From Leptolyngbyaceae cyanobacterium clean351 (GTDB taxonomy: Bacteria; Cyanobacteriota; Cyanobacteriia; DAIDHW01), in NCBI GenBank assembly GCA_027451865.1, contig DAIDHW010000001.1:145798-209797 (forward strand): a stretch of DNA of 64,000 nt, in the 5' to 3' direction. The position numbers and the translations under genes are program-made. This document shows, in pieces, positions 1 through 64,000 of this stretch (positions are counted from its first letter, which is position 1; each line of letters starts with the position of its first letter). The notes under the pieces were generated by a model. That model saw only the letters and a program-made list of their open reading frames with translations. It was not told the origin of the DNA and searched no databases.

Positions 1-1554
1 GACCTGGTGCGCATGCGGGCTTACATTAGTGCTAACGACCTAGGTACTGACATCCGCGAAACTGAAATCCCAGAAGATGTCCTGGATCTGGCCAAGGAAT
101 ACCGCACCAAACTGGTCGAGTCCCTAGCCGAGGTAGATGATGACCTGATGGCGAAATACTTGGAGGGTGAGGAGCCCACAGAAGCCGAGATCCGTCGTGT
201 CTTGCGGCAAGGGACCATTAGTGGTGCTGTTGTCCCCCTCCTGTGTGGCTCCGCTTTTAAAAATAAGGGGGTCCAAGCCCTCCTAGATGCGGTGATCGAC
301 TATCTGCCTTCCCCAGTAGACATTCCTCCTATCCAGGGGAACCTACCCGACGGCACGGTAGCTGAACGGCCAGCAGACGATGAAGCGCCTCTAGCAGCCT
401 TGGCCTTCAAGATCATGGCGGATAAGTTTGTCGGCCGCCTCACCTTCGTGCGCGTCTACTCTGGGGTACTTAAGAAGGGTACCTACGTGCTCAACTCCTC
501 TAAGCGCAAAAAGGAGCGGGTGTCGCGTCTGATCGTTTTAAAGGCCGATGAGCGAATTGACGTTGACGAACTGCGGGCCGGGGACCTAGGGGCAATCCCG
601 GGTTTGACCGACACTCTGACCGGTGATACGGTTTGTGATGAGGGATCACCGGTGATTCTTGAGTCCCTGTTTATTCCCGAACCAGTGATCTCCGTAGCGG
701 TAGAGCCCAAAACCAAGCAGGACATGGAAAAGCTCTCCAAAGCCCTTAAGGCTCTGTCAGAGGAAGACCCCACCTTCCGCGTCAATATCGATCCGGAAAC
801 CAATCAGACTGTGATTGCTGGCATGGGCGAGCTCCACCTAGAGATTCTGGTGGACCGGATGTTACGGGAATTTAAAGTAGAAGCTAACGTGGGTGCTCCT
901 CAGGTGGCCTACCGGGAGACTATCCGCCGCAGCGTGCGCCAGGAAGGCAAGTTCATCCGCCAAAGCGGTGGTAAGGGTCAGTACGGCCACGTGGTGATCG
1001 AACTCACTCCCGGGGAGCCTGGTAGTGGGTTTCAGTTTGAATCTAAGATTGTCGGTGGGGTGGTTCCCAAAGAATACATTGGTCCCTCAGAACAGGGAAT
1101 CCGGGAAGCCTGTACCTCTGGCGTTATTGCTGGCTACCCAGTGATTGACCTGCGGGCAACTCTGGTGGATGGTTCCTACCACGATGTCGACTCCTCAGAA
1201 ATGGCTTTTAAGATCGCCGGTTCCATGGCCCTTAAGGAAGCAGTGACTAAGGCGTCCCCCGTGCTCCTCGAGCCGGTGATGAAGGTTGAGGTGGAAGTTC
1301 CTGAAGACTTCCTAGGTACAATTATGGGCGATCTCAACTCCCGTCGAGGCCAAATCGAAGGGCAGGAAAAGGCCGCCCAAGGTTACGCCAAAATCGCAGC
1401 CAAGGTTCCCCTAGCTGAGATGTTTGGCTATGCCACCGACGTGCGCTCCCGTACCCAGGGCCGGGGCGTGTTTACAATGGAGTTCAGCCACTACGACGAA
1501 GTCCCTCGGAATGTGGCAGAAGCCATTATCGCCAAAAGCAAAGGCAACGTTTGA
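1..1554 (+). CDS. fusA: Elongation factor G, 5'-truncated by the window edge
   Basis: EF-G is the ribosomal translocase GTPase. The frame is open from base 1 (first residues DLVRMRAYI), so the true start lies to the left. About 517 codons are visible against a usual length near 690, so most of the N-terminal G domain is missing. Visible are the end of the G domain ([19 protein letters not shown]), domain II, the domain III/IV region with GQYGHV and the C-terminal EF-G fold ending near [13 protein letters not shown]. The following gene is tuf, 27 nt downstream, then rpsJ, which is the usual cyanobacterial str-operon order, so rpsL and rpsG are expected upstream outside the window. Identity is certain; only completeness is limited. 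Confidence 0.98.
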
Positions 1555-1581
1555 TGATCATCCCAAAGGAAAAAGGAATCC

Positions 1582-2811
1582 ATGGCACGCGCAAAATTTG
1601 AACGGAACAAACCCCACGTCAACATTGGCACGATTGGTCACGTAGACCATGGCAAAACTACCCTCACAGCTGCCATCACCATGACCCTGGCGGCCATGGG
1701 TCAGGCTACTGCCCGCAAGTATGATGAAATCGACGCTGCCCCAGAAGAAAAGGCCCGCGGGATCACCATCAATACCGCCCACGTGGAGTATCAAACTGCC
1801 AACCGCCACTACGCCCACGTGGATTGTCCCGGTCACGCGGACTACGTGAAAAACATGATCACCGGCGCGGCTCAGATGGACGGGGCGATTTTGGTAGTTT
1901 CTGCTGCTGATGGTCCTATGCCCCAAACTCGGGAGCACATCCTACTAGCCAAGCAGGTAGGGGTCCCCAATATCGTCGTATTCATGAACAAGCAAGACAT
2001 GGTTGACGATGAGGAGCTCCTGGAATTGGTAGAGCTAGAAATTCGCGAGCTATTGAGCAGCTACGACTTTCCGGGGGACGACATTCCCATTGTTAAGGGC
2101 TCAGCCCTCAAAGCACTGGAAAAGATGACCAGCAGCCCTAAGACTGCCCGGGGTGAAGATGAGTGGGTCGACAAGATCTACGAACTAATGGATGCGGTGG
2201 ACGCCTACGTTCCCACTCCTGAGCGGGAAGTAGACAAGCCCTTCCTGATGGCCGTAGAAGACGTTTTCTCCATTACTGGTCGGGGCACAGTAGCCACAGG
2301 CCGGATTGAACGGGGCAAGATCAAGGTGGGTGACACCGTAGAACTGGTGGGAATTAAAAACACGCGCAGCACTACCGTCACTGGCGTGGAAATGTTCCAA
2401 AAAATCCTGGATGAAGGCATGGCCGGAGACAACGTCGGGTTGCTGTTGAGAGGGATCCAAAAACAAGACATCGAACGGGGGATGGTGATTGCCAAGCCCG
2501 GCTCGATCACCCCTCACACTCAATTTGAGTCAGAAGTGTTCATTCTCAAAAAGGAAGAAGGTGGCCGTCACACTCCCTTCTTCCCCGGCTATCGGCCCCA
2601 GTTCTATGTGCGTACTACCGACGTCACCGGTACCATCGATGCCTTCACCGCCGATGATGGTAGTACAGCTGAAATGGTCATGCCTGGAGACCGGATCAAG
2701 ATGACTGTAGAGCTCATTAACGCCATCGCCATCGAACAGGGCATGCGCTTTGCCATCCGGGAAGGCGGTCGGACTGTAGGGGCCGGTGTAGTGTCCAAGA
2801 TCCTCAAGTAA
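1582..2811 (+). CDS. tuf: Elongation factor Tu
   Basis: EF-Tu delivers aminoacyl-tRNA to the ribosomal A site as a GTP complex. The 409-residue protein has the full three-domain length. The P-loop GHVDHGKT is near residue 19, the switch I region includes [16 protein letters not shown], the G3 DCPGH follows near residue 80 and the NKQD guanine motif near 135. The C-terminal domain contains the conserved [18 protein letters not shown] segment. The ATG follows an AAGGAAAAAGGAA purine stretch that serves as ribosome binding site. It sits between fusA and rpsJ and is presumably cotranscribed with them, although a strong hairpin separates it from rpsJ. Confidence 0.99.
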
Positions 2812-2826
2812 TCCCCTCTGTTTACC

Positions 2827-2855
2827 TCTGTTAGCCATGTTCTATGGCTAACAGA
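2827..2855 (+). terminator. Perfect 12-bp hairpin between tuf and rpsJ
   Basis: A perfect 12-bp inverted repeat (TCTGTTAGCCAT, loop GTTCT, ATGGCTAACAGA) lies 15 nt after the tuf stop. It lacks a downstream T-run, so it is a weak intrinsic terminator at best. It could be an attenuator, an RNA processing site or a 3'-end stabiliser that lowers rpsJ output relative to tuf. The structure is read directly; the role is inferred. Confidence 0.55.
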
Positions 2856-2884
2856 ACTTCCCTTGTACCTTGACAACTAATCCC

Positions 2885-3208
2885 ATGGTCACTATTCAGC
2901 AGCAGAAGATTCGCATTCGCCTCAAGGCTTTTGATCGCCGCCTCCTTGACACCTCCTGTGAAAAGATCGTTGATACGGCTAACCGAACTAATGCCAGTGC
3001 CGTTGGTCCTATCCCCCTGCCCACTAAGCGGCGCATCTACTGCGTACTGCGCTCCCCCCACGTGGACAAAGATTCCCGCGAGCACTTTGAAACGCGCACC
3101 CACTACCGGATCATTGACATTTACCAGCCTTCCTCTAAGACTATTGACGCTTTGATGAAACTAGATCTGCCCTCAGGGGTGGATATTGAGGTCAAACTGG
3201 GGACTTAA
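2885..3208 (+). CDS. rpsJ: 30S ribosomal protein S10
   Basis: S10 is a small-subunit head protein that also serves as NusE in antitermination. From the ATG at 2885 the product is 107 residues beginning [17 protein letters not shown], which matches the normal cyanobacterial N-terminus. A TTG five codons upstream would add MTTNP and is less likely. Conserved S10 segments include [20 protein letters not shown] and [18 protein letters not shown]. Location after tuf matches the fusA-tuf-rpsJ arrangement of cyanobacteria. NusB, its antitermination partner, is also encoded in this window (19165-19794). Confidence 0.97.
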
Positions 3209-3259
3209 TCGGGTTACCCATCCGTTACAATGGAAGTCGCAGAGCCCCGGGTCCTGACA

Positions 3260-3901
3260 ATGGTTAGTTCTTCCGTCGCCGTTCGTGAATTGCCCCTGTT
3301 CCCCCTGCCTGAGGTAGTCCTGTTTCCGGGACGCCCCCTGCCCTTGCATGTCTTCGAGTTCCGTTATCGGATCATGATGAATACCATCCTCGAGGGGGAC
3401 CGTCGCTTTGGAGTGCTGATGTGGGACCCCAGAGAGAATAGGCCGGTGACCGTTGGCTGTTGTGCTGAAGTAATCCAGGTTCAAGTTTTGCCTGACGACC
3501 GGATGAAGGTAATTACCCTGGGGCAACAGCGGTTTAGAGTCCTAAACTACGTGCGGGAGAAGCCCTACCGGGTAGGCCTAGTGGAATGGATTGAAGACCA
3601 GCCTGCCACCCGAGACCTCCACATCTTAGCCAGTCGGGTAAATGATGTTTTGCAAGATGTAGTCAGGCTCTCAGCTAAGCTCACCGACCAGGACATGTCA
3701 CCCCGGGATAATATTCCCACATCCCCCCTAGAACTTTCCTACTGGGTAGCCCACAACCTCTACGGAGTGGCTGGGGAGCAGCAAGCACTACTAGAAATGC
3801 AGGATACGGCGGCCCGGTTAGAGCGCGAAATCGAAATTCTCACCTCTGCCCGTAACCACCTTGCTGCCCGGACCGTCCTCAAGGATGCTCTCCAAGATTA
3901 A
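3260..3901 (+). CDS. LON substrate-binding (Lon-N/PUA-like) domain protein
   Basis: The protein is a stand-alone Lon N-terminal domain without the AAA or protease domains of Lon. The segment LPLFPLPEVVLFPGRPLPLH followed by VFEFRYRIMM is the family signature, and the C-terminal third is helical (ARLEREIEILTSARNHLAAR). I take the ATG at 3260 (MVSSSVAVREL), since cyanobacterial homologues begin about there; an ATG at 3230 would add ten residues. It sits 51 nt after rpsJ, a position I recall as conserved in cyanobacteria. Function is not established; a role in substrate recognition or protein quality control is inferred from the domain only. Confidence 0.9.
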   Translation: MVSSSVAVRELPLFPLPEVVLFPGRPLPLHVFEFRYRIMMNTILEGDRRFGVLMWDPRENRPVTVGCCAEVIQVQVLPDDRMKVITLGQQRFRVLNYVREKPYRVGLVEWIEDQPATRDLHILASRVNDVLQDVVRLSAKLTDQDMSPRDNIPTSPLELSYWVAHNLYGVAGEQQALLEMQDTAARLEREIEILTSARNHLAARTVLKDALQD

Positions 3902-3903
3902 CC

Positions 3904-4206
3904 ATGACCCAGCGCCTATCCGATGAGGAACTAGCCCAAGCTTTACTGAGTCTACCTGGCTGGACCCTTGAGCACCAAAAGCTTCATCGTGTCTTTACCT
4001 TTCCCTCCTTTGTAGAAGCTTTTGGTTTCATGACCAGCCTAGCTCTGGTGGCAGAAGCCCTAAGCCACCACCCGGAATGGTCTAACATCTACAATCGGGT
4101 CGTCATTGACCTTACCACCCACGACCAGGGTGGCATAACCACCAAGGACCTGGAATGGGCTCGCCGGGCCGACCATCTTTCCCGGCTCTTTCCATGCAGT
4201 CCCTGA
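3904..4206 (+). CDS. phhB: Pterin-4a-carbinolamine dehydratase
   Basis: This small enzyme dehydrates 4a-hydroxytetrahydropterin and helps recycle pterin cofactors. The 100-residue length is typical. The signature [16 protein letters not shown] contains the paired catalytic histidines, followed by [11 protein letters not shown]. It starts two bases after the stop of the Lon-N gene and overlaps the start of aroB by 13 nt, so the three genes are probably cotranscribed. No phenylalanine hydroxylase is visible in the window, so the pterin-dependent partner is unknown here. Confidence 0.93.
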
Positions 4207-5288
4207 TCACAGTTGAACTGCCTGAAAACCCCTACCAGGTACTCATCAGCCCTGGGGTCCTGGCCTCCCTGGCCGAACACCTGCAAACCTTGAGACTAGG
4301 CCGCAAAATCCTGGTGGTCACTAACCCCACCCTCCAGCGTCACTACGGCCAGCAGGTGGTTACGTCCCTAGAAGCCCAGGGGTTTTCCGTAGGGGTATGT
4401 ATACTGCCAGCTGGAGAACGCTACAAAACCCTCCGCTCTGTGCAGAAGATCTACGACGCTGCTCTAGACCAGCAATTAGAGCGCTCCAGTACCCTGGTAG
4501 CCTTAGGGGGTGGGGTGGTAGGGGATATGGCCGGCTTTGCTGCCGCCACCTGGCTGCGGGGGATTGGGGTGGTCCAAGTGCCCACCAGCCTCCTGGCGAT
4601 GGTAGATGCTTCCATTGGCGGCAAGACTGGTGTTAATCATCCCCGGGGTAAGAACCTGATCGGAGCATTCCATCAACCACGGCTGGTAGTTATTGACCCC
4701 CAAGTCCTCAAGACCCTGCCCCGCCGGGAATTTCGCGCAGGTATGGCAGAGGTGATTAAGTACGGTGTGGTCTGGGACCAGACCCTATTTACCCATCTCG
4801 AAGCCCAATCCCGCCTCGATAACCTCCTTACTCCCGAGGCTCTACAGGTGGTCCTAACCCGCTCCTGCACCGCCAAAGCCCAGATTGTCGGTCAGGACGA
4901 GCGGGAGGCGGGGCTGAGGGCTATTCTTAACTACGGCCATACCATCGGCCACGCCCTAGAAAGCCTGACCAACTATCGCCTCATCAACCATGGGGAGGCC
5001 GTTGCCCTGGGTATGGGCCTGGCGGGGGAATTAGCCCTGAAGCTAGGACTGTGGGACCAAACCTCCTACCAACGTCAGCAGACCCTCCTAGAGCGAGCTG
5101 GCTTGGCAATCCCTATGCCTACTGGTTTAGAGCCCCAGGCTGTCCTTGCCTGTCTGCAGACGGATAAAAAAGTCATGGCGGGGCGGGTTAGATTTGTGCT
5201 CCCCACCGGCCTGGGTTCGGCGATAGTCACCGACCAGGTCCCTAGGGACTTAGTGGAGCAACTGTTGGTGAACCATCTGGGGGCCTGA
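4194..5288 (+). CDS. aroB: 3-dehydroquinate synthase
   Basis: AroB converts DAHP to 3-dehydroquinate, the second step of the shikimate pathway, using NAD and a divalent metal. The 364-residue protein carries the NAD-binding [19 protein letters not shown] segment, the [17 protein letters not shown] loop, and metal-ligand regions HGEAVALGM and [12 protein letters not shown] place the start at ATG 4194 ([16 protein letters not shown]), overlapping phhB by 13 nt; an in-frame upstream ATG at 4155 gives a non-homologous extension. Other chorismate-related genes (tyrA, menF, aroH) lie at 25-28 kb but are not linked in an operon. Confidence 0.97.
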
Positions 5289-5480
5289 AGAGCCCCTGGC
5301 AAATTCGGGAGAGCCGGATACCTTAGGGGGATAAGATGGGGGGATAAATCATGGTGCCAGCTAGGTACTCTGATTGTATGACCCTAGGTTTGGTGTGGGC
5401 TACACACAAATTATCACTTCAGGTAAGTGCTCGCAGGGTCTCCAGACTAGCTGGCCAACCTTTATCAATACCCAAAATCC

Positions 5481-6401
5481 ATGTATAAGACTTTAGAACT
5501 ACCATCCCTGTTACTGAGTGCAGTTGGCGCGGTTGCTGCCATCATCACCCATCAAGTGGCCGTGGCAGTCCTGCCCTTTTCCCTGAGCTTAGGTTTAGGG
5601 TGGCTGGATCGTCAAGCACAATTGCAGCAATCCCTTGCTCTCAAGGAAAGCATCCAACGGCTAACTCCCACGATGGAAACCCTAGAGGCGCAATTGCAGT
5701 CTCTGCGCCAGAGTTTCAACCGCCGCTCTGAGCCGGAACAAATCAGTGCCCTACAGCAGAGCCTAATGAAACTAGAGCAATCGGCAACTGAAATCCACCA
5801 GCTCCTACCGGCTATCCAAACTAACACCGAGCGGCTAGAGGTCCTTGAGTCCCAGCTACCAACGATCCAGACTGCCACTGGACGGTTAGACCATTTGGAA
5901 CCTCTAGTCGGCACCCTAGAGGCTCAGCAAGGTCAGCTGCTGGTTCGCTTGAGTGACCTCTGTGCCACCTTGAGTCAATGGCAGGCTCAGTTAACTGCCT
6001 TCAAGGAAGAGTTTGAACAGCGATCCGAACCCCAGCAGATTGCCAGTCTGCAACAGGGGTTAGCCAACCTGGCAGACTCTCTAACCAACCTCCAGCAATT
6101 TATCCCTCGCCTAGAGGAGTATACCCAACGGATTGGCACCCTTGAGACTTTAATCAGCGACATCAGAGCCCACCAGAATCTGGTAGATGCTCAGCTAGCA
6201 GAAATTTGGCCGGCTCCCCAGGGAGAGCAACCAGTTCTGGAGTTCCTAGCCCCCTCCCGGGAGGAAGAGCCTTCCGAGGAAAGCCTCCAGCCCCCGCGTC
6301 AGTCCATCCAGGAACGCGGTAAACCCAAGGACGAACAAGCAAGACGGGAGGAGGAGGGTGTTGAAACCCTAGAGAGTTTTTTTGATGAGTTGTTGTTTTA
6401 G
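5481..6401 (+). CDS. Membrane-anchored coiled-coil protein, function unknown
   Basis: The 306-residue product has one or two hydrophobic segments at its N-terminus (about residues 8-40), then a long heptad-rich region to about 245 with repeated blocks such as EQISALQQSLMKLEQS and QQIASLQQGLANLADS, and an acidic, Pro-rich tail ending ESFFDELLF. The internal similarity suggests duplication of a unit of roughly 100 residues (FNRRSEPEQI versus FEQRSEPQQI). I do not recognise a named family. The layout suggests a membrane-tethered structural or scaffold protein. It is preceded by a 192-nt non-coding stretch and converges on fmdB with only 7 nt between the genes. Confidence 0.75.
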   Translation: MYKTLELPSLLLSAVGAVAAIITHQVAVAVLPFSLSLGLGWLDRQAQLQQSLALKESIQRLTPTMETLEAQLQSLRQSFNRRSEPEQISALQQSLMKLEQSATEIHQLLPAIQTNTERLEVLESQLPTIQTATGRLDHLEPLVGTLEAQQGQLLVRLSDLCATLSQWQAQLTAFKEEFEQRSEPQQIASLQQGLANLADSLTNLQQFIPRLEEYTQRIGTLETLISDIRAHQNLVDAQLAEIWPAPQGEQPVLEFLAPSREEEPSEESLQPPRQSIQERGKPKDEQARREEEGVETLESFFDELLF

Positions 6402-6408
6402 GGTCGGG

Positions 6409-6666
6409 TTAATGGCCAATCATCCAAGGGCGGTGGGTGGCTTGATGAACCCGGGGCTTCCCCTCATCCCTTGATTTAGTGACTAGTCGAGGTTCAGGGT
6501 CAGGGCGCTTCGGACGCAGGGGGCTTGATAGGAGGGTGGGAGCAGAAAAAATCCGCCTTCCCTCTCCTTGGCAGACGGGGCAGTTGGCGGGGGCAGCAGA
6601 CTCTGCCATGGTACGCCAAAGATCAAAGGTACCACAGGAATTACAGCGAAATTCGTACAAAGGCAT
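6409..6666 (-). CDS. fmdB: FmdB-type zinc-ribbon protein
   Basis: An 85-residue protein beginning MPLYEFRCNSCGTFDLW, with CxxC pairs at CNSC and CPVC, is the FmdB/CxxC_CxxC regulatory-protein fold. In Methylophilus the fmdB product is associated with expression of formamidase; biochemical function remains uncertain. Here it is the third gene after the NCS1 permease and fmdA on the minus strand, 59 nt downstream of fmdA, which supports a link to amide use. The C-terminal half is basic and probably disordered. Confidence 0.88.
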   Translation of the reverse strand: MPLYEFRCNSCGTFDLWRTMAESAAPANCPVCQGEGRRIFSAPTLLSSPLRPKRPDPEPRLVTKSRDEGKPRVHQATHRPWMIGH

Positions 6667-6725
6667 GGGACCAACAATCTAGAAGGGGGGCCGAGACCGA
6701 ATCCCGACCCCCAAGGACAATTAAC

Positions 6726-7931
6726 CTAAACCGGCAGTATATCCTGGTCGAATATTTCCGTGGGGATAGCTAGAGTACAACAGGCGTTGGGAATGTCGAC
6801 GATCCCGCTGACCCGCCCCTCAATGGGGGCACAACTTAGGAGCAAGTAGGCTTGCTCACCGGTATAGCCAAACTTTTTCAGGTACTCGATGGCATTAAGG
6901 CAAGCCCGGCGGTAAGCTACGTGCACATCAAGGTAGTACTGTTTGCCTGTGAACTCATCTACGGAGATCCCCTCGAACACCAGGTACTCCGAGTAGCGAG
7001 GCTCAACCGGACCGGTTTTGAAGACCGGATTCACTAAGCCGTACTTCTCAACTCCCCCTTTGATCAAATCAACATGCAGGTCAAGATAACCAGACATTTC
7101 AATTGCCCCGCAGAAGGAGATCTCTCCGTCTCCCTGGGAAAAGTGAATATCCCCCATGGAAAGTTTGGCACCCTCCACATAGACCGGGAAGTAGATCCGG
7201 GTACCGCGGGAGAGGTTTTTGATGTCACAGTTCCCCCCGTGTTCCCGGGGTGGCACGGTCCGGGCTCCCTCGGCGGCTACCCGGGCAAATTCACTAGCGG
7301 GAAGCTGACCCAAAATGGCGTTTTGCGGGTTGGGTAGGGCCGCCAATACGGGCTTGTCACCTGCGAAGCCGGTGCCGTAGGAACGCAGGTCGTAGGTGCT
7401 GTCAACTAATTCCTTTTCCCGCTGATTCCACTTCTTGAGTAACTCAGGGGAAGGGGCACAGCCAATCAGCCCTGGGTGGGTAATGCCGGCAAATCTGACC
7501 CCGGGAATGTGGCGGGAGCTGGTATAGATGCCCTGAAAGTCCCAGATGGCCTTAGCGGCCTGGGGGTAGTGGTCAGTGAGAAAACCTCCCCCATTGTTCT
7601 TGTCGAAGATGCCAGTAAAGCCCCACTCATCTCCCTGTAAAGCCCCAATATCCACGATCTCAACTACTAGAATATCCCCGGGCTGAGCGCCATTGACCCA
7701 CACCGGGCCGCTCAGAACGTGAACAACACTCAAGTCCACATCGCGGACGTCATCGGGGCTGTCATTATTTTTGATCTGCCCATCGGTCCAATCCTTACAC
7801 TCAATCCGGAAAACATCCCCCGGATTAACCGAGACGGCAGCAGGGATATCAGGGTGCCAACGATTGTGACCAGGTAACTCCTGCTGGTCCATCGGCTTGG
7901 TTAGGTCTACTTTGAACAGAGTTTTAGGCAC
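6726..7931 (-). CDS. fmdA: Formamidase/acetamidase
   Basis: FmdA hydrolyses short aliphatic amides, chiefly formamide, to the acid and ammonia. The product (401 residues) is full length and contains FmdA/AmdA family segments: HNRWHPDIPAAVSVNPGD, QPGDILVVEIVDIG, FAGITHPGLIGCAPS, REHGGNCDIKNLSRG and HFSQGDGEISFCGAIE. I choose the GTG at 7931 because AGGAG ends 6 nt before it; the TTG at 7937 directly abuts AGGAG and cannot be served by it. It follows the NCS1-type transporter by about 50 nt and precedes fmdB, so uptake, hydrolysis and regulation of an amide are probably encoded in one leftward operon supplying ammonium. Confidence 0.95.
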   Translation of the reverse strand: MPKTLFKVDLTKPMDQQELPGHNRWHPDIPAAVSVNPGDVFRIECKDWTDGQIKNNDSPDDVRDVDLSVVHVLSGPVWVNGAQPGDILVVEIVDIGALQGDEWGFTGIFDKNNGGGFLTDHYPQAAKAIWDFQGIYTSSRHIPGVRFAGITHPGLIGCAPSPELLKKWNQREKELVDSTYDLRSYGTGFAGDKPVLAALPNPQNAILGQLPASEFARVAAEGARTVPPREHGGNCDIKNLSRGTRIYFPVYVEGAKLSMGDIHFSQGDGEISFCGAIEMSGYLDLHVDLIKGGVEKYGLVNPVFKTGPVEPRYSEYLVFEGISVDEFTGKQYYLDVHVAYRRACLNAIEYLKKFGYTGEQAYLLLSCAPIEGRVSGIVDIPNACCTLAIPTEIFDQDILPV

Positions 7932-7987
7932 AAACAACTCCTAGATAAAGAGGAAAAAGAGCAAATAGGTGGCACCCCAGCCAAGAC

Positions 7988-9634
7988 CTAGGCGGCGGGG
8001 GCAACCTTACAGGCGTCATGGCACTGGGCATCCAGACTACAGCACAGGGAGCAGATAGGTCCGTCGTATACGGGACAAAAGGCCATGTCTTCCCGCTCAT
8101 ACTGGTAATCACAGATGGAGCAGGTGGTCAATTCAGCCACGTCTGGGTTGTCGTGGAAGTGCTCATCTTGCCGGGCAATGTAGTACTTGCCGCCGGTGAC
8201 TACGGCGATAATTGGGGACAGGACGAAAGCTAACCCCAGGGCAATGAAGGTGGAGAAAGCTTGGGGACCCGGACCCATCAGCCCAAAGAAGGCAATGACC
8301 GAGACCACGGAAGCAATCAACATGGAGCCAAAGCCCACGGGGTTGAAATTGTACAGGTGCGCTCGCTTGAACTCAATGTAGGAGGGGCTCAGGCCCAGGG
8401 GTTTGTTGATGATCAGATCGGCCACCAAGGCACCCACCCAAGCAATGGCCACGTTGGAATAGAAGCCCAACACCCACAGGAGCGTATTGAACACTCCCAA
8501 CTCCATCAGAGTTAGGGCAATGGCAACGTGAAATATGAGCCAGACCACCCGGCCAGGGTGAGCGTGGGTAAGACGAGAGAAGAAGTTAGACCAGGAGAGT
8601 GAACCAGAGTAGGCGTTGGTGACGTTGATTTTGATTTGGGAGAGGACGACAAAGAAGGTAGCCAGGGCTAGGTAAATGGCAGGGTTGGAAAAGATAGCCT
8701 TGAAGCCCTCCACGTACATGTGGATTGGCTCGTTTGCCTTAGCAATGTCGATCCCGTTCGAGACCGCCAAGGAGGTGAAAAAGGAACCGGCCCACTGTTT
8801 CCATGCCCCGAGGATCACCCAGCCCGGGCCAGCCAGAATCACCGCCCACCACCATTTACCATTGTTCTTTTCGGTCTTCTCTGGCATGAAGCGCAGGTAG
8901 TCCACCTGTTCACCAATCTGGGCGATTAGGGACAAGGCCACCCCAGCTCCGGAGGCGCAAAGGAGAATGTCAAATCCAGCGCCACTCGGCGACTTACCAG
9001 CAAAGCTCATCCAGTTGCTCCAGGCATTGGGGTCCTTGACGAGCACGGCGAAGAAGGGAGCAAACATCATCGTCAACCATATTGGTTGGGTCCACACTTG
9101 CAGTTGGGCCAGAAGGGTCATGCCAAAAACCACAAGTGGGATAATCACGATGGTGCACAGGACATAACCAATCGGCAGGGGAAGTTGGAAATAAAGCTCC
9201 AATGCCTGGGACATAATTGCCCCTTCCAAGGCAAAAAAGATGAAACAAAAAGAGGCGTAAATCACCGATGTCAGGGTTGAACCAATGTAGCCAAAACCTG
9301 CCCCTCTAGTCAGCAGGTCCATATCGATGTTGTACTTGGAAGCATAGTAGGCGATTGGCACCCCAGTGACAAAGATAATTACTGCCGAGATGAAGATTGC
9401 CCAGAAGGAATTAGCAAAACCAGAGCTGATGGCAATTGAGCCTCCAATGGCAAAGTCTGCCATATAAGAGATCCCCCCCAAAGCCGCGTTGGCCACGGTG
9501 TACTCTGACCAACGACGGAAGGACTTGGGAGCGTAACGCAGGGAATAGTCCTCCAGGGTTTCATTCACTACCCAGGCGTGGTAGTGCCGTCGTGATTTCT
9601 CGAGTCTAACGGCTGCGGTTGCCGGTTTTTCCAT
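7988..9634 (-). CDS. NCS1-family permease with Cys-rich metal-binding tail
   Basis: The 548-residue protein is a multi-pass membrane transporter of the nucleobase-cation-symport-1 (cytosine/purine/allantoin permease) type, with about 12 hydrophobic segments between residues 45 and 490. The last 45 residues are soluble and hold eight cysteines in the pattern CSIC, FCPV, CSLCC, QCHDAC, which suggests one or two bound metals. I recall the same tail in NCS1 permeases fused to histidine kinases, where it may couple transport to sensing. ATG 9634 (MEKPATAAV) is preferred over TTG 9652. As first gene of the fmd operon it probably imports formamide, acetamide or urea-like compounds. Specificity is inferred from context. 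Confidence 0.85.
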   Translation of the reverse strand: MEKPATAAVRLEKSRRHYHAWVVNETLEDYSLRYAPKSFRRWSEYTVANAALGGISYMADFAIGGSIAISSGFANSFWAIFISAVIIFVTGVPIAYYASKYNIDMDLLTRGAGFGYIGSTLTSVIYASFCFIFFALEGAIMSQALELYFQLPLPIGYVLCTIVIIPLVVFGMTLLAQLQVWTQPIWLTMMFAPFFAVLVKDPNAWSNWMSFAGKSPSGAGFDILLCASGAGVALSLIAQIGEQVDYLRFMPEKTEKNNGKWWWAVILAGPGWVILGAWKQWAGSFFTSLAVSNGIDIAKANEPIHMYVEGFKAIFSNPAIYLALATFFVVLSQIKINVTNAYSGSLSWSNFFSRLTHAHPGRVVWLIFHVAIALTLMELGVFNTLLWVLGFYSNVAIAWVGALVADLIINKPLGLSPSYIEFKRAHLYNFNPVGFGSMLIASVVSVIAFFGLMGPGPQAFSTFIALGLAFVLSPIIAVVTGGKYYIARQDEHFHDNPDVAELTTCSICDYQYEREDMAFCPVYDGPICSLCCSLDAQCHDACKVAPAA

Positions 9635-10018
9635 GATCCAAGGGAGCCCCAATAGTAATGGACGGTGTCTTTAGCGATGGCGAGATACTACATTGGTCGA
9701 CCCAAAAGATTTTGTAAAAATGGCAACATAATTTCGAAATTCTTTTGAAGTGTAGCCGGGAGTTAAGGAATGGTAGCAGAAAATACATTTTGTCGTCGGT
9801 CTTACAATCCACTGGTGTAGCTAACACAAGGCCTGAGGGCGACAACTACCGAAACTGACAAGCGCCATTTGCGGGTGTCTAAAACCGCTTGCGGTCAACC
9901 TGGATATTGAGCATAAAAGTTACTTAAGCTACAGTGCCAATGACCACCGGGAACACGGTTGTCTGGTCAGATTTATTTAGTTATACTTGTAGCTACAAAA
10001 ATAATAGTTTTGTTCCTT
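9635..10018. promoter_or_regulatory. Divergent promoter region with candidate NtcA site and palindrome
   Basis: This 384-nt intergenic region separates the leftward amide operon from the rightward DUF3318 gene. It contains GTA-N8-TAC at 9773-9786 (GTAGCAGAAAATAC), matching the NtcA consensus, about 140 nt before the permease ATG. On the minus strand a TAN3T hexamer (TACACT) starts 18 nt beyond it, slightly closer than in canonical class II NtcA promoters. A perfect 12-bp palindrome AATTTCGAAATT lies at 9730-9741. No gene is seen in it. NtcA control would suit amide-nitrogen uptake; this is inferred from the motif only. Confidence 0.45.
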
Positions 10019-10615
10019 ATGACTAGTCCTCGAGTCCAGCCCCTGTCTTTGCCGGAAATGCAGCGGCTCAAAACTCTGGTGCCACCCCCCCTAGAGTCCC
10101 TAGTGGCGGTTGTCCGCAGTGCACCAGATTCGCCGCTGGTTAAGACCAGGAGGACAAGGGGGCAGGGAAGTGTCATTGAGATCAACCCTACTCGTTGGCA
10201 GAACCTGAGTCGAGGCCACCAAGACCTGCTGTTTTGGCATCAGGTGGCTCGGATAGAACAGAAGACCGTACCTGGTTTACCTTGGGACTTGGCTGTGCTG
10301 GTGGTTGGTCTGGGGGCAGCTGGGGTGGAACTTGGTGCCCAAAACGTCCTGCAGTTGTCGTTGGCTCTCTTAGCCGTGTGTCTGGGTGCCTATAGGCTCT
10401 ACCAACGCCAGTGGGGAGAGCAGGGTTTGCGGGAGGCAACCGCCGCTGACCAAGGGGCCATGAAATTGGCCCTCAAGTTTGGCTACACCCCCCTGCAGGC
10501 TCACACTGCACTGAAAAGTCTTTTGATTTACTTAGGCCAGCAAACTACTAACCAGTTAACCAAAGGGCGTTACCAAGCTCGCTTGCGGGTGATTGAAATG
10601 TGTAGCCCAGACTAG
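10019..10615 (+). CDS. DUF3318 family membrane protein
   Basis: The product from ATG 10019 has 198 residues, starts MTSPRVQPLSLPEMQRLKTL and contains the cyanobacterial DUF3318 features: a short N-terminal helix, a beta segment (VIEINPTRWQNLSRGHQDLLFWHQVARIEQ), two hydrophobic segments (about residues 87-125) and a C-terminal amphipathic region. The upstream TTG at 9959 would add 20 hydrophobic residues and is less likely. Function is unknown. It shares its upstream region with the amide operon but nothing else links them. Confidence 0.82.
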   Translation: MTSPRVQPLSLPEMQRLKTLVPPPLESLVAVVRSAPDSPLVKTRRTRGQGSVIEINPTRWQNLSRGHQDLLFWHQVARIEQKTVPGLPWDLAVLVVGLGAAGVELGAQNVLQLSLALLAVCLGAYRLYQRQWGEQGLREATAADQGAMKLALKFGYTPLQAHTALKSLLIYLGQQTTNQLTKGRYQARLRVIEMCSPD

Positions 10616-10676
10616 GACGCTTCCTTCAGACCACCAAAAATGGCATAATGGGAATTCCCTATTTAGCTAGTTGATC

Positions 10677-10865
10677 ATGGCCAAACGCCGCAACCCCAAA
10701 AAAGAAAAGGCTCTGCGTAACCAAGCTTACGCTCGTAAGTTCCGAAAACGATCCACCTACAACCGCATGGGCCGAAGACGTCCGGGCTTTGGGCACCGAG
10801 ACGAGTCAGATATGGAAACAACTGAAGCAGGTAAAGACACTGGGGCTGCCATCCTTATGGGGTGA
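10677..10865 (+). CDS. Small basic conserved cyanobacterial protein
   Basis: From ATG 10677 the frame encodes 62 residues starting [20 protein letters not shown]. The first 45 are extremely basic ([20 protein letters not shown]), the tail acidic. I recall near-identical short proteins in cyanobacterial genomes but know no function; RNA or ribosome binding is a plausible guess from charge. It is preceded by a plausible -10 (CATAAT near 10643) and lies 43 nt before the ispH start, so it may be cotranscribed with ispH. Confidence 0.7.
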
Positions 10866-10908
10866 TCCCAATCGTGTTAGCATGGCCAGAGAGTATTGTC
10901 AGTCTGCC

Positions 10909-12102
10909 ATGGACACCAAAGCCTTCAAGCGCGCTCTCCACCACTCTGAGAACTACCACCGTCAGGGCTTCGGCCGGGAGGCGGAGGTCTCTGTTGTCCT
11001 GGATACAGAGTACCAGAGTGATCTAGTCCAGCTGATCCGCAACCACAACTATTCCCTTGAACGGGGAGATGTAACCATTCGCCTTGCTGAATCCTTTGGG
11101 TTTTGCTGGGGAGTAGAACGCGCGGTGGCCATGGCCTACGAGACTCGGCGGCATTTCCCTGACCAGCGGATCTGGATTACTAACGAAATTATCCATAATC
11201 CTTCTGTCAACCAACGCCTGAGGGAAATGCAGGTGGAGTTCATCCCGGTAGTTGATGGCCGTAAGGATTTCTCCCGAGTAACTCCCCAAGACGTGGTCAT
11301 CCTCCCCGCCTTCGGTGCCAGTGTGCCTGAGATGGAGTTACTGAGCCACAAGGGATGCACGATGGTGGACACTACCTGTCCTTGGGTGTCCAAGGTCTGG
11401 AACACAGTGGAAAAACACAAAAAACACGCCTTCACCTCCATCATCCACGGCAAATATAACCACGAAGAAACAATTGCCACCAGTTCCTTCGCTAACGTTT
11501 ACCTAGTGGTACTAGATCTGGCAGAGGCTCAGTACGTGTGCGACTACATGCTGCAGGGGGGAGACCGTCATGCCTTCCTGAAGAAGTTTGCCGCTGCCTG
11601 CTCCGAGGGGTTCGACCCTGATCGTGACCTAGAGCGGGTTGGGGTTGCTAATCAGACCACCATGCTTAAGGGGGAAACCGAGGCCATCGGCAAAATGTTT
11701 GAGCACACCTTGATGCGTAAGTACGGTCCCCAAGCTCTCCATGAGCACTTCTTGAGCTTCAATACCATTTGCGACGCTACCCAGGAGCGGCAGGATGCGA
11801 TGCTGGAACTGGTGCAAGAGCCCCTAGACCTGATGCTAGTAGTCGGTGGCTTCAACTCCTCCAACACTACCCACCTCCAAGAGATCGCCGTGGCTCGAGG
11901 TATCCCCTCCTACCATATAGATAGTGCTGAGCGCATTGGCCCAGGTAACCGAGTGGAGCACAAGCCCCTCCACCAGCCCTTGACTGTTCAGGAAGACTGG
12001 TTGCCGGCCGGTAAAATTGTTCTCGGAGTCACCTCTGGGGCTTCAACCCCCGACAAGGTAGTCGCAGATGTGATGGAGCGGGTATTTGCCCTCAAGGCCT
12101 AG
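10909..12102 (+). CDS. ispH: 4-hydroxy-3-methylbut-2-enyl diphosphate reductase
   Basis: IspH performs the last step of the MEP isoprenoid pathway, reducing HMBPP to IPP and DMAPP with a [4Fe-4S] cluster. The 397-residue protein is the long cyanobacterial/plastid form. Cluster cysteines are in [21 protein letters not shown] and [13 protein letters not shown] set the start at ATG 10909 ([17 protein letters not shown]), which matches family N-termini; earlier in-frame ATGs run into the preceding small gene. Products feed carotenoid synthesis, including phytoene synthase encoded at 34.7-35.7 kb. Confidence 0.97.
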
Positions 12103-12135
12103 CCCGGGAAAATTGGGCTAGTTGAGGAGTTTTTT
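12099..12135 (+). terminator. Candidate terminator overlapping the ispH stop
   Basis: A 7-bp inverted repeat (CTAGCCC, 9-nt loop, GGGCTAG) begins one base before the ispH stop codon, and a run of six T lies at 12130-12135. Eight bases separate stem and T-run, so termination may be inefficient. Confidence 0.4.
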
Positions 12136-12269
12136 GTAATCCACGTTATCTTTTTCCTGGTCAAGATCAGGCTATGATAGGTGCTGGTATCTAGGCTTGG
12201 TTTTGCCGGTGGTCCTTGGACCGCGGTTCAGCTTGGCCCGTATCGGTTGTTCAATTTTTACGCATTCCC

Positions 12270-12545
12270 ATGACCATCTATGTCGGTAACCTGTCCTACC
12301 AAGCTAGCGAAGAGGACCTCAGATCAGTGTTTGCTGAGTACGGAGCTATTAAGCGAGTCGTACTGCCCATTGACCGTGAGACTGGACGCATGAGAGGCTT
12401 TGCCTTTGTTGAAATGATGGAAGACGCCCAAGAAGACACTGCTATCTCCGAACTAGATGGAGCAGAGTGGATGGGGCGGCAACTCAGGGTAAACAAGGCC
12501 AAGCCCCGTCCTGACTACAGATCTGCTGGTAGACGGGAGGAGTAA
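12270..12545 (+). CDS. RRM-type RNA-binding protein
   Basis: The 91-residue protein is a single RNA recognition motif with RNP2 IYVGNLSY at residues 3-10 and RNP1 RGFAFVEM near residue 46, followed by a short basic tail (DYRSAGRREE). ATG 12270 (MTIYVGNLSYQ) is the family start; the upstream frame is not conserved. Cyanobacterial Rbp proteins of this type are often cold-induced or involved in mRNA localisation and photosystem mRNA binding. The tail here lacks the Gly-rich region of the cold-induced type I proteins, so it is more like the short type. It converges on argC with an 8-nt gap. Confidence 0.95.
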   Translation: MTIYVGNLSYQASEEDLRSVFAEYGAIKRVVLPIDRETGRMRGFAFVEMMEDAQEDTAISELDGAEWMGRQLRVNKAKPRPDYRSAGRREE

Positions 12546-12553
12546 ACCTAGCT

Positions 12554-13609
12554 TTACGGATAAAAGCACAACTGGGGCAGAGCCGTGTGTTCATCCCAGC
12601 CCATCATGATATTTAGGCACTGTAAGGCTTGGCTGGCCTGCCCTTTCATAAGGTTGTCGATTGCTGACAAAACAATCACCCGGCCAGTGCGAGAGTCAAC
12701 TTCTAAACCTAGATAGCATAGATTGGTGCCCAAAGCCCATTTGGTTTGGGGATAAGTGCCTCCGGGCAATACTCTTACCCAGGTTGTGCTGCGGTAGAAG
12801 GCTCGGTAGATAGTCAACAGGTCCTCCCGGTCTAAGCCCGAGTCTCGCAAACTGGCGTAAACTGTGGCTAAGATGCCGCGGACCATGGGCACCAAGTGGG
12901 GCGTAAACTGAACTTTGATCTCCTGGCCCGCTAGGCTACTACATATTTCCTCAATCTCTGGGGTGTGGCGATGTCTGCCCACGCTATAGGCGCCGAGAGA
13001 GCCATCTGCTTCCGCTAGTAGAAGGGGTGTCTTGGCTTGGCGTCCTCCCCCTGAGGTGCCAGATTTGGCATCAACAATCGCGCTGTTGGGGAGGATCAAC
13101 CCCTGTTTGAATAGAGGAGCCAGGGCCAGAAGGCTGGCCGTAGGGTAGCAACCAGGACAACCCACTAGTCGTGCCTGGGCGATCTCGGCGCTAAACAGTT
13201 CAGGCAGACCATAGACCGCTGACTGCAGCAGGTCGTGGTCAGTGCGGTGGCCACCGTACCAGGCCTGATAAACCTCGGAGTTCTTAAAGCGGTAGTCTGC
13301 AGATAGATCTAAAACCCGGCAGCCCCGAGCTAACAGGGTAGGGACAATTTGACTTGCCAAGCCATTGGGGAGAGCCAGAAACACTACTTGGGCCCGTTGG
13401 GCAATTACCTCCGGGTCAATCGACTCGATTTTAAGATCCACTCGGTGACCCAGATGAGGATACAAATCCCCAAAGCGTTGACCAGCACTGCTATCTCCCC
13501 CCAGAAATACTAAATCAACCCGGGGGTGGTCCAGGAGGAGCCGTACCAGTTGTACTCCGCCGTACCCTGAGGCTCCTACCAAAGCTACTGGCACTCGCTG
13601 ATCACCCAT
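12554..13609 (-). CDS. argC: N-acetyl-gamma-glutamyl-phosphate reductase
   Basis: ArgC reduces N-acetylglutamyl phosphate to the semialdehyde in arginine synthesis with NADPH. The 351-residue protein has the Rossmann motif [15 protein letters not shown] at residues 11-25, the catalytic cysteine in [10 protein letters not shown] near residue 150, and the KSGTSGGGR substrate loop. It begins at ATG 13609 and is transcribed alone, with a divergent oxygenase gene 112 nt upstream. Confidence 0.97.
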
Positions 13610-13721
13610 AACTGTGCACCTACTGAGGATTAGTTGAAACTTTTAATTAGAGGAGAATATTCTAGCGCTTCCCGTTTAAACTGCTGTCTTAGCTAGCTAA
13701 AATTCCTGCCCTTGTCCCTTT

Positions 13722-14612
13722 ATGGTCATCCTCACCCCCGTTGCTAAGCCGGTTCTGGTGCATGTGCAGATTCTTCTAGCTAGCGGTCACACCTACAGGG
13801 TGCACCTGAGCCCGGATGCACCGCTGTTGACCAGCCTATTTAACATCCTCCTAGCCCACGCCCAAGGCCAAGCCCCCCAAGGCCTACTCCAAATCCCCCT
13901 CCCCCAAGGACAGCTCTACATTCCAGCCCATCAACTCCTAGGGTTAGTGACTGACCCACCCTTGAGCTTAGAAGCAAGGAGCCCGGCAGCTCCAGCTAGC
14001 CTTCGCCAGACGCCCACGGCGGTCATTAAATCCCAGTTTGTCCGCTTTGAGCGATTCTTGGCTCCCAAGGACCACCAGGCCCTCTACCGCTATGCCCTGA
14101 GTCAAGCTAACTCCTTTGTGCCCACCACCACCTCTACCGGTGATGAAGCCTACCGACAATCCCAAGTGCTGCACCACTTCCCTAAGTTTGCTAACCTGGC
14201 GGTGGAACGGGTGCGCCAGCTAGTCCCCCAGGCCGTTAGTATCCTAAATCTAGAAGAGTTTCCGATTGGCCAGATTGAAGCCCAGCTGACCGCTCACAAC
14301 CACGGCAACTTCTACAGGATCCACAACGACAATGGTAGTCCTGATACTGCTGACCGAGTCCTCACCTACGTGTACTATTTTTTCCGGCAACCCAAAAGTT
14401 TTCAGGGGGGGGAACTGAGAATCTACGATGGTCGGGTTGAGAATCAGACCTACGTCCCCGCCGATTCTTTCCAGGACCTAGAAATCATAGACAACAGTAT
14501 TATTTTTTTCCCCAGTCACTACCTCCACGAGGTGCTGCCTATTCACTGTCCATCCCGGCACTTTGCCGATGGCCGCTTCACCATCAATGGTTGGGTACGC
14601 CGAGGGAACTGA
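13722..14612 (+). CDS. 2-oxoglutarate/Fe(II)-dependent oxygenase, prolyl-hydroxylase-like
   Basis: The C-terminal half is a double-stranded beta-helix oxygenase with the 2-His-1-Asp iron site (H201-N-D203 and H269 in SHYLHEVLP) and the 2-oxoglutarate-binding Arg in RFTINGW (R285). The segment FQGGELRIYDGR is typical of prolyl 4-hydroxylase/Rps23-hydroxylase-like proteins. The first 80 residues form a separate beta-rich domain (VQILLASGHTYRVHL) that I do not recognise. The gene is monocistronic between argC and ctaC. Substrate unknown; protein proline or a small molecule are both possible. Confidence 0.85.
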   Translation: MVILTPVAKPVLVHVQILLASGHTYRVHLSPDAPLLTSLFNILLAHAQGQAPQGLLQIPLPQGQLYIPAHQLLGLVTDPPLSLEARSPAAPASLRQTPTAVIKSQFVRFERFLAPKDHQALYRYALSQANSFVPTTTSTGDEAYRQSQVLHHFPKFANLAVERVRQLVPQAVSILNLEEFPIGQIEAQLTAHNHGNFYRIHNDNGSPDTADRVLTYVYYFFRQPKSFQGGELRIYDGRVENQTYVPADSFQDLEIIDNSIIFFPSHYLHEVLPIHCPSRHFADGRFTINGWVRRGN

Positions 14613-14633
14613 GGCTGATAACCCTGACCGGCT

Positions 14634-14656
14634 TTCAGAATTAAATCTGAAGTTTT
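14634..14656 (+). terminator. Weak terminator-like hairpin after the oxygenase gene
   Basis: TTCAGA and TCTGAA form a 6-bp stem around a 6-nt loop, followed after one G by four T. It lies 21 nt after the oxygenase stop and before the oxidase operon. The stem is AT-rich and short. Confidence 0.3.
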
Positions 14657-14761
14657 ACCCCCAGACGGGGTGTTAGAGACTATGCTGTGAGTAGAATGGC
14701 TTACGGGCCACTGTGCTTTCATCCCCACACTTCACCCAGTGGCTTATCGGAGAACTTTCTG

Positions 14762-15712
14762 ATGCAAGAAATTCCCGCCTCCTTTTGGACTTTGCTTGCC
14801 GGTATTGTGGTGACTGCTATTAGTTTCTGGGTCGGTCAGAACCACGGTCTTTTTCCTGAGCAGGCTTCTAACCAAGCTCCCCTAGTAGATGGTTTTTTTA
14901 ACTTCATGTTCACCATTGCCGTAGCCTTCTTCCTAGTAGTACAGGGGGCGATAGTGGTTTTTATCATTCGCTATCGCCGGCGCCCTGGAGACGACGCTGA
15001 TGGCAGCTCGGTGCGGGAGAATTTGCCCCTAGAAATTCTTTGGACGGCGATCCCGGCCATCATCGTCATCGGCCTAGGGGTCTACAGTGTAGATGTGTAC
15101 CGCGACATGGGCGGCCTGCCGAGCTCTGGCATGATGATGGCTCACCACCATAGCCGGGGCAGTGCCCTTGCTGCTCCCCTGGAGGTCCAGACCTCCCCCG
15201 CCCTGACGGCCACCACCTACGGCCTAGGGGGAGCACCCATGGCTGAGGAAAACCACACCCCCGACCTTACCGTCAACGTCACCGGCCTGCAGTTTGCCTG
15301 GATCTTCAACTACGCCAACCAGCAGGTGACGGCCGGAGAGTTACACGTGCCCCGCGGACAGGACGTCCTGCTGAAAATGACGGCCAACGACGTGATCCAC
15401 TCCTTTTGGGTCCCCCAATTTCGGATTAAGCAGGACGTTTTCCCGGGTCAGTTCACCGAGCTGCGGTTTATCGCCACCAAGACGGGTGAATTTCCCGTAG
15501 TCTGTGCCGAACTGTGTGGCTCCTACCACGGCGGTATGCGCACCCGGGTGATCGTCCAAGAACCCGCTGATTTCGAGCGTTGGCTGACTGAAAGCCAAGT
15601 AGCCCAGGCCTCTGGTCAGACTGTGGCCCAGGCTACCCCGAGCACTCTGCTGACCTCCTATGCTCAAGATCTAGGCATCACCCAGGAAACTCTTGCTCAG
15701 TTACCGCACTAA
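14762..15712 (+). CDS. ctaC: Cytochrome c oxidase subunit II
   Basis: CtaC receives electrons from cytochrome c6 or plastocyanin at its binuclear CuA centre. From ATG 14762 it has 316 residues: two membrane helices (about 8-23 and 45-70, plus 93-110) and a periplasmic/lumenal cupredoxin domain. CuA ligands are complete: H213, C248, E250, C252, H256 and M259 (CAELCGSYHGGM). An insertion between the last helix and the cupredoxin domain carries GMMMAHHHSRGS (123-134), a His/Met-rich loop. Upstream in-frame ATGs (14687, 14696) would add a non-hydrophobic 25-residue leader and are rejected. First gene of ctaCDE. Confidence 0.96.
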   Translation: MQEIPASFWTLLAGIVVTAISFWVGQNHGLFPEQASNQAPLVDGFFNFMFTIAVAFFLVVQGAIVVFIIRYRRRPGDDADGSSVRENLPLEILWTAIPAIIVIGLGVYSVDVYRDMGGLPSSGMMMAHHHSRGSALAAPLEVQTSPALTATTYGLGGAPMAEENHTPDLTVNVTGLQFAWIFNYANQQVTAGELHVPRGQDVLLKMTANDVIHSFWVPQFRIKQDVFPGQFTELRFIATKTGEFPVVCAELCGSYHGGMRTRVIVQEPADFERWLTESQVAQASGQTVAQATPSTLLTSYAQDLGITQETLAQLPH

Positions 15713-15726
15713 ATCCCTCATCTCCT

Positions 15727-17352
15727 ATGACTCCAGCCCAAATCCCCGTTCAAACCCTTGTCCCCCAGGGTGAGCATCCTCCGGCCTGGAAGTGGTACGA
15801 CTACTTCACGTTTAACATTGACCACAAGGTAATTGGGATCCAGTACTTGGTGCTCGCTTTCCTCTCTTACCTGGTGGGAGGAGTAATGGCTCTGGGCATG
15901 CGGGCCGAGCTGTACACCCCCGATTCAGACTTTCTGGCCCCGGCCGTATACAACGCCCTGTTGACAAACCACGGCACGATCATGATCTTTTTCTGGGTAG
16001 TGCCTGCTGCCATTGGTGGGTTCGGAAATTTCTTGATCCCCCTGATGATTGGGGCGCGGGATATGGCCTTCCCTAAGCTTAACGCGATCGCCTTCTGGCT
16101 GAATCCCCCCGCCGCCATCTTGCTCATGACCAGTCTTTTCTTTGGGGGCTCCCAGTCCGGCTGGACCGCCTACCCGCCTTTGAGCCTGATCACTGCTAGC
16201 CATGCTCAATCTCTATGGATCCTCAGCATCATCCTAGTGGGGACTTCATCGATTTTGGGGTCCCTCAATTTCGTGATCACCATCTGGAAAATGCGAGTAC
16301 CCTCGATGAAGTTAGATGAGGTGCCCCTGTTTTGTTGGGCTATGCTCGCCACTTCAATCTTGGCCTTATTTTCTACGCCTGTTTTAGCCATTGGTTTGAC
16401 TCTCCTGTTCTTTGACATTAACTTCGGCACCTCCTTTTTTCGCCCGGAAGCGGGAGGAGATGTGGTAATGTACCAGCATTTGTTCTGGTTTTATTCCCAC
16501 CCGGCGGTGTACCTGATGATCCTGCCGATTTTTGGCATTATGTCTGAGGTGATCCCCGTCCATGCCCGGCGACCGATCTTTGGTTATAAGGCGATTGCCT
16601 ACTCCAGCTTGGCTATCTGCGTGGTGGGATTGTTTGTCTGGGTACACCACATGTTCAGCAGCGGTACTCCCCCTTGGATGCGACTGTTTTTCACCGTCTC
16701 TACCCTCCTAGTGGCGGTTCCCACCGGCGTAAAAATCTTTGGCTGGGTGGCTACCCTCTGGGGCGGTAAAATTCGCTTCACCACCGCCATGCTGTTTGCC
16801 ATTGGCATGCTGTCAATGTTTGTGGTCGGTGGGCTCAGTGGCGTTACCCTAGGCGCCCCTGCCTTTGACCTACACGTCCACGACACTTACTACATTGTCG
16901 GCCACTTCCACTACGTCCTTTTTGGCGGCTCAGTGTTCGGCCTCTACGCGGGGATCTACCACTGGTTCCCCAAAATTACCGGCCGGATGCTCAACGAGCC
17001 CCTGGGGCGCTTGCACTTTGCCATGACCTTTGTGGGTACTCACTTGACATTTCTGCCCATGCACGAGCTGGGTATGAAGGGGATGCCCCGGCGGGTAGCC
17101 ATGTATGATCCCCAGTTTGAGTTTCTCAACCACCTGTGCACCTTCGGCGCCATCCTGCTCGGTCTATCGGTCCTGCCCCTGCTGATTAATGCCATTTGGA
17201 GCTGGTCTAGGGGGCCCAAGGCCGGTGATAACCCCTGGCGCGCCTTGTCCTTAGAATGGACTACTAGCTCTCCGCCCCTGGTGGAAAACTGGCCGGTACT
17301 GCCGGTAGTCACGGTTGGTCCCTACGACTACGGGACTAAGGAGTCCTCCTAA
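15727..17352 (+). CDS. ctaD: Cytochrome c oxidase subunit I
   Basis: This is the catalytic haem-copper subunit of the aa3-type oxidase. The 541-residue protein has 12 predicted membrane helices. The low-spin haem ligand is in LLTNHGTIMIFFW, the CuB site in FYSHPAVY (His with cross-linked Tyr) and VHHMF, and the high-spin haem/CuB pair in HVHDTYYIVGHFHYV. It follows ctaC by 14 nt and precedes ctaE by 12 nt, forming a tight operon. In cyanobacteria such oxidases serve respiration and act as electron sinks for the photosynthetic chain. Confidence 0.98.
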   Translation: MTPAQIPVQTLVPQGEHPPAWKWYDYFTFNIDHKVIGIQYLVLAFLSYLVGGVMALGMRAELYTPDSDFLAPAVYNALLTNHGTIMIFFWVVPAAIGGFGNFLIPLMIGARDMAFPKLNAIAFWLNPPAAILLMTSLFFGGSQSGWTAYPPLSLITASHAQSLWILSIILVGTSSILGSLNFVITIWKMRVPSMKLDEVPLFCWAMLATSILALFSTPVLAIGLTLLFFDINFGTSFFRPEAGGDVVMYQHLFWFYSHPAVYLMILPIFGIMSEVIPVHARRPIFGYKAIAYSSLAICVVGLFVWVHHMFSSGTPPWMRLFFTVSTLLVAVPTGVKIFGWVATLWGGKIRFTTAMLFAIGMLSMFVVGGLSGVTLGAPAFDLHVHDTYYIVGHFHYVLFGGSVFGLYAGIYHWFPKITGRMLNEPLGRLHFAMTFVGTHLTFLPMHELGMKGMPRRVAMYDPQFEFLNHLCTFGAILLGLSVLPLLINAIWSWSRGPKAGDNPWRALSLEWTTSSPPLVENWPVLPVVTVGPYDYGTKESS

Positions 17353-17364
17353 TTCTCCCCTCCT

Positions 17365-17979
17365 ATGCAAACTTCCCCCCCTACCCTCGATGGGGCCTCT
17401 CCCGCCGCGGCCCCGGCCCACCACGAGGCCCATCCGGATTACCGGGTTTACGGCCTGGTAACCTTCCTGGTCTCAGAGTCTCTAATGTTTGGGGCCCTGT
17501 TTACCATCTACCTAGTCTTTCGGGGGGCTGCCGTTGCTTGGCCCCCGGAAGGCACGGAGGTGGAATTAGTCCTGCCAGCCATCAATACCCTCATCCTGGT
17601 CTCTAGCAGTTTCGTCATCCACCTGGGGGATCAAGCGATCAAAAAGAATCAGGTAGTGGCGATGCGTTGGTGGTACTTGCTCACGGCTGTCATGGGGGCG
17701 ACCTTCTTAGCTGGCCAGGCCTACGAGTACCTTTCCCTCGGCTACGGTCTCACCACTAACCTGTTTGCTAACTGCTTCTACGTCATGACCGGCTTCCACG
17801 GTTTGCACGTCTTTGTCGGTCTACTGATGATTCTCGGAGTGCTCTGGCGCTCACGGCGCCCGGGTCATTACTCAGACCACAAGCACGTGGGGATCGAGAT
17901 GGCGGAGATCTATTGGCACTTTGTGGACATTATTTGGGTAATTTTGTTCACCTTGATCTACGTGCTTACCTTGTTCTAG
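17365..17979 (+). CDS. ctaE: Cytochrome c oxidase subunit III
   Basis: The 204-residue protein is the usual cyanobacterial length and has five hydrophobic helices. Family segments include FLVSESLMFGALFTIYLVFR, GFHGLHVFVGLLM and VEIAEIYWHFVDIIWVILF-like text near the C-terminus (seen as EMAEIYWHFVDIIW). It closes the ctaCDE operon. Its TAG stop interlocks with the TAG of the opposing NurA-like gene in the tetramer CTAG at 17976-17979, so no spacer or terminator exists between them. Confidence 0.97.
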   Translation: MQTSPPTLDGASPAAAPAHHEAHPDYRVYGLVTFLVSESLMFGALFTIYLVFRGAAVAWPPEGTEVELVLPAINTLILVSSSFVIHLGDQAIKKNQVVAMRWWYLLTAVMGATFLAGQAYEYLSLGYGLTTNLFANCFYVMTGFHGLHVFVGLLMILGVLWRSRRPGHYSDHKHVGIEMAEIYWHFVDIIWVILFTLIYVLTLF

Positions 17980-19160
17980 GCGATACTGCCACGCTTGCGG
18001 GCCTCCTTGTAGGAGACTCCTACCCGTCGGAGGCCAGCCTTGATCATCTGTTGCTCTAGCAAAGCAAAAAAGCTACTCCGGTCAGCTCCCCGAACCACAG
18101 CTTGGTTGTGGGCCTCGGCGAGGGCAACCGGATAGCCACAACCCTTCTCCACTTGAGCCCAGGTCAAGCTCAGGGTAGTGGTTAATAATTCCTCATCCTC
18201 AACCACCCAGGCGGGCATTTCCAATCTGCCTACCTCCTGGCCGAGCAGGGCGTAACAGAAGTAGACTTCATGAGGGCCATAGCTTGCCATGATTGGGGCC
18301 TGGCTGCGCCACAGGGGACCCCGTTGCCCGGGACTTAACAGCAGCTGCCAAAGGTCTGGGTCTCGCAGGGGCTCAAAGATCTGACAGGGGAGGGAAGCCC
18401 CACTCCCGGCCCTTGGACAGTGGGTGCCGCAATCTGGCTCCGGGTAGGGACAACTCTCTAGGCGCAGAAAGTCAAAGACTTCGCGACTGCGGGAGGCGCT
18501 GATATAACCAACCAAAGGGATCCGGGCTTGGCGCAACTCTTCCCAAGCCTCGAGGATCGGCGGCAGGATTTGGGCTTGGGCTTGGGGGTGGAGAGCTTCT
18601 AAAAACCAGTGGATGAGGGGCCCATCCACAATCGCCAAGGTAGGGCAACCACTCGTCGAGTGCTCCTTAGCCATCTCCCCCAAGGCCTTTGCTTCCGAGA
18701 CCGTACGCTGATAACCCATCCACTCTTCGGTGCGAATTCCCCACTGCCGAGAAGCGTAGAGGTCTTGGGGCTTGTAGAATAACTCCGGCAAGCTGTCAAG
18801 GCGCGGGTAACGTTGCTGTCCGTAGTAAAGAGCCACTCGACCAGTGTTGATCAAGTAACAGTAGGCAATCTCATGGTGAGTAGGGGCAATCTGTGAGCCA
18901 TCGGTAGCCAGGACTGTATGGGTCAGGGGAGCCCTCAGCAGATCAACTCGCAGATCGAGGGGTTCTAGGGGGATGGGGGCGCCGAAACCTAGGCGGTCTT
19001 GCCAGAGAGCCTGTTGCCTAAGCAACTCGGACTGGGCGAGGGTTGCCCGGCCGAAATAATCCCATGCCCGCTCTAGGCGCTGACGATTAGCCGCAGACTC
19101 TTGGGCAAGGTGCTGGCCAAATCCGTGTAAGCCTGGGGCAAGTTTATTTAGGTCCAGCAT
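17976..19160 (-). CDS. NurA-domain nuclease-like protein
   Basis: The 394-residue protein fits the NurA DNA double-strand-break repair nuclease domain: an N-terminal helical part (1-75), the strand ATDGSQIAPTHHE near residue 84 with the conserved acidic DGS, a second acidic strand AIVDGPLIHWF near 174, and GYISASRSREV near 215. In archaea NurA works with the HerA helicase; no HerA-like gene is visible here. The gene is 4 nt from nusB (upstream on the same strand) and probably cotranscribed with it. Active-site acids look present, but nuclease activity is inferred. Confidence 0.85.
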   Translation of the reverse strand: MLDLNKLAPGLHGFGQHLAQESAANRQRLERAWDYFGRATLAQSELLRQQALWQDRLGFGAPIPLEPLDLRVDLLRAPLTHTVLATDGSQIAPTHHEIAYCYLINTGRVALYYGQQRYPRLDSLPELFYKPQDLYASRQWGIRTEEWMGYQRTVSEAKALGEMAKEHSTSGCPTLAIVDGPLIHWFLEALHPQAQAQILPPILEAWEELRQARIPLVGYISASRSREVFDFLRLESCPYPEPDCGTHCPRAGSGASLPCQIFEPLRDPDLWQLLLSPGQRGPLWRSQAPIMASYGPHEVYFCYALLGQEVGRLEMPAWVVEDEELLTTTLSLTWAQVEKGCGYPVALAEAHNQAVVRGADRSSFFALLEQQMIKAGLRRVGVSYKEARKRGSIA

Positions 19161-19164
19161 GGCC

Positions 19165-19794
19165 CTAGGAGACCCCTAAGGGCAGGGCATTGACAACCCG
19201 ACGTAGGACGCCATTGACAAACCGATACCCCTCGGGGCCGCTATAGCGCTTCGCCAGTTCTACCGCCTCGTTAACGGCTACCCGCACCGGCAGCTGGAGG
19301 TAGAGCATTTCCGTGATGGCAATTCGGAGAATATCCTGGTCAATGCGGGCTAGGCGATGCAGTTGCCAGTCAACTAGGGAGGCAGACAAGAGACCATCTA
19401 CTTCCTCCCAGTGAGTGGTTAGTTGCTGCAATATCTCTAGGCTATGGGCCCGTACCTCGGTTTGGTTGGCCATTTGGACCACCTCTGGTAATTCTAAGGC
19501 TCCAGACACCAGGTTGATCGCCACCTCGACCCTTGACAAAGACTCCTCAATCCGGGCCCGGGCTTCTGGTAAGCTATTGGCTTTGGTCTCACTGTCCGCC
19601 AACAAATCTCGCCCTTGCTGCACTTGGGCGGCCGCCCTTTCTAGTTGCTCGTGGACTTCACTGGTTAAGGTCTGGACTGCCGCTCCCAGAAGACTAGCGA
19701 TGGTTTGGGTATCAGCGCCGGGAGCTTTGGGGGAGAGTTGGCCAACTCCTAGGAGGGCAAGTTCCCGGGCAACTCGACGGGCTCTAACGTTCAT
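19165..19794 (-). CDS. nusB: Transcription antitermination factor NusB
   Basis: NusB binds boxA RNA with S10 and promotes antitermination of rRNA operons. At 209 residues it is longer than the 139-residue E. coli protein, with an inserted helical region (about 45-110), as is normal in cyanobacteria. The C-terminal core carries DWQLHRLARIDQDILRIAI, VAVNEAVELAKRYSGPEGYRFVNGVL. The ATG is at 19794. It lies between the DUF4359 gene (9 nt upstream) and the NurA-like gene, all leftward. Confidence 0.95.
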   Translation of the reverse strand: MNVRARRVARELALLGVGQLSPKAPGADTQTIASLLGAAVQTLTSEVHEQLERAAAQVQQGRDLLADSETKANSLPEARARIEESLSRVEVAINLVSGALELPEVVQMANQTEVRAHSLEILQQLTTHWEEVDGLLSASLVDWQLHRLARIDQDILRIAITEMLYLQLPVRVAVNEAVELAKRYSGPEGYRFVNGVLRRVVNALPLGVS

Positions 19795-19803
19795 AAGACA
19801 ATC

Positions 19804-20166
19804 CTAGGAGTGATTCTCGGCATAGGTGTAAAAATTCCCCAGGATGGCTAGGGTGGAGAAGTGATAGGTCGGAACTACAGGGGGGAGCGCGAACGTGGTA
19901 GTGTAAATGCTAAACAGAAGAAAATTGTGCCGCTGGGTATTTTGACGAATGGCTGGGCTCAGTCGGGCGGTCACTAGGGCGGTTAAGTCCAGACAACGGG
20001 GAGACGGGGGCTGTTTGCGGCCACATACCCGCCTCTGGGCCCAGAGAGCTATCTGATGTGCCCCATAGGTCTGGCACTGGCCTGGGGCGGGGTTTTCCCA
20101 GACTAACACGAGTGTTGCCGCCCCCACCAGGAGGGCCATCCCTTTCAGGCCCAAACTAGCTTTCAT
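19804..20166 (-). CDS. DUF4359 family protein with signal/anchor segment
   Basis: The 120-residue product has an N-terminal hydrophobic segment (residues 9-24, GMALLVGAATLVLVW) and the C-terminal DUF4359 pattern NTQRHNFLLFSIYTTTF ... YHFSTLAILGNFYTY, which I recognise from cyanobacterial genomes. Four cysteines in the middle (QCQTY, RVCGRK, RCLDL) may be structural. Localisation outside the cytoplasm is likely. Function unknown. It is upstream of nusB by 9 nt and may share its transcript. Confidence 0.82.
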   Translation of the reverse strand: MKASLGLKGMALLVGAATLVLVWENPAPGQCQTYGAHQIALWAQRRVCGRKQPPSPRCLDLTALVTARLSPAIRQNTQRHNFLLFSIYTTTFALPPVVPTYHFSTLAILGNFYTYAENHS

Positions 20167-20219
20167 TAACGCTTCCTGACCATTAACATACTTAGACGGG
20201 TCCGGGCCTGGCCTTGCCC

Positions 20220-20462
20220 CTAGGAGGGACCGCCCTCAGACGTCTGATTCAAAGACCAATGAAATTCCACCGGCAAGTGCATCCGCTCACAGGTTTCCTC
20301 CAAGTGCTTTTGTTGCACTAGGGCTTTACGTAAGGTGATGATTACCTCGTGGACCTGAGCTTGTAAAGCTGGATAAAGACTGATAGCTGAGCTAGTTTGC
20401 TTTTCTAAAAGTTGTAGCAGTAGTTCGTAGTGAACGTGAGAAGGTAGGGGAATTGGTTCCAT
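20220..20462 (-). CDS. Small conserved cyanobacterial protein (DUF5340-like)
   Basis: From the ATG at 20462 the product has 80 residues, MEPIPLPSHVHYELLLQLL and onward, mostly helical with the segment VIITLRKALVQQKHLEETC. I recall this as a widespread cyanobacterial small protein, assigned to DUF5340 as far as I remember. A TTG two codons upstream is in frame but unnecessary. Function unknown. It is in a leftward block, 53 nt before the DUF4359 gene. Confidence 0.75.
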   Translation of the reverse strand: MEPIPLPSHVHYELLLQLLEKQTSSAISLYPALQAQVHEVIITLRKALVQQKHLEETCERMHLPVEFHWSLNQTSEGGPS

Positions 20463-20533
20463 AGCCAAGGCACTTTCTTGACCAGTGTATCAGATTTGCC
20501 TTAGCTTCCATCTGCAGCTCCGGGCGGCGGGAC

Positions 20534-21508
20534 CTAGGTAGTTTGGGGTAACCCTAAAAAAGGGCGGTCCACTAAGGTGGCAGGGACTTGGTCAATCAGC
20601 ACTTCTAACCCAGCCCCCCCGGCGCGAGTGCGCACGTAGGCTAACCCTTGGCGGCCATCCGGGGCGACACTGGTAACCACGCCGACGGGCACCTCAGCCT
20701 GCCACACCTTAGCCCCGGGAACTATCAGAGCACTTGAGCATACTCCCCAGAGCCGTTGTTTAACACCCTGGTAGGTATTCAGGCGAGTAATGGTCTCTTG
20801 GCCGATGTAGCACCCTTGATTAAAGTGCAAAGCATGGTAAAGCCGAGCCTCTAGGGGATTGTACTCCTCCGTGACCTCCGCATCCGCTAGGGGGCGGCCC
20901 TGCTCAATTCTGAGCTGCTCCCAGTCCTGTGCCTGCAGTCTGGCTGCCCCCTGACTAGCTAGGGCTTCGGTTAAGGAGGCAAGCTCGGCCCCAGGCACTA
21001 CCAGGGTGTAACCCGGGCAGGCTAGACCTGAGTCGGCTCCCAGGTGAAGTTCGATCCCGCCAATAGTGGTCTGCCAGTGGTGGTCAGAGGGATGAGTGGG
21101 CTCACCCCCGAGGGCAGCTACTAGGGCTGAGCTATCCGGACCAAGGAGGCGCACGACTCCCAGATTGGGGGTCAGGTCGCAGATGGTGACCTGGTCAGCG
21201 GGGAAAATAAACCGGTCCATCCAGTTTAGAAGTCTGTGCCGGCGTTGAGGAGAAACCAATAGCCACACCCGGTCCGGCAGCAGGTAGGCCGTAGCCAGGT
21301 CGAGCATCCGGGCAGTAGCTGTGACAAAAATGGTGTCCGAACTTTGACCAGGGTGCGACCCTTGGAAATTAGCTGTAGTTTGGTTGTGCAGGAACCGAAT
21401 CCGGTCTTCACCGGCAACCTCTAGGCATCCCCACCCCGGGGCTAGATGGAAGGCAACTCCCTGGCGAGCAGCAACTTGGGGACTGGAAAATTGATTAGCT
21501 AGGGACAT
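20534..21508 (-). CDS. ygfZ: Folate-binding Fe-S cluster maturation protein YgfZ
   Basis: YgfZ is a tetrahydrofolate-dependent factor, related to the glycine-cleavage T protein, that supports repair or assembly of some Fe-S enzymes. The 324-residue protein carries the hallmark motif as NQGCYIGQETITR (the K-G-C-Y-x-G-Q-E signature with Q for K) near residue 230, and the N-terminal FLHNQTTANFQ region. It starts at ATG 21508. Likely clients encoded in this window include IspH and IlvD, though that link is only inferred. Confidence 0.93.
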   Translation of the reverse strand: MSLANQFSSPQVAARQGVAFHLAPGWGCLEVAGEDRIRFLHNQTTANFQGSHPGQSSDTIFVTATARMLDLATAYLLPDRVWLLVSPQRRHRLLNWMDRFIFPADQVTICDLTPNLGVVRLLGPDSSALVAALGGEPTHPSDHHWQTTIGGIELHLGADSGLACPGYTLVVPGAELASLTEALASQGAARLQAQDWEQLRIEQGRPLADAEVTEEYNPLEARLYHALHFNQGCYIGQETITRLNTYQGVKQRLWGVCSSALIVPGAKVWQAEVPVGVVTSVAPDGRQGLAYVRTRAGGAGLEVLIDQVPATLVDRPFLGLPQTT

Positions 21509-21589
21509 ACGGGGTGAGGATAGCAGGGCAAGGACTGCTGTTAGTTTAGCCGGGAACCAACCGCTGAGGCTTGATCGAGAGGGCTCCCC

Positions 21590-22924
21590 CTATCCCTTTA
21601 TTCCTGGGGCTCCCCTCTCCTCCCGGGGCAGGAAGGTCCCCGCCAAGTTTGCCTGCTCTAGGTCTGCCCCCTCAAGGTCTGCTTCCCTAAGTACCGCCTG
21701 CCGCATCTTCACCCCCCAAAGGTTAGCTCCCGTCAAGTTGGCGCGGGTAAAGTTAGCACCACTAAGATCAGCGCCGGCAAAGTTAGCGCCGCGCAAATTA
21801 GCCTGCTCTAAATCTACCCCGGCCAGGTTGGCGGCGGTCAAATTCACCTCCCGCAGATCCGCCTGGCGTAGGCTGACCCCCGTCAGGTTGGCCCCCAATA
21901 GGCTGGCGCCACGCATGTCCACCCCGCTTAGGTCAGCCCCCGTGAAATTGACTCCCTCTAGATTCGCCCCTTGACAGTTGCTCCAGCCCAGGTTTACCCC
22001 CTGGAAATCTGCCCCCTGGAGATTGGCTCCCCGCAGGTTACTGTTAACCATTTCCACTTCTCGACAGACAATTCTCTCTAGGTTGGCGGCACACATGATT
22101 GCCCCTTGGAGATTGACCTTAGTGATTTTGGCCTGGATCAGCACTGCCCCCGATAAGTTGGCCTCCTGCAGGTTCACCGATTCCAATAGTGCCCCAGCGA
22201 GAAAAGCCACCTGCAGATTAGCCCGACTCAAGTTCACCCCCTGCAGGTTAGCTTCGGAAAGGTCAGCACCACTCAGGTTTGTACCCACCAGCTTGGCTTG
22301 ACTCAAGTCAATTCCAGCCAGGCTCACCCCTCGCAGGTTAGCACCACTCAGGTCAGCCTGGGCAAAGTTAGCCCCTTGGAGAGTAGTCCCCGATAGATCT
22401 GCTCCGACTAAAATTGCCTCCATCAGGTTAGTCCAGCTCAAATCCGCCCGTACCAAAATTACTTGCTGCAGGTTGGACCGCCGCAGGTCCACTTGGTTGA
22501 GACTAGCCCCGGTCAAATCCACTCCGGTAAAGTTGACACCAATCAGTTTGGCATCTGTGAGGTTGGCCCGGGTTAAGTTGGCTTCCGTGAGGTTAGTGCG
22601 GGTCAGGTTAGCTTCCGTGAGATCAGCCCGAGTTAAGTTGGCTTCGCTGAGGTTAGCCCAGGTCAGGTCGGTGCCCTCCATAAGCACCCCTATCAGCCGG
22701 GCCCCGCGCAAATTAGCCCCCAATAGTTTTGCCCCGCTGAGGTTAGCCCCCGTCAGGTTAGCTCGGGAAAAGTTGGCCCCCGACAGGTCCGCTTGCTGTA
22801 GTGAAGACCGACTAAGGTCAACCCCTTCTAGTACTACCCCCACAAGCCCTGCATTACTGAGGTCTACTTCGCAGAAGTCAGTCTGACCAGCCTGATGTTG
22901 CCTAAGTAATTCTTGGACGTTCAT
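21590..22924 (-). CDS. Long pentapeptide-repeat protein
   Basis: From ATG 22924 the protein has 444 residues. After a 17-residue N-terminal segment (MNVQELLRQHQAGQTDF) the sequence is an almost unbroken run of A(D/N)Lxx pentapeptides to about residue 430, roughly 80 units, predicted to form a right-handed quadrilateral beta-helix of about 20 coils. One break near residues 285-300 (MCAANLERIVCREVEMVNSN) includes the only internal cysteines. There is no signal peptide or membrane segment. Cyanobacteria encode many such proteins with mostly unknown roles. The antisense strand gives long open frames only because of the repeat. Confidence 0.95.
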   Translation of the reverse strand: MNVQELLRQHQAGQTDFCEVDLSNAGLVGVVLEGVDLSRSSLQQADLSGANFSRANLTGANLSGAKLLGANLRGARLIGVLMEGTDLTWANLSEANLTRADLTEANLTRTNLTEANLTRANLTDAKLIGVNFTGVDLTGASLNQVDLRRSNLQQVILVRADLSWTNLMEAILVGADLSGTTLQGANFAQADLSGANLRGVSLAGIDLSQAKLVGTNLSGADLSEANLQGVNLSRANLQVAFLAGALLESVNLQEANLSGAVLIQAKITKVNLQGAIMCAANLERIVCREVEMVNSNLRGANLQGADFQGVNLGWSNCQGANLEGVNFTGADLSGVDMRGASLLGANLTGVSLRQADLREVNLTAANLAGVDLEQANLRGANFAGADLSGANFTRANLTGANLWGVKMRQAVLREADLEGADLEQANLAGTFLPREERGAPGIKG

Positions 22925-23229
22925 GGGCAAACGAAACCGTCAAGAGCTGGTTGATAATTTTGGTGGCAGTCTGGACTGCTAAGCCCTATGGAACACCCCT
23001 CGCCCCTAAATATACCGCTTCACCATGGAGATGGGTACTGGCGTAGAGGCGGGTAACCTCAAATACTTAGCCTGAAAGCCCCAGGGAGCTGAAGTTACCA
23101 GTAATCCTTAGCTTCACCCGGGTCCTTCAGGTAAATTTACCTGTGAATCCATCCCCAGCCTGCTAGGTTTAAAAGGGTCCCCAGCGGGAAACTCTACTCA
23201 TCCTTAAATCTGCAAGTGGAATTATTGCC
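22925..23229. promoter_or_regulatory. Intergenic region with ilvD leader structure and 16-bp palindrome
   Basis: This 305-nt divergent region has no gene. A perfect 16-bp palindrome CAGGTAAATTTACCTG lies at 23128-23143, 86 nt before ilvD. Upstream of it TACTGG (23036-23041) and TAAC (23054-23057) can pair with the continuous strand GTTACCAGTA (23094-23103), giving a bulged stem; an alternative GGTAAC/GTTACC pairing overlaps it. These suggest an operator and possibly a structured ilvD leader. No known riboswitch class was recognised. Confidence 0.45.
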
Positions 23230-24918
23230 ATGTCAGACAACTTTAGAAGTCGTGTGATCACCCAGGGGTTTGAAAGAGCCCCCAACCGGGCTATGCTCCG
23301 GGCGGTAGGCTTTGGTGACGCTGACTTTGATAAGCCCCTAGTGGGAGTGGCCAACGGCTACAGCACCATCACTCCCTGTAACCTAGGCCTAAATCTGCTC
23401 GCCCACCAGGCCCAGGAAGGGATTAGAGCTAGCGGCGGTATGCCCCAGATGTTTGGTACCATCACCGTCAGTGATGGGATCTCCATGGGTACAGAAGGGA
23501 TGAAGTACTCCCTAGTCTCCCGGGAGGTAATTGCCGACTCCATCGAAACCGCCGTCAATGCCCAGAGCATGGATGGGGTCCTGGCTATTGGTGGCTGCGA
23601 CAAAAATATGCCTGGGGCAATCATTGCTATGGCTCGGATGAATATCCCCAGCATCTTCGTCTATGGGGGTACGATTAAACCTGGCCACTACCAAGGCAAG
23701 GACTTGACCATAGTCAGCGCCTTTGAGGCCGTAGGCCAACACGGAGCCGGGAAACTTTCGGCGGCTGAACTATTGGAAATTGAACGGCACTCCTGTCCGG
23801 GAGCTGGCTCCTGTGGGGGTATGTACACCGCCAACACCATGTCCTCAGCCATCGAGGCTATGGGCCTGAGTCTGAGTTTTTCGTCGACCATGGCCGCCGA
23901 AGATGAGGAAAAAGCCCATAGCGCCCGCGCCTCAGGGGCAGCTCTCCTGCAGGCAATTCGGCAGCAAATTCTGCCTCGAGATATTATTACCCGCCCAGCC
24001 TTGGAGAATGCCATTGCCGTAGTCATGGCAGTAGGGGGTTCTACCAACGCTGTTCTCCATCTGTTGGCCATTGCCCATGCAGCTGAAGTGCCCTTGAGCC
24101 TTGATGAATTTGAACGGATTCGAGCCCGAGTACCCGTGCTATGTGACCTGAAGCCCTCTGGACAGTACGTGGCTACCGATCTCCACCGGGCCGGTGGCAT
24201 TCCCCAGGTGATGAAAATGCTGCTGGTGCACGGGTGCTTAGACGGCAGTGCCTTGACCATCACTGGCCAGACAGTGGCCCAGGTATTAGCGGATGTTCCC
24301 CCGCAGCCGCGTCCAGACCAAGCGGTGATCCGCCCCTGGGATTCACCCCTTTATCCCCAAGGCCACCTGGCTGTCCTGCGGGGCAACCTGGCCGAAGAGG
24401 GGGCGGTAGCCAAAATCACCGGGGTGAAACAGCCCTGCATCACCGGCCCAGCCCGAGTGTTTGAATCGGAGGAAGCCTGTTTAGCGGCAATCTTGCGGGG
24501 GGAGATCAGCCCAGGGGATGTGATTGTAATTCGCTATGAAGGTCCCAAGGGGGGACCCGGCATGCGGGAGATGCTAGCCCCCACCGCCGCGATTATCGGT
24601 GCCGGCCTAGGGGATTGTGTCGGTTTGATCACCGACGGCCGGTTCTCCGGGGGCACCTACGGGATGGTTGTGGGTCACGTAGCCCCGGAAGCAGCCGTGG
24701 GAGGAACGATTGCCCTGGTAAATCCCGGGGATATAATCACCATTGATGCCCCTAATCGCCGCCTTGAACTGCAGGTTAGTGACGAGGAACTATCCCAGCG
24801 CCGGCAGCAGTGGCAACCCCCCGCCCCCCGCTACCGGCGAGGGGTGTTGGCCAAGTATGCCCACCTAGTCTCCTCTAGCAGCCTCGGGGCAGTTACAGAT
24901 TTGCACCTCAGTCCTTAA
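23230..24918 (+). CDS. ilvD: Dihydroxy-acid dehydratase
   Basis: IlvD dehydrates 2,3-dihydroxy-isovalerate and -methylvalerate in branched-chain amino-acid synthesis using an Fe-S cluster. The 562-residue protein is full length. Cluster cysteines appear in GGCDKNMPG and [16 protein letters not shown], and the phosphate/substrate loop in GRFSGGTYG. The ATG at 23230 is well supported. Its 3' end overlaps that of tyrA by 11 nt on the other strand. No other ilv or leu gene is nearby. Confidence 0.98.
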
Positions 24919-25750
24919 TAAAGGGCGGGCGGTCCTCGTGGGCTCTCTGGAGCCATGCTGCCAGGGCGGCCCAGTCTTCCCTATGAATAAGCTTACAAGC
25001 CCGGTCTAACTCCTGTTGGTATTCTCCCAGGGCTGACAGGAGAGCCTCCCGGTTGAAGCGGGCCATCATTACCCCTAGCTCTGGATTCCCGCCCCCGACC
25101 CGACTAGTATCGCGAAACCCGGAACTAGCCAAGGCCCTGGCCAGACTAAGCACTTGGGGGTCTGGCTCCTGACCACAGGCACTGATGAGACTAGCGCTTA
25201 CTACCACGGGCAGGTGGGAGATCCAGGCTACCGCTCGGTCATGGTGCTCGGGAGAGCACTGGTGTAGGTTGGCCTGGAGTTGTTCTACCAGCTCCACCAT
25301 TGTGGCTAGGGCGTAGGCTGGAGTAATGGTCTGGGGGGTGAGGACGTAGGGCCGGTCCCGAAACAACTGGGATTGGGCCGCCTGTAAGCCCTGCTCCGCC
25401 GTGCCAGCCATGGGATGGCCACCAATGAACCCGGGCCAATGGGGGGCAATTGCCGCCACTAGGGGAGCTTTGACTGAGCCTACATCCGTCAGGACCGCCC
25501 CTGGTTGTAGGTGAGGCACTAGGGCTAGGGCCGTCTTCACCATTACTCCCAAGGGTGTACACAGAAACACCACCTCGACTTGGTTCATCAAAGCCAGATC
25601 CGTGCCGGCCCGATGGGCTATCCCTTGCTTCAAGGCTAGATCACAAGTTTCCGGTCGCTGACTGACACCCCAGATTTGATGGCCGAGACAACTCAAATCC
25701 CAGGCCAGGGAACCCCCAATTAACCCCAAACCAACAATACCTATGCGCAT
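24908..25750 (-). CDS. tyrA: Prephenate/arogenate dehydrogenase
   Basis: This TyrA-family enzyme makes tyrosine from arogenate (usual in cyanobacteria, NADP-linked) or prephenate. From ATG 25750 it has 280 residues, with the Rossmann motif [16 protein letters not shown] at the N-terminus and conserved [15 protein letters not shown] further upstream TTG-type start would add 12 residues and is not needed. There is no fused chorismate mutase; a separate AroH-type mutase lies at 27.3-27.8 kb. Specificity for arogenate is inferred from the phylum. Confidence 0.95.
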
Positions 25751-25993
25751 CAAACTCCCCCTGTATAATCTAGGGCCCTGCCCCAAGTTCTATTCTAGTT
25801 AGCTCTAGGTAAAGGCCCGGAGGAGGGAAACAACGCCACCGGACCCTGAGGTATCATAGGCGGTGAACCTCGGAATTGCTTCCGCCTATTCTCTGCTCCA
25901 GGACCAGTCGGCGCGCCACAAAATATCCTCCTTATTCTCCGCCAATGGCGAGATGAGACCTAGGGTGTGCTACATAGTTGGATACATCCCGTC

Positions 25994-27403
25994 ATGCCAG
26001 CAGTATGTCCTCAGGACAACCTGTTTCAAACCGAGTACCACCTTCACCAGTTCCTCCTTCAGTGTCAACAGGTAGTCCAGGAGCGGGGTAGACCTCAATT
26101 TGTCAGTTTGGTCCGCCCCTGTCACTCCCCCGACCCCCTAGGACTGTTGCAGACCATTGGCCAGCCAAACCGACTCCACTTTTATATAGAACATCGGCAC
26201 TCTTTAACCATGGCTGCGGTTGATGCTGTCGCCAGCTGCCAAGTCCAGGGTCCAGAAAGATTTCGGGCGGTCCAGAACTTCATTCGTAGGTGTCTGCTTG
26301 ACACGATCATGGCCGGGCCCCCCTCCTATCAAGGCCCTTACTTTTGCTCTAGTTTCACCTTTTTTCCCCAGCCCCACCTCCCGGCTCCCTTTCCAGGGGG
26401 AATGGTTTTCCTGCCCCGTTGGCAGGTGATCAGATTTCCTCAAGGCACCGATGGACCAGACCTAGGGATTATCAATCTGCGCTTAGGCGCCGAAGACCAG
26501 ATTGCAATCCTTGCCCAACAAACTTGGCAGGACTTTCATCGCCTGCAGCAAGCGAGGTATCAAGCCCCCACCCCAGGGCGCCGTTCCCTGTACCACCTCA
26601 CCTATCCCAATCGAGAATTCAAGAACCAGGTAGAAACGGTCCTCAAGGGCATTCAGGGGGGGGATTTTACCAAGGTGGTTCTAGCCCAGGCGGTAGATCT
26701 GACGGCGCCAGGGAATTTCAACGGCCCCGCCTCCTTGGCTAATTTTCGGCAGCAGGAGCCCGCCTGCTACGTGTTTTCCGTCGGCAACGGGCGGGGGCAT
26801 ACTTTCCTCGGCGCCAGTCCAGAAAAGCTGCTGCGGGTGGACCAAGGCCAACTCACCACCGATGCCCTAGCTGGCTCGGCCCCCCGGGGGGTAGACACGG
26901 CTGATGACCAGCTCCTAGCCGCAAGTCTGCTCGTGGCTGCCAAGGAACGTCGAGAGCACCAACTAGTCCGGGACTTTATCATTCAACACCTGGAGGCTTT
27001 GGGATTGCGCACTACTCCCCTAACCTCCCCTTTGGTCCTGAAGTTGGCCCAAATCCAACACCTACACACGGTAATTAAGGCTGGGGTCCCCCCTGGTCTG
27101 ACAGTTCTAGAACTTCTGGGGCATCTGCATCCCACACCGGCCATGGCAGGTAGCCCCCGGGCGGCCGCCTGCGCCTTGATTCGCCGGATAGAAACCTTTG
27201 AGCGCAGCCTCTACGCGGCCCCCCTAGGGTGGACAGATGCCCAAGGCAACGGGGAATTTATTGTCGGGATCCGCTCAGCCTTAATTCAGGGCAACCGGGC
27301 CCGGTTATTTTCCGGGGCCGGGATCGTGGCTGGCTCTGACCCGGCCTCAGAACTAGCCGAAGTAGAGCTTAAGTTGCAACCAATGCTCAAGGGTTTAGCA
27401 TAG
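25994..27403 (+). CDS. menF: Isochorismate synthase
   Basis: The protein belongs to the chorismate-binding family (MenF/EntC/TrpE core) and probably converts chorismate to isochorismate for phylloquinone, the photosystem I quinone. The catalytic core spans about residues 200-465, with GGDFTKVVLAQAVDL, FLGASPEKLL, DALAGSAPRG, LHPTPAMAGSP and RLFSGAGIVAGSDP. The N-terminal 190 residues are variable, as usual. I choose ATG 25994 (MPAVCPQDNLFQTEYHL); ATG 25967 adds nine residues and is possible. The 3' end overlaps aroH by 118 nt in antisense orientation. Confidence 0.93.
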   Translation: MPAVCPQDNLFQTEYHLHQFLLQCQQVVQERGRPQFVSLVRPCHSPDPLGLLQTIGQPNRLHFYIEHRHSLTMAAVDAVASCQVQGPERFRAVQNFIRRCLLDTIMAGPPSYQGPYFCSSFTFFPQPHLPAPFPGGMVFLPRWQVIRFPQGTDGPDLGIINLRLGAEDQIAILAQQTWQDFHRLQQARYQAPTPGRRSLYHLTYPNREFKNQVETVLKGIQGGDFTKVVLAQAVDLTAPGNFNGPASLANFRQQEPACYVFSVGNGRGHTFLGASPEKLLRVDQGQLTTDALAGSAPRGVDTADDQLLAASLLVAAKERREHQLVRDFIIQHLEALGLRTTPLTSPLVLKLAQIQHLHTVIKAGVPPGLTVLELLGHLHPTPAMAGSPRAAACALIRRIETFERSLYAAPLGWTDAQGNGEFIVGIRSALIQGNRARLFSGAGIVAGSDPASELAEVELKLQPMLKGLA

Positions 27404-27789
27404 TCCAAGCGTTGGGGGGCCAAGCCCCAATCGGGCCGCAGGTCCTTGGCCTGCCGGAGGTAGGGATGGTGAATGGGGACCTGGGGGTCGCAGCAGTTAA
27501 AGTGAATTAGTAGCCGAATACAGCGCTCCAAACTCCCCTGCACATACATTTGTTGTAAATCCAGCAGAGGGACATTAGACCAGCGAGGCCGCTGGCGGGC
27601 AACAGTGGCAGGAAAAATGGCATCTAGGTCCCGGGTTGCCGTAAAGGTTACGCTTACAATCTCCTCCGGGTCAAGGGAATTGTGAGCTTCTAGTTCATCG
27701 AGCAACTCTTGGACTGCCTCTCGAATGGCCAGAACCGAATTTTCAGCTGCCGTAGTAGCTCCCCGAATCGCTCGCACTCGCCAACCCAC
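27286..27789 (-). CDS. aroH: AroH-type chorismate mutase with extended C-terminus
   Basis: AroH converts chorismate to prephenate. The core (residues 1-122) has RVRAIRGATTAAENS, VSVTFTATRDLDAIFPA and RCIRLLIHFNCC, ending with HPYLRQAKDLRPDW, where family members normally stop. Here the frame continues 45 residues with low-complexity Ser/Ala text, all of it antisense to or abutting the 3' end of menF. The start is GTG 27789 (MGWRVRAIRG), fitting the family N-terminus. The extension looks like read-through into the neighbour after loss of the ancestral stop and is probably dispensable. Confidence 0.93.
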   Translation of the reverse strand: MGWRVRAIRGATTAAENSVLAIREAVQELLDELEAHNSLDPEEIVSVTFTATRDLDAIFPATVARQRPRWSNVPLLDLQQMYVQGSLERCIRLLIHFNCCDPQVPIHHPYLRQAKDLRPDWGLAPQRLDYAKPLSIGCNLSSTSASSEAGSEPATIPAPENNRARLP

Positions 27790-28028
27790 GCCGCGGCTCT
27801 CCTGATAATCAACTACATTAACCTTGCGGGTCCCCGGTACCTAGACACACCTCAAGGGTGAGGCAGGTAATTGCCAAACCTAGATTTACCAGAGAGTATC
27901 ACCTAAAACAGCCCCTCGGGATAAGGAAAAAACTCCAGACTGGGCCGGCGGGAATTGGGCTGCCTCTATCATCACCCATGTTATACGTTACCACCCAAAA
28001 TGTCTGCTCCTAATCCCGGGGAAGTCCC

Positions 28029-28850
28029 TCACGGCCGGAATAACCATAGGGGTTGTCCGTTGGTCGCCAATTCCCATTCCAGCCACTCTAAACCACTCTG
28101 TAGGGATGGCGCCATGGCCTGGCTGGGGGAAGTTAGGCGTCTGAGGAGGGGCTTGCGCTCTTCCAATGTGAAGCAGGGGGTCTTTGCCGGGTCTAGTCCT
28201 ACTAACTCGGCAGCCCAGCGACGGGCATCCTCTTCGGTGCCGAGGCGGTCTACCAGACCTAAGGCCAAGGCTTGTTCCCCTGTGAACACTCGGCCATCGG
28301 CAAAACTCTGCACCTTCTCCACAGGCAAATTGCGGGCTGTAGCCACAGTATTTAAAAACTGCCGGTAGCTAGTATCGATCAGGTCCTGAAGGATCTGGCG
28401 CTCTGGCTCAGTCAACTGTCGGTCAAAGGTGAGGATGTCTTTGTAGGGGCCAGATTTTATGACTTGAAAGGAAACCCCTACCCGCTCCAACAGCCGCTCT
28501 AGATTGTTACCCCGGAGAATCACTCCAATACTGCCCGTGATAGTGCCCGGGTTTGCCATCACGTGCCTGGCCCCCATAGCTACGTACACTCCCCCTGAGG
28601 CGGCAATATTGCCGAAACTGGCGACAATCTTTACCTTGGAATCTAGTTGCGCTAGGGCCCCATAAATCTCTTGGGAGTCAACCACCGTCCCTCCTGGACT
28701 GTCAATACGCAACAGGAGAGCGGGGAATTTACGCTCCTCAATCAGTTTGAGGGCCTTGAGGACCCGCTTGGCCAAGGGCTTGGCGATCACACCGGAAATT
28801 TCCAGACGGGCAATTTGTTTTCGCCATGCGGGCTTAAAGGGCCAAACCAT
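28029..28850 (-). CDS. sppA: Signal peptide peptidase SppA, short form
   Basis: SppA is a Ser-Lys protease of the ClpP fold that degrades cleaved signal peptides; a cyanobacterial SppA is implicated in light acclimation and phycobilisome turnover. The 273-residue protein is the short single-domain type. The nucleophile Ser is in ASGGVYVAMGA near residue 90 and the general-base Lys in SGPYKDILTFD near 137. LRIDSPGGTVVDSQE is the oxyanion region. No clear transmembrane anchor is seen in the first 30 residues (MVWPFKPAWRKQIARLEISG). The gene appears monocistronic. Confidence 0.93.
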   Translation of the reverse strand: MVWPFKPAWRKQIARLEISGVIAKPLAKRVLKALKLIEERKFPALLLRIDSPGGTVVDSQEIYGALAQLDSKVKIVASFGNIAASGGVYVAMGARHVMANPGTITGSIGVILRGNNLERLLERVGVSFQVIKSGPYKDILTFDRQLTEPERQILQDLIDTSYRQFLNTVATARNLPVEKVQSFADGRVFTGEQALALGLVDRLGTEEDARRWAAELVGLDPAKTPCFTLEERKPLLRRLTSPSQAMAPSLQSGLEWLEWELATNGQPLWLFRP

Positions 28851-28985
28851 AAATTCTCAAGGGGGGGATGATTGCTATCATTGGCCATTAGACTACAGCA
28901 CACGCCCGGGGGGTTGTCCCCCGTAACTACGTGAGTGTTTGCATCTAATGGCTAACGCCTTAATAGTTTAACAAAATGCCTAGCT

Positions 28986-30230
28986 ATGCCTAAGCTTGAG
29001 GATCTTCTGCGCCCGTACCAAGATGCGGGCATCCGCCTTGGTCTAGAGGGCATCCGTGATTTATTAGGGGAGTTAGACAACCCTCAGCAACACGTGCCCG
29101 TCATCCATGTGGCCGGCACCAATGGCAAAGGTTCTGTATGCGCCTACCTGTCTTCAATTCTGGCGGCAGCGGGTTATCAGGTAGGCCGCTACACCTCTCC
29201 CCACCTGGTGTCCTGGACTGAACGCATCTGTTTGCAAAACCAGCCAGTCCTGGAATCAGACCTGATTGAGGTTTTGGCAGCGGTGATCGCCACCAAATCC
29301 GCCGCCAGGGCAACCCAGTTTGAACTGCTGACCGCTGCCGCCTGGCTTTACTTTGCCCGCCAGGAGGTAGACGTGGCCGTAATAGAGGTAGGTTTGGGGG
29401 GGCGCCTAGATGCCACCAACGTTTGTAACAGCCCTCTAGTGGCGGTCATCACCTCTATTGATTACGACCACTGTCAAGTCCTAGGGTCAACCCTAGGGGA
29501 AATCGCCGCTGAAAAGGCCGGTATTCTTAAACCAGGCTGCCCCTTGGTCCTTGGTCCTCTGCCCGCTCCTGCTGAGGCCGTGTGTAGCCAGCGGGCTCGG
29601 GAGCTAGGTTGTCGAATTCTTAGGCCCACCCCCGCCCAGGAGATCTCACCTGGCTGGGCTAAGGTCAGTCTGTTCCCTGGGCTTACCTATCCCCTAGTCT
29701 TGGCTGGCGAAGTACAGTTGGTCAACTCTGCCTTGGCCCTGGGAGGGATCAAAGTCCTTCAGGAGCAGGGCTGGCAGGTTACTGAGGAGGCAATTCAAAC
29801 TGGCATGGCTAAAACTTCCTGGCCGGGGCGCTTGCAGTGGTCTAGCTGGCGCGGCTGCAAGATTCTGGTAGATGGCGCTCATAACCCGGGGGCGGCTCTG
29901 GCCCTGCGGCAACACGTAGACCGCTTTCAGCAACCAATTCACTGGGTCTTCGGAGCACTCGTCACCAAGGACTATCGACACATGCTGCGGACTCTGCTGC
30001 GGCCGCGAGACTCCTTTTTTGCGGTACCGGTTCCCAGCCACAGTTGTGTCAAGCCTGAGGTCCTGGCAGGGGAGGCTCAGGACTTATGTGAGTTAAAGTC
30101 AGTCCAGGCTTGGGAAAGCCTAGGGCCAGCGCTGGATCAAGCCGTCATTAATTCCCCTCTGGTGGTAGTTGCCGGTTCCCTATACTTGGTGGGGGAACTT
30201 TTTCGTCTACAGACCGGCCAAAGTCGGTAA
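28986..30230 (+). CDS. folC: Dihydrofolate/folylpolyglutamate synthase
   Basis: FolC adds glutamate to dihydropteroate and to folates. The 414-residue protein has the ATP-binding P-loop AGTNGKGSVCAYLSS near residue 43, the omega loop SPHLVSWTERI, and Mur-ligase-like LGGRLDATN and VDGAHNPGAALAL segments. ATG 28986 is preferred over a nearby earlier ATG that is out of frame. Within the gene, CCTAGGG/CCCTAGG around a TCAA loop (29480-29497) forms a perfect small hairpin. It is followed by hrcA after 50 nt. Confidence 0.95.
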   Translation: MPKLEDLLRPYQDAGIRLGLEGIRDLLGELDNPQQHVPVIHVAGTNGKGSVCAYLSSILAAAGYQVGRYTSPHLVSWTERICLQNQPVLESDLIEVLAAVIATKSAARATQFELLTAAAWLYFARQEVDVAVIEVGLGGRLDATNVCNSPLVAVITSIDYDHCQVLGSTLGEIAAEKAGILKPGCPLVLGPLPAPAEAVCSQRARELGCRILRPTPAQEISPGWAKVSLFPGLTYPLVLAGEVQLVNSALALGGIKVLQEQGWQVTEEAIQTGMAKTSWPGRLQWSSWRGCKILVDGAHNPGAALALRQHVDRFQQPIHWVFGALVTKDYRHMLRTLLRPRDSFFAVPVPSHSCVKPEVLAGEAQDLCELKSVQAWESLGPALDQAVINSPLVVVAGSLYLVGELFRLQTGQSR

Positions 30231-30280
30231 ATCACACTTTTTTGGTCTATCTTGGTTTCACTAGGATGTGTTTGGCGGCT

Positions 30281-31342
30281 ATGAATTCAGACATTACCCT
30301 AACCCATCGCCAGCAGGAGGTCCTGCGGGCCACCGTTCGTCACTACGTGGCCACAGCAGAGCCTGTAGGCTCCAAAACCCTCCTAGAAGAGTACAAATTG
30401 AAGGTGAGCCCGGCCACCATTCGCAGCGCCATGAGCTTTTTGGAAAAGGCTGGCCTCCTCTATCAACCCCACACCTCCGCCGGGCGAGTCCCCTCGGACT
30501 TTGGCTACCGAATTTACGTAGACCATCTGCTCACACCAGTACCAGAGGTAGCTCAACAGGTAGTGAGCTTCCTGCAACAGCGGCTGCATCAACAAGAGCA
30601 CATCCTCGAGTTGCTCCTGCGGGGGGCAGCACAGATCCTTGCTAGCTTGAGTGGCTACGTAATCTTGATTACGCCGCCTCAACCCTACCCTGCCTATCTA
30701 AGACATCTGCAACTACTGCAGGTAGACCCGGGACACCTGCTAGTTATTCTGGTGACTGACACCTACGAGACTCACTCTTGTCGTCTGGCCTTGCCGGCTA
30801 CCCTGGCCACTGCTGAACCTCAAAGCCTGGGAAAGGAATTAGAGTTACTGGCTAATTTCCTGAACTTGCATCTACGAAGCAAGGCCTTGACAGAAATGGG
30901 GAATCTGGACTGGGGGATGATCGATCGGGAATTCAGCCGCTATGGAGAACTTTTGCATCAGCTGTTGGGGGAGTTAGTTCAACGTCATCAAGCCCCTGCT
31001 CAATACACCCAGATTCTCGTCAGTGGACTAGCGGAGGTACTGCGCCAACCTGAGTTTGCCGCTGGCCACCAACTGCAGACAATGTTGCATCTCCTAGAGG
31101 GAGAACAGGAGCAGATTTGGCCCCTGATTACTAGTCCCTCACGACCGGGAGTGAGGGTTTGGATTGGAGCTGAAAACCCCCTAGAACCAATGCAGAACTT
31201 TGCTCTGATCAGTGCTAGCTACCAACGCGGCGGTCTGCCGGGCGGCAGCGTCGGTATGCTGGGGCCAACTCGCATGCTCTACGAGCAGGCTATTGCTACA
31301 GTTGAGGGGGCAGCCACTTACCTTTCCACGGTGCTCAGCTAG
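30281..31342 (+). CDS. hrcA: Heat-inducible transcription repressor HrcA
   Basis: HrcA represses groESL and related heat-shock genes by binding CIRCE elements. The product from ATG 30281 has 353 residues: an N-terminal winged helix (LTHRQQEVLRATVRHYVATAEPVGSKTL, KVSPATIRSAMSFLEKAGLL, PHTSAGRVPSDFGYR) and a GAF-like C-terminal dimer domain ending with GMLGPTRMLYEQAIATV. Upstream in-frame starts give a poorly conserved leader. No CIRCE element was noticed nearby; its targets are presumably elsewhere. Confidence 0.96.
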   Translation: MNSDITLTHRQQEVLRATVRHYVATAEPVGSKTLLEEYKLKVSPATIRSAMSFLEKAGLLYQPHTSAGRVPSDFGYRIYVDHLLTPVPEVAQQVVSFLQQRLHQQEHILELLLRGAAQILASLSGYVILITPPQPYPAYLRHLQLLQVDPGHLLVILVTDTYETHSCRLALPATLATAEPQSLGKELELLANFLNLHLRSKALTEMGNLDWGMIDREFSRYGELLHQLLGELVQRHQAPAQYTQILVSGLAEVLRQPEFAAGHQLQTMLHLLEGEQEQIWPLITSPSRPGVRVWIGAENPLEPMQNFALISASYQRGGLPGGSVGMLGPTRMLYEQAIATVEGAATYLSTVLS

Positions 31343-31488
31343 ATAGCGTGTGAGGTAAAGCAAGTGACCTTCCCTAGAGTTGCCGCCCTGCTGGGGAGCA
31401 TGCTGTTAATTGTGCTGTACCCAATCCGGGGCTTTGATTCTGGTGCGACTTTTAGTCCCGCCGTCCCTTTTTACCCGAGGTATAAACC

Positions 31489-33375
31489 TTGATTACTGCC
31501 CTAAGTCACCTTGGTGAGCTGTGGGGACGCTGGTGGGCCCGAGTTACGCTCCAAACTCGGCTGATGGCCGCGGCGACCCTGGTAATTTCCATCCTCATGA
31601 GCAGCCTCACCTTCTGGGCTGTGAATACTATTCAAGAGGATGCCCGCCTCAATGACACCCGGTTTGGCCGAGACCTGGGTTTGCTCCTGGCGGCTAACGT
31701 GGCTCCCCTGCTAGGGGAGGACAGGCTGACCCAGATGGCCAGCTTCACTCACCAGTTTTATAGCAGTACTTCTAGCCTCAGCTACATACTCTACGCGGAC
31801 CCAGCTGGGGAAGTTTCCCTAGGAATCCCCTTTTCTGACTCGGAGGTTCAGAACTCTCTCACTATTCGGCGCCGGATGCAACTGCCCGAGGACTACGCCC
31901 AGAATTCAGAACTACCTCTGGTCCGTCAGCACCACACCCCCGACGGCGAGGTAACGGATGTTTTCGTACCCTTAAGTTACGAAGGTAAATACCTGGGAGT
32001 ACTGGCAATTGGCATCAACCCCAACCCTACTCTGGTCACTTCTTCACGCCTGACTCAAGACATCACCACCGCGGTATTCGTCTCCATCTGGGTGATGATG
32101 ATCCTTGGGGCAGTCTTCAATGCTCTGACCGTGACCCAACCGATTAAGGAACTACTAGTGGGGGTAAAAAATATTGCCGCTGGCAATTTCCACCAGCGAG
32201 TAGAACTGCCCCTAGGAGGAGAATTGGGGGAGCTGATCGGTAGCTTTAACGAAATGGCCGAGCGCCTAGAGCGCTATAACGAACAGAACATTGAGGAGCT
32301 AACCGCTGAAAAGGCCAAGCTAGAAACCCTAATGTTGACCATTGCCGACGGTGCCGTCTTGCTTGATACCCAGTTGAACCTAGTCTTGGCTAACCCCACT
32401 GCCCGGCGCATCTTCGGTTGGGATGCCGTGGTGGGAGACCCGATCCTTAAGCACCTCCCCCCCAACTTCCAAGAACAACTGCATCAGCCCTTGCGCCAGC
32501 TTGCCCAAGGAGAGCTTGAGGGGGCAGAGTTCCGCCTCACTCTCAACCAGCCCCATCCTCGTACCCTGTACATCCTCCTAACTACCGTCCTCGATCAGTA
32601 CCGGGAAAACACTAAGGGAATTGCCATGACCGTCCAGGACATTACCCGGGAGGTCCAGTTGAATGAGGCCAAAAGCCAATTTATTAGCAATGTTTCCCAC
32701 GAGCTCCGGACACCGCTGTTCAATATCAAGTCCTTCATTGAGACACTGCACGACTACGGCCCAGAGCTGTCGGAGGCGGAGCGGCAGGAGTTCTTAGAGA
32801 CGGCCAATCGAGAAACTGACCGGCTGACCCGGTTAGTTAACGATGTCCTCGATCTATCTCGCCTCGAATCTGCCCAGCGCTACCCTTTAGACGCAGTAGA
32901 CCTTGCCCAGACTGTTGAGCAGATCCTGCGCACCCACCAACTTAACGCCCGGGATAAGGGAATTCACCTCGCCCAGGAGCTGTTCTCTCCTCTGGCGCCA
33001 GTATTAGGCAACTATGACCTTTTACTGCAGGTGTTTGCTAACTTGGTAGGCAACGCCCTGAAGTTTACTCCTCCCGGAGGCCGGGTGGTAATCCGGGTCT
33101 ACCCCTTTGACTCCGACCGGGTCCGGGTAGAAGTGTCAGACACCGGCATAGGAATCGACCCGCAAGACCAAAAGGCCGTGTTCGAGCGGTTTTTCCGCGC
33201 CGAAAACCGAGTCCACACCCTTGAGGGCACTGGCTTGGGGTTGTCGATTGTCCTTAATATCCTTGACAAACACCACAGTCAAGTTCACCTGGTCAGTGAA
33301 GTGGGAGTCGGCACCACATTTTGGTTTGACCTATGTGCGTATCACGACCAGGAGGGTCGCCCGCAGACAGTCTAG
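31489..33375 (+). CDS. nblS: Sensor histidine kinase NblS (Hik33/DspA)
   Basis: NblS is the conserved cyanobacterial membrane kinase that signals high light, cold, redox and nutrient stress, mainly to RpaB. The 628-residue protein shows TM1 (26-47), an extracytoplasmic sensor loop (48-190), TM2 (191-215), HAMP (216-268), PAS (275-385), HisKA with H404 in SHELRTPLFN, and an HATPase with GNALKFTPP, DTGIGI and GTGLGLSI. The start is TTG 31489: the residues after it (LWGRWWARVTLQTRLMAAAT) match NblS proteins, so an internal ATG would cut conserved sequence. It converges on ycf3 with a 2-nt gap. Confidence 0.95.
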   Translation: MITALSHLGELWGRWWARVTLQTRLMAAATLVISILMSSLTFWAVNTIQEDARLNDTRFGRDLGLLLAANVAPLLGEDRLTQMASFTHQFYSSTSSLSYILYADPAGEVSLGIPFSDSEVQNSLTIRRRMQLPEDYAQNSELPLVRQHHTPDGEVTDVFVPLSYEGKYLGVLAIGINPNPTLVTSSRLTQDITTAVFVSIWVMMILGAVFNALTVTQPIKELLVGVKNIAAGNFHQRVELPLGGELGELIGSFNEMAERLERYNEQNIEELTAEKAKLETLMLTIADGAVLLDTQLNLVLANPTARRIFGWDAVVGDPILKHLPPNFQEQLHQPLRQLAQGELEGAEFRLTLNQPHPRTLYILLTTVLDQYRENTKGIAMTVQDITREVQLNEAKSQFISNVSHELRTPLFNIKSFIETLHDYGPELSEAERQEFLETANRETDRLTRLVNDVLDLSRLESAQRYPLDAVDLAQTVEQILRTHQLNARDKGIHLAQELFSPLAPVLGNYDLLLQVFANLVGNALKFTPPGGRVVIRVYPFDSDRVRVEVSDTGIGIDPQDQKAVFERFFRAENRVHTLEGTGLGLSIVLNILDKHHSQVHLVSEVGVGTTFWFDLCAYHDQEGRPQTV

Positions 33376-33377
33376 AA

Positions 33378-33899
33378 CTAGAAGTAAATGTCCATCTGGG
33401 AGCGTCCCGTAGTCTTCAGCCAGTTTTGGGCCTCAATGTAGTTATTAGGAGCAGAACGGATCGCCTGCTTCCAGTATTCCGCCGCCTGATCGAAGAGAGC
33501 TTCGGCCTCCTCGGGTTTACCCGCTTCCTTCGCTTTTTCTCCCTGGTAGTGATAGATGACAGCAATGTTGTTCAGAGCTTGGGGGAGACGGGGGTTCAGC
33601 TCTAGGGATTGGTGGTAGTAATCCAGAGCCTGTTCATGATCCCCATTGCTGGCATGAATTAAGCCAATGTTGTAGAGGATATAGCTGCGGTCGTAGGGGT
33701 CCTCCTCCAGGGTGAGGGCTTCAGCGTAGTTTTCTAAAGCTTCAGCGTACTCTCCATCGGCCTGGGCGGACATACCATCGCGGTAGTAAGCAAAAGCTTG
33801 TTTCTCCTTGCGGGTCGCTGGTAGCACCTTCAAAATCAGGTCGGCCATCACCGTAAAAGACTTGTCAATAAAATTCTCGTTGCGCTGGGTTCTGGGCAT
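33378..33899 (-). CDS. ycf3: Photosystem I assembly protein Ycf3 (TPR)
   Basis: Ycf3 is a thylakoid-associated TPR protein needed for assembly of photosystem I. The 173-residue length is typical. The N-terminus [20 protein letters not shown] is characteristic, followed by three TPR motifs at about residues 35-68, 72-105 and 120-153 (for example [20 protein letters not shown]). It is transcribed toward nblS, and its promoter lies in the 157-nt gap it shares with phoU. Confidence 0.97.
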
Positions 33900-34056
33900 A
33901 GGAGCTTATTAGGCTGGGGAAGAATTAACTTCCAGCTTAACCCGCACTGGAGTTGGTCAGAGGCTTGAGGATGGGAGTAAGCTTGCCAGATACAAGATAA
34001 ACATGTAAACATAAGTGTAAATACTAAGTTGATAGTCTCCCTCGGGGGGTGGCCCT

Positions 34057-34713
34057 GTGGTTGATGCTCGCTCGACTCGTACCAGCTTCGACCGCCAGTT
34101 AGCCGCCACCCAGGCAAATGTCTTGCGGATGGGAGCCCTGGTAGAGAGCTCCTGTTGGATGGCTAGGCAAGCCCTATTTGAGCGCAACCTTGAGGCCGCC
34201 AGCAATATCAGTGCCCAAGACCGATTAATTGACCAGCTGTACCGCCAGATCGAAGCGGATTGTGTCAGCCTGATCGCCCTGCAGTCCCCGGTGTCTCAGG
34301 ACCTACGCTTGCTAAGCGCGATCATGCAGTTAGTCAGAGACCTAGAGCGGATTGGCGACTACGCCCAGGACCTCGGGGAAATCGGTCTGCGCCTTTTTCC
34401 CTATCCCGAATCTCCCTACATGCCTAGAATCCAGGTGATGGCCGACCGCTCACGAGCCATGTTAGCCATGAGCTTGTCGGCCTTAGCTAACCTAGATGCC
34501 CACATGGGTTTAGCCGTGAAGGTCAAGGATGACGCTGTAGATGATGATTATGCAGCCCTGTACGAACTAATTTCTGGTCAGCGGGATGTGCCTGGGGTTG
34601 TTGAACCAGTGGTGCTGTTGATTTTAGTGATCCGGCATTTAGAGCGCATGGCAGACCACGCCACCAATATCGGCCAGCGGGTGGCCTACATCGTCACAGG
34701 CCATCGGCGCTAA
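34057..34713 (+). CDS. phoU: Phosphate signalling protein PhoU
   Basis: PhoU links the Pst phosphate transporter to the SphS/PhoR-type kinase. The 218-residue protein has the two three-helix PhoU repeats, with the metal-binding-type motifs DLRLLSAIMQLVRDLERIGD (repeat 1) and ILVIRHLERMADHATNIG (repeat 2). The start is GTG 34057, following a GGGGGGTGG purine-rich stretch. No pst or sph gene is visible here. It converges on crtB across 28 nt, the widest convergent gap in the window. Confidence 0.94.
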   Translation: MVDARSTRTSFDRQLAATQANVLRMGALVESSCWMARQALFERNLEAASNISAQDRLIDQLYRQIEADCVSLIALQSPVSQDLRLLSAIMQLVRDLERIGDYAQDLGEIGLRLFPYPESPYMPRIQVMADRSRAMLAMSLSALANLDAHMGLAVKVKDDAVDDDYAALYELISGQRDVPGVVEPVVLLILVIRHLERMADHATNIGQRVAYIVTGHRR

Positions 34714-34741
34714 ATTGATTCGCCAACTAAATGGATTTAAT

Positions 34742-35671
34742 CTAAAGTACCCGCGCTCGCAGCAGGGCGGTCGGCAGGCAGAGGATTTTCTGCAGGCCGG
34801 GCACGTAGGCTCGGTACCGGAATACATCGTACTGGTTACGTTCAATCTGGTCTAGAATCCGACTGTAGAGCATTAGGGCTGCCCAGACTGGCCAGCGAGC
34901 ATCTTCACTCAGGGCACAGATGCCCTGCTCAGCCTCGGCGTAGAACTTCCGAGCCCTCTGAATTTGAAACTGCATCAGGCTTTGCCATCTCTCATCCACC
35001 ACTCCCGCCAACAGGTCGGCCTCAGGATAGTTGAAAAGTTTTAGGTCCTCTAGGGGCAGGTAAATCCGACCCCGGCGGGCGTCTTCCCCCACATCGCGCA
35101 AAATGTTAGTTAGTTGGTTAGCAATCCCCAAGGCAACTGCCTCCCGTTGGGGGATCAGGGGGGTGTGGTCGCGACTCCAGGGAACGACTGGGGAGGGGTC
35201 AGCAATCCCCATCACGGCGGTAGAAATCAGACCAACTGTTCCTGCCACCCGATAGCAGTAAAGATGGAGCTCCTCAAAGGTGTTATAGCGAGAGCGGTAC
35301 AGGTCCATACGCTGACCGGCGATCATATCCCGAAAGGGTTGAATATCCTGGGGAAACTGCCGGAGAGTATCTGTCAAAGCCAGATCTAGGCTATCTTTAG
35401 GCCTGCCGGCAAAGATGTCCTCTAGTCTAGACTCCCAGGCATCTAAGGTTTCAGCTGTGGTATTTTGGGCCGCCGGGCCGTCTACTAGCTCATCAGTACG
35501 ACGGCACCAAACGTAGATCGCCCAGATGGCCCGGCGCTTGGAGGGCGACATCAATAGGGTGCCCAGGTAAAAAGTTTTAGAGTACCTAGCCGTAATTTGG
35601 CGGCACTGCTCGTAGGCAGCTTCCAAGCCAGCTGGGTCATTCACGCATAAAGGGTCATACAGGTGCAGCAT
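34742..35671 (-). CDS. crtB: Phytoene synthase
   Basis: CrtB condenses two geranylgeranyl diphosphates to phytoene, the first committed carotenoid step. The 309-residue protein shows both Asp-rich Mg-binding motifs: [11 protein letters not shown] near residue 57 and [18 protein letters not shown] near residue 190, plus [13 protein letters not shown]. In many cyanobacteria crtB follows the phytoene desaturase gene; here the 366 nt upstream contain no desaturase, so it has its own promoter. Isoprenoid supply comes from the MEP pathway, to which ispH at 10.9 kb belongs. Confidence 0.96.
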
Positions 35672-36037
35672 TCGTGCCGATGAGGGTAAAAATCAGGGGG
35701 GTCTCAGATTAGAACCTATTCCCAAGAGCGGAGGTGACTTGACTCGAGGTGAGCTTGTTGTCAGCTTACCAGAGCCCAAGATGCACCGATACCATGGTTT
35801 CATATCCTAATGTACATTGCAAATTGTGAAGAATTCCATTCCCTAATCCTTCCCTGTGTACCCCTAGCGGGGGCAGCGGCCAGCCTCGGGAATATTCAGG
35901 CGGTCCTCCGGGGTACATTCCCTAGCTCTGAGGCTGGCCAAAAATTTATCTAGGCTGAGGCTAATACATTCCATAAACGAAAGTGATATCCTTAATACTA
36001 AAGTCCTAAATACTTTGGATTAGGAGACCACTCGATT
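35672..36037. promoter_or_regulatory. crtB-lexA divergent region with hairpin and inverted repeats
   Basis: No gene is seen in these 366 nt. GGCCAGCCTC (35878-35887) and GAGGCTGGCC (35930-35939) form a 10-bp perfect stem, extendable by G-U pairs, enclosing 42 nt. Just upstream of lexA, AAAGT-N7-ACTTT (36000-36016) overlaps TCCTAA-N10-TTAGGA (36004-36025). These repeats sit 12-37 nt before the lexA ATG and could be an autoregulatory operator, but they do not match the RGTAC-type cyanobacterial SOS box. Confidence 0.4.
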
Positions 36038-36643
36038 ATGGAAAGCCTCACGAAAGCCCAGCAAGAGTTGTACGATTGGCTGGTGCAGTACATTCGCGAA
36101 CATCAATACCCACCCTCAATTCGGCAGATGATGCAGGCGATGCAACTGCGCTCTCCAGCCCCCGTTCAAAGTCGCCTTGAGCACCTGCGTCGTAAGGGCT
36201 ATGTAACTTGGACTAGTGGCAAAGCCCGGACCCTAAGACTGCTGCGCAATGGTATCCCTGGGGTACCGATCCTTGGTTCTATTGCTGCCGGGGCCATGGT
36301 CGAGCCCCACACAGAAAATGTGGAACAGTTCGACCTAACCCATCTGTTCACTCAACCCCAGTACTTCGCCCTGAGGGTGGTCGGAGACAGTATGGTCGGA
36401 GCGATGATTGCTCCTGGTGACGTGGTCCTTATGCGCCCAGTAGCCGATCCTAAGGAGCTCCCTAGTGGCACCATCGTGGCGGCACGGGTGGAAGGTGAGG
36501 GCACAACCCTAAAGTACTTTTTCTCCAAGGGCAACACTATTACCCTCAAGCCTGCCAACCCCGGCTACAATTCCGTCGAGGTCAGTGCTGACCGAGTGGA
36601 AGTGCAAGGAGCTCTGGTGGGAGTTTGGCGCGGACAGGTCTAG
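36038..36643 (+). CDS. lexA: LexA repressor
   Basis: The 201-residue protein has an N-terminal winged helix (LTKAQQELYDWLVQYI, PPSIRQMMQAM) and a C-terminal S24 peptidase domain. Unlike LexA of some cyanobacteria that have lost self-cleavage, all required elements are visible: an Ala-Gly scissile pair in SIAAGAMVEP, catalytic Ser in VGDSMVGAMI and Lys in GTTLKYFF. It could therefore be a true SOS repressor, though cyanobacterial LexA also regulates carbon and redox genes. It is followed by ndhM after 31 nt. Confidence 0.96.
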   Translation: MESLTKAQQELYDWLVQYIREHQYPPSIRQMMQAMQLRSPAPVQSRLEHLRRKGYVTWTSGKARTLRLLRNGIPGVPILGSIAAGAMVEPHTENVEQFDLTHLFTQPQYFALRVVGDSMVGAMIAPGDVVLMRPVADPKELPSGTIVAARVEGEGTTLKYFFSKGNTITLKPANPGYNSVEVSADRVEVQGALVGVWRGQV

Positions 36644-36674
36644 AATATTTCCGATCCCCATTTTTATCTCTGCT

Positions 36675-37013
36675 ATGCTGCTAAAGTGTACAACCCGTCA
36701 CGTCCATATCCTGACCGCTGAACTGATTGACGACGAACTGGCCCCTCGGGAAGATACTCTGACTCTGGATGTGGATCCAGACAATGAGTTCCTTTGGAGT
36801 GCCGAAAGTTTGGCTAAGGTTTACCGGGAATTCGATGCTCAAGTGGCGGCTTATGCAGGCAGTGACCTGACTGAGTACAATTTGCGCCGGATTGGATCTG
36901 AATTGGAGCACTTTATCCGGGGTTTGCTGGAGAAGGGGGAAATTGCCTACAACTTAGACACCCGTGCCCTTAACTACAGTATGGGTGTTCCTCAGGTTGT
37001 AACGGAGGCCTAA
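36675..37013 (+). CDS. ndhM: NAD(P)H-quinone oxidoreductase subunit M
   Basis: NdhM is a cyanobacterial/plastid-specific peripheral subunit of the NDH-1 complex, used in respiration and cyclic electron flow. The 112-residue protein from ATG 36675 begins MLLKCTTRHVHILTAEL and contains LTLDVDPDNEFLW and LTEYNLRRIGSELEHFIR, which are diagnostic. An in-frame start at 36585 would overlap lexA and is rejected. Its TAA overlaps the stop of ylqF on the other strand by 4 nt (CTAA, 37010-37013). Confidence 0.96.
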   Translation: MLLKCTTRHVHILTAELIDDELAPREDTLTLDVDPDNEFLWSAESLAKVYREFDAQVAAYAGSDLTEYNLRRIGSELEHFIRGLLEKGEIAYNLDTRALNYSMGVPQVVTEA

Positions 37014-37873
37014 GGTGATATTGGGGGCATTTCCAGGGAAATAGCCCCCAAATTACCCCGGCGAAAGTCATTTAAGACCTGACAAGCAGTCCGTTCAAGG
37101 TCTCCCTGGTAGGACTTGTTGGCCAAGGCTTCTAGGTACAGCTCACCATCAGAGCTTCGGCATTCCAACCCGTAGCGGTCCCCCAGGATAGCCTGGCTGG
37201 AGGACTGGTGCAGGAGACTCACTAGAGCAGTGGCGATGGCATAGTTTTCGTAGGCTGCCTCGCCAATATCCTCGCAGATCGCTAACCGGACTGCAGCACC
37301 CTGGTCATGTAGACGAGCAGGCAAAACCCCGGGAGTGTCAAGTAGTTCCATATGATCTGACAGGCGCAGCCAGCGCAGTTGCCGGGTTACCCCCGCCCTC
37401 CGAGCACTTTCCGTCGCTCGCCGCCCGAGGAGGCGGTTGATGAGGGCTGATTTGCCTACGTTGGGGAACCCCAAGACTACTGCCCTTACGGGGCGGGGGA
37501 GCAGACCCCGCCCAGAGCGCTTCTGGTTGATCTGGGCGCCGAGGCCTTGCATCGCTTGAATTAGACCCCCTACCCCTTCCCCGTCCCGGGCATTGACTAG
37601 GTGAAGAGATTGACCCTGACGCTGGTACCAATCCCGCCAAGCCTGCCGGGAAGCCCTAGGGATCATATCCACGCGGTTAAGGATTAGCACCCGGGGGCGC
37701 TGGCCGGCCCACTCAGTCATGCGGGGGTGGGCTGTGGCTAGGGGGATGCGAGCATCTCTGACCTCTAGGACTACATCCACCCACTTTAGTTGCTCCTTGA
37801 GGGTCTTCTCCGCCCGGGCAATATGTCCCGGGTACCACTGGATTTTGGGGGTGCTCAAGGCATCATGATCCAT
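37010..37873 (-). CDS. ylqF: Ribosome biogenesis GTPase YlqF/RbgA
   Basis: YlqF is a circularly permuted GTPase that helps late assembly of the 50S subunit. The permuted order is seen in the sequence: G4 as LNRVD (residues 64-68), G5, then G1 GFPNVGKSALINRLLG (133-148), G2 and G3 DTPGVL. The 287-residue length and N-terminal IQWYPGHIARAEK are typical. It starts at ATG 37873, 53 nt from the divergent pgk start, so the two promoters are close or overlapping. Confidence 0.95.
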   Translation of the reverse strand: MDHDALSTPKIQWYPGHIARAEKTLKEQLKWVDVVLEVRDARIPLATAHPRMTEWAGQRPRVLILNRVDMIPRASRQAWRDWYQRQGQSLHLVNARDGEGVGGLIQAMQGLGAQINQKRSGRGLLPRPVRAVVLGFPNVGKSALINRLLGRRATESARRAGVTRQLRWLRLSDHMELLDTPGVLPARLHDQGAAVRLAICEDIGEAAYENYAIATALVSLLHQSSSQAILGDRYGLECRSSDGELYLEALANKSYQGDLERTACQVLNDFRRGNLGAISLEMPPISP

Positions 37874-37926
37874 AGGGCTCAGATTGGTAGAAAATTGGAG
37901 GATACGGTCCTAGGAGTCTGAATCAC

Positions 37927-39159
37927 ATGTCCAAAAAGGCTTTAGCAAGCTTATCCACAGCCGAATTGTCAGGCCGACGGGCTCTGGTCAGGGCTGACTT
38001 TAATGTCCCCGTAGATGACCAAGGTCAAATCACCGACGACACCAGGATTAGGGCTGCCCTGGCGACAATCGAGTATTTGAGCAACCACGGCGCCCGGGTA
38101 GTTCTGTGTAGCCACTTTGGCCGGCCGATCAAGGTGGACAAGACTACTGGGGAAATTAAGGTTTCCAAGGCCAAAAATAGCCTGCAGCTTGTTGCCCAGC
38201 GGCTTGAGGAGCTGCTTGGTAAGCCAGTCGCCTTTGCGGAGGACTGCATTGGTAACGCCGCTAAGGCCATGGTAGACCAGCTTCAGGACGGTCAAGTAGG
38301 TCTGTTAGAAAATGTGCGCTTTTATCCTCAAGAAGAGGCTAACGATCCAGCTTTTGCCCGGGAGTTAGCTGCCGTAGCCGATCTGTACGTCAACGATGCC
38401 TTTGGGACTGCCCACCGGGCTCACGCTTCCACCGCTGGGGTCACCGCCTTCCTCAAGCCATCAGTGGCAGGATTTTTGATTGGCAAGGAGCTCCAATACC
38501 TACAAGGGGCGATTGACAACCCCCAGCGGCCCCTAGCGGCAATCATTGGCGGCTCGAAGGTATCAAGTAAGATCGGTGTAATCGAAGCTCTCCTTGACAA
38601 GGTGGATAAGCTCTTGTTGGGGGGAGGGATGATCTTCACCTTTTTTGCCGCTCAGGGTCTGCCCGTAGGTAAGTCCTTAGTTGAGACCGACAAACTAGAC
38701 TTGGCGCGGGCCTTGACTGCTAAGGCTGCCCAGCGGGGGGTAGCCTTGCTTTTACCCACGGATGTGGTAGTAGCCGACCGTTTCGCCGCCGATGCTGCTG
38801 CCCAGACCGTCAAGGTGGAGGATATTCCGGAAGAGTGGATGGGTTTGGATATCGGCCCAGACTCCGTGAGGACTTTCCAGGCTGCTCTCCAAAACTGCCG
38901 CACAATCATCTGGAACGGCCCTATGGGGGTTTTTGAGTTTGACCGGTTTGCCGAGGGCACCGAAGCGATTGCCCGTACCTTGGCCAGCTTAACCCCCCAG
39001 GGGGCTAGCACGATTATTGGTGGAGGTGATTCTGTGGCTGCGGTAGAAAAGGCAGGCTTAGCCAGTGCCATGAGTCACATCTCCACTGGGGGCGGTGCTA
39101 GTCTTGAGCTGCTAGAAGGGAAAGTACTACCGGGAATCGCTGCTCTCGACGACGCCTAG
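37927..39159 (+). CDS. pgk: Phosphoglycerate kinase
   Basis: Pgk interconverts 1,3-bisphosphoglycerate and 3-phosphoglycerate in the Calvin cycle and glycolysis. The 410-residue protein has the signature [15 protein letters not shown] near residue 18, substrate residues in VLCSHFGRP, and the ATP site GNGPMGVFE-type motif seen as [17 protein letters not shown], with GGGDSVAAV near the C-terminus. It ends in the CTAG tetramer shared with the opposing PepSY gene. Confidence 0.98.
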
Positions 39160-39467
39160 TCTAAACCACCAGAGGATTGCCGTTTGGGACGGCGGGTCTG
39201 AAACCACAGGGACAGGCCCGTCGTGGCTAAAGCTAACAGGCCGAGGGCATTAAGGAACGGATAAATCACTTCTAGGTTTATTGGCCCGAAATGTCCTTTG
39301 TGCCAATCCAACAGCCAGTCATAGTTGGGGTCAGCTAGATTTTGTAAGTCGAGGATCTGGAAAATTGTACCCGTGATCAGGGTTAGAACTGCCGGCAGGA
39401 ACATGATTGGTGCAAACCAACGGTGCAGCTGCCGCAGCCGAGCCAGAGACTTTCGAGGGGGAGTCAT
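39156..39467 (-). CDS. Small PepSY-type membrane protein
   Basis: The 103-residue protein has two hydrophobic helices (about 18-37 and 68-88) flanking a short extracytoplasmic loop with [11 protein letters not shown]. The N-terminal [24 protein letters not shown] matches the PepSY-associated transmembrane family. No enzymatic motif is seen. Function unknown; related proteins sometimes accompany iron or heme reduction. It overlaps pgk by 4 nt at the stop codons. Confidence 0.8.
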
Positions 39468-39892
39468 AGGAGTGCTAGGAGATAAGTGAAGAGTTTGGCA
39501 GTAACTTGACCCTGTCTATTATGGCGGATTCCTAGTCTCCTCGACTGTCTTGGCTCTGCAGAAGCTAGGACGTACAAAGCCTAGGGGAGAAATTGCTGTC
39601 ATCGGCCACATCAGGTATCCAGAGCAATCTGGCCAGCCCCCCCAGACGCTCTTAACAAGTTAGACAGAGACATCCAGCTGCAGCCCTAGGGGGCAAAGAT
39701 ACAGGGTATAGTGGAGGCCTTGCCCTTAGACTGGTAATTAATGGGGCTAGTATGACTTTCAGGAAATTTCTGAGGGTATTTAGGCTACTTAGCTCCGGCC
39801 AACCCCAAGGGCTGCCGTGGTTGCGACTTAATTGTTAAGAATTGCAACATACGAAGACCAGGTCAACTCTTAACGTCTACTGGCACACTGAT
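39468..39892. promoter_or_regulatory. 425-nt divergent intergenic region
   Basis: It separates the PepSY gene (leftward) from the acidic conserved protein (rightward). I see no gene, tRNA or clear structured RNA. A TATAGT at 39717-39722 could be a -10 element without a good -35. An ORF start at 39842 is in frame with the next gene but is not favoured. Confidence 0.3.
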
Positions 39893-40987
39893 ATGGCAAT
39901 CAGCAATGACTTTGAGCAAGAACTTATCGCCGGCAACGTTACTCAGGCTTTTGCTTTGGCTCTTAGTCAGGCAACCCGCTTAAGGATCACTACCTGGGTT
40001 GCTGCTCCCGACGCAGACCCCTTGGCTGTGCGGCTGCAAACTCAAATAAATCTCCTAGAGGGGGAAGTAGAGCATCAAATTGGGGCCGCGGCCCTGGAGC
40101 GTAATGATTACAGTAATTTGAAAGATTTCCACCTGTCCCAGGTGCACCAGGCAGGGACAGTAGTTCTAGATAATTTGGCCGCCTTGCAAAAGCTATGGGA
40201 AGTGTGGACTAGGATCCAAGTGCCAGGCATGCTGCCGGGCCGAGAAGAGGCAAGTATCCCCAGCCCTGCGGCGGCAAAACCACTAGTGACGGAGGTGGAG
40301 TCAGCCTTTGTGCCGTCCCCGGCCCCCACTGAGCTGGGAGATGAAGCCCCCGCGGTAACACTGGCCCCCGCCGAGCTGGGAGATGTAGATGAGCAAGGAG
40401 AACTGACCCTCCCAAGCGAAGCATTTGGCTTTGAAACCGTTGATCTTCTGATCAACGAGCTGGACACTATGGAGATTCCCTTCAGTTCCATTGGTGCCGA
40501 GCTCGAAGCCCTTGATCAAGAGCAGACTGCCCATGGCATTGAGGACCTTGACCCTGGCGAAGACACCCTATCAGACCTAGACAGTCCGGGTTTGGTGCTT
40601 AGTTCTCCTAGTCATCAGACCCCCCCCCGGGGGCAATCTTTGATGGACCTACTAACTGAGCCAGAGGAAGAGGAGTCTGTTCCCCAAGCCCCCGGCACGG
40701 CCGCCGAGGTGCTTTCTGGTCTGCGAGATGAATCCCTGGGGCCCTTAGCCGTCAATAACTCAACCCCCTCAGCCACCGCCGCCGCCAATGTCAGTATCGA
40801 AGAGTTATTAGCCAACTTGTTTTCTGCTCCCTATCCCCTAGCTACAGATTCAAGCCCTCGGGAAGCAGCTGTATTTGAGGAACTAACCTCCTTTGCCGAC
40901 GCCGATGTGTTTGCCGACTCAGACTTTTTCGAGAGTCTAGCTGATGAGATTCAAGCCCATAGTTCTCAAGGAGAGGAGAAAACCTAG
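39893..40987 (+). CDS. Conserved cyanobacterial protein with acidic Pro-rich tail
   Basis: From ATG 39893 the product has 364 residues. Residues 1-110 form a conserved helical domain (MAISNDFEQELIAGNVTQAF, LRITTWVAAPDADP, RLQTQINLLEGEVEHQIG) that I recall in many cyanobacterial hypothetical proteins. The rest is acidic, rich in Pro, Ser and Glu and probably disordered, with a near-duplicated TELGDEAPAVTLAP/AELGDVDEQGELTLP unit and a C-terminal DADVFADSDFFESLADEI motif. No membrane segment. Function unknown. It converges with the histidine kinase gene (11-nt gap). Confidence 0.75.
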   Translation: MAISNDFEQELIAGNVTQAFALALSQATRLRITTWVAAPDADPLAVRLQTQINLLEGEVEHQIGAAALERNDYSNLKDFHLSQVHQAGTVVLDNLAALQKLWEVWTRIQVPGMLPGREEASIPSPAAAKPLVTEVESAFVPSPAPTELGDEAPAVTLAPAELGDVDEQGELTLPSEAFGFETVDLLINELDTMEIPFSSIGAELEALDQEQTAHGIEDLDPGEDTLSDLDSPGLVLSSPSHQTPPRGQSLMDLLTEPEEEESVPQAPGTAAEVLSGLRDESLGPLAVNNSTPSATAAANVSIEELLANLFSAPYPLATDSSPREAAVFEELTSFADADVFADSDFFESLADEIQAHSSQGEEKT

Positions 40988-40998
40988 AGCTTAGGGAT

Positions 40999-43407
40999 TC
41001 ACTTGAGACTAGCGGCTAGGGCCTGTCTGATCACCCCAAGCAGAGAAGCATCTGGGGCGAGACTGCCTTGGTCGTGGCAATAGGTGAACAGCTTAAGCTG
41101 GGGGACCTCCTGACCAATGGTTTTTCCACTTTCGTTGGTGGTGACTAGGGGCAAGTTAGACAGGAGCGGTTGCTGACTAAGCTGTTCGAGATAATCCCCA
41201 GAGAGCTTCTGTCCCATCTCCTCTAGGAGCACCACCTGGGGTTGCCATACCCGGGTCAGTAATTCTGCTTGGTCTAGGTCATCGGCCTCCAGAATCCGCC
41301 AGTCTTGGGTGTGCATTAGATTACGTAGCTCGCCTGCCAAGGGAGTATCTCCCGCCGCCTCCTCGGGATGCCAGCCGGGCACAATTAGGCGCAACAAGGT
41401 GAGCTGACGACTAGGGGGTTTAGGATTAGCTCCTGGTAGGCGCTCTAGGACTTCCCGCAGGGACTCTGGCACCACGGGCAGGTTAAGAAAACTGTCGGCG
41501 CGTTTGAGGGCTCGGCTCTTTTCCCCCCGACTGGCCACTACAACCACCGGGATCTGTTGAGTTGTTGGGTTAGACTTCAGGAGTGTTAAAACATCCCAGC
41601 CGGAAAGAATCGGCAACAGAGGATTGATGAAAATAATACAGGGGCGCAGACGCCGGGCTTTTTCTAAGGCCTCCGTCCCGGACCGAGCAACAACGACATG
41701 ATAGCCTTGGTCTATCAGGTGGCGGTGTAAGTCCTCCGTAAAACAGGCAGCAGCCTCCACTACCAAAGCTAGTCGATTAGGCTCGTGTTGGGCATTCTTA
41801 GGAGCATCCCCCTCCGGTTGTGGGGGTAGGAGCAGGGTAAACTCACTACCTTGACCTTCTCGGGAAATGAAAGTTACGTCCCCACCGTGGAGGCGGGCCA
41901 AGCGTTGAGTGAGAACTAACCCCAGGCCTGTACCTTCATATCGCCGGGTTAAGGGATGCTCTAGTTGTTGAAACTTTTGGAACACCAAGTGCTGCTTATC
42001 GACGGGAATGCCAATCCCCGTATCCCAAATCGTAAAGGCAATCCAATCTTGCCAACGATTGACCTTCAGGCCCACAGTCCCGGCCTTGTCGGTGAACTTG
42101 AGAGCATTAGAAATCAAATTGGTGAGCATCTGGCTCAGGCGAGTCTCATCAGCAACTATTTCCTCAATACCCGGGCCAATCTCTAGGAGGATCGGCCGGT
42201 CTTCACTCACCTCCTCAGGACTGAGGGGGGTTTCAAACTTCTCTACACGAAGACTTTGGGCTTGGACAACCACTCGCTCACATAGAACCCGCACGTCGAT
42301 GGTTTCTAGCTCTAGTTCTAGCTGAGCAGTTTCAACCCTTGTTAGATCGAGAATATCATTGACAATCCCGCTCAGTTGACGACCGCTCTGGTAGATGAGC
42401 TGCACGTAACGCATCTGCCGCAGGTTGAGGTCTCCGAGGAGTTTTTCCTGCAGCAGACTTGACAAACCTAGAACTGCCGTCAGAGGGGTTTTCAGTTCAT
42501 GGCTAATGCACGAGAGAAACTCATCCTTTAAGCTGTTGAGCTGGACTAGGTCGGCATTCCTAGCAACTAGCTCTTGGGCCGCCTGGTGTTCCTCGGTCCG
42601 GTCGAGGGCAATCACTAACCAGAGGGCCCCCTCTGGATCGGCTCCCAGGAGGGGGTCGGGAGCCGTTGGCTCTAGGGCTCCTAGTTGGAATTTACTTAAC
42701 TGTCGCACCGGATTACCCGGCATCCCAGGACCGTGCATAAAGTCAAGGGCAATCCGACTGAATTGCCAGACCCGCTCTTGGCCATTTTTCAGGGGACAGA
42801 CGCAGATACAGGTTTGGGGTTCACTGCCAGCTCGACAGTAGCTCCCCTCTTCTGGGATATCCGTGGTGTGGCCGAGAAGATGGGCGGCCTCCTGCTGCAG
42901 CCAGCCCGGGTCCCGCAGCTCTCCTACTTGCTGACGCCAAAGGGAGTTTTGTAGCACTACGCGACCATTACTAGTCTGGATCATTAGGGGCACTGGCAGC
43001 TTTTCCAGCATGTGGTGAGCCAGAGCCAGCTTTTTAACCGGCCCCTGTTGCATGAACTGGGGAACATTTAACAAGCCCAGGAAATTCCCCTGCCGGTCAA
43101 CAAACCCCCAGGCGTCCTTTTGCAGGGGTTGATTCTCCATCCAGTCCCAAAACCTCTCCAAGGACCAGTCAACAGGCACCAGATTCAAGGGGGAAAGACG
43201 GGGGATCTCCGCCCCGCCTTGGTCCCGCAGCAGGTAAGGAAGCACACTGCGCAGAGTCAAAAGCCCTAGAGGTTCACCGGAGGACCCTAGGACTACTAGG
43301 GAGTCCCACTCCCCTTGCCGAAAAACATCTAGGATGCGCCCCAGACCATCGGTCTTACGACAGGTAGGCACCGGTTCTAAAAAGGCTTGCAGGGGAAAAG
43401 TGGTCAT
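40999..43407 (-). CDS. CBS/PAS sensor histidine kinase with two degenerate receiver-like modules
   Basis: The 802-residue soluble protein has an N-terminal CBS-like pair (about 1-125), a PAS-like region (130-275), HisKA with H303 in SHELKTPLT, and an HATPase with N434 (SNALKFTD), DTGIGIP (462-468) and EGTGLGL (491-497). Residues 545-660 form a receiver whose phospho-acceptor position is Asn (IIFINPLLP, N595), with the acidic pair and the usual Lys (FLNLPV) also lost. Residues 670-802 look like a second, more diverged receiver. No membrane segment is present. The gene is divergent from kaiA across 181 nt, so a clock link is plausible, though unproven. Confidence 0.88.
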   Translation of the reverse strand: MTTFPLQAFLEPVPTCRKTDGLGRILDVFRQGEWDSLVVLGSSGEPLGLLTLRSVLPYLLRDQGGAEIPRLSPLNLVPVDWSLERFWDWMENQPLQKDAWGFVDRQGNFLGLLNVPQFMQQGPVKKLALAHHMLEKLPVPLMIQTSNGRVVLQNSLWRQQVGELRDPGWLQQEAAHLLGHTTDIPEEGSYCRAGSEPQTCICVCPLKNGQERVWQFSRIALDFMHGPGMPGNPVRQLSKFQLGALEPTAPDPLLGADPEGALWLVIALDRTEEHQAAQELVARNADLVQLNSLKDEFLSCISHELKTPLTAVLGLSSLLQEKLLGDLNLRQMRYVQLIYQSGRQLSGIVNDILDLTRVETAQLELELETIDVRVLCERVVVQAQSLRVEKFETPLSPEEVSEDRPILLEIGPGIEEIVADETRLSQMLTNLISNALKFTDKAGTVGLKVNRWQDWIAFTIWDTGIGIPVDKQHLVFQKFQQLEHPLTRRYEGTGLGLVLTQRLARLHGGDVTFISREGQGSEFTLLLPPQPEGDAPKNAQHEPNRLALVVEAAACFTEDLHRHLIDQGYHVVVARSGTEALEKARRLRPCIIFINPLLPILSGWDVLTLLKSNPTTQQIPVVVVASRGEKSRALKRADSFLNLPVVPESLREVLERLPGANPKPPSRQLTLLRLIVPGWHPEEAAGDTPLAGELRNLMHTQDWRILEADDLDQAELLTRVWQPQVVLLEEMGQKLSGDYLEQLSQQPLLSNLPLVTTNESGKTIGQEVPQLKLFTYCHDQGSLAPDASLLGVIRQALAASLK

Positions 43408-43588
43408 GAAGGCCTACAAAAAGCCGGTTGGAAAATCTGATGGTATTCCTATCCTCAGGATAATCATTCTTCTCAGACAAGGAACGGGTTTTGCAATTAG
43501 ACTTGACTATGGTGGTTACTAAAGTTAACCTAAATTCGCCTTTGGCTCCCTGGATTTACGGCAGCACATTTCCGCACGGCTGAAACCC

Positions 43589-44395
43589 TTGACTTCTACC
43601 CTGACGATCGCCGCCTTTGTGCCATCTGGAGACCTGGAGGCTTCCCTGAAGCATCAGCTGCCCCAGGACCATTACAGTCTGACTTGCTGCCGGTCAGCCC
43701 CTGAATTCGTGCGCCTCATGGAACACGAACATGAGAACTTAGACTGTCTGGTACTAGGCAGCAGCCCCGACTTACCGCAACTGACGGCATCCCTACGGGA
43801 GGAGTCCCTACTCCTGCCGGCTTTGATTATTCAAGCGGATGACTCTGACCCTGTGTGCTACCAGCCCGCCTACCACTCGGCTGAGGTGTGGTCCACTCCA
43901 GAAGATGACCTCGGAAGCTCGATTACCAGGGCAATCTGCCGCTTTCTGGCCTTAAATCCCACGGCAGACAAGGCGTCCGAGACCACTGCCGGCAGAACTA
44001 AACGCTTGAACCAGCGCCTCCAGGGACGCCTAGGATACCTAGGCATCTACTACAAACGTGACCCCTACAAGTTCTACCGACGTCTCTCATCAGGGGAGCG
44101 GGAGGCCTTTGTCAAGCAGCTAGAGGCAGACTACCGGCAAATTATTCTGCGGTACTTTACTGACGACAGTAGCCTCACTGACCATATCGATCACTTTGTG
44201 AATTCTGCCTTTTGCGCTGACATGCCTGTCTCTAAGATTGTCCAGATTCATATGGACTTAATGGACCAGTTTGCCAAACAACTCAAGATGGAAGGCCGCC
44301 GGGAGGAAATTTTGTTAGATTATCGGTTGACCCTAATCGACGTGATCGCCCACCTGTGTGAAATGTACCGACGCTCCATTCCTCAAGGATCCTGA
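43589..44395 (+). CDS. kaiA: Circadian clock protein KaiA
   Basis: KaiA stimulates KaiC autophosphorylation by binding its A-loop. The 268-residue protein is essentially full length: an N-terminal pseudo-receiver (1-125) and the C-terminal four-helix dimer domain (about 150-265) with RLGYLGIYYKRDPYKFYRRL, FVNSAFCADMPVSKIVQIHM and EILLDYRLTLIDVIAHLCEM. The start is TTG 43589 (MTSTLTIAAFVPS), which aligns with the S. elongatus N-terminus; no in-frame ATG lies close upstream. A 7-bp CCTAGG-centred hairpin lies inside the gene at 44028-44044. Confidence 0.97.
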   Translation: MTSTLTIAAFVPSGDLEASLKHQLPQDHYSLTCCRSAPEFVRLMEHEHENLDCLVLGSSPDLPQLTASLREESLLLPALIIQADDSDPVCYQPAYHSAEVWSTPEDDLGSSITRAICRFLALNPTADKASETTAGRTKRLNQRLQGRLGYLGIYYKRDPYKFYRRLSSGEREAFVKQLEADYRQIILRYFTDDSSLTDHIDHFVNSAFCADMPVSKIVQIHMDLMDQFAKQLKMEGRREEILLDYRLTLIDVIAHLCEMYRRSIPQGS

Positions 44396-44425
44396 GTAGT
44401 ACTGTCCTATGGGCCACCCTTATTC

Positions 44426-44740
44426 ATGATTCCCTTAAAAAAGACCTACATTCTCAAACTCTACGTAGCCGGGAACACTCCCAACTCGGTGCGGGCGCTG
44501 AAAACTCTGAAGAACATCCTCGAGTTGGAGTTTCAGGGAGTGTACATCCTTAAAGTCATTGATGTACTCAAAAACCCCCAGTTGGCGGAGGAGGATAATA
44601 TTCTGGCTATTCCCACCCTGACGAAGGTTTTGCCTCCCCCTGTGCGTAAAATCATCGGTGACTTATCAGACCGGGAGAAGGTACTGATTGGCTTAGACTT
44701 ACTCTACGAAGAGTTGCGGGAGGACGAAGAAAATTTATAA
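44426..44740 (+). CDS. kaiB: Circadian clock protein KaiB
   Basis: KaiB is the thioredoxin-like, fold-switching protein that binds the KaiC CI ring and sequesters KaiA. The 104-residue protein has the conserved [40 protein letters not shown] and [22 protein letters not shown]. The acidic tail ([10 protein letters not shown]) is typical. It is 30 nt after kaiA and 112 nt before kaiC. That kaiB-kaiC spacing exceeds the kaiA-kaiB spacing, opposite to the S. elongatus layout. Confidence 0.98.
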
Positions 44741-44852
44741 TTTGTGTGCATTATTTGCAGCTGCCGTGATAGTCTCTAGGGGTGTACTCTGATTGTTTTA
44801 TTAGCTCAATTCAGCTTTGAAAAGCTTACTTATCCCACCGCCCTGATTGTAC

Positions 44853-46412
44853 ATGAATCCTTACCACCCAAGTGCTAACTCCTTAGCAAAAAGTGTTCAG
44901 AAAATCCCAACTTTAATTGAGGGTTTTGATGACGTCAGCCATGGGGGCATACCTCTAGGGAGAACTACCCTAGTTTCGGGTACCTCCGGCACGGGCAAGA
45001 CGGTCTTTTCGACTCAATTTATCTACAATGGCATCACAGCTTTTGACGAACCAGGAATATTTGTCACCTTTGAAGAGTCCACCGCCGATATCATTAAGAA
45101 TGCTCGGAGCTTCGGCTGGGATTTACAGGCCCTAATCGACAAGGAGAGCTTGTTTATCTTGGATGCATCCCCTGACCCGGAGGGCCAGGAGGTGGTAGGT
45201 AGCTTCGATCTATCAGCCCTCATTGAGCGTATTCAGTATGCAATACGCAAATACAAGGCCAAACGGATTTCCATTGACTCAATGACAGCCGTATTCCAAC
45301 AGTACGAAGCAGCCTCCGTGGTGCGGCGGGAGATCTTTAGGTTGGTAGCCCGGCTGAAGCAACTGGGGATCACGACTCTGATGACCGCGGAGCGTCTTGA
45401 TGAGTACGGGCCTGTAGCCCGCTTTGGGGTGGAGGAGTTCGTCTCCGATAACGTAATCATTGTCCGCAATGTTTTACAGGGGGAAAGGCGGCGGCGGACG
45501 GTAGAGATTCTCAAGCTAAGGGGCACTACCCATATGAAGGGAGAATATCCCTTCACTATTAATAACCAGGGGGTCAACGTCTTTCCCCTGGGGGCTATGC
45601 GACTTACCCAGCGCTCCTCAAACCAGCGGGTTTCCTCCGGGGTTGCCACCCTTGACCAGATGTGCGGAGGTGGGTTTTTCCGTGACTCGATTATCTTGGC
45701 CACTGGGGCTACCGGCACTGGTAAAACCCTCCTAGTTAGTAAGTTTATTGAAGAGGCTTGTCGCTCCGGGGAGAAAGCCACCTTTTTTGCCTATGAGGAG
45801 TCTCGAGCTCAGCTATTTCGCAATGCTACCTCCTGGGGGATCAACTTTGAGGAATACGAAAAAAACGGGCTGCTGAAAATTATCTGTGCCTACCCAGAAT
45901 CAGATTCCCTTGAAGACCACCTGCAAATTATCAAAGAAGAAATATTTGACTTCAAGCCCGCCCGCTTGGCGGTAGACTCTCTGTCTGCCTTGGCTCGGGG
46001 AGTCAGTGATAACTCCTTTCGTCAATTTATTATTGGGGTGACTGGTTTTGCTAAACAGGAAGGGATTACAGGATTTTTCACCAATACCAGTGACCAGTTT
46101 ATGGGGTCTAGCTCCCTAACCGACTCCCATATTTCCACGATTACCGATACCATCATCCTGCTGCAGTACGTGGAAGTTCACGGTGAGATGTCTCGAGCTA
46201 TCAACGTTTTCAAGATGCGTGGCTCCGCCCATGAGAAGGGGATCCGGGAATTCTCGATCAGCGGCCAAGGTCCAGACATCAAGGATTCCTTCCGTAACCT
46301 AGAGCGAATTACCAGCGGCTCACCTACCCAAATTCGAGTTGACGAAAAGAGTGATCTTTCGCGGATCGTCAAGGGGGTTGAGGGGAGGATAGGTCCCGCT
46401 GACGATCTTTAA
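44853..46412 (+). CDS. kaiC: Circadian clock ATPase/kinase KaiC
   Basis: KaiC is the hexameric autokinase, autophosphatase and ATPase at the core of the clock. From ATG 44853 it has 519 residues and two RecA-like domains. CI Walker A is GTSGTGKT (43-50), CII Walker A GATGTGKT (285-292). Catalytic Glu pairs are in VTFEES and AYEES. The phosphorylation cluster is intact: T423, S428 and T429 in [11 protein letters not shown] correspond to T426, S431 and T432 of S. elongatus. The A-loop region ([18 protein letters not shown]) is present. A TTG two codons earlier is in frame. Its 3' end overlaps lipB by 44 nt. Confidence 0.99.
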
Positions 46413-47109
46413 ATTCCGTCTCTGGTTCAACCAGGTTTTGCCAACCTCCCTGGGGCAAATCTGCCGGGTCAGCCAGGACCAGTTTAAGACCAAACACCGC
46501 TGCAAAGCTCTCGGCCACCAGGGGGATAACCTCCGGTAGCGTCAGGCGAGGGAGAAATTGATTGAGGCTACCGACGGGCTGGTCCGCAATTCCGCAGGGG
46601 ACAATTGACGCAAACCCCGCTAGATCAGGACAGACGTTGAGGGCAAACCCGTGCATGGTCACCCAGTGTTTCACCTGAATGCCTAGGGCGGCCACCTTAG
46701 CCCCGTACAGCCAGACTCCCGTCAGACCCGGCTGGCGCTGGGCAGCCAAACCGTAGGCCTGCAGCACCCGAATCAACACTGCCTCCAATTGGCGCAGGTA
46801 CCAGTGGAGGTCCTGGCGATGAAACGTGAGGTTGAGGATGGGATAACCCACCAGTTGTCCTGGACCGTGGTAGGTAACCTCCCCCCCCCGTCTGACCCGG
46901 TAGATAGGCCAGGGAGACTGCCCAGGGCAAAAGGAGACAAAGTCCCACCGGGCTGCCTGCCCCAGGGTATAGACCGGCGGGTGTTCGAGGAGCAGTAGGA
47001 CGTCTTCTTGGGCCCGGCCTGGCTGACTAACCAGATGCTCTTGCCAGGCTAAGGCTACAGGGTAGGGCACCCGGCCCGGCAAATATAAACGACAGCATCG
47101 TAATGTCAC
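46369..47109 (-). CDS. lipB: Lipoyl(octanoyl) transferase
   Basis: LipB transfers octanoate from acyl carrier protein to lipoate-dependent enzymes. The 246-residue protein shows the family motif [19 protein letters not shown] near residue 75, catalytic Lys in [13 protein letters not shown], and catalytic Cys in SIVPCGI. The start is GTG 47109 ([12 protein letters not shown]). Its last 15 codons are antisense to the end of kaiC, and the C-terminal residues there ([13 protein letters not shown]) are not conserved family sequence. Confidence 0.95.
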
Positions 47110-47201
47110 AAATTTAACGAATATCTTCAGGTTTCTTGTCTTCTAGGATACATGGGCTCAGGATAGAATTGAGGCCTAGGCTCTAGACGGGAAGGTGGAC
47201 T

Positions 47202-47768
47202 ATGAAATTAGTCATTCAAGGTAAAAACATTGAGGTTACTGAAGCGATTCGGGAATACGTGCAGCAAAAAATGGAGAAAGCCGTAAACCATTTTCAGAAC
47301 CTAACCCAGAAGGTGGATGTTAACCTGTCTGTGGCCCGCAATCCCCGCATCAGCCCCAACCAAATTGCTGAGGTGACAATCTACGCCCACGGGAGCGTAA
47401 TCCGAGCTGAAGAGTGCAGTGAGAACCTGTACGCAAGCATTGACTTAGTAGCTGATAAGCTGTCGCGGCAGCTGCGGCGGTTCAAGGAAAAGCGGCTGGA
47501 TCACCAAGCGCAGGTGCCGGTTAAAGATGCGCTCCCCGGAGCAGACTGGACAACGGTAACGGATTTGACTAATCGTTCTCCAGAGTTGCCACCCCAGGTA
47601 GTGCGCAATAAGTACTTTGCCATGCCCCCCATGACCGTTGAAGCAGCTCTGGAGCAACTGGAGTTGGTTGACCACGACTTCTACGTATTCCGCAACGCTC
47701 AAACTAACGAAATCAACGTCATCTACGAGCGTAACCACGGGGGGTTCGGGGTGATTCAACCCCGTTAG
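47202..47768 (+). CDS. hpf: Long ribosome hibernation promoting factor (LrtA type)
   Basis: The protein dimerises and inactivates ribosomes in the dark or stationary phase; in cyanobacteria the orthologue is the light-repressed LrtA. The 188-residue length is the long form: an N-terminal ribosome-binding domain (1-105, [20 protein letters not shown]) and a C-terminal dimerisation domain ([41 protein letters not shown]). The ATG at 47202 follows GGAAGGTGG. Long leader RNAs are known for lrtA, but only 92 nt separate it from lipB here. Confidence 0.95.
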
Positions 47769-47805
47769 GATAGCTAGACTAGAAGGTGATCCTCATAGCC
47801 TAGCC

Positions 47806-48207
47806 ATGGATAAAGACCTAGACCAAGCCCTGGAAGTCGATGTACTGGCGGCATCCCTGCGGATGGATGACCAAGAGACGGGGGATTTGCTGGAGTTTCT
47901 GGCGGTCAAATTAGTGGCTGCCCTGCCCAGCCATACCACCGTCACTCGTCGCCAGGGTTTTTTCTCCTCCCACCGCCCGGTCGAAACCATTCAGGTGCAA
48001 TTTGATGACCTCCGGTATCAACTAGAGCGCCAACCCCGGGGGGGCCCCCGCGCCACCATTGCCAAGTCGGTGCGGGGAGTAGTCTTGAAAACTACCCAGG
48101 TGGGGGTAGACCAGTGGACAGAAGCCCTAGCCGAGAGCATTGCCCAGCTTGCCCACACCAGTGCTGCTACCCGGCGGGCTTTGAATCGCTTTGTCCTCGG
48201 CAGCTAA
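47806..48207 (+). CDS. Conserved cyanobacterial protein, function unknown
   Basis: A 133-residue soluble protein: an N-terminal acidic helical half (MDKDLDQALEVDVLAASLRM), a central beta segment (ETIQVQFDDLRYQLERQP) and a C-terminal helix (WTEALAESIAQLAHTSAATR). I recall similar proteins across cyanobacteria, without a named function. It starts 37 nt after hpf, so it may be in that transcript. Its TAA interlocks with the stop of the DUF3084 gene in CTAA at 48204-48207. Confidence 0.75.
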   Translation: MDKDLDQALEVDVLAASLRMDDQETGDLLEFLAVKLVAALPSHTTVTRRQGFFSSHRPVETIQVQFDDLRYQLERQPRGGPRATIAKSVRGVVLKTTQVGVDQWTEALAESIAQLAHTSAATRRALNRFVLGS

Positions 48208-49553
48208 AGTGAGTCGGAGGCAGTTGCCTGGGAGCGAAAAACTACCTGGCCGTTGTGGAGGGCAACCAAGCTAATTTGTAAAGGCCCGATTGTATAGGTC
48301 GGTTTGGCGGCCACAGCTTGAATCTGGAGCCTACCTTGGTACTGTTGCACTTGCTTAATGAAATTTGCTAATACATTGGTGTCAATTTGAACTGTGTCAG
48401 TTAGCAAGCCACCTTGGCGGGCCCGAAACTGACTGTAGGCAAATAGGAGATTAAGCTTTTTCAACACCTGGTCGGGGGAGGTCTGGGAAGCATCAATTGT
48501 AGTTGAGGCGATCAGAGCCCCCTGGGAAAATACCAGCTGATTTAGGCTCACCTCAGCCCCCACCTGCACTTCCTTAGCTCCTACAATGTAGTTGCCTAGG
48601 GAGTGGATGCTCACGACGTAGTCTCGACCATCACTAATGACTTGAATTAGGTGTTCTACCTCCTGTTGAGGAATCTGAATAATCTGCTCCCCGACAGTCG
48701 AGGTGCCGGGTCGCACCAGCTGGAGGGCCTTAGCGTTAGCAACCTGAAGGATTTGATCAATAGCCAGGGGGGCTTCTTGGGGCGAGGTGATTTTTAATAC
48801 CCCTGCACTGAGTAGCTGTCCCCGCTGCACCGCGATATTCCCCTGCAGCAAGTCCTGATAGCCTTGGCTGACTAGATCATACTCATGTTCTACTTGAACG
48901 ATCTGGCTTTCTAGCCTAGCCTGTTGGTGTTGCAGGGCTACTAGGTGAGCCTCCCTCGCAGCCAAGGCCTGGTCTCGCTGGGCGATTTCGGATCTGACCT
49001 GGTTGCGTTGCTGGACTAGGCTTAGTTGTTCTTGCTTCAGGCGATGGATTTCCTGGTGGAGGGCAAGAGTTTGCCTGGCAACTAGGGAAAACTGCCGGAG
49101 TGTCTTAGCCAGCACGGTGGCGGTCACCCTTTGCTGCTGGCGAGCCTGACTCAGGGATAGATTAGTAGTCCGGAGTGCTTTTTGGGCTATGAGTTCCTCG
49201 GTACGAGACCGCTCTAATTGTCGGATCATCCCCTGTTGCCGAGCCTGGAGACGCTCGAGGTCTTGACCAGAGTGCCGGAGCTCCTGCTTGATTTTGGCCA
49301 ACTTGAACACTCCATCCCGCAGCTCCTTACTCGATGCAAACAAAACTCCTAGGGTGGAGGCCGAGATGGTTAACCCGGTCAGAATCGTGATTAGAACTGC
49401 TGTTTGCCGGGGACGAAGATTGAATAAACTCAAACGGGCTTTGCCAACCCGTGATCCTAGGCGGTCTCCCACCGTAGCGATTACACCCCCTAGGATGACG
49501 ATAGCCGTCACCAAAACGATCGGCGCAATAGACAATCCAGGTACCTCCCACAC
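48204..49553 (-). CDS. DUF3084 membrane coiled-coil protein
   Basis: The 449-residue protein begins at GTG 49553. Two hydrophobic helices (about 8-30 and 50-72) with the motif GDRLGSRVGKARLSLFNLRPRQTAVLITILTG precede a long coiled coil (80-240) and a C-terminal globular domain (245-445), a layout matching DUF3084 proteins that occur in most cyanobacteria. The role is not established; an envelope-associated scaffold is a guess from topology. It is expressed alone or with the upstream Hsp70 gene 99 nt away. Confidence 0.85.
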   Translation of the reverse strand: MWEVPGLSIAPIVLVTAIVILGGVIATVGDRLGSRVGKARLSLFNLRPRQTAVLITILTGLTISASTLGVLFASSKELRDGVFKLAKIKQELRHSGQDLERLQARQQGMIRQLERSRTEELIAQKALRTTNLSLSQARQQQRVTATVLAKTLRQFSLVARQTLALHQEIHRLKQEQLSLVQQRNQVRSEIAQRDQALAAREAHLVALQHQQARLESQIVQVEHEYDLVSQGYQDLLQGNIAVQRGQLLSAGVLKITSPQEAPLAIDQILQVANAKALQLVRPGTSTVGEQIIQIPQQEVEHLIQVISDGRDYVVSIHSLGNYIVGAKEVQVGAEVSLNQLVFSQGALIASTTIDASQTSPDQVLKKLNLLFAYSQFRARQGGLLTDTVQIDTNVLANFIKQVQQYQGRLQIQAVAAKPTYTIGPLQISLVALHNGQVVFRSQATASDSL

Positions 49554-49652
49554 CTAAACCTTAGTGTAGGTTGTTACTACCTGGGCAGATCTGGGGCTGG
49601 CTAAGAATTTTCGTCGGCGAGGGGAGCTTAGCCCAGGGATGTAACTGGGCAA

Positions 49653-51233
49653 TCAAGTTAATTCCACTAGGGCCTGATTCTCGACCAAAATTTCCCCCCG
49701 CAGCAGGTCGAGGACTGTTACCCGCAGTTGGCGTTGGGCGTCTACCCAGAAGGAGACTTTCACCCGGTCTGTACCCGGAAAACCGGGCGGGTCTAGGTTA
49801 GCAATGGTCCGCGCCTGGTCGTTGAGGGGTTGGACCTGAAGCCCTTGGCTGGGGCGAGTCACCAGGCGGCCCCCCTCCAGATAGACTTCTGGGGCTGAGG
49901 TTTGGCTGCCTAACTCAGCCACTACTAATTCGAGACTAGATTGGTTTTCCGCTGACGCACCGAGAAATAGGTCCAGAGGTTGGGACATAGGGTAAGCTTG
50001 GCCAGCCTGGATCAGAGGATGCCACCCCTGGGTTTGCCGGCGATGGTCCCAGTAGCGGATCCCGTAACTATGGTGTAGGAAGTCCTGGACCTGGATCCCC
50101 TGGTTCAAGTGTAATGCTCCCAAAGCTACAGCTGTCAGGGGGGCTTGACCATAGACTGGTAGGGAAGGGAAGTAATCTTTGATCCAAGCCTGAATGGCCG
50201 GGATTTGCACAGTCCCCCCCACCAACAGCACCCCGTCAATATCTCCAGGTTCAATCCCTTGGCGCCGGGCCTGATGCAGCACCTGGTTGAGGCTAGTTTC
50301 CAGGGACTGCCAAAGCTGATGCTCTGTGAGGACCTGTTCTAGTTCCCCGCGGGTAAGGGACAGATCCACACTGGTAAAGGTGCGGTCACAAAAGAAGACT
50401 TCCTGAGCCCTCGGGGCCGAGGATAACTGGATCTTCAGGCGCTCCACCAGGCGGGCTATTAGGGGAGAGACCTGCAGGCCTCGGGTCTGACATAGGTAGT
50501 CAAGCAACCAGTGGTCTATGTCGGCTCCCCCCAGATCCTGGCCGGTTTTGGCTAAAACTTGAGCGGTTTTGACCTTCTGGGCTGGTCTGTCGCCGAGGAA
50601 CCTATCCCCCCACTTGAGGATAAATCCTTGGGGTTTTTGGGTGGAGCCAACGTGCAGCTTGACCAGAGACAAATCCAGGGTCCCACCCCCCCAGTCCATC
50701 ACCAAGAGAGTTTCCCGGTTCCCGATTCCATGACCCAAGGCAGCGGCTGTCGGCTCATCAATCAATTGCACCCGGTCAACCCCGAGGGTTTGGCTGAGAC
50801 GACCTAACCAGTGGCGATAAACCTCAAAGCTGTCTACGGGCACGGTAAAGATGATGGAGTCGACTGGCAGAGGCAGAGAACGTACTGCCTGCACTACCTG
50901 GGTGAGAAAACAACTTCCCACCGCCTCGAAGGTCAGAGACTCCCCATTTAGGGAGGGGACAAATCCTAGGCTAGGTTTACCAATAGCCCGCTTGAAATTA
51001 GCGAAAAGTCTGGGGTCTTGACCTTGGTGCAGGGCCCGGTCTCTTACTTGCTGCCCTACCAACACCCTAGAGCTAGGCGAGTCTTCAAAGTAGACTAGGC
51101 TGGGAATTAAGGAGTAATTAGGCACCTGCTGCTGGGATAAACCAGGCAGAATCAGGGCTTCCGGCCGCTGACTGACCGGATCCCAGCGGGCCACGACGGT
51201 GTTACTAGTACCAAAGTCTATAGCAATCTGCAT
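49653..51233 (-). CDS. Short Hsp70-family ATPase
   Basis: The 526-residue protein starts at ATG 51233 with MQIAIDFGTSNTVVARW. It has the actin-like ATPase motifs of DnaK: phosphate 1 DFGTSNT, phosphate 2 VMDWGGGTLDLSLVKL, the DEPTAAALGHG connect region and the adenosine motif GVLLVGGTVQIPAIQ. The domain after residue 390 is short and beta-rich, without the full DnaK lid helices. It is divergent from hmpF. In Nostoc a DnaK-type chaperone system has been tied to pilus activity and polysaccharide secretion, so a link to hmpF and the glycan genes is plausible. Confidence 0.92.
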   Translation of the reverse strand: MQIAIDFGTSNTVVARWDPVSQRPEALILPGLSQQQVPNYSLIPSLVYFEDSPSSRVLVGQQVRDRALHQGQDPRLFANFKRAIGKPSLGFVPSLNGESLTFEAVGSCFLTQVVQAVRSLPLPVDSIIFTVPVDSFEVYRHWLGRLSQTLGVDRVQLIDEPTAAALGHGIGNRETLLVMDWGGGTLDLSLVKLHVGSTQKPQGFILKWGDRFLGDRPAQKVKTAQVLAKTGQDLGGADIDHWLLDYLCQTRGLQVSPLIARLVERLKIQLSSAPRAQEVFFCDRTFTSVDLSLTRGELEQVLTEHQLWQSLETSLNQVLHQARRQGIEPGDIDGVLLVGGTVQIPAIQAWIKDYFPSLPVYGQAPLTAVALGALHLNQGIQVQDFLHHSYGIRYWDHRRQTQGWHPLIQAGQAYPMSQPLDLFLGASAENQSSLELVVAELGSQTSAPEVYLEGGRLVTRPSQGLQVQPLNDQARTIANLDPPGFPGTDRVKVSFWVDAQRQLRVTVLDLLRGEILVENQALVELT

Positions 51234-51490
51234 AGTCGACACTCCCAACCCCTAGGGCTGCACCCTCTGGAGGCGGTCTGCAAGCGGGACGGACGGACCA
51301 AGTCGAGCGGGCCAAGTACAGCTGAGGAGCATGATATCATAAACTGCAGTAAACTCTATTGACGAAGGCCTCAGTAGCAGATAATGGTGCGGATTCCCAA
51401 CCATACTAAAGAATGCCAGCCTAGTCCGCCTGGTTTTCGGTTGAGCCAATTGATCTTCAAGACTGGAATGCCTATCAGACGGGGGGTCTA

Positions 51491-53152
51491 GTGCTTTATC
51501 TTGCGGAAGTACAGAAAAAAACCGGGTTTATGGGAACCAAGGCAGAATTAAAGCTTCTGTCCTGTCAGCGCGCAGAACAGATGTGGGAATCTATCACCGG
51601 CGACGAGTTAATCCCCGTTTCCCCAGACCAAGTCAGCAACCATAACAGTGGTTCTTTAGTTCTAATAGAACTAAACACTAACCGCCAGTTAACCAGATTC
51701 TTGGAAACTGGTCGGCAACTCTCCTCAGTGCTGCAGGGACTCTCCCGGGCCCAACTAAAATTCAAGACCCAAGCAGAAGAGATTGAGCAGTGGAAAGAGT
51801 CCCTAATGTATCAGGGCCAAGAGCTCAATCGGCGCGAACAGGAATTGGAGGCCCGTCAAGAGGCTCTACAAAACTTGGAGCGGGAGCTGGAGCGCCTAGA
51901 GCGGGAGAAGCAGGAAAATGCTCGCCTAAGTGCGCAACTAGCCAGTTCCCAAGCGGACCTGGAGGCGGCTTGGGCTGCCCTGCGGCAGGAGCAACAGCAA
52001 CACCAGGGTAGTCGGCCTCTTGACCCGGAGAAACTGCAACACTTCCGGGTTCTAGTCAGGCAATTGTCTGAATCAGTGGCCTCTCCCGAGGCTGCTGCCC
52101 ATTTGACCGGTTTAGTAGATGGCCAACAGGAACTACTCGACCATTACTGGCAATGTCTAGACCAGGAGCGTGCCCTTGCCTATCAAGTCCAGGCCCAACT
52201 AGAGCAACAACAGGGAGAACTAGAGCAGCGTCTGTCAGCCTATTACGAGACCCTGACAGCTTGGACTGCGGATACCAATCAGCTGGCCCAGCAGCAGCAG
52301 ATCCTTGGTCACCACCAGGGACAGGTGAACCTCTGGCAAGAACAACTCCAACTGCAGCAGGAGCTTTACCAGGGCCTCTATGCCCTTCTAGGTCAAGGGG
52401 AGACCCTCGACCCCAGCGTCGACGTGTCCGCTCTGGAAAACATGTCCCTAGAGGAGCTGAAAAATCTCACCGAACAACTAGCCAAGGAGCTAGAAAACGT
52501 CTCCCAGTTTGTGGTTGACCAGGAGGAGGAGCTAACTTTACAACAGCAAGCTATCCAAGAACTGCAAGTCCGCATGGAGCAAGCTAGCGAGTTTGAACAG
52601 ATCCAACTGGATGCTGAGCTATCGGGCGAACAGGAAAATTATGAGTTGCTGAACGAGGCTCTGATTGGCCAACGCCAACGTCTCCAAGAGCGGGCGCAAA
52701 TCTTTCAGACCCATCAGGCCATCTACAATCGCCGCGCCAATCCGACTCCTCATACCGCTTCTGCCCTTGAGTCAGAGTTACGCCCCTTTCTTGACCGGGT
52801 CGCTGCCCGCCAGACCCAGGGTCGAGAATCCCTCGAGCAGCTGCATCACCAGATCCGCCAACTGCAAACGGAAATTAGTCAAAGCCAAACCCGCCTCAGT
52901 CAGTACAGCCCCCTAGACCAAGCGCAGGAGTTGGCCAACCTCAGACACCAAGAACTAGAAAAACAACGCGAGGCAGCTGAGCACTGGGGGCGGGTGAACC
53001 TCTGGCAAGAAACCCTCCAGAGTTGGCAAGAAGCTCTCAATCGCCTGCGCCCTTGTCTGACCGAGTCTTGGCATCAGGGTCAAGTCGAAGCTTGGTGGGG
53101 AATTCTTAATCAGATCCACGAGGCAATCAATGCCCTCGACGCTGGTAACTAG
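51491..53152 (+). CDS. hmpF: Pilus motility taxis protein HmpF
   Basis: HmpF is a cyanobacterial coiled-coil protein that localises to pole or junction sites and is needed for type IV pilus function in motility. The 553-residue protein has a conserved N-terminal head (MLYLAEVQKKTGFMGTKAEL, LLSCQRAEQMW, GSLVLIELNTNRQLTRF, residues 1-75), then nearly continuous coiled coil with Gln/Glu-rich heptads. The segment GQVNLWQEQLQLQQELYQGL is also family-typical. The start is GTG 51491. It ends in the CTAG shared with tilS. The divergent Hsp70 gene and downstream glycan cluster support a surface/pilus context. Confidence 0.9.
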   Translation: MLYLAEVQKKTGFMGTKAELKLLSCQRAEQMWESITGDELIPVSPDQVSNHNSGSLVLIELNTNRQLTRFLETGRQLSSVLQGLSRAQLKFKTQAEEIEQWKESLMYQGQELNRREQELEARQEALQNLERELERLEREKQENARLSAQLASSQADLEAAWAALRQEQQQHQGSRPLDPEKLQHFRVLVRQLSESVASPEAAAHLTGLVDGQQELLDHYWQCLDQERALAYQVQAQLEQQQGELEQRLSAYYETLTAWTADTNQLAQQQQILGHHQGQVNLWQEQLQLQQELYQGLYALLGQGETLDPSVDVSALENMSLEELKNLTEQLAKELENVSQFVVDQEEELTLQQQAIQELQVRMEQASEFEQIQLDAELSGEQENYELLNEALIGQRQRLQERAQIFQTHQAIYNRRANPTPHTASALESELRPFLDRVAARQTQGRESLEQLHHQIRQLQTEISQSQTRLSQYSPLDQAQELANLRHQELEKQREAAEHWGRVNLWQETLQSWQEALNRLRPCLTESWHQGQVEAWWGILNQIHEAINALDAGN

Positions 53153-54126
53153 CCTAATAAGTAAATCCAGTCTTCCTTGACTTTGGCCACCGCTCCCCCG
53201 GGGAGGGGGTCAGTCTGGGTCCCCCCGGGGGCCCTGATCAGGGCGGTTACCTTCTCGACATGTTTGAAACTGGGGTGGTGGCTGAGAAACTCCCGCAAAA
53301 ATCTCCTCACCACCCGCCGTTGCAGGCCCAAGTCGACCGGGCGCAGGGGCAGGACCTGCAAGGCCGGGACTTGGGGATGACGACTTTTATGGTACAATTG
53401 ATCTACAAAGACCTCAAGGCTACCCACATCCCCCCGGAGTAGCTCGGCAGTCTGGGCTAGGTGGCGCTCTACTTGGGGATTAAAGTGCTCTCGCAGGTAG
53501 GGCAACAGCTCCTCGCGAATGCGATTGCGCTGGTAGTGCCAGTCCCCATTGGTAGTATCTGTCCAGACCGGCAGGCCCCGGTCCTGACAGAACCGGGCTG
53601 TGTCGGTCCGGAATAGCTCCAGTAAGGGACGTACCAGGGTTACCCCAGGCACTAGTGGTCGTTGCCACTGGAGGGCCTGTAGCCCATCACTGCCACTCCC
53701 CCGCAGGAGGTTGTACAGTAGGGTTTCCGCCCGGTCACTAGCCGTGTGACCAGTAACTACAATGGCGTAGCGCTGGTGTATGGCTGTGTCGGCCAAGACC
53801 TGGTAGCGCCACTGGCGAGCGGCCGCCTCGGTGGTTGTGACTGTAGTTGCCCTTTGACCATAAAAGGGAATTTGCCAGCCCCAGGCTAGGGCAGCCACGT
53901 GGTCAGCGTTGGCCTGGGAGTCCGGTCGCCACCCATGGTCGCAGTGAACAATCCCCAGCTGCCAGCCCCACTTGGGTTGTAGGTCAAGCAATAATCGGAT
54001 CAAGCACAGGGAATCTTGGCCGCCTGAAACTGCCACCAGCAACCGTTGCCCGGCGGGTAGGAGTTGACGAGCTTTTAGCAGCTGGTGCAGCCGGGCATGG
54101 AGGTCACTCCAGGCGGGCACAGCCAT
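53149..54126 (-). CDS. tilS: tRNA(Ile)-lysidine synthase
   Basis: TilS converts the wobble C34 of tRNA-Ile(CAU) to lysidine so that it reads AUA. The 325-residue protein has the PP-loop SGGQDSLCL near residue 35, GIVHCDHGWRPDS, GHTASDRAETLLYNLLRG and RNRIREELLPYL. It is the short form lacking the long C-terminal domain of the E. coli enzyme. ATG 54126 is taken as start. It is transcribed toward hmpF and separated by 117 nt from the divergent glycan cluster. Confidence 0.96.
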   Translation of the reverse strand: MAVPAWSDLHARLHQLLKARQLLPAGQRLLVAVSGGQDSLCLIRLLLDLQPKWGWQLGIVHCDHGWRPDSQANADHVAALAWGWQIPFYGQRATTVTTTEAAARQWRYQVLADTAIHQRYAIVVTGHTASDRAETLLYNLLRGSGSDGLQALQWQRPLVPGVTLVRPLLELFRTDTARFCQDRGLPVWTDTTNGDWHYQRNRIREELLPYLREHFNPQVERHLAQTAELLRGDVGSLEVFVDQLYHKSRHPQVPALQVLPLRPVDLGLQRRVVRRFLREFLSHHPSFKHVEKVTALIRAPGGTQTDPLPGGAVAKVKEDWIYLLG

Positions 54127-54242
54127 CAAACCAGAGGCCGACGAGGGGGATGCGTTGACATTCTGGAACTAAGCTGAGTAACATGAAACCGGTTTCCGTA
54201 GTCTCGATTAGTATAAACAGATTTAATTAGCATCTGATTAGC

Positions 54243-54692
54243 ATGGCTGAAACTCTCGGGTCAATCTGTGACAAACTCACGGTCGTGAAATTAAAACAGT
54301 GGCACTGTGACGACGAGCAGAAATTGGCCAGTTTAAATAAACAAGCCCAGGACCTGCAGGCTGAAATTGATGCTTACCTAGCGGCAGCCTTGCAGGGAGA
54401 AATTCCCGTTGCTCGCCTTACCTTTGCGGCCAACAAGATTTATAATCCCAGCTTTGGTGTGGTGCGGGAGGCCCAGGGGAGTATGGGGGAGGCGGTGGCT
54501 GAATTGGCGAAAGTCAACTGCAGCCTGTGGCATGTTCAGGAGAAGGTATACGAGTTTGAACAGGTGGCCGCCCAGGAGAAGGACCAGGTGATCCGAGAAC
54601 TGGCCACCCTGAATCTGGAGCGCAATAGGTTCATTGATTTGATTAATCAACTCCTCCAAGCTATGGTCCTAGAAATCTCCCCAGGGTCCTAG
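54243..54692 (+). CDS. Small helical protein of the glycan cluster
   Basis: The 149-residue protein is mostly helical, beginning MAETLGSICDKLTVVKLKQW with conserved-looking ICDKL, LTFAANKIYNPSFGV and LAKVNCSLWHVQEKVYEFE. I have a memory of similar small proteins within O-antigen or capsule loci, but no named function. It starts 8 nt before the methyltransferase gene's ATG region, so it is probably the first gene of the glycan operon. No signal peptide or membrane segment. Confidence 0.75.
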   Translation: MAETLGSICDKLTVVKLKQWHCDDEQKLASLNKQAQDLQAEIDAYLAAALQGEIPVARLTFAANKIYNPSFGVVREAQGSMGEAVAELAKVNCSLWHVQEKVYEFEQVAAQEKDQVIRELATLNLERNRFIDLINQLLQAMVLEISPGS

Positions 54693-54700
54693 GGCTAGTT

Positions 54701-55960
54701 ATGCACGTCACCTACAGAACCACCTGCCGCGTCTGCGGCTCTGATTCCTTAACCAAAGTGATTGACCTGGGGGAACAGTACCTCCAGGGATTGTTTGTCA
54801 AGCCAGGCTGCCAACCACCACCCCAACGCCAAATATCCACTAGTCTGGTGCGCTGTAACCCCACTAGGGATGAGTCAGCCTGTGGACTGCTGCAGATGGC
54901 AGTTTCGGTACCGCCGGATATCCTCTACTCTACCTACTGGTACAGATCGGGCACTAACCAGACTATGCGGGAGCACTTGCAGCAGATTGTCAGGGAGGCC
55001 TTAGCCACCGTAGACCACAAGGAGCATCCTACAGTCCTAGACATTGGCTGCAATGATGGCACCCTGCTGAGCTACTACCCCGAATCCTGTTGTCGGGTAG
55101 GGATCGACCCCTCCAACGCCGTTCAAGCCGTCGGGGCCGGAATCACTGTGATTCAGGATGTCTTCCCGTCCGAGGAGCTCAAAAAGCAGGCCCCGGAAAA
55201 GTTTGACATCATCACCTCGATTGCCATGGTTTATGACCTAGAACAACCAGTGGAGTTCTGCAAGGGGATTAAGGGTATTCTCAGCCATCAGGGGGTCTGG
55301 ATCTTTGAGATGTCCTACATGCCCAAGATGCTGGAGATGAACTCCTACGACACCATCTGTCATGAACATCTGGAGTACTATAGTCTAGCAGTTCTAGAAA
55401 ATACCCTCAAGCGAGCAGACTTAAAAATCTTTGATGCTACCCTCAACGACATTAACGGCGGCAGCATTCGCTGTTGGGCTACCCACACGGACAATTTTCG
55501 CTATAAGAACAAACAGGCCCTCAGTCGGCTGCAAAACCTCCGGCGGCAAGAATTCGATCTTGAGCTAGATACCGACAAGCCCTACAGCAACTTTCAGGCC
55601 CGCATCGATCTCCACCGTGACCAGCTCAATCACCTGTTAAGCACCCTCAAGGCTAACCAGCAGACCATTCATATTTACGGGGCCTCCACGAAGGGCAACA
55701 CTATCCTGCAGTGGTGTGGGATTGACCACCGCCTGATCGACTACGCGGCGGAACGTAATCCCGACAAGTTTGGTGCCCACACCCTAGGCACAAATATCCC
55801 CATTATTAGCGAGGCTGAATCGCGGGCCTTAAAACCCGATTATTACCTAGTGTTACCGTGGCACTTCCGGCAAGAGTTTTTAGCCAGGGAGCACGATACC
55901 CTTAGGGGAGGGACAAAGATGATTTTTCCCTTGCCCGAAATTGAAATTATCGGAATTTAG
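54701..55960 (+). CDS. NDP-sugar C-methyltransferase-type SAM methyltransferase
   Basis: The 419-residue protein has the three-part layout of TylC3-type sugar C-methyltransferases: an N-terminal zinc-binding domain (CRVCGSDSLTKVIDLGEQ; further Cys near 54-64), a SAM-binding Rossmann domain (VLDIGCNDGTLLSYY near residue 108, EMSYMPKMLEMNSYDTICHE) and a C-terminal domain with YGASTKGNTILQW. Such enzymes methylate a carbon on deoxysugar nucleotides. It lies between the small helical protein and the 896-residue fusion, consistent with making a branched or methylated sugar for a surface glycan. Confidence 0.9.
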   Translation: MHVTYRTTCRVCGSDSLTKVIDLGEQYLQGLFVKPGCQPPPQRQISTSLVRCNPTRDESACGLLQMAVSVPPDILYSTYWYRSGTNQTMREHLQQIVREALATVDHKEHPTVLDIGCNDGTLLSYYPESCCRVGIDPSNAVQAVGAGITVIQDVFPSEELKKQAPEKFDIITSIAMVYDLEQPVEFCKGIKGILSHQGVWIFEMSYMPKMLEMNSYDTICHEHLEYYSLAVLENTLKRADLKIFDATLNDINGGSIRCWATHTDNFRYKNKQALSRLQNLRRQEFDLELDTDKPYSNFQARIDLHRDQLNHLLSTLKANQQTIHIYGASTKGNTILQWCGIDHRLIDYAAERNPDKFGAHTLGTNIPIISEAESRALKPDYYLVLPWHFRQEFLAREHDTLRGGTKMIFPLPEIEIIGI

Positions 55961-55969
55961 GGTTAGACA

Positions 55970-58660
55970 TTGCTCAACTTCCTCAGGAGCCTCAAGAGGC
56001 TCAAAAACCTGATCCTAGAGAAGCTAGACCGCACGGAGATTCTAGCTATCTCATCCCAGGCAAGCCTCAGCCAGCTCCAGGGACAGTTCGAGAGGATCAG
56101 GGCCGATATGGCCCAGTTCCAGGAGCAGTTCGAGAGGATCAGGGCCGATATAGCCCACCTCCCCCTAACCCTAGACAAATCGCGCCAGGCAGACTTACAA
56201 ACCCTCACCCAACGCCTTGACCACCAGCAGGAGCAAATCCAATTAGCTGTCAAGAGTGTGGAAGGGCTCTACCCCCATCTGAATAGTCAGCATGCCGATG
56301 CTCTTAACCTCCTCACAGCCCTCTACGACCACACCAACAGCCAAACCCAGCAGACCCAGAACCTGATTGAAGGCCTCCGCGTTACCCTTGAGCATCACCT
56401 GCGCCGCTACCAAGGCTCCCTCCTCTACGACCAGAAACTCTGGCCTTGGAACTATAGGCCAGCCACCACCTTTACCCTCCCCTCCGGTCGGCTGCTGCCC
56501 AGAATATCCGTCGTCATCACTGCCTTCAATCAGGGGCACTACCTAGAGGAGACAGTCCGCTCCCTACTACTGCAGGGATACCCTAACCTGGAGTGCATCC
56601 TGGTTGACGGGGGCTCCACCGATGCAACGGTGGAGGTGATCCGGGCCTACCTGCACCGGTTTAAGGCTTGTCTGAGTGAATCCTTTACCACCCGGGCTGA
56701 GGCCCTCAACCGGGGATTTAAGTTAGCCACCGGCGACATCCTCGCTGGATTGGACGCCGGGGACATCCACCTACCGGAAACCCTCTGGGAGGTAGCCCTA
56801 GCCTTTGATCACTACCCTATCGATGTGGTGGTGGGGGGGACTGGCTGGCGGGGGCAGCCGGACGGAGAGTTTGTCTTGGTCCAGGAACCAGACTTGCCCG
56901 TGGAGCGGCCGGTCCCCCTGCCCTTGGCAAGATTGTGCGACCTAGAAGAACAAAAGTATCAAGGACGGTTTTTCTATCCGGCAGCGGTATTTTGGACTCG
57001 GCAGGCATGGAGGGCCACCGGCGCAGGCTTTGATGAGACCCTGACCGACGCCGCCGACTACGACTTTTGGTTACGGCTGGCCCGGGCAGAGCATCAGGTA
57101 TACCGGGTGAACGCCCGGTTAATTGGGGCCCGCCTAGGCCAACCGGCCCCCATCTCCCCGACCGAGCAAATGCAAGTGATCGAAAGGTACCGCCAGAGCA
57201 ACCAAACCCAGCCAGAGGGACCGGCTCTCGCCATTTACACCACTCCCATCGGCACCTACTGCCTGCCTGCTGAGGCCAGGGAGGATGTGATTGCCTTTCA
57301 CATGCGTCAGGGCTTGGTGTTTGAGCCCGAGGTGGTCGAGGCAGCTAGGCAAATAATTCAACCCGGTAGCGTGGTCCTCGATGTCGGTGCCTGCTTCGGC
57401 CAGATGTCTTTGATCTTCTCCCAACTAGTGGGGGAAACGGGGAGTGTCTTTGCCTTCGAAGCGGAGGAATTTGTCTTTAGCCTGCTGCAGCAAAACCTCG
57501 ATCTTAATCAGGCCCATAACGTCCGGGCGATTTGGGGGGCTACCTATAATCAAACCGGCTTAGACCTGGCCTATCCCGTCCCCGACTTCCAAGAGTTTTC
57601 CGCCTATGGTTCCTACGGTCTAGACCCGAGGGCCCAGGCCGGCCGGCGCGTCAAGTGCCTGGCGATTGATGACTTGCAGATCCGCCGCCCGGTCAGTTTT
57701 ATGAAGGTGGACGTGCAGGGCAGCGATTTATTTACCCTCCAGGGAGCCCGCCAAACCATCGAAGCCCACCAAATGCCGGTCTTGTTTGAGTACGAGGAGC
57801 AATTCCAGGCTCGCTTTAACACCTCCTTTCAAGATTACCTGGACTTTATCCAATCCATCTCCTACGAAGTAGTCAAGACCATCTACAACATCAATTACCT
57901 GATCGCGCCCCGGGGCAAGAAGTTGTTTTTCCCGGGTATGGGGTCCCAGGGCACCGCTGACCCCGCCCCGCCCCTGAACACCGGTATTATTGGTAGCTTG
58001 CCTAGTCCCCCCTACCTATGCAAGTTTCTCCAGTCTCGCGCTCAAGTGGAGACCTGCACCGAGTTTTTATACCGGAATGGGTACGCCTCCCACAGCCTCA
58101 AGTGCAAGGATTGGGACCTAGCCCACCTGGTGAGCCAAATTGGTGATGGCAACTTCCTAGACATGGGTAGCTCTGATTCCTACATTCTCAAGAACCTCCT
58201 ACGCAAGGGGGTCAAGGGGGCTAAGTACGGGATCGACCTGCGCGACCCCGACCAGCCCCTGCGGGGAGTTGAGTACCTAATCGGGGACCTGCTGCAGACT
58301 CCCTTAGCAGATGGTTTTTGCACTAACATCACCTGTCTGTCAGTGCTAGAGCATGGGGTCGACTACCAGGCCTTTGCCCGGGAGGCCGCCAGACTCCTGC
58401 ACCCCGGGGGGCGGCTGTTTGTGACCTTTGATTACTGGGAACCCCTTGTAGTGCCCACCATCGACCTCTACGGTCGCCCCTGGCAGCCCCTAGACCGCCA
58501 GCGCCTCCTCACCTTGGTGACGGCGTGTACTTCGGTAGGGCTGAATTTAGTCCAAGACATCGACTGGGAAACTCAAGAGGCGGTGATCGGCCCTGACTAC
58601 TACTCCCCGGACCCCTCCCTGAGCTACACCTTTGGTCTAGTGGTTTTTGTCCAGGGATGA
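55970..58660 (+). CDS. Trifunctional fusion: GT2 glycosyltransferase, FkbM and SAM methyltransferases
   Basis: The 896-residue protein begins at TTG 55970; the first ATG is 47 codons in. Residues 1-150 are coiled coil with a 14-residue tandem repeat (QFERIRAD at 39 and 53). Residues 178-400 are a GT2 glycosyltransferase (ISVVITAFNQGHYLEETV, LVDGGSTDAT, LDAGD, DYDFWLRL). Residues 435-665 are an FkbM methyltransferase (VVLDVGACFGQMSLIF, FMKVDVQGSDLF). Residues 680-896 are a second methyltransferase (FLDMGSSDSYILKNL, LSVLEHGVDYQAFAREAARL, HPGGRLFVTFD). The start of the SDR gene overlaps its stop by 4 nt. Sugar transfer plus O-methylation of a surface glycan is likely. Confidence 0.9.
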   Translation: MLNFLRSLKRLKNLILEKLDRTEILAISSQASLSQLQGQFERIRADMAQFQEQFERIRADIAHLPLTLDKSRQADLQTLTQRLDHQQEQIQLAVKSVEGLYPHLNSQHADALNLLTALYDHTNSQTQQTQNLIEGLRVTLEHHLRRYQGSLLYDQKLWPWNYRPATTFTLPSGRLLPRISVVITAFNQGHYLEETVRSLLLQGYPNLECILVDGGSTDATVEVIRAYLHRFKACLSESFTTRAEALNRGFKLATGDILAGLDAGDIHLPETLWEVALAFDHYPIDVVVGGTGWRGQPDGEFVLVQEPDLPVERPVPLPLARLCDLEEQKYQGRFFYPAAVFWTRQAWRATGAGFDETLTDAADYDFWLRLARAEHQVYRVNARLIGARLGQPAPISPTEQMQVIERYRQSNQTQPEGPALAIYTTPIGTYCLPAEAREDVIAFHMRQGLVFEPEVVEAARQIIQPGSVVLDVGACFGQMSLIFSQLVGETGSVFAFEAEEFVFSLLQQNLDLNQAHNVRAIWGATYNQTGLDLAYPVPDFQEFSAYGSYGLDPRAQAGRRVKCLAIDDLQIRRPVSFMKVDVQGSDLFTLQGARQTIEAHQMPVLFEYEEQFQARFNTSFQDYLDFIQSISYEVVKTIYNINYLIAPRGKKLFFPGMGSQGTADPAPPLNTGIIGSLPSPPYLCKFLQSRAQVETCTEFLYRNGYASHSLKCKDWDLAHLVSQIGDGNFLDMGSSDSYILKNLLRKGVKGAKYGIDLRDPDQPLRGVEYLIGDLLQTPLADGFCTNITCLSVLEHGVDYQAFAREAARLLHPGGRLFVTFDYWEPLVVPTIDLYGRPWQPLDRQRLLTLVTACTSVGLNLVQDIDWETQEAVIGPDYYSPDPSLSYTFGLVVFVQG
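56084..56151 (+). repeat. Tandem 42-bp repeat inside the glycosyltransferase fusion
   Basis: Two copies of a 26-nt identical core starting CAGTTCGAGAGGATCAGG lie at 56084-56109 and 56126-56151, a 42-nt period. They encode the repeated coiled-coil unit QFERIRAD(M/I)A. Near-identity at the DNA level points to recent duplication. Confidence 0.85.
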
Positions 58661-59538
58661 AAGCGCTGATATTTGGGGCCAATTCCCAAGATGGCTTTTA
58701 CCTAGCCCAACACTGCCAACACCTGGGGCTAGAACCAGTCTGCACATCGCGCTCTGGCAACTTTGTGCCCGCAGACGTCACCAACTACGAGCAGGTAGCC
58801 GCCCTTGTCAGGTCGCATGCTCCCCGGTTCATCTTCAACTTCGCTGCCATCTCCTCCACCAGTCATGAATATCTGTTTGCCAATCATCACACCATCGGCA
58901 CGGGTACCCTGAACATCCTGGAGGCCGTGCGCCAACACTCCCCCACCTCCAAGGTGTTTATCACTGGCAGCGGCACCCAGTTTCTCAATCGTCAGCAACC
59001 AATCCGGGAAACCGACCCCTTTGCGGCCCAGGACCCCTACTCCGTAGCTCGCATTCAAGCGGTCTACGCCGCCCGCTACTACAGGACCCTAGGTATTGCC
59101 GCCTATGTAGGTTATCTGTTCCATCATGAAAGTCCCCGCCGGGGCCCGAAGCACATCAGCCAAGTGATCGCAGCAGCAGCGCGCCGGATTGCCCGGGGCA
59201 GCAGGGAAAGGCTCCCCATCGGTGATCCAGCGGTGCGCAAGGAGTGGGCCTTTGCCGGTGACATTGTTCAAGGCGTCCTGACTCTGGTCCGCCAAGACCA
59301 GGTGTTAGAGGCAGTGATCGGCACTGGCGTAGCCTATTCCATTGGTGAGTGGGCTCAGCTGTGTTTCTCCCGGGTAGGGCTAGATTGGCAGGACCACGTG
59401 ATCCCCATTCCCGGCTTTACCCCCGACTACCGATACCTAGTCTCTAATCCGCAAACCATCAATGCCCTGGGGTGGCAGCCCGTCACCAGGGTGGAGGACC
59501 TAGCCGCAATGATGACCTGCCCTGCCCATGCACTATGA
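58657..59538 (+). CDS. GDP-mannose-dehydratase-like SDR with altered YxxxK
   Basis: The 293-residue protein is an extended short-chain dehydrogenase/reductase nearest to GDP-mannose 4,6-dehydratases: GANSQDGFYLA at residues 7-17, NFAAISST, and RKEWAFAGDIVQGV, matching the family's nucleotide-sugar and cofactor loops. It is shorter than typical GMD (about 340-370). The catalytic YxxxK is Y128-S-V-A-R132, so the Lys is replaced by Arg, which could weaken or alter activity. It overlaps the fusion gene by 4 nt and the GT9-like gene by 11 nt, so translation is coupled. Confidence 0.88.
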   Translation: MKALIFGANSQDGFYLAQHCQHLGLEPVCTSRSGNFVPADVTNYEQVAALVRSHAPRFIFNFAAISSTSHEYLFANHHTIGTGTLNILEAVRQHSPTSKVFITGSGTQFLNRQQPIRETDPFAAQDPYSVARIQAVYAARYYRTLGIAAYVGYLFHHESPRRGPKHISQVIAAAARRIARGSRERLPIGDPAVRKEWAFAGDIVQGVLTLVRQDQVLEAVIGTGVAYSIGEWAQLCFSRVGLDWQDHVIPIPGFTPDYRYLVSNPQTINALGWQPVTRVEDLAAMMTCPAHAL

Positions 59539-60643
59539 ATTCGTCTCTCACTCGGCCAACTACGGCCGGCGCGTGCTGCTCGGCCAGTTGTCTGCCTTTG
59601 GCGACTGTCTGTACGCCACCACCGTCGCCCGCCAGATCAAGCACGACTTCCCCGACTGCCATCTGGTGTGGGCTATTAGTTCCCTATGTCGTCCGGTGAT
59701 TGAGCACAATCCCCACATCGATGCCATTTGGGAAGTGCCCATGGGGGGCCACCGGGATATGTACGCCGCTTGGCAAGCCTTTGAACAAGAAGTCCGCCAA
59801 TTACAAACCCACAACCTCTTCGATGAGGTGTTTCTTACCCAGATCTACCCCAATAACTTCCAGAACTTTGATGGCACCGTCCGACTCTCAATCTTTCGCG
59901 GCTACCCCCACCCGATTACGGTGCCGATCGCCCCGGTGATGCGCCTGAGCCCCACCCAAGTTGAGCGGGTCCGAGAGTTTGCCTGCCGTCATCACCTGCC
60001 GGCTACTCCCCAGGTGGTGCTGTTTGAGGCCGCTGCCCGCAGTGGCCAGTCTTTTGTCAACCCAGACTACGCCCTAGAGGTTGCCCGCCGGGTTGTCGCT
60101 GCCCGCGATGATGTCGCCCTAGTCATCTCCTCCAATCAGGCCCTACCAAGTTCCCACCCACGGATCATTGACGGCAGCTCCTTGACCTTTTGCGAAAACG
60201 CGGAGTTAACTAAGTACTGCACACTCCTTGTCGGCTGCTCGAGTGGCATCACCTGGTTATCTACCTCTGACTGGTCGGCCCCCTTGCCCATGGTCCAAAT
60301 CCTCAGTCCAGAAACCTCAGTTTATGCCTCCGTCGTCCACGACTTTGAGTACTGGGGACTACCTACGGAGCGCATCCTTGAAATTACCCATTCCCAACCC
60401 CAGTACGGGGCTGACTGTATCCTCGCTGCCCTCGACAACTTCGCCGCTGCCCGCCACCAATACCACGAGCAGCTACCGGTGAATTTCTCCTGGTATATGC
60501 ATATGGTGCGGCAAAATGCCTTGGCCCGTGGCCAGGTGGGCAAGGCGTTGCAATCTATCTACCACGTTGTTAGCCGCTACGGTTGTCATACCCAAATCAT
60601 GGGGTTCTGGCAGGCAGCTTTAGCTACCTTGGCTGACCCCTAG
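59528..60643 (+). CDS. Glycosyltransferase family 9-like protein
   Basis: The 371-residue protein has the GT-B fold of heptosyltransferase-like GT9 enzymes: RRVLLGQLSAFGDCLYATTVARQIKHDFP at the N-terminus (the usual GDxLxxTP-like loop), a middle strand VVLFEAAARSGQSFVNPDY, and VGCSSGITWLSTSDW near residue 237 in place of the family GxDTGxxH. It has no signal peptide. It completes the overlapping fusion-SDR-GT9 set. Acceptor sugar unknown; surface or lipid-linked glycan synthesis is inferred. Confidence 0.85.
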   Translation: MHYEFVSHSANYGRRVLLGQLSAFGDCLYATTVARQIKHDFPDCHLVWAISSLCRPVIEHNPHIDAIWEVPMGGHRDMYAAWQAFEQEVRQLQTHNLFDEVFLTQIYPNNFQNFDGTVRLSIFRGYPHPITVPIAPVMRLSPTQVERVREFACRHHLPATPQVVLFEAAARSGQSFVNPDYALEVARRVVAARDDVALVISSNQALPSSHPRIIDGSSLTFCENAELTKYCTLLVGCSSGITWLSTSDWSAPLPMVQILSPETSVYASVVHDFEYWGLPTERILEITHSQPQYGADCILAALDNFAAARHQYHEQLPVNFSWYMHMVRQNALARGQVGKALQSIYHVVSRYGCHTQIMGFWQAALATLADP

Positions 60644-60746
60644 GCTCCTAACCCAGGAGGAACGCCAGGCTATCAGTCACGGCCAACGGGTATAAGCTAT
60701 AGTTGAGTCGTGATACTATTGCCCACCCCATCACCCTTCCCCCCCC

Positions 60747-61178
60747 ATGGCTGACTTAACCCCAGACAGTTACCTAGTCATCGGCTTGGCTACCTGCTTT
60801 GTTAAAGAGGAGGGGGAGGTGAAGGCTTTACAGATCCTCGAACCAATTCCTTCAGCGGCCCTAGAGGCCCTAGTCAAAGGTATTCCGACTTCCTACAAGC
60901 GGGCCTGGGGGACAAGCCTGGCTTGCCTGGCAACCCCAGAGGGGGCGCGGGCAGCCTTCGGCCCTGAGGGGCAACTGTGTGATGATTTTACTGAGCGTGC
61001 CCTAGCGGCAGCTCGTACCTACCAAGCCAAACCAGAAGCTGCCGAACTTATCCCCCTAGGTACTACTAGGGCTGATTTCAATTACTCTGTCGAGCGCAAG
61101 CGGGTCTTAAACTCCACCCCCGTAGTACGGCCGGAGGACAATGTCAAGCAGCATGCCTACACCCATCAGGTGCTCTGA
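60747..61178 (+). CDS. Conserved cyanobacterial protein, function unknown
   Basis: The 143-residue protein has the conserved-looking MADLTPDSYLVIGLATCFVK, LEPIPSAALEALVKGIPTSY and FNYSVERKRVLNS and ends DNVKQHAYTHQVL. I recall it as a widespread conserved hypothetical of cyanobacteria. No membrane or catalytic motif is visible. A possible promoter (TATAAG near 60690 and GATACTAT near 60711) precedes it. It is followed by the calcyanin-like gene after 31 nt. Confidence 0.75.
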   Translation: MADLTPDSYLVIGLATCFVKEEGEVKALQILEPIPSAALEALVKGIPTSYKRAWGTSLACLATPEGARAAFGPEGQLCDDFTERALAAARTYQAKPEAAELIPLGTTRADFNYSVERKRVLNSTPVVRPEDNVKQHAYTHQVL

Positions 61179-61209
61179 AATATCACCCCAGCTATTTTGA
61201 GGCGAGGCC

Positions 61210-62106
61210 ATGGTCATCCCTAAGGGTTGTGCGTTAGTTCATTCCATCCCTGGAAGGGCTCGGTTTATTCTTGCCCCACGGCTGTTAAACTCCCCCTGGC
61301 TGCCCCAGCAGTTAACAGTTCTCCCGGGAGTTATGGGGGTGCGCGTCAACTCCGAAGCCAAGTCCCTAATTATCAACTACCAAGCCGCCGAATTACCCCT
61401 AGAAAAACTAGAAGCGTACTTAGCACATCTTCTGGAAACTGCTCCTGTCAGCTTACCAGCCGCCCCCGCGGCTCCGCCGTCCAAGGAAGTGGACCTGGCA
61501 GAGACCGTAGTAGCCTCCGTGGCCGGTGGGTCAGTGGGCAATATCGTGGGGGGGTTAGTAGGAGCCGTGGTCGGGGGCGTAGCCATGGGACCGGTAGGAT
61601 TGGTTGTGGGAGAAGAGGTGGGCTCCCTAGTGGGAGAAGTGGTGGGCTCAGAAGTGGGCCGGGAAATGGTGAGCGAACTGAATCATCCTGAACCCACCCC
61701 TGAGCCTGTTTCCCAACCCAACCTAGTCTCAGACGTGGAAGCGGTCGGCGCTGAAAAAACCCTCGAGGTGGTAGGAGAAGTGGCTGGGGAGGTCCTGGGT
61801 ATAGTGGTGGGAGAGCCAGAACTAGGGGCAGCGGCGGGCCATGAGTTGGGGCGAGACCTGGGGACCATGATTGGGGTTTTGATTGAAGGGCAACCCCCCT
61901 TATCCCCCCAGCCAGCCCAAGAGCCGGCCAGTCTGGGGGAGGAGGTTTCCCCAACCCTAAAGCCCTCGGGTCCGGAAGTTACCCTCTCCGAGTCGCAGCT
62001 GGACTTGAGTCCGCCGCAGCTGCAGATAAGCCCGCCCCCAGCCGCCCCCCCCAAACCGCCACGGCAGCGGCGCAGCCGGACCAAGAAACCTGCGCCGGAA
62101 CCCTAG
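61210..62106 (+). CDS. Calcyanin-like CoBaHMA plus glycine-zipper protein
   Basis: The 298-residue protein has three parts. Residues 7-78 fit an HMA-like beta-alpha-beta fold with basic residues after strand 1 (LVHSIPGRARFIL; GVMGVRVNSEAKSLIINY), resembling the CoBaHMA domain. Residues 100-152 are a glycine zipper with Gly every fourth residue (106, 110, 114, 118, 122, then 130, 134, 138, 142, 146, 150); a second block has Gly at 189, 193, 197, 201 and 206, 210, 214, 218, 222. Residues 227-298 are Pro-rich, ending basic (PRQRRSRTKKPAPEP). Calcyanin, tied to intracellular CaCO3 in some cyanobacteria, pairs CoBaHMA with three such zippers. Here I see two, so it may be calcyanin or a paralogous family. 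Confidence 0.7.
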   Translation: MVIPKGCALVHSIPGRARFILAPRLLNSPWLPQQLTVLPGVMGVRVNSEAKSLIINYQAAELPLEKLEAYLAHLLETAPVSLPAAPAAPPSKEVDLAETVVASVAGGSVGNIVGGLVGAVVGGVAMGPVGLVVGEEVGSLVGEVVGSEVGREMVSELNHPEPTPEPVSQPNLVSDVEAVGAEKTLEVVGEVAGEVLGIVVGEPELGAAAGHELGRDLGTMIGVLIEGQPPLSPQPAQEPASLGEEVSPTLKPSGPEVTLSESQLDLSPPQLQISPPPAAPPKPPRQRRSRTKKPAPEP

Positions 62107-62108
62107 TC

Positions 62109-62834
62109 GTGGAGCGCTTTTGCCTTGAGGACGTGGGTTTCAAGCCTCCTAAATCCCCCACCTGGGCCCTTGAGGGCGTGACCTTGGGACTGGCGGCCGG
62201 GGAAGTAGTAGCCCTGGTGGGGGCCAATGGCTCCGGTAAAACTTCCCTGCTGCGCTTGCTCAACCGACTGGCGGACCCTACCCGAGGCACTATCTACCTG
62301 GAGGGGCAGCTGCTCCAGAGCCTACCGGTGATCCAGGTACGCCAGCAGGTAACTTTGGTGCTCCAGGAAACTAGCCTTTTGGGGATGAGCGTGGGCGAAA
62401 CTCTTACCTATCCCCTGCGCTTGCGAGGACTAGACTCCCGGGTGATCCAGGAACGCCTAACTAGTTGGTGCGAGCAACTGGAGATCCCGCCTGCCTGGCT
62501 AGGGCGGGGGCAGGCTGAGCTGTCCGGCGGCCAGCGTCAACTAGTGGCAGTGGGGCGAGCCTTGATCACGGAACCCCTAGTTCTGCTTTTAGATGAGCCC
62601 ACCTCGGCCCTAGACCACAGTCGGGGGACCCTGATGATCAAAGTCCTCCAGGAATTAGCCAGCACTCGGGGCACAACGATCCTCATGGCTAATCACCAGT
62701 TAAACCTACTAGCCCACGGATGTACCCGCCTAATCCAACTAGACCAGGGCAAGGTAATTCGCGACCAACCCCAGGACCAGGTAAATTGGTCCGACCTACA
62801 GGCGGTCTTACCCCCTAGCTCTCCCCAACCATAG
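62109..62834 (+). CDS. ABC transporter ATP-binding protein
   Basis: The 241-residue ATPase has Walker A GANGSGKT near residue 38, a Q-loop, the signature LSGGQRQLVAVGRAL near 141, Walker B LVLLLDEPTSALD and an H-loop MANHQ. It resembles small YbbL/FetA-type or amino-acid-type ATPases. The start is GTG 62109, only 2 nt after the calcyanin-like stop, so the two are likely cotranslated. No permease gene is adjacent. Its 3' end overlaps nanE by 20 nt. Substrate unknown; the coupling to the glycine-zipper protein suggests a shared membrane process. Confidence 0.9.
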   Translation: MERFCLEDVGFKPPKSPTWALEGVTLGLAAGEVVALVGANGSGKTSLLRLLNRLADPTRGTIYLEGQLLQSLPVIQVRQQVTLVLQETSLLGMSVGETLTYPLRLRGLDSRVIQERLTSWCEQLEIPPAWLGRGQAELSGGQRQLVAVGRALITEPLVLLLDEPTSALDHSRGTLMIKVLQELASTRGTTILMANHQLNLLAHGCTRLIQLDQGKVIRDQPQDQVNWSDLQAVLPPSSPQP

Positions 62835-63504
62835 CCCGGCAGTAGGCCTGAACCTGGGCGTCAACCCCCGTGATCGCCGTCCCTACCACCACGGCGTGGG
62901 CCCCGAGCTCGAGAGCCCGGCAGGCCATGGCTGGGGAACTCACCCCCCCCTCACAGAGGACGGGCACGGGGAGGGTGCGACTGAGGGTACTTAACAGATC
63001 AAATCCCGGGGGTTGGCAGTCCTGGGTGGCTGGAGTGTAACCGTAGAGGGTAGTGCCCACCAGGTCAGCCCCCGCCGCTACACTGGCCAAGGCCGAGTCC
63101 ACAGTGTCCACATCAGCCATAACCAATGCCCCGATTTGGCCATGAATTTGGGCGATGATCTCGGCCAGGCTTTCCCCCCCTGGCCTGGGCCTGGAGGTAC
63201 CATCTAGGGCAATAATCTGCGCCCCTGCTGCCCCTAGGGCTGCGGCCTGGGCAAACTGGGGGGTGATGTACACCTCGGATTTTGGGCTAGCTTGCTTCCA
63301 CAGCCCAATAATTGGTACCGGCACTCGCCGGCGGACCACTGCCTGGATGTGGGCTGGGGTATCAATGCGCAGGCCCACAGCTCCCCGGAGCACCGCTGCT
63401 GCCCCCAAGGCCGCTATCACCTCCGGTTCGTGGAGGGGAGATCCAAGGGGAGCTTGACAGGAGACGATCAAACCACCGTGTAGGGACTGAATTAGGGGGT
63501 GCAT
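62815..63504 (-). CDS. nanE: N-acetylmannosamine-6-phosphate 2-epimerase
   Basis: NanE interconverts ManNAc-6-P and GlcNAc-6-P. The 229-residue TIM barrel has the family order: LIVSCQAPLGSPLHEP, GLRIDTPAHI, PIIGLWKQ, IIALDGTSRPRPGG, MADVDTVDSALAS and LCEGGVSSPAMACRA with VVVGTAITG. No other sialic-acid catabolic gene is nearby, so it more likely serves amino-sugar metabolism. It is followed downstream by nothing on its strand within 20 nt except the end of the ABC gene. Confidence 0.93.
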   Translation of the reverse strand: MHPLIQSLHGGLIVSCQAPLGSPLHEPEVIAALGAAAVLRGAVGLRIDTPAHIQAVVRRRVPVPIIGLWKQASPKSEVYITPQFAQAAALGAAGAQIIALDGTSRPRPGGESLAEIIAQIHGQIGALVMADVDTVDSALASVAAGADLVGTTLYGYTPATQDCQPPGFDLLSTLSRTLPVPVLCEGGVSSPAMACRALELGAHAVVVGTAITGVDAQVQAYCRAMVGES

Positions 63505-63526
63505 GGCTTTTAAGGGGAGCGGGTAG

Positions 63527-64000
63527 TCATCGACCTAGGTCGTGGAGACCGTGGATCACCTGCACACACTCCCTTGTCACCCGCTCTAGCTCCTGACGCT
63601 CGGTGGAGACGGGAGCCGGGATAGGGGGCCCGATGCGGACAGTGACTGCCGGCCAACCCCGCCGGCGAATGGTTTGGGTGCCCCAGAGACTGACGGGGAG
63701 CATGGGGGCTTGGGCTCGGGCGGCAATTAGGGCTGCCCCGAGCTTGGGTTCAGGGATGCGGCCGTCGGGGGTGCGGGTACCTGGCAAAAAGACTCCCGTA
63801 GCCCAGCCCTGGTCTAGATAACTCAGGGCCGCCTGGAGGGCCGCCCGGTCGCTGCGGCCCCGTTTGACTGGATAGGCCCCGTAGAGCCGAATCGCCTGCT
63901 TGAGGATAGGAATCCGGAACAGCTCCTCCTTAGCCATGTAGGCTACAGGTCGGCCCACACAGCACGAGAGCAGGGGCGGATCAAAGTCACTGGCGTGATT
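63527..64000 (-). CDS. plsC: PlsC-like acyltransferase, 5'-truncated by the window edge
   Basis: The frame is open to base 64000, so the N-terminus is outside; 157 residues are visible. The acyltransferase motif NHASDFD (NHxxxxD) starts at the edge, followed by AKEELFRIP and the substrate motif region VFLPGTRTPDGRI, where the usual FPEGTR has Pro in place of Glu. LPVSLWGT and VRIGPPI follow. It probably acylates lysophosphatidate in membrane lipid synthesis. The gene lies 22 nt upstream of nanE on the same strand. Confidence 0.88.
   Translation of the reverse strand, partial: NHASDFDPPLLSCCVGRPVAYMAKEELFRIPILKQAIRLYGAYPVKRGRSDRAALQAALSYLDQGWATGVFLPGTRTPDGRIPEPKLGAALIAARAQAPMLPVSLWGTQTIRRRGWPAVTVRIGPPIPAPVSTERQELERVTRECVQVIHGLHDLGR

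Follow-up and report, generated by a model that had tools for sequence, protein, structure and literature searches.

In the 64,000-nucleotide stretch of DNA analysed here (the window), from Leptolyngbyaceae cyanobacterium clean351, kaiA, kaiB and kaiC follow one another on one strand, and a histidine kinase gene lies on the other, divergent from kaiA (Table 1). The kinase carries the marks of a HisKA-type histidine kinase, namely the phospho-acceptor His together with the N, G1 and G2 motifs. The Pfam CBS match at residues 11-59 scores slightly below the cut-off (23.3 bits, cut-off 24), and an AlphaFold model of the N-terminal region, covering the CBS pair and the PAS-like domain (pLDDT 83.8), agrees with the PDB matches. 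The CBS pair is likely an input module of the adenine-nucleotide type. The initial annotation, made from the letters alone, had described CBS- and PAS-like inputs with an intact H303 and ATPase, and Pfam, the family alignment and the N-terminal model concur.

Table 1 Features of the kinase/kaiA locus (window coordinates; residue ranges refer to the kinase).
Feature	Position	Strand	Basis or remark
Hybrid-type histidine kinase ORF	40999..43407	(-)	ATG start, 802 aa; head-to-head with kaiA
PsR2, pseudo-receiver 2 (670-800)	41008..41400	(-)	Family signature RxLEADDLxQAELLxRVW..LPLVT; profile and AlphaFold
PsR1, pseudo-receiver 1 (546-660)	41428..41772	(-)	Pfam, family alignment, AlphaFold, structure alignment
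N595 codon, phospho-Asp position of PsR1	41623..41625	(-)	Asn in 70/82 family members
HATPase_c (420-530)	41818..42150	(-)	Pfam 99.3 bits; N, G1, G2 motifs intact
HisKA dimerisation/phosphoacceptor domain (294-360)	42328..42528	(-)	Pfam 63.7 bits
H303 codon, phospho-acceptor His	42499..42501	(-)	His in 82/82 aligned family members
PAS-like fold (about 126-270)	42598..43032	(-)	Pfam PAS E=0.11; beta-sheet in model; Foldseek ranks 14-15 are FixL PAS
CBS pair (6-120)	43048..43392	(-)	Pfam CBS, AlphaFold model; Foldseek ranks 1-13 all CBS-domain proteins
Divergent intergenic region, kinase/kaiA	43408..43588		181 nt
kaiA	43589..44395	(+)	First start codon TTG; full length, N-terminal pseudo-receiver; Pfam KaiA 196.9
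kaiB	44426..44740	(+)	Downstream of kaiA; Pfam
kaiC	44847..46412	(+)	Downstream of kaiB; Pfam

Two degenerate receivers

The Pfam Response_reg model matches residues 548-639, within PsR1, at 36.4 bits, above the cut-off of 30.2. The acidic pair is represented by E551 and A552, the phospho-Asp by N595, the Lys by L643 and the Thr/Ser by S626. The annotated exchange of Asp for Asn and the loss of Lys therefore stand, while the loss of the acidic pair was half right: the second Asp is gone, and the first position is a Glu and is not lost. Among the 82 aligned orthologues, Asn is common at the phospho-Asp position (Table 1) and Lys is found at its own in 3. The degeneracy of PsR1 is more than chance, since only one of the 37 receiver matches in its own genome ranks below it and its losses are common to the orthologues.

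Pfam did not detect a second receiver in the window protein. The AlphaFold model nevertheless contains two (beta-alpha)5 folds at the C-terminal side (mean pLDDT 88.1). PsR1 superposes well on solved receivers (Z up to 19.9, rmsd 1.5, 118 aligned); the structure-alignment rows barely reach PsR2, whose receiver fold is read from the model and from its profile match to PsR1 (probability 89.9). These two lines uphold the second degenerate receiver-like module of the initial annotation, and its Asp position is taken by E729. The window protein thus lacks the canonical receiver set of a hybrid kinase (phospho-Asp, acidic pair and Lys), and the gene is confirmed as that of a hybrid-type histidine kinase with two dead receivers, divergent from kaiA. 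Dead receivers are, in the aligned sequences, demonstrably a trait of the family. A third receiver-like module (PsR3) occurs in many relatives; the window protein has two. A frameshifted or truncated PsR3 behind the window gene was considered and rejected: the PsR3 profile matched nothing significantly in the six frames of 39501-43600 (best E 0.22), so PsR3 is absent here rather than frameshifted.

Linkage to kaiA across cyanobacteria

A PsR2-profile search gave matches in 104 of 386 genomes of the phylum. Both a family match and a listed KaiA match are present in 100 genomes, in 91 of which the two lie within 8 kb, invariably head-to-head (91/91); the count drew on 150 listed KaiA places among 159 KaiA-positive genomes. 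At named kaiA loci, the kinase is encoded upstream of kaiA on the opposite strand in 63/80, one cut by a contig end. None of the 24 other window genes is comparable under the same linkage test, with 20 scoring 0/80 and three 1/80. The pairing is seen in Nostoc-like, Microcystis, Trichodesmium, Oscillatoria and Microcoleus genomes, among many family-level groups; the locus survey comprised 120 loci, with nine picocyanobacteria of f20 representing many more. A comparison of kai neighbourhoods for a conserved divergent kinase had been proposed as the check, and an absence of linkage had been named beforehand as the refutation; what was found instead is linkage, which at the level of gene order is established. 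The earlier interpretation is partly supported, namely in the conserved divergent pairing and the pseudo-receivers, and the kaiA-linked kinase is a candidate clock-linked regulator.

Of the 150 genomes for which a KaiA match is listed, 50 are without the family, so the kinase is not required for a Kai clock. In at least six genomes it is located away from kaiA with its sequence conserved. An intact kinase is found in G255 with kaiB1C1, far from kaiBC, and KaiA was not found in this genome; in G326, an intact 927-aa kinase adjoins a deletion that took kaiB and the greater part of both kaiA and kaiC. In G039, matches to KaiA, KaiC1-type and PsR2 are all absent, and genus-mates carry the kinase.

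The intact kinases of G255 and G326, the conserved unlinked copies, and CBS/PAS inputs that suggest a general metabolic sensor would all suit a self-gated sensor kinase of the ShkA type, held in check by its own pseudo-receivers through intramolecular contacts and serving a non-clock pathway with output to an unnamed response regulator, whose adjacency to kaiA is ancestral and functionless. However, gene order is otherwise lost, as the other window genes demonstrate, and inertia alone should therefore have split the pair in most groups. Furthermore, pseudokinase forms remain beside kaiA, and a decayed kinase would have no obvious catalytic role elsewhere. We consider this explanation unlikely.

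The kinase/kaiA intergenic region

The 181-nt gap, annotated as a control region shared with kaiA, is borne out as a gap but carries little weight as a clock argument, its length being variable and neither a promoter nor an RpaB-type site being conspicuous. Across 135 kinase-kaiA pairs, which pool unnamed and named genomes and include some organisms twice, the distance between the ORFs ranges from 57 to 3053 nt, with a median of 321 nt and more than 1000 nt in 10/135. No sigma-70-like promoter was found in the gap of the window. Control by RpaB or RpaA was rejected, as the lone HLR1-like match in the gap (43515) has 3 mismatches and is at chance level; using what we take to be the HLR1 pattern, the whole window contains 4 matches versus a shuffle mean of 4.57. 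Words enriched in 59 intergenic regions include CAAGGTTC among others (14 regions versus 1.5 expected); this enrichment is uncorrected for kinship and has been left out of the argument for that reason.

A coupling that is regulatory only, with a bidirectional control region through which the kinase's regulon drives kaiA expression and no protein contact with the clock, would account for the uniform head-to-head orientation and the median gap. It is nonetheless improbable in view of the spread of gap lengths, the lack of a sigma-70-like promoter and the chance-expected HLR1-like site in the gap of the window, and the report that kaiA transcripts oscillate little (PMC5520375).

Family tree, decay of the ATPase and selection

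The family alignment contains 82 kinase ORFs above 100 bits, the window kinase included and the contig-cut ORF L154 omitted; A4 took 56/61 and A5 49/57 of the listed candidate relatives. A tree of 51 of the aligned kinases with 19 other kinases places the kaiA-linked family in one clade (100/100). The window kinase falls within this clade, bears the PsR2 signature and is head-to-head with kaiA. All four catalytic marks tested are kept in 76 of the 82 members, the window kinase among them. The remaining six, from five family groups including Thermosynechococcus and at several points of the tree, have lost the ATPase motifs while retaining H303, PsR2 and the position beside kaiA. The label 'kinase' thus fits the window protein but not every family member.

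PsR2 is the least relaxed domain of the decayed members, with an identity to consensus of 35-50% versus a median of 53% in intact members. Corresponding values are 27-51% versus 80% for HATPase and 21-37% versus 63% for PsR1. In intact members, HATPase and HisKA are conserved to much the same degree. For the pseudokinase of Thermosynechococcus, the source of Kai structures, dN/dS is 0.16 overall and 0.02 in HisKA (kaiA 0.09), and by these ratios the copy is under purifying selection.

Alternatively, the protein could be a scaffold or could titrate a factor: a clock or transcription partner would dock on PsR2 and the HisKA dimer, and kinase activity would be a dispensable remnant. This reading agrees with the selection on this pseudokinase and with the retention of HisKA and PsR2 where the ATPase motifs are gone, but is highly doubtful, since catalytic marks intact in 76/82 and the similar conservation of HATPase and HisKA argue that catalysis matters in most lineages, and since the decayed members are long branches of the tree, which leaves the count of independent ATPase losses uncertain.

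A possible clock-coupled sensor kinase

Our tentative preference is for a sensor histidine kinase that is part of the kai locus, resembles CikA and is coupled to the clock; we infer the coupling, its partner and its direction. The CBS/PAS module would read metabolic or energy state. The phosphate on H303 would have no acceptor within the protein, and without intramolecular transfer PsR1 would serve to gate the kinase core; PsR2, together with PsR3, would dock a partner, most likely the Kai complex in a KaiB/KaiC state rather than KaiA. The output would be a separate response regulator that is phosphorylated or dephosphorylated, RpaA being the obvious candidate. In ATPase-decayed lineages the protein may act by binding, or via an E-x-x-T/N motif next to the kept His, presumably a phosphatase motif.

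In favour of clock coupling we count the linkage, the single clade, the PsR1 losses, the low relaxation of PsR2, the purifying selection, the precedent of CikA and ShkA, and the joint absence in G039. Against it we count G255, G326, the 50/150 KaiA genomes devoid of the family and the at least six unlinked genomes, as well as the weak likeness of PsR2 to the KaiA N-domain and the absence of the CikA receiver from the structure matches listed. More broadly, and with somewhat greater reserve, the family may be the third two-component protein, after SasA and CikA, to be associated with the clock in most KaiA-bearing cyanobacterial families, sensing metabolic state through CBS/PAS and docking on Kai complexes through PsR2, missing from the S. 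elongatus lineage and reduced to a binding pseudokinase in several others.

Clock input and output are known mostly from S. elongatus, and no copy of the kinase gene was detected in the single S. elongatus-like genome of the sample. If clock-coupled, the kinase would be a missing piece of clock setting or clock reading in cyanobacteria at large. The natural series from kinase to pseudokinase also offers a setting in which to ask what pseudo-receivers do. We found no paper describing the kaiA-adjacent kinase gene in the open-licence literature. As the kaiA of Anabaena is alr2884 (PMC8064755), all2883 is the presumed Anabaena orthologue of the window kinase; within the open-licence literature this tag was found in one paper, as an entry in a list (PMC2633013).

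Comparison with known systems

The best NCBIfam model is HrmK (NF038297; residues 274-624), but at 256.8 bits the match is far under the curated cut-off of 725 and the identity fails. Rhodobacter sphaeroides is not known to carry kaiA. A histidine kinase in its kaiBC operon has been suggested as an input (PMC5520375); it is likened to the window kinase by gene arrangement alone, both being kai-linked, and differs in belonging to another phylum and to an operon rather than a divergent pair.

KaiA itself contributes a degenerate receiver at the same locus in its N-terminal domain. Derivation of this domain from PsR2, or the reverse, was considered and rejected, the profile match being weak (42.9% probability, E 2.5e-4); against PsR1 it is nil (1.5%).

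SasA, the clock output kinase, is alike as a clock-associated HisKA kinase. Pfam gave no match in the window kinase to the KaiB-like domain that marks SasA (PF07689), and KaiB-domain kinases fall on the opposite side of the tree. A KaiB-domain ORF with kinase matches lies elsewhere in the same genome (G000:C4).

We know of no clock link for ShkA of Caulobacter. Like the window kinase it is a hybrid-type kinase with a pseudo-receiver, which in ShkA can block HisKA (PMC12632262); it has a genuine receiver as well, whereas the window kinase has none with the full phosphorylation set.

A GAF domain is a defining feature of CikA, the circadian input kinase, and the CikA gene is not known to be kai-linked. 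Pfam found no GAF domain in the window kinase at E<=1; GAF before the kinase core is given as a CikA hallmark (PMC12691664). Identity with CikA or SasA is ruled out by this domain content, with neither GAF nor a KaiB-like domain. CikA was not located in the own genome, where the best kinase matches, a receiver-GAF-like kinase and a HAMP-like hybrid kinase (domains judged by eye), differ from it, and no CikA receiver chain is among the 50 VIA-align structure matches listed for the pseudo-receivers. CikA of S. elongatus and the window kinase are nevertheless both histidine kinases with a C-terminal pseudo-receiver unable to take phosphate, which in CikA inhibits autophosphorylation and binds KaiB (PMC12632262); the window kinase is set apart by its CBS pair and PAS, the two or three tandem pseudo-receivers of its family and its place beside kaiA.

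Domain architecture of the kaiA-linked kinase

The initial annotation described a kinase with CBS- and PAS-like input modules, an intact H303 and ATPase and two dead receivers, divergent from kaiA across 181 nt, and proposed it as a candidate clock input or output kinase. The ORF coordinates confirm this arrangement and spacing, and Pfam identifies both HisKA with H303 and an intact ATPase. The CBS match falls just below the Pfam cut-off. AlphaFold models built on alignments of relatives predict a CBS pair together with a PAS-like sheet in residues 1-288 (pLDDT 83.8). Residues 536-802 form two receiver folds in succession (pLDDT 88.1), bearing out the second, degenerate module; we refer to the two pseudo-receivers as PsR1 and PsR2. 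PDB matches agree with this domain reading: CBS-domain proteins (ranks 1-13) and FixL PAS (ranks 14-15) for the N-terminus and, at the other end of the protein, the tandem receivers of PleD along with single ones, DivK among them. The Pfam receiver match (36.4 bits) is above cut-off. The initial description needs correction on a single point: in PsR1 it holds for the phospho-Asp position (N595) and the lost Lys (L643), but only in part for the acidic pair (E551-A552), as the first acidic position is kept as Glu.

Features of the kai neighbourhood in the window
Feature	Position	Strand	Remarks
Kinase ORF, 802 aa	40999-43407	-	head-to-head with kaiA
kaiA	43589-44395	+	followed by kaiB and kaiC
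NblS	31489-33375	+	equivalog, 1094 bits against a cut-off of 1000; about 8 kb from the kinase
381-aa ORF	39842-40987	+	converges on the kinase, 11-bp gap; no match in Pfam or NCBIfam; in 0 of 80 named kaiA loci

Conserved linkage to kaiA

Searched with the full kinase, 89 of 386 phylum genomes gave a match at E ≤ 1e-90. Using a profile of PsR2, whose signature is strong, as the family probe, 104 genomes were positive, nearly always with a single copy. KaiA is present in 159 of the 386. Linkage was counted between the 150 KaiA places among the matches listed for these genomes and the 104 PsR2 places, with both occurring in 100 genomes. The two lie on the same contig within 8 kb in 91 of these, head-to-head in every case, and the kinase ORF lies upstream of kaiA on the opposite strand in 63 of 80 named KaiA loci, once as an ORF truncated by the end of its contig, including Microcystis, Trichodesmium, Okeania, Oscillatoria PCC 10802, Tychonema and Microcoleus. 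The conserved divergent kinase that the initial annotation suggested seeking in kai neighbourhoods is thus found. Two further genomes (G091, G298) have both genes together in fetched loci, at KaiA places additional to those listed. Of the 100 genomes, nine fall outside the 8-kb count; among them are G097, where the kinase N-terminus adjoins kaiA at a contig end, and G207, where both genes are on short contigs and the separation may therefore be a contig break. Across KaiA and PsR2 matches, 23 of 30 family-level groups with KaiA have the kinase in at least one genome. Among the named loci, those of Arthrospira PCC 9108, Planktothrix and Adonisia have no kinase upstream of kaiA.

As a control, 24 other genes from positions 27955-58660 of the window were searched in the 80 named loci: 20 gave no match, three gave one each, and NblS gave 62 weak matches (≤115 bits), which we interpret as cross-matching through the kinase domain. 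Apart from the kinase, therefore, the surroundings of kaiA are scrambled in gene order. Two conserved signalling kinases, NblS and the kaiA-linked kinase, lie near kaiABC in this genome; NblS proximity to kai does not appear conserved among the named loci. When 59 intergenic regions between kinase and kaiA in relatives were compared with shuffled sequence, uncorrected for relatedness, the 8-mers CAAGGTTC, AAGGTTCT and ATAATTCC came out as enriched, each present in 14-16 regions.

One family with dead receivers

In a kinase-core tree, 51 family rows form a single clade against 19 other kinases (support 100/100), within which rows located away from kaiA also nest; long branches leave the order inside the clade uncertain. 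Among 82 aligned members, including the window protein, the PsR1 phospho-Asp site is Asn in 70, Asp in 5, Ser in 3, Gln and Arg in one each, and a gap in 2, with Lys kept at its site in just 3. PsR2 has Asp at the equivalent site in 60 of 82; we call it a pseudo-receiver despite this because its partner residues are missing, neither acidic pair nor Lys being seen by eye in the alignment. Dead receivers are thus a trait of the family. Fifty-two of the 82 members, the window protein not among them, are longer by at least 120 residues and have a third module resembling a receiver, which matches PsR1 with a profile probability of 74% over 45 columns. In long relatives (e.g. loci L124 and L103) this module, C-terminal to PsR2, carries the signature EWFQALIQYLQTAGF.

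H303 is kept in all 82 members, including six that have lost at least one of the N-box Asn, G1 Asp and G2 Gly, and which come from five family-level groups (f4, f17, f19 twice, f23 and f24). PsR2 in these pseudokinases remains near the family consensus, at 35-50% identity against a median of 53% in intact members, while HATPase, HisKA and PsR1 fall away from it. An f19 genome encodes a KaiA nearly identical to solved KaiA 5jwr_E, which is from Thermosynechococcus. Between genomes of the Thermosynechococcus group the kinase copy has a dN/dS of 0.16 (HisKA 0.02, HATPase 0.14-0.18), compared with 0.09 for kaiA; it is not in free decay. In G147, a 2.8-Mb genome, mere kinase remains adjoin kaiA, and kaiB is broken too, divided between two frames (locus L108).

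Absences and counter-cases

Among the 386 genomes, the family was not found in groups f9, f10, f13, f14, f18, f20 and f26, nor in sampled genomes of one f6 genus (g6). The f10 KaiA aligns over its full length (555 bits) with 1r8j, the solved KaiA of S. elongatus, making f10 a relative of that species. The kinase is hence dispensable for a Kai clock. Three genomes, one apiece, disagree in direction. G255 has an intact kinase and kaiB1C1 with no detectable KaiA, which argues against KaiA as the partner. In G326 an intact kinase adjoins a deletion that reduced kaiA and kaiC to remnants, arguing, unless the loss is a late event or an error of assembly, against any strict need of the clock. G039 has no KaiA, KaiC1-type or PsR2 match, which argues for joint loss of kinase and clock genes. 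In two congeners of G255 (G157, G262) KaiA is present but lies apart from the kinase. The G326 locus (L160, about 4047-7875) comprises the intact kinase ORF of 927 aa and, next to it, a mostly deleted kaiABC in which the end of kaiA is followed by that of kaiC.

Proposed mechanism

As no receiver can take phosphate, either H303 must work on a regulator separate from the kinase, or the kinase functions as a phosphatase or docking platform. RpaA is the candidate target, and a clock role could lie on the input or the output side. The component parts of the kinase are of known kinds; in the open-licence literature searched, we found no description of a kaiA-fixed kinase family that combines tandem pseudo-receivers with repeated pseudokinase forms. 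We favour a view in which PsR1 would gate the kinase and PsR2 may dock a Kai complex, on the precedent of two systems covered in a 2025 pseudo-receiver review (PMC12632262): ShkA, whose pseudo-receiver blocks HisKA, and CikA, whose pseudo-receiver inhibits autophosphorylation and binds KaiB.

Follow-up and report, generated by a model that had tools for sequence, protein, structure and literature searches.

An open reading frame of 298 codons with an ATG start occupies positions 61210-62106 on the forward strand of the window, that is, of the entire 64,000-nucleotide stretch of DNA analysed here. It encodes a protein with an N-terminal CoBaHMA domain, two glycine zippers and a basic tail; below they are called the short gene and the short protein. 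The gene of an ABC ATPase follows directly. The features of the locus are listed below.

60747..61178, plus strand: open reading frame just upstream of the short gene, 143 aa, family unassigned, gap of 31 bp
61210..62106, plus strand: gene for the CoBaHMA / two-glycine-zipper / basic-tail protein, 298 aa, with homologues
61228..61437, plus strand: CoBaHMA domain, residues 7-76, with the H-x3-GRAR motif and R45-x-N47, without CxxC (profile, AlphaFold2, Foldseek)
61495..61683, plus strand: glycine zipper 1, residues 96-158, similar to calcyanin GlyZip1 (G1 profile, shuffles, AlphaFold2)
61723..61887, plus strand: glycine zipper 2, residues 172-226, degenerate and acidic (profiles, shuffles, charge, AlphaFold2)
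61888..62103, plus strand: Pro-rich tail, residues 227-298, predicted to be disordered
62109..62834, plus strand: ABC ATPase, FetA-type, GTG start, 241 aa, two bases after the stop codon of the short gene

The initial annotation had placed the 298-codon frame at the same position and had described an HMA-like N-terminal domain, two glycine-zipper blocks, a Pro-rich basic tail and an ABC ATPase starting two bases after the stop. This anatomy is confirmed: the gap is indeed two bases, and the last 20 residues of the tail carry a net charge of +6. The product of the 143-codon frame at 60747-61178 had no match in Pfam or NCBIfam; it may open the transcription unit to which the short gene belongs.

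CoBaHMA stands for Conserved Basic residues HMA, and binding of anionic lipids has been proposed as a role of this domain. A CoBaHMA profile built without the short protein gave a score of 40.1 bits, and 44.0 bits with the N-terminal domain alone; the best score among 1000 residue shuffles of the domain was 3.2 bits. The Pfam family HMA_2 (PF19991), which overlaps with the CoBaHMA family, matched residues 9-76 weakly (E=0.0013, under the curated cut-off). AlphaFold2 predicts a beta-beta-alpha-beta-beta-alpha ferredoxin-like fold for residues 8-77 with mean pLDDT 83. The best Foldseek matches of this model include YajR-YAM and the HMA domains of ATP7B/Menkes and Wilson proteins (probability 0.97-1.00, E at least 0.03). 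Residues H11, R16, R18 and N47 are invariant across the family alignment, and R45 is nearly so. Residues 7-76 thus belong to the CoBaHMA domain family, and the profile, the predicted fold and Foldseek all agree with an HMA-like domain. The short protein has a single cysteine, at residue 7, and no CxxC metal site; therefore soft-metal binding in the manner of HMA domains is unlikely. The HMA-like fold, the H-x3-GR-x-R motif, the absence of CxxC and the N-terminal placement are all typical of the family. However, helix 1 is about three residues shorter than in other members, and the domain is followed by two zippers and a basic tail.

Calcyanin, the product of ccyA, marks cyanobacteria that store calcium carbonate intracellularly. 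It has an N-terminal domain of the CoBaHMA, X, Y or Z type followed by three glycine zippers, GlyZip1-GlyZip2-GlyZip3. The definitions of both calcyanin and CoBaHMA were re-derived from the calcyanin sequences themselves, and one profile per zipper was constructed from an alignment of 14 three-zipper calcyanin-like proteins found in genome searches.

The short protein contains 12 GxxxGxxxG triples, far above the number in 5000 whole-protein shuffles (mean 0.33, maximum 5), and none of 5000 shuffles preserving the composition of the zippers reached the observed count. These triples form two zippers, not three. AlphaFold2 predicts two helical hairpins with low confidence (pLDDT 50-63), residues 96-126/128-158 in zipper 1 and 172-200/203-226 in zipper 2, the latter with pLDDT of about 56-63. 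Both zippers are short and acidic, and their hydrophobicity is moderate.

Within the full protein, zipper 1 scores 44.7 bits against the GlyZip1 profile, inside the leave-one-out range of the 14 calcyanins (39.6-73.3). As an isolated segment it scores 49.5 bits, and 500 shuffles with glycines kept in place reached 31.2 bits at most. This similarity at the sequence level supports zipper 1 as a true relative of calcyanin GlyZip1. The situation with zipper 2 is different. Its best domain scores are 15.2 bits to GlyZip2 and 9.8 bits to GlyZip3; as an isolated segment it scores 18.0 bits to GlyZip2, with 12 of 500 shuffles as good, and 14.3 bits to GlyZip3, with 1 of 500 as good. In the leave-one-out analysis, the GlyZip2 scores of the 14 calcyanins are 34.9-61.9 bits versus 22.7 bits for the short protein, and even the latter value is a cross-match of zipper 1. 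The corresponding GlyZip3 scores are 32.5-67.4 bits versus 9.8 bits. Profile search of the short protein revealed neither a third zipper nor the GlyZip3 signature GET...GR..DW. Thus two defining features of calcyanin, GlyZip2 and GlyZip3, are lacking.

The short protein is therefore a member of the calcyanin/CoBaHMA-glycine-zipper superfamily, not calcyanin itself. It has the CoBaHMA N-terminus, a zipper of the GlyZip1 type and predicted helical hairpins in common with calcyanin, but two zippers instead of three, the second being degenerate; moreover, its zippers are acidic, and its basic Pro-rich tail is longer. A glycine-zipper hairpin is also present in SlyB and other glycine-zipper membrane proteins, but those have no CoBaHMA domain, and the sequence match to them is non-significant (E=0.14). 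One consequence is that the combination of CoBaHMA and glycine zippers alone is no marker of carbonate inclusions, and all three zippers need to be scored.

A complete calcyanin, with CoBaHMA and GlyZip1-2-3, is encoded elsewhere in the same genome, by a 341-aa open frame on the minus strand of contig C1 at about 652,304-653,251 (L029, L102). It is approximately 445 kb away from the short gene, outside the window, and hence could not be seen in the initial annotation. It carries the third-zipper signature GET..VGG..GR...GP.G...G...G...GR..DW and has leave-one-out scores of 73.3, 50.1 and 57.1 bits for GlyZip1, GlyZip2 and GlyZip3. The profile of the whole calcyanin matches it nearly end-to-end with 424 bits, as compared with a partial match of 68 bits to the short protein; since this profile includes the full calcyanin, the leave-one-out scores provide the independent test. 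The two proteins are 33% identical over residues 3-222 of the short protein. Their charges differ: the net charges of zippers 1 and 2 in the short protein are -6 and -9, whereas the three zippers of the full calcyanin have -1, -4 and -1, and its tail has -2.

These data bear on the suggestion of the initial annotation that the short protein is a divergent calcyanin, that is, that it drives the formation of intracellular amorphous calcium carbonate itself, with two zippers sufficing where calcyanin has three. The part of this claim that stands is kinship: the CoBaHMA domain, the GlyZip1-like zipper and the 33% identity all agree with it. In the strict sense it is not supported, as GlyZip3 is missing, zipper 2 scores too low for a GlyZip2, the charges of the zippers and the tail are unlike those in the full calcyanin of this genome, the genome already has a complete calcyanin, and comparable short genes occur in three genomes without one (see below). 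Such a role for the short protein is highly improbable. The best reading is that it is a paralogue of the full calcyanin and no substitute for it.

Given the full calcyanin, inclusions are predicted whatever the short gene does. This amounts to a prediction of intracellular carbonate in a lineage without close relatives in the sample: among the sampled genomes there is no relative of the source organism nearer than the class, and its order is otherwise unsampled. A natural short form with CoBaHMA and GlyZip1 but with GlyZip3 dropped, existing beside the full form, is a built-in truncation for dissecting the roles of the zippers.

The two calcyanin-family genes of this genome may have a common neighbourhood. 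The small protein encoded upstream-adjacent to the full calcyanin belongs, with 62% identity, to the conserved 82-86-aa protein of cluster cl3 (L102:8365-8628; L087:6978-7235), which follows the FetA-type ATPase in several other neighbourhoods. The shared cl3 places both genes at pieces of one apparent ancestral neighbourhood; this link was spotted post hoc and could be due to chance.

Among 390 members of the class, three other genomes encode proteins that combine CoBaHMA with one or two zippers and likewise fail both GlyZip2 and GlyZip3. These are Phormidesmis priestleyi BC1401 (G094), Centralia MAG 596 (G281) and G160, and no full calcyanin was found in any of them. Scanning of genome contigs with the short protein as a single query produced no relative. 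Ten aligned proteins shared no stretch of sufficient conservation for a scan, and an alignment of three proteins used as the query yielded two short relatives. One further candidate, L127, was rejected as spurious, as the match was to the reverse frame of a gene with Pro/Thr repeats. Coordinates of two of the genes are as follows.

L125:4306-5112: short CoBaHMA-zipper gene of Phormidesmis priestleyi BC1401
L126:2835-3818: short CoBaHMA-zipper gene of Centralia MAG 596

The proteins from all three genomes resemble the short protein in having acidic zippers and/or a Lys/Arg-rich basic C-terminus; in P. priestleyi the net charges are -8 and -9 for the zippers and +4 for the tail. Such genes are sporadic: within the family of P. 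priestleyi, two out of 42 genomes have one. At both L125 and L126, a CoBaHMA P-type ATPase gene is located upstream of the short gene, and a transporter gene follows directly. Thus the architecture of CoBaHMA, two acidic zippers and a K/R-rich C-terminus is the same as in the short protein, and a transporter gene follows in all three cases. However, the second zipper is the better one at L125 and L126, whereas the first is better here, the identity to the short protein is 32-34%, and the downstream partner is a CoBaHMA-EamA permease whose gene overlaps the short gene by 4 bp. Hence linkage to a part of a transporter recurs, with a non-homologous partner. The term short class, applied to the short protein and those of G094, G281 and G160, is descriptive and does not denote a demonstrated family. 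In a tree of CoBaHMA domains the short protein groups neither with the other short genes nor with its own calcyanin, and the short proteins may therefore be convergent; this tree is based on 65 residues, is poorly resolved and is too short for placing the protein.

Two further origins of the short gene may be considered. Firstly, it could be a truncated copy of calcyanin without function on its way to loss, with the ATPase gene merely happening to be downstream. The degeneration of zipper 2, the loss of zipper 3 and the shortening of helix 1 in the CoBaHMA domain would all be expected in that case. On the other hand, 298 codons are free of stops, base composition by codon position resembles that of the neighbouring genes, the conserved CoBaHMA residues are retained, and similar proteins from other genomes also have a basic tail and acidic zippers; nor does the poorly resolved tree group the domain with that of the own calcyanin. 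Decay is thus an unlikely explanation. Secondly, a CoBaHMA domain from a P-type ATPase or transporter setting could have been combined independently with a generic glycine zipper, making the short protein a look-alike rather than a paralogue. In the genomes searched CoBaHMA indeed has many partners, including P-type ATPases, EamA and diacylglycerol kinase, and the nearest neighbour in the CoBaHMA tree is a 413-aa transporter-like protein (support 91/87) from G034, which may be Gloeomargarita lithophora. However, zipper 1 resembles GlyZip1 beyond the pattern of glycines, with the isolated segment well above the shuffle maximum, which makes independent shuffling quite unlikely.

The ATPase encoded downstream has intact motifs: Walker A GANGSGKT, signature LSGGQ, Walker B LLLLDEP and H-loop ANHQ. 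The initial annotation regarded it as an orphan. However, orthologues with 43-53% identity were found in 27 of 59 cyanobacterial genomes, the source included. Two tests, a phylogenetic tree and co-occurrence with the permease FetB (UPF0014), addressed its affiliation with FetA. In the tree, an operon-encoded FetA from G019 (L188) is the sister of the clade that contains this ATPase (support 94/84); monophyly of all FetA, with the E. coli protein among them, is not rejected (p-AU 0.45), nor is it demonstrated. The best match of E. coli FetA in this genome is the same ATPase, by a tiny margin (8.5e-24 vs 1.3e-23). FetB is present in 25 of 27 genomes with the ATPase and in 12 of 32 genomes without it (Fisher p=1e-5, an optimistic value because the genomes are related); the two exceptional genomes with the ATPase and no FetB are fragmented assemblies. 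Every evaluable genome with the ATPase has a FetB that is not adjacent to an ATPase gene, the loci of G003 and G036 being cut by contig ends. In G019, G033, G047 and G052 there is a second FetB copy with its own FetA beside it. In the 12 genomes with FetB and without the ATPase, FetA is adjacent to FetB in seven, and the other five have divergent UPF0014 proteins.

The source genome follows this pattern. Its FetB is encoded at 115102-115815 of contig C1 (UPF0014, E=3.6e-80; L105, L124), approximately 92 kb from the ATPase gene on the same contig and about 30 kb before the window begins. No ATPase gene was found beside it, so FetA and FetB are not in one operon. Judging from phylogeny and co-occurrence, the ATPase is probably a FetA acting in trans with the unlinked FetB. 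It resembles the FetAB (UPF0014/YbbLM) metal exporter in its ATPase subfamily, its sister position to an operon-encoded FetA and the presence of FetB in the genome, but differs in its separation from the FetB gene and in the modest identity to E. coli FetA (32%). Thus the label of orphan does not fit the ATPase, which is a conserved cyanobacterial FetA-type protein with a likely permease encoded elsewhere.

It had also been suggested that the short protein and the ATPase make up a new two-component membrane system. The glycine-zipper hairpins would then form the membrane part of an ABC transporter energised by the adjacent ATPase. The shared strand, the gap of two bases and the transporter genes following the short genes at L125 and L126 are compatible with this suggestion. 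However, among the 31 same-strand gene pairs of the window, ten are separated by 10 bp or less, and such spacing is thus weak evidence of a functional link. Furthermore, a calcyanin-like gene is adjacent to the ATPase gene in none of the 16 neighbourhoods examined in other genomes, where the usual upstream neighbour encodes a membrane protein of approximately 200 aa. The source genome has retained the gene for the latter on another contig (C3:26424-26921), and we rejected replacement of this protein by the calcyanin-like one as the partner of the ATPase. Finally, the short length, the acidity and the only moderate hydrophobicity of the zippers speak against such a membrane part, and the ATPase has FetB as a candidate partner. 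A two-component system is therefore very unlikely.

We consider instead that the short calcyanin paralogue may be a membrane-associated accessory or scaffold protein in metal homeostasis, co-transcribed with fetA; the probability of this reading, kinship and function taken together, is roughly 0.5. The two-base gap is consistent with one transcript. The CoBaHMA domain, with its conserved basic edge and without CxxC, would attach to anionic lipid headgroups or to a partner in the membrane. The hairpins of both zippers could insert into the membrane or lie on its surface and form oligomers, and the acidic zippers and the basic tail would add electrostatic contacts. In this way the short protein would serve metal-ion transport as a local scaffold or regulator at the membrane. 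The FetA-type ATPase encoded next to it would most likely energise the unlinked FetB permease for metal efflux. A common role in metal homeostasis, and not the formation of one ABC transporter, would then explain why the two genes are on one transcript.

A rather unlikely extension of the accessory-protein reading is a division of labour between the two calcyanin-family proteins, the full one serving the inclusion and the short one bringing FetA to the same membrane domain. If so, the short class would be a general transporter-tethering branch of calcyanins, the tethered transporter being an EamA permease in Phormidesmis and FetA here. The envelope of the inclusions, which is unexplained, measures about 2.5 nm and is either a lipid monolayer or a protein shell (PMC6087745); one may speculate that the hairpin proteins could help to form it.

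Several other genes of the superfamily were observed. L213 and L215, from the small 2.6 Mb genomes G365 and G362 of family f2, encode a CoBaHMA protein of 306 aa that has three divergent zippers and ends in GRKINW; possibly, this is a very divergent calcyanin. Family f26 is presumably Thermosynechococcus-like. In G213 (L040, L121) calcyanin is apparently frameshifted, with GlyZip1 and GlyZip3 in different frames. A diacylglycerol-kinase-like protein of G210 is fused to CoBaHMA and a glycine zipper (L207:202-2106), which puts this domain pair in a lipid-metabolism setting. G270 encodes a 222-aa two-zipper protein without CoBaHMA (L038), and its calcyanin frame overlaps the gene of a sodium/calcium exchanger (PF01699; L120:6584-8735). 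Together with the reported link of ccyA, whose specific function is unclear, to calcium homeostasis (PMC11773610), this overlap supports contact of calcyanin-family genes with Ca2+ transport.
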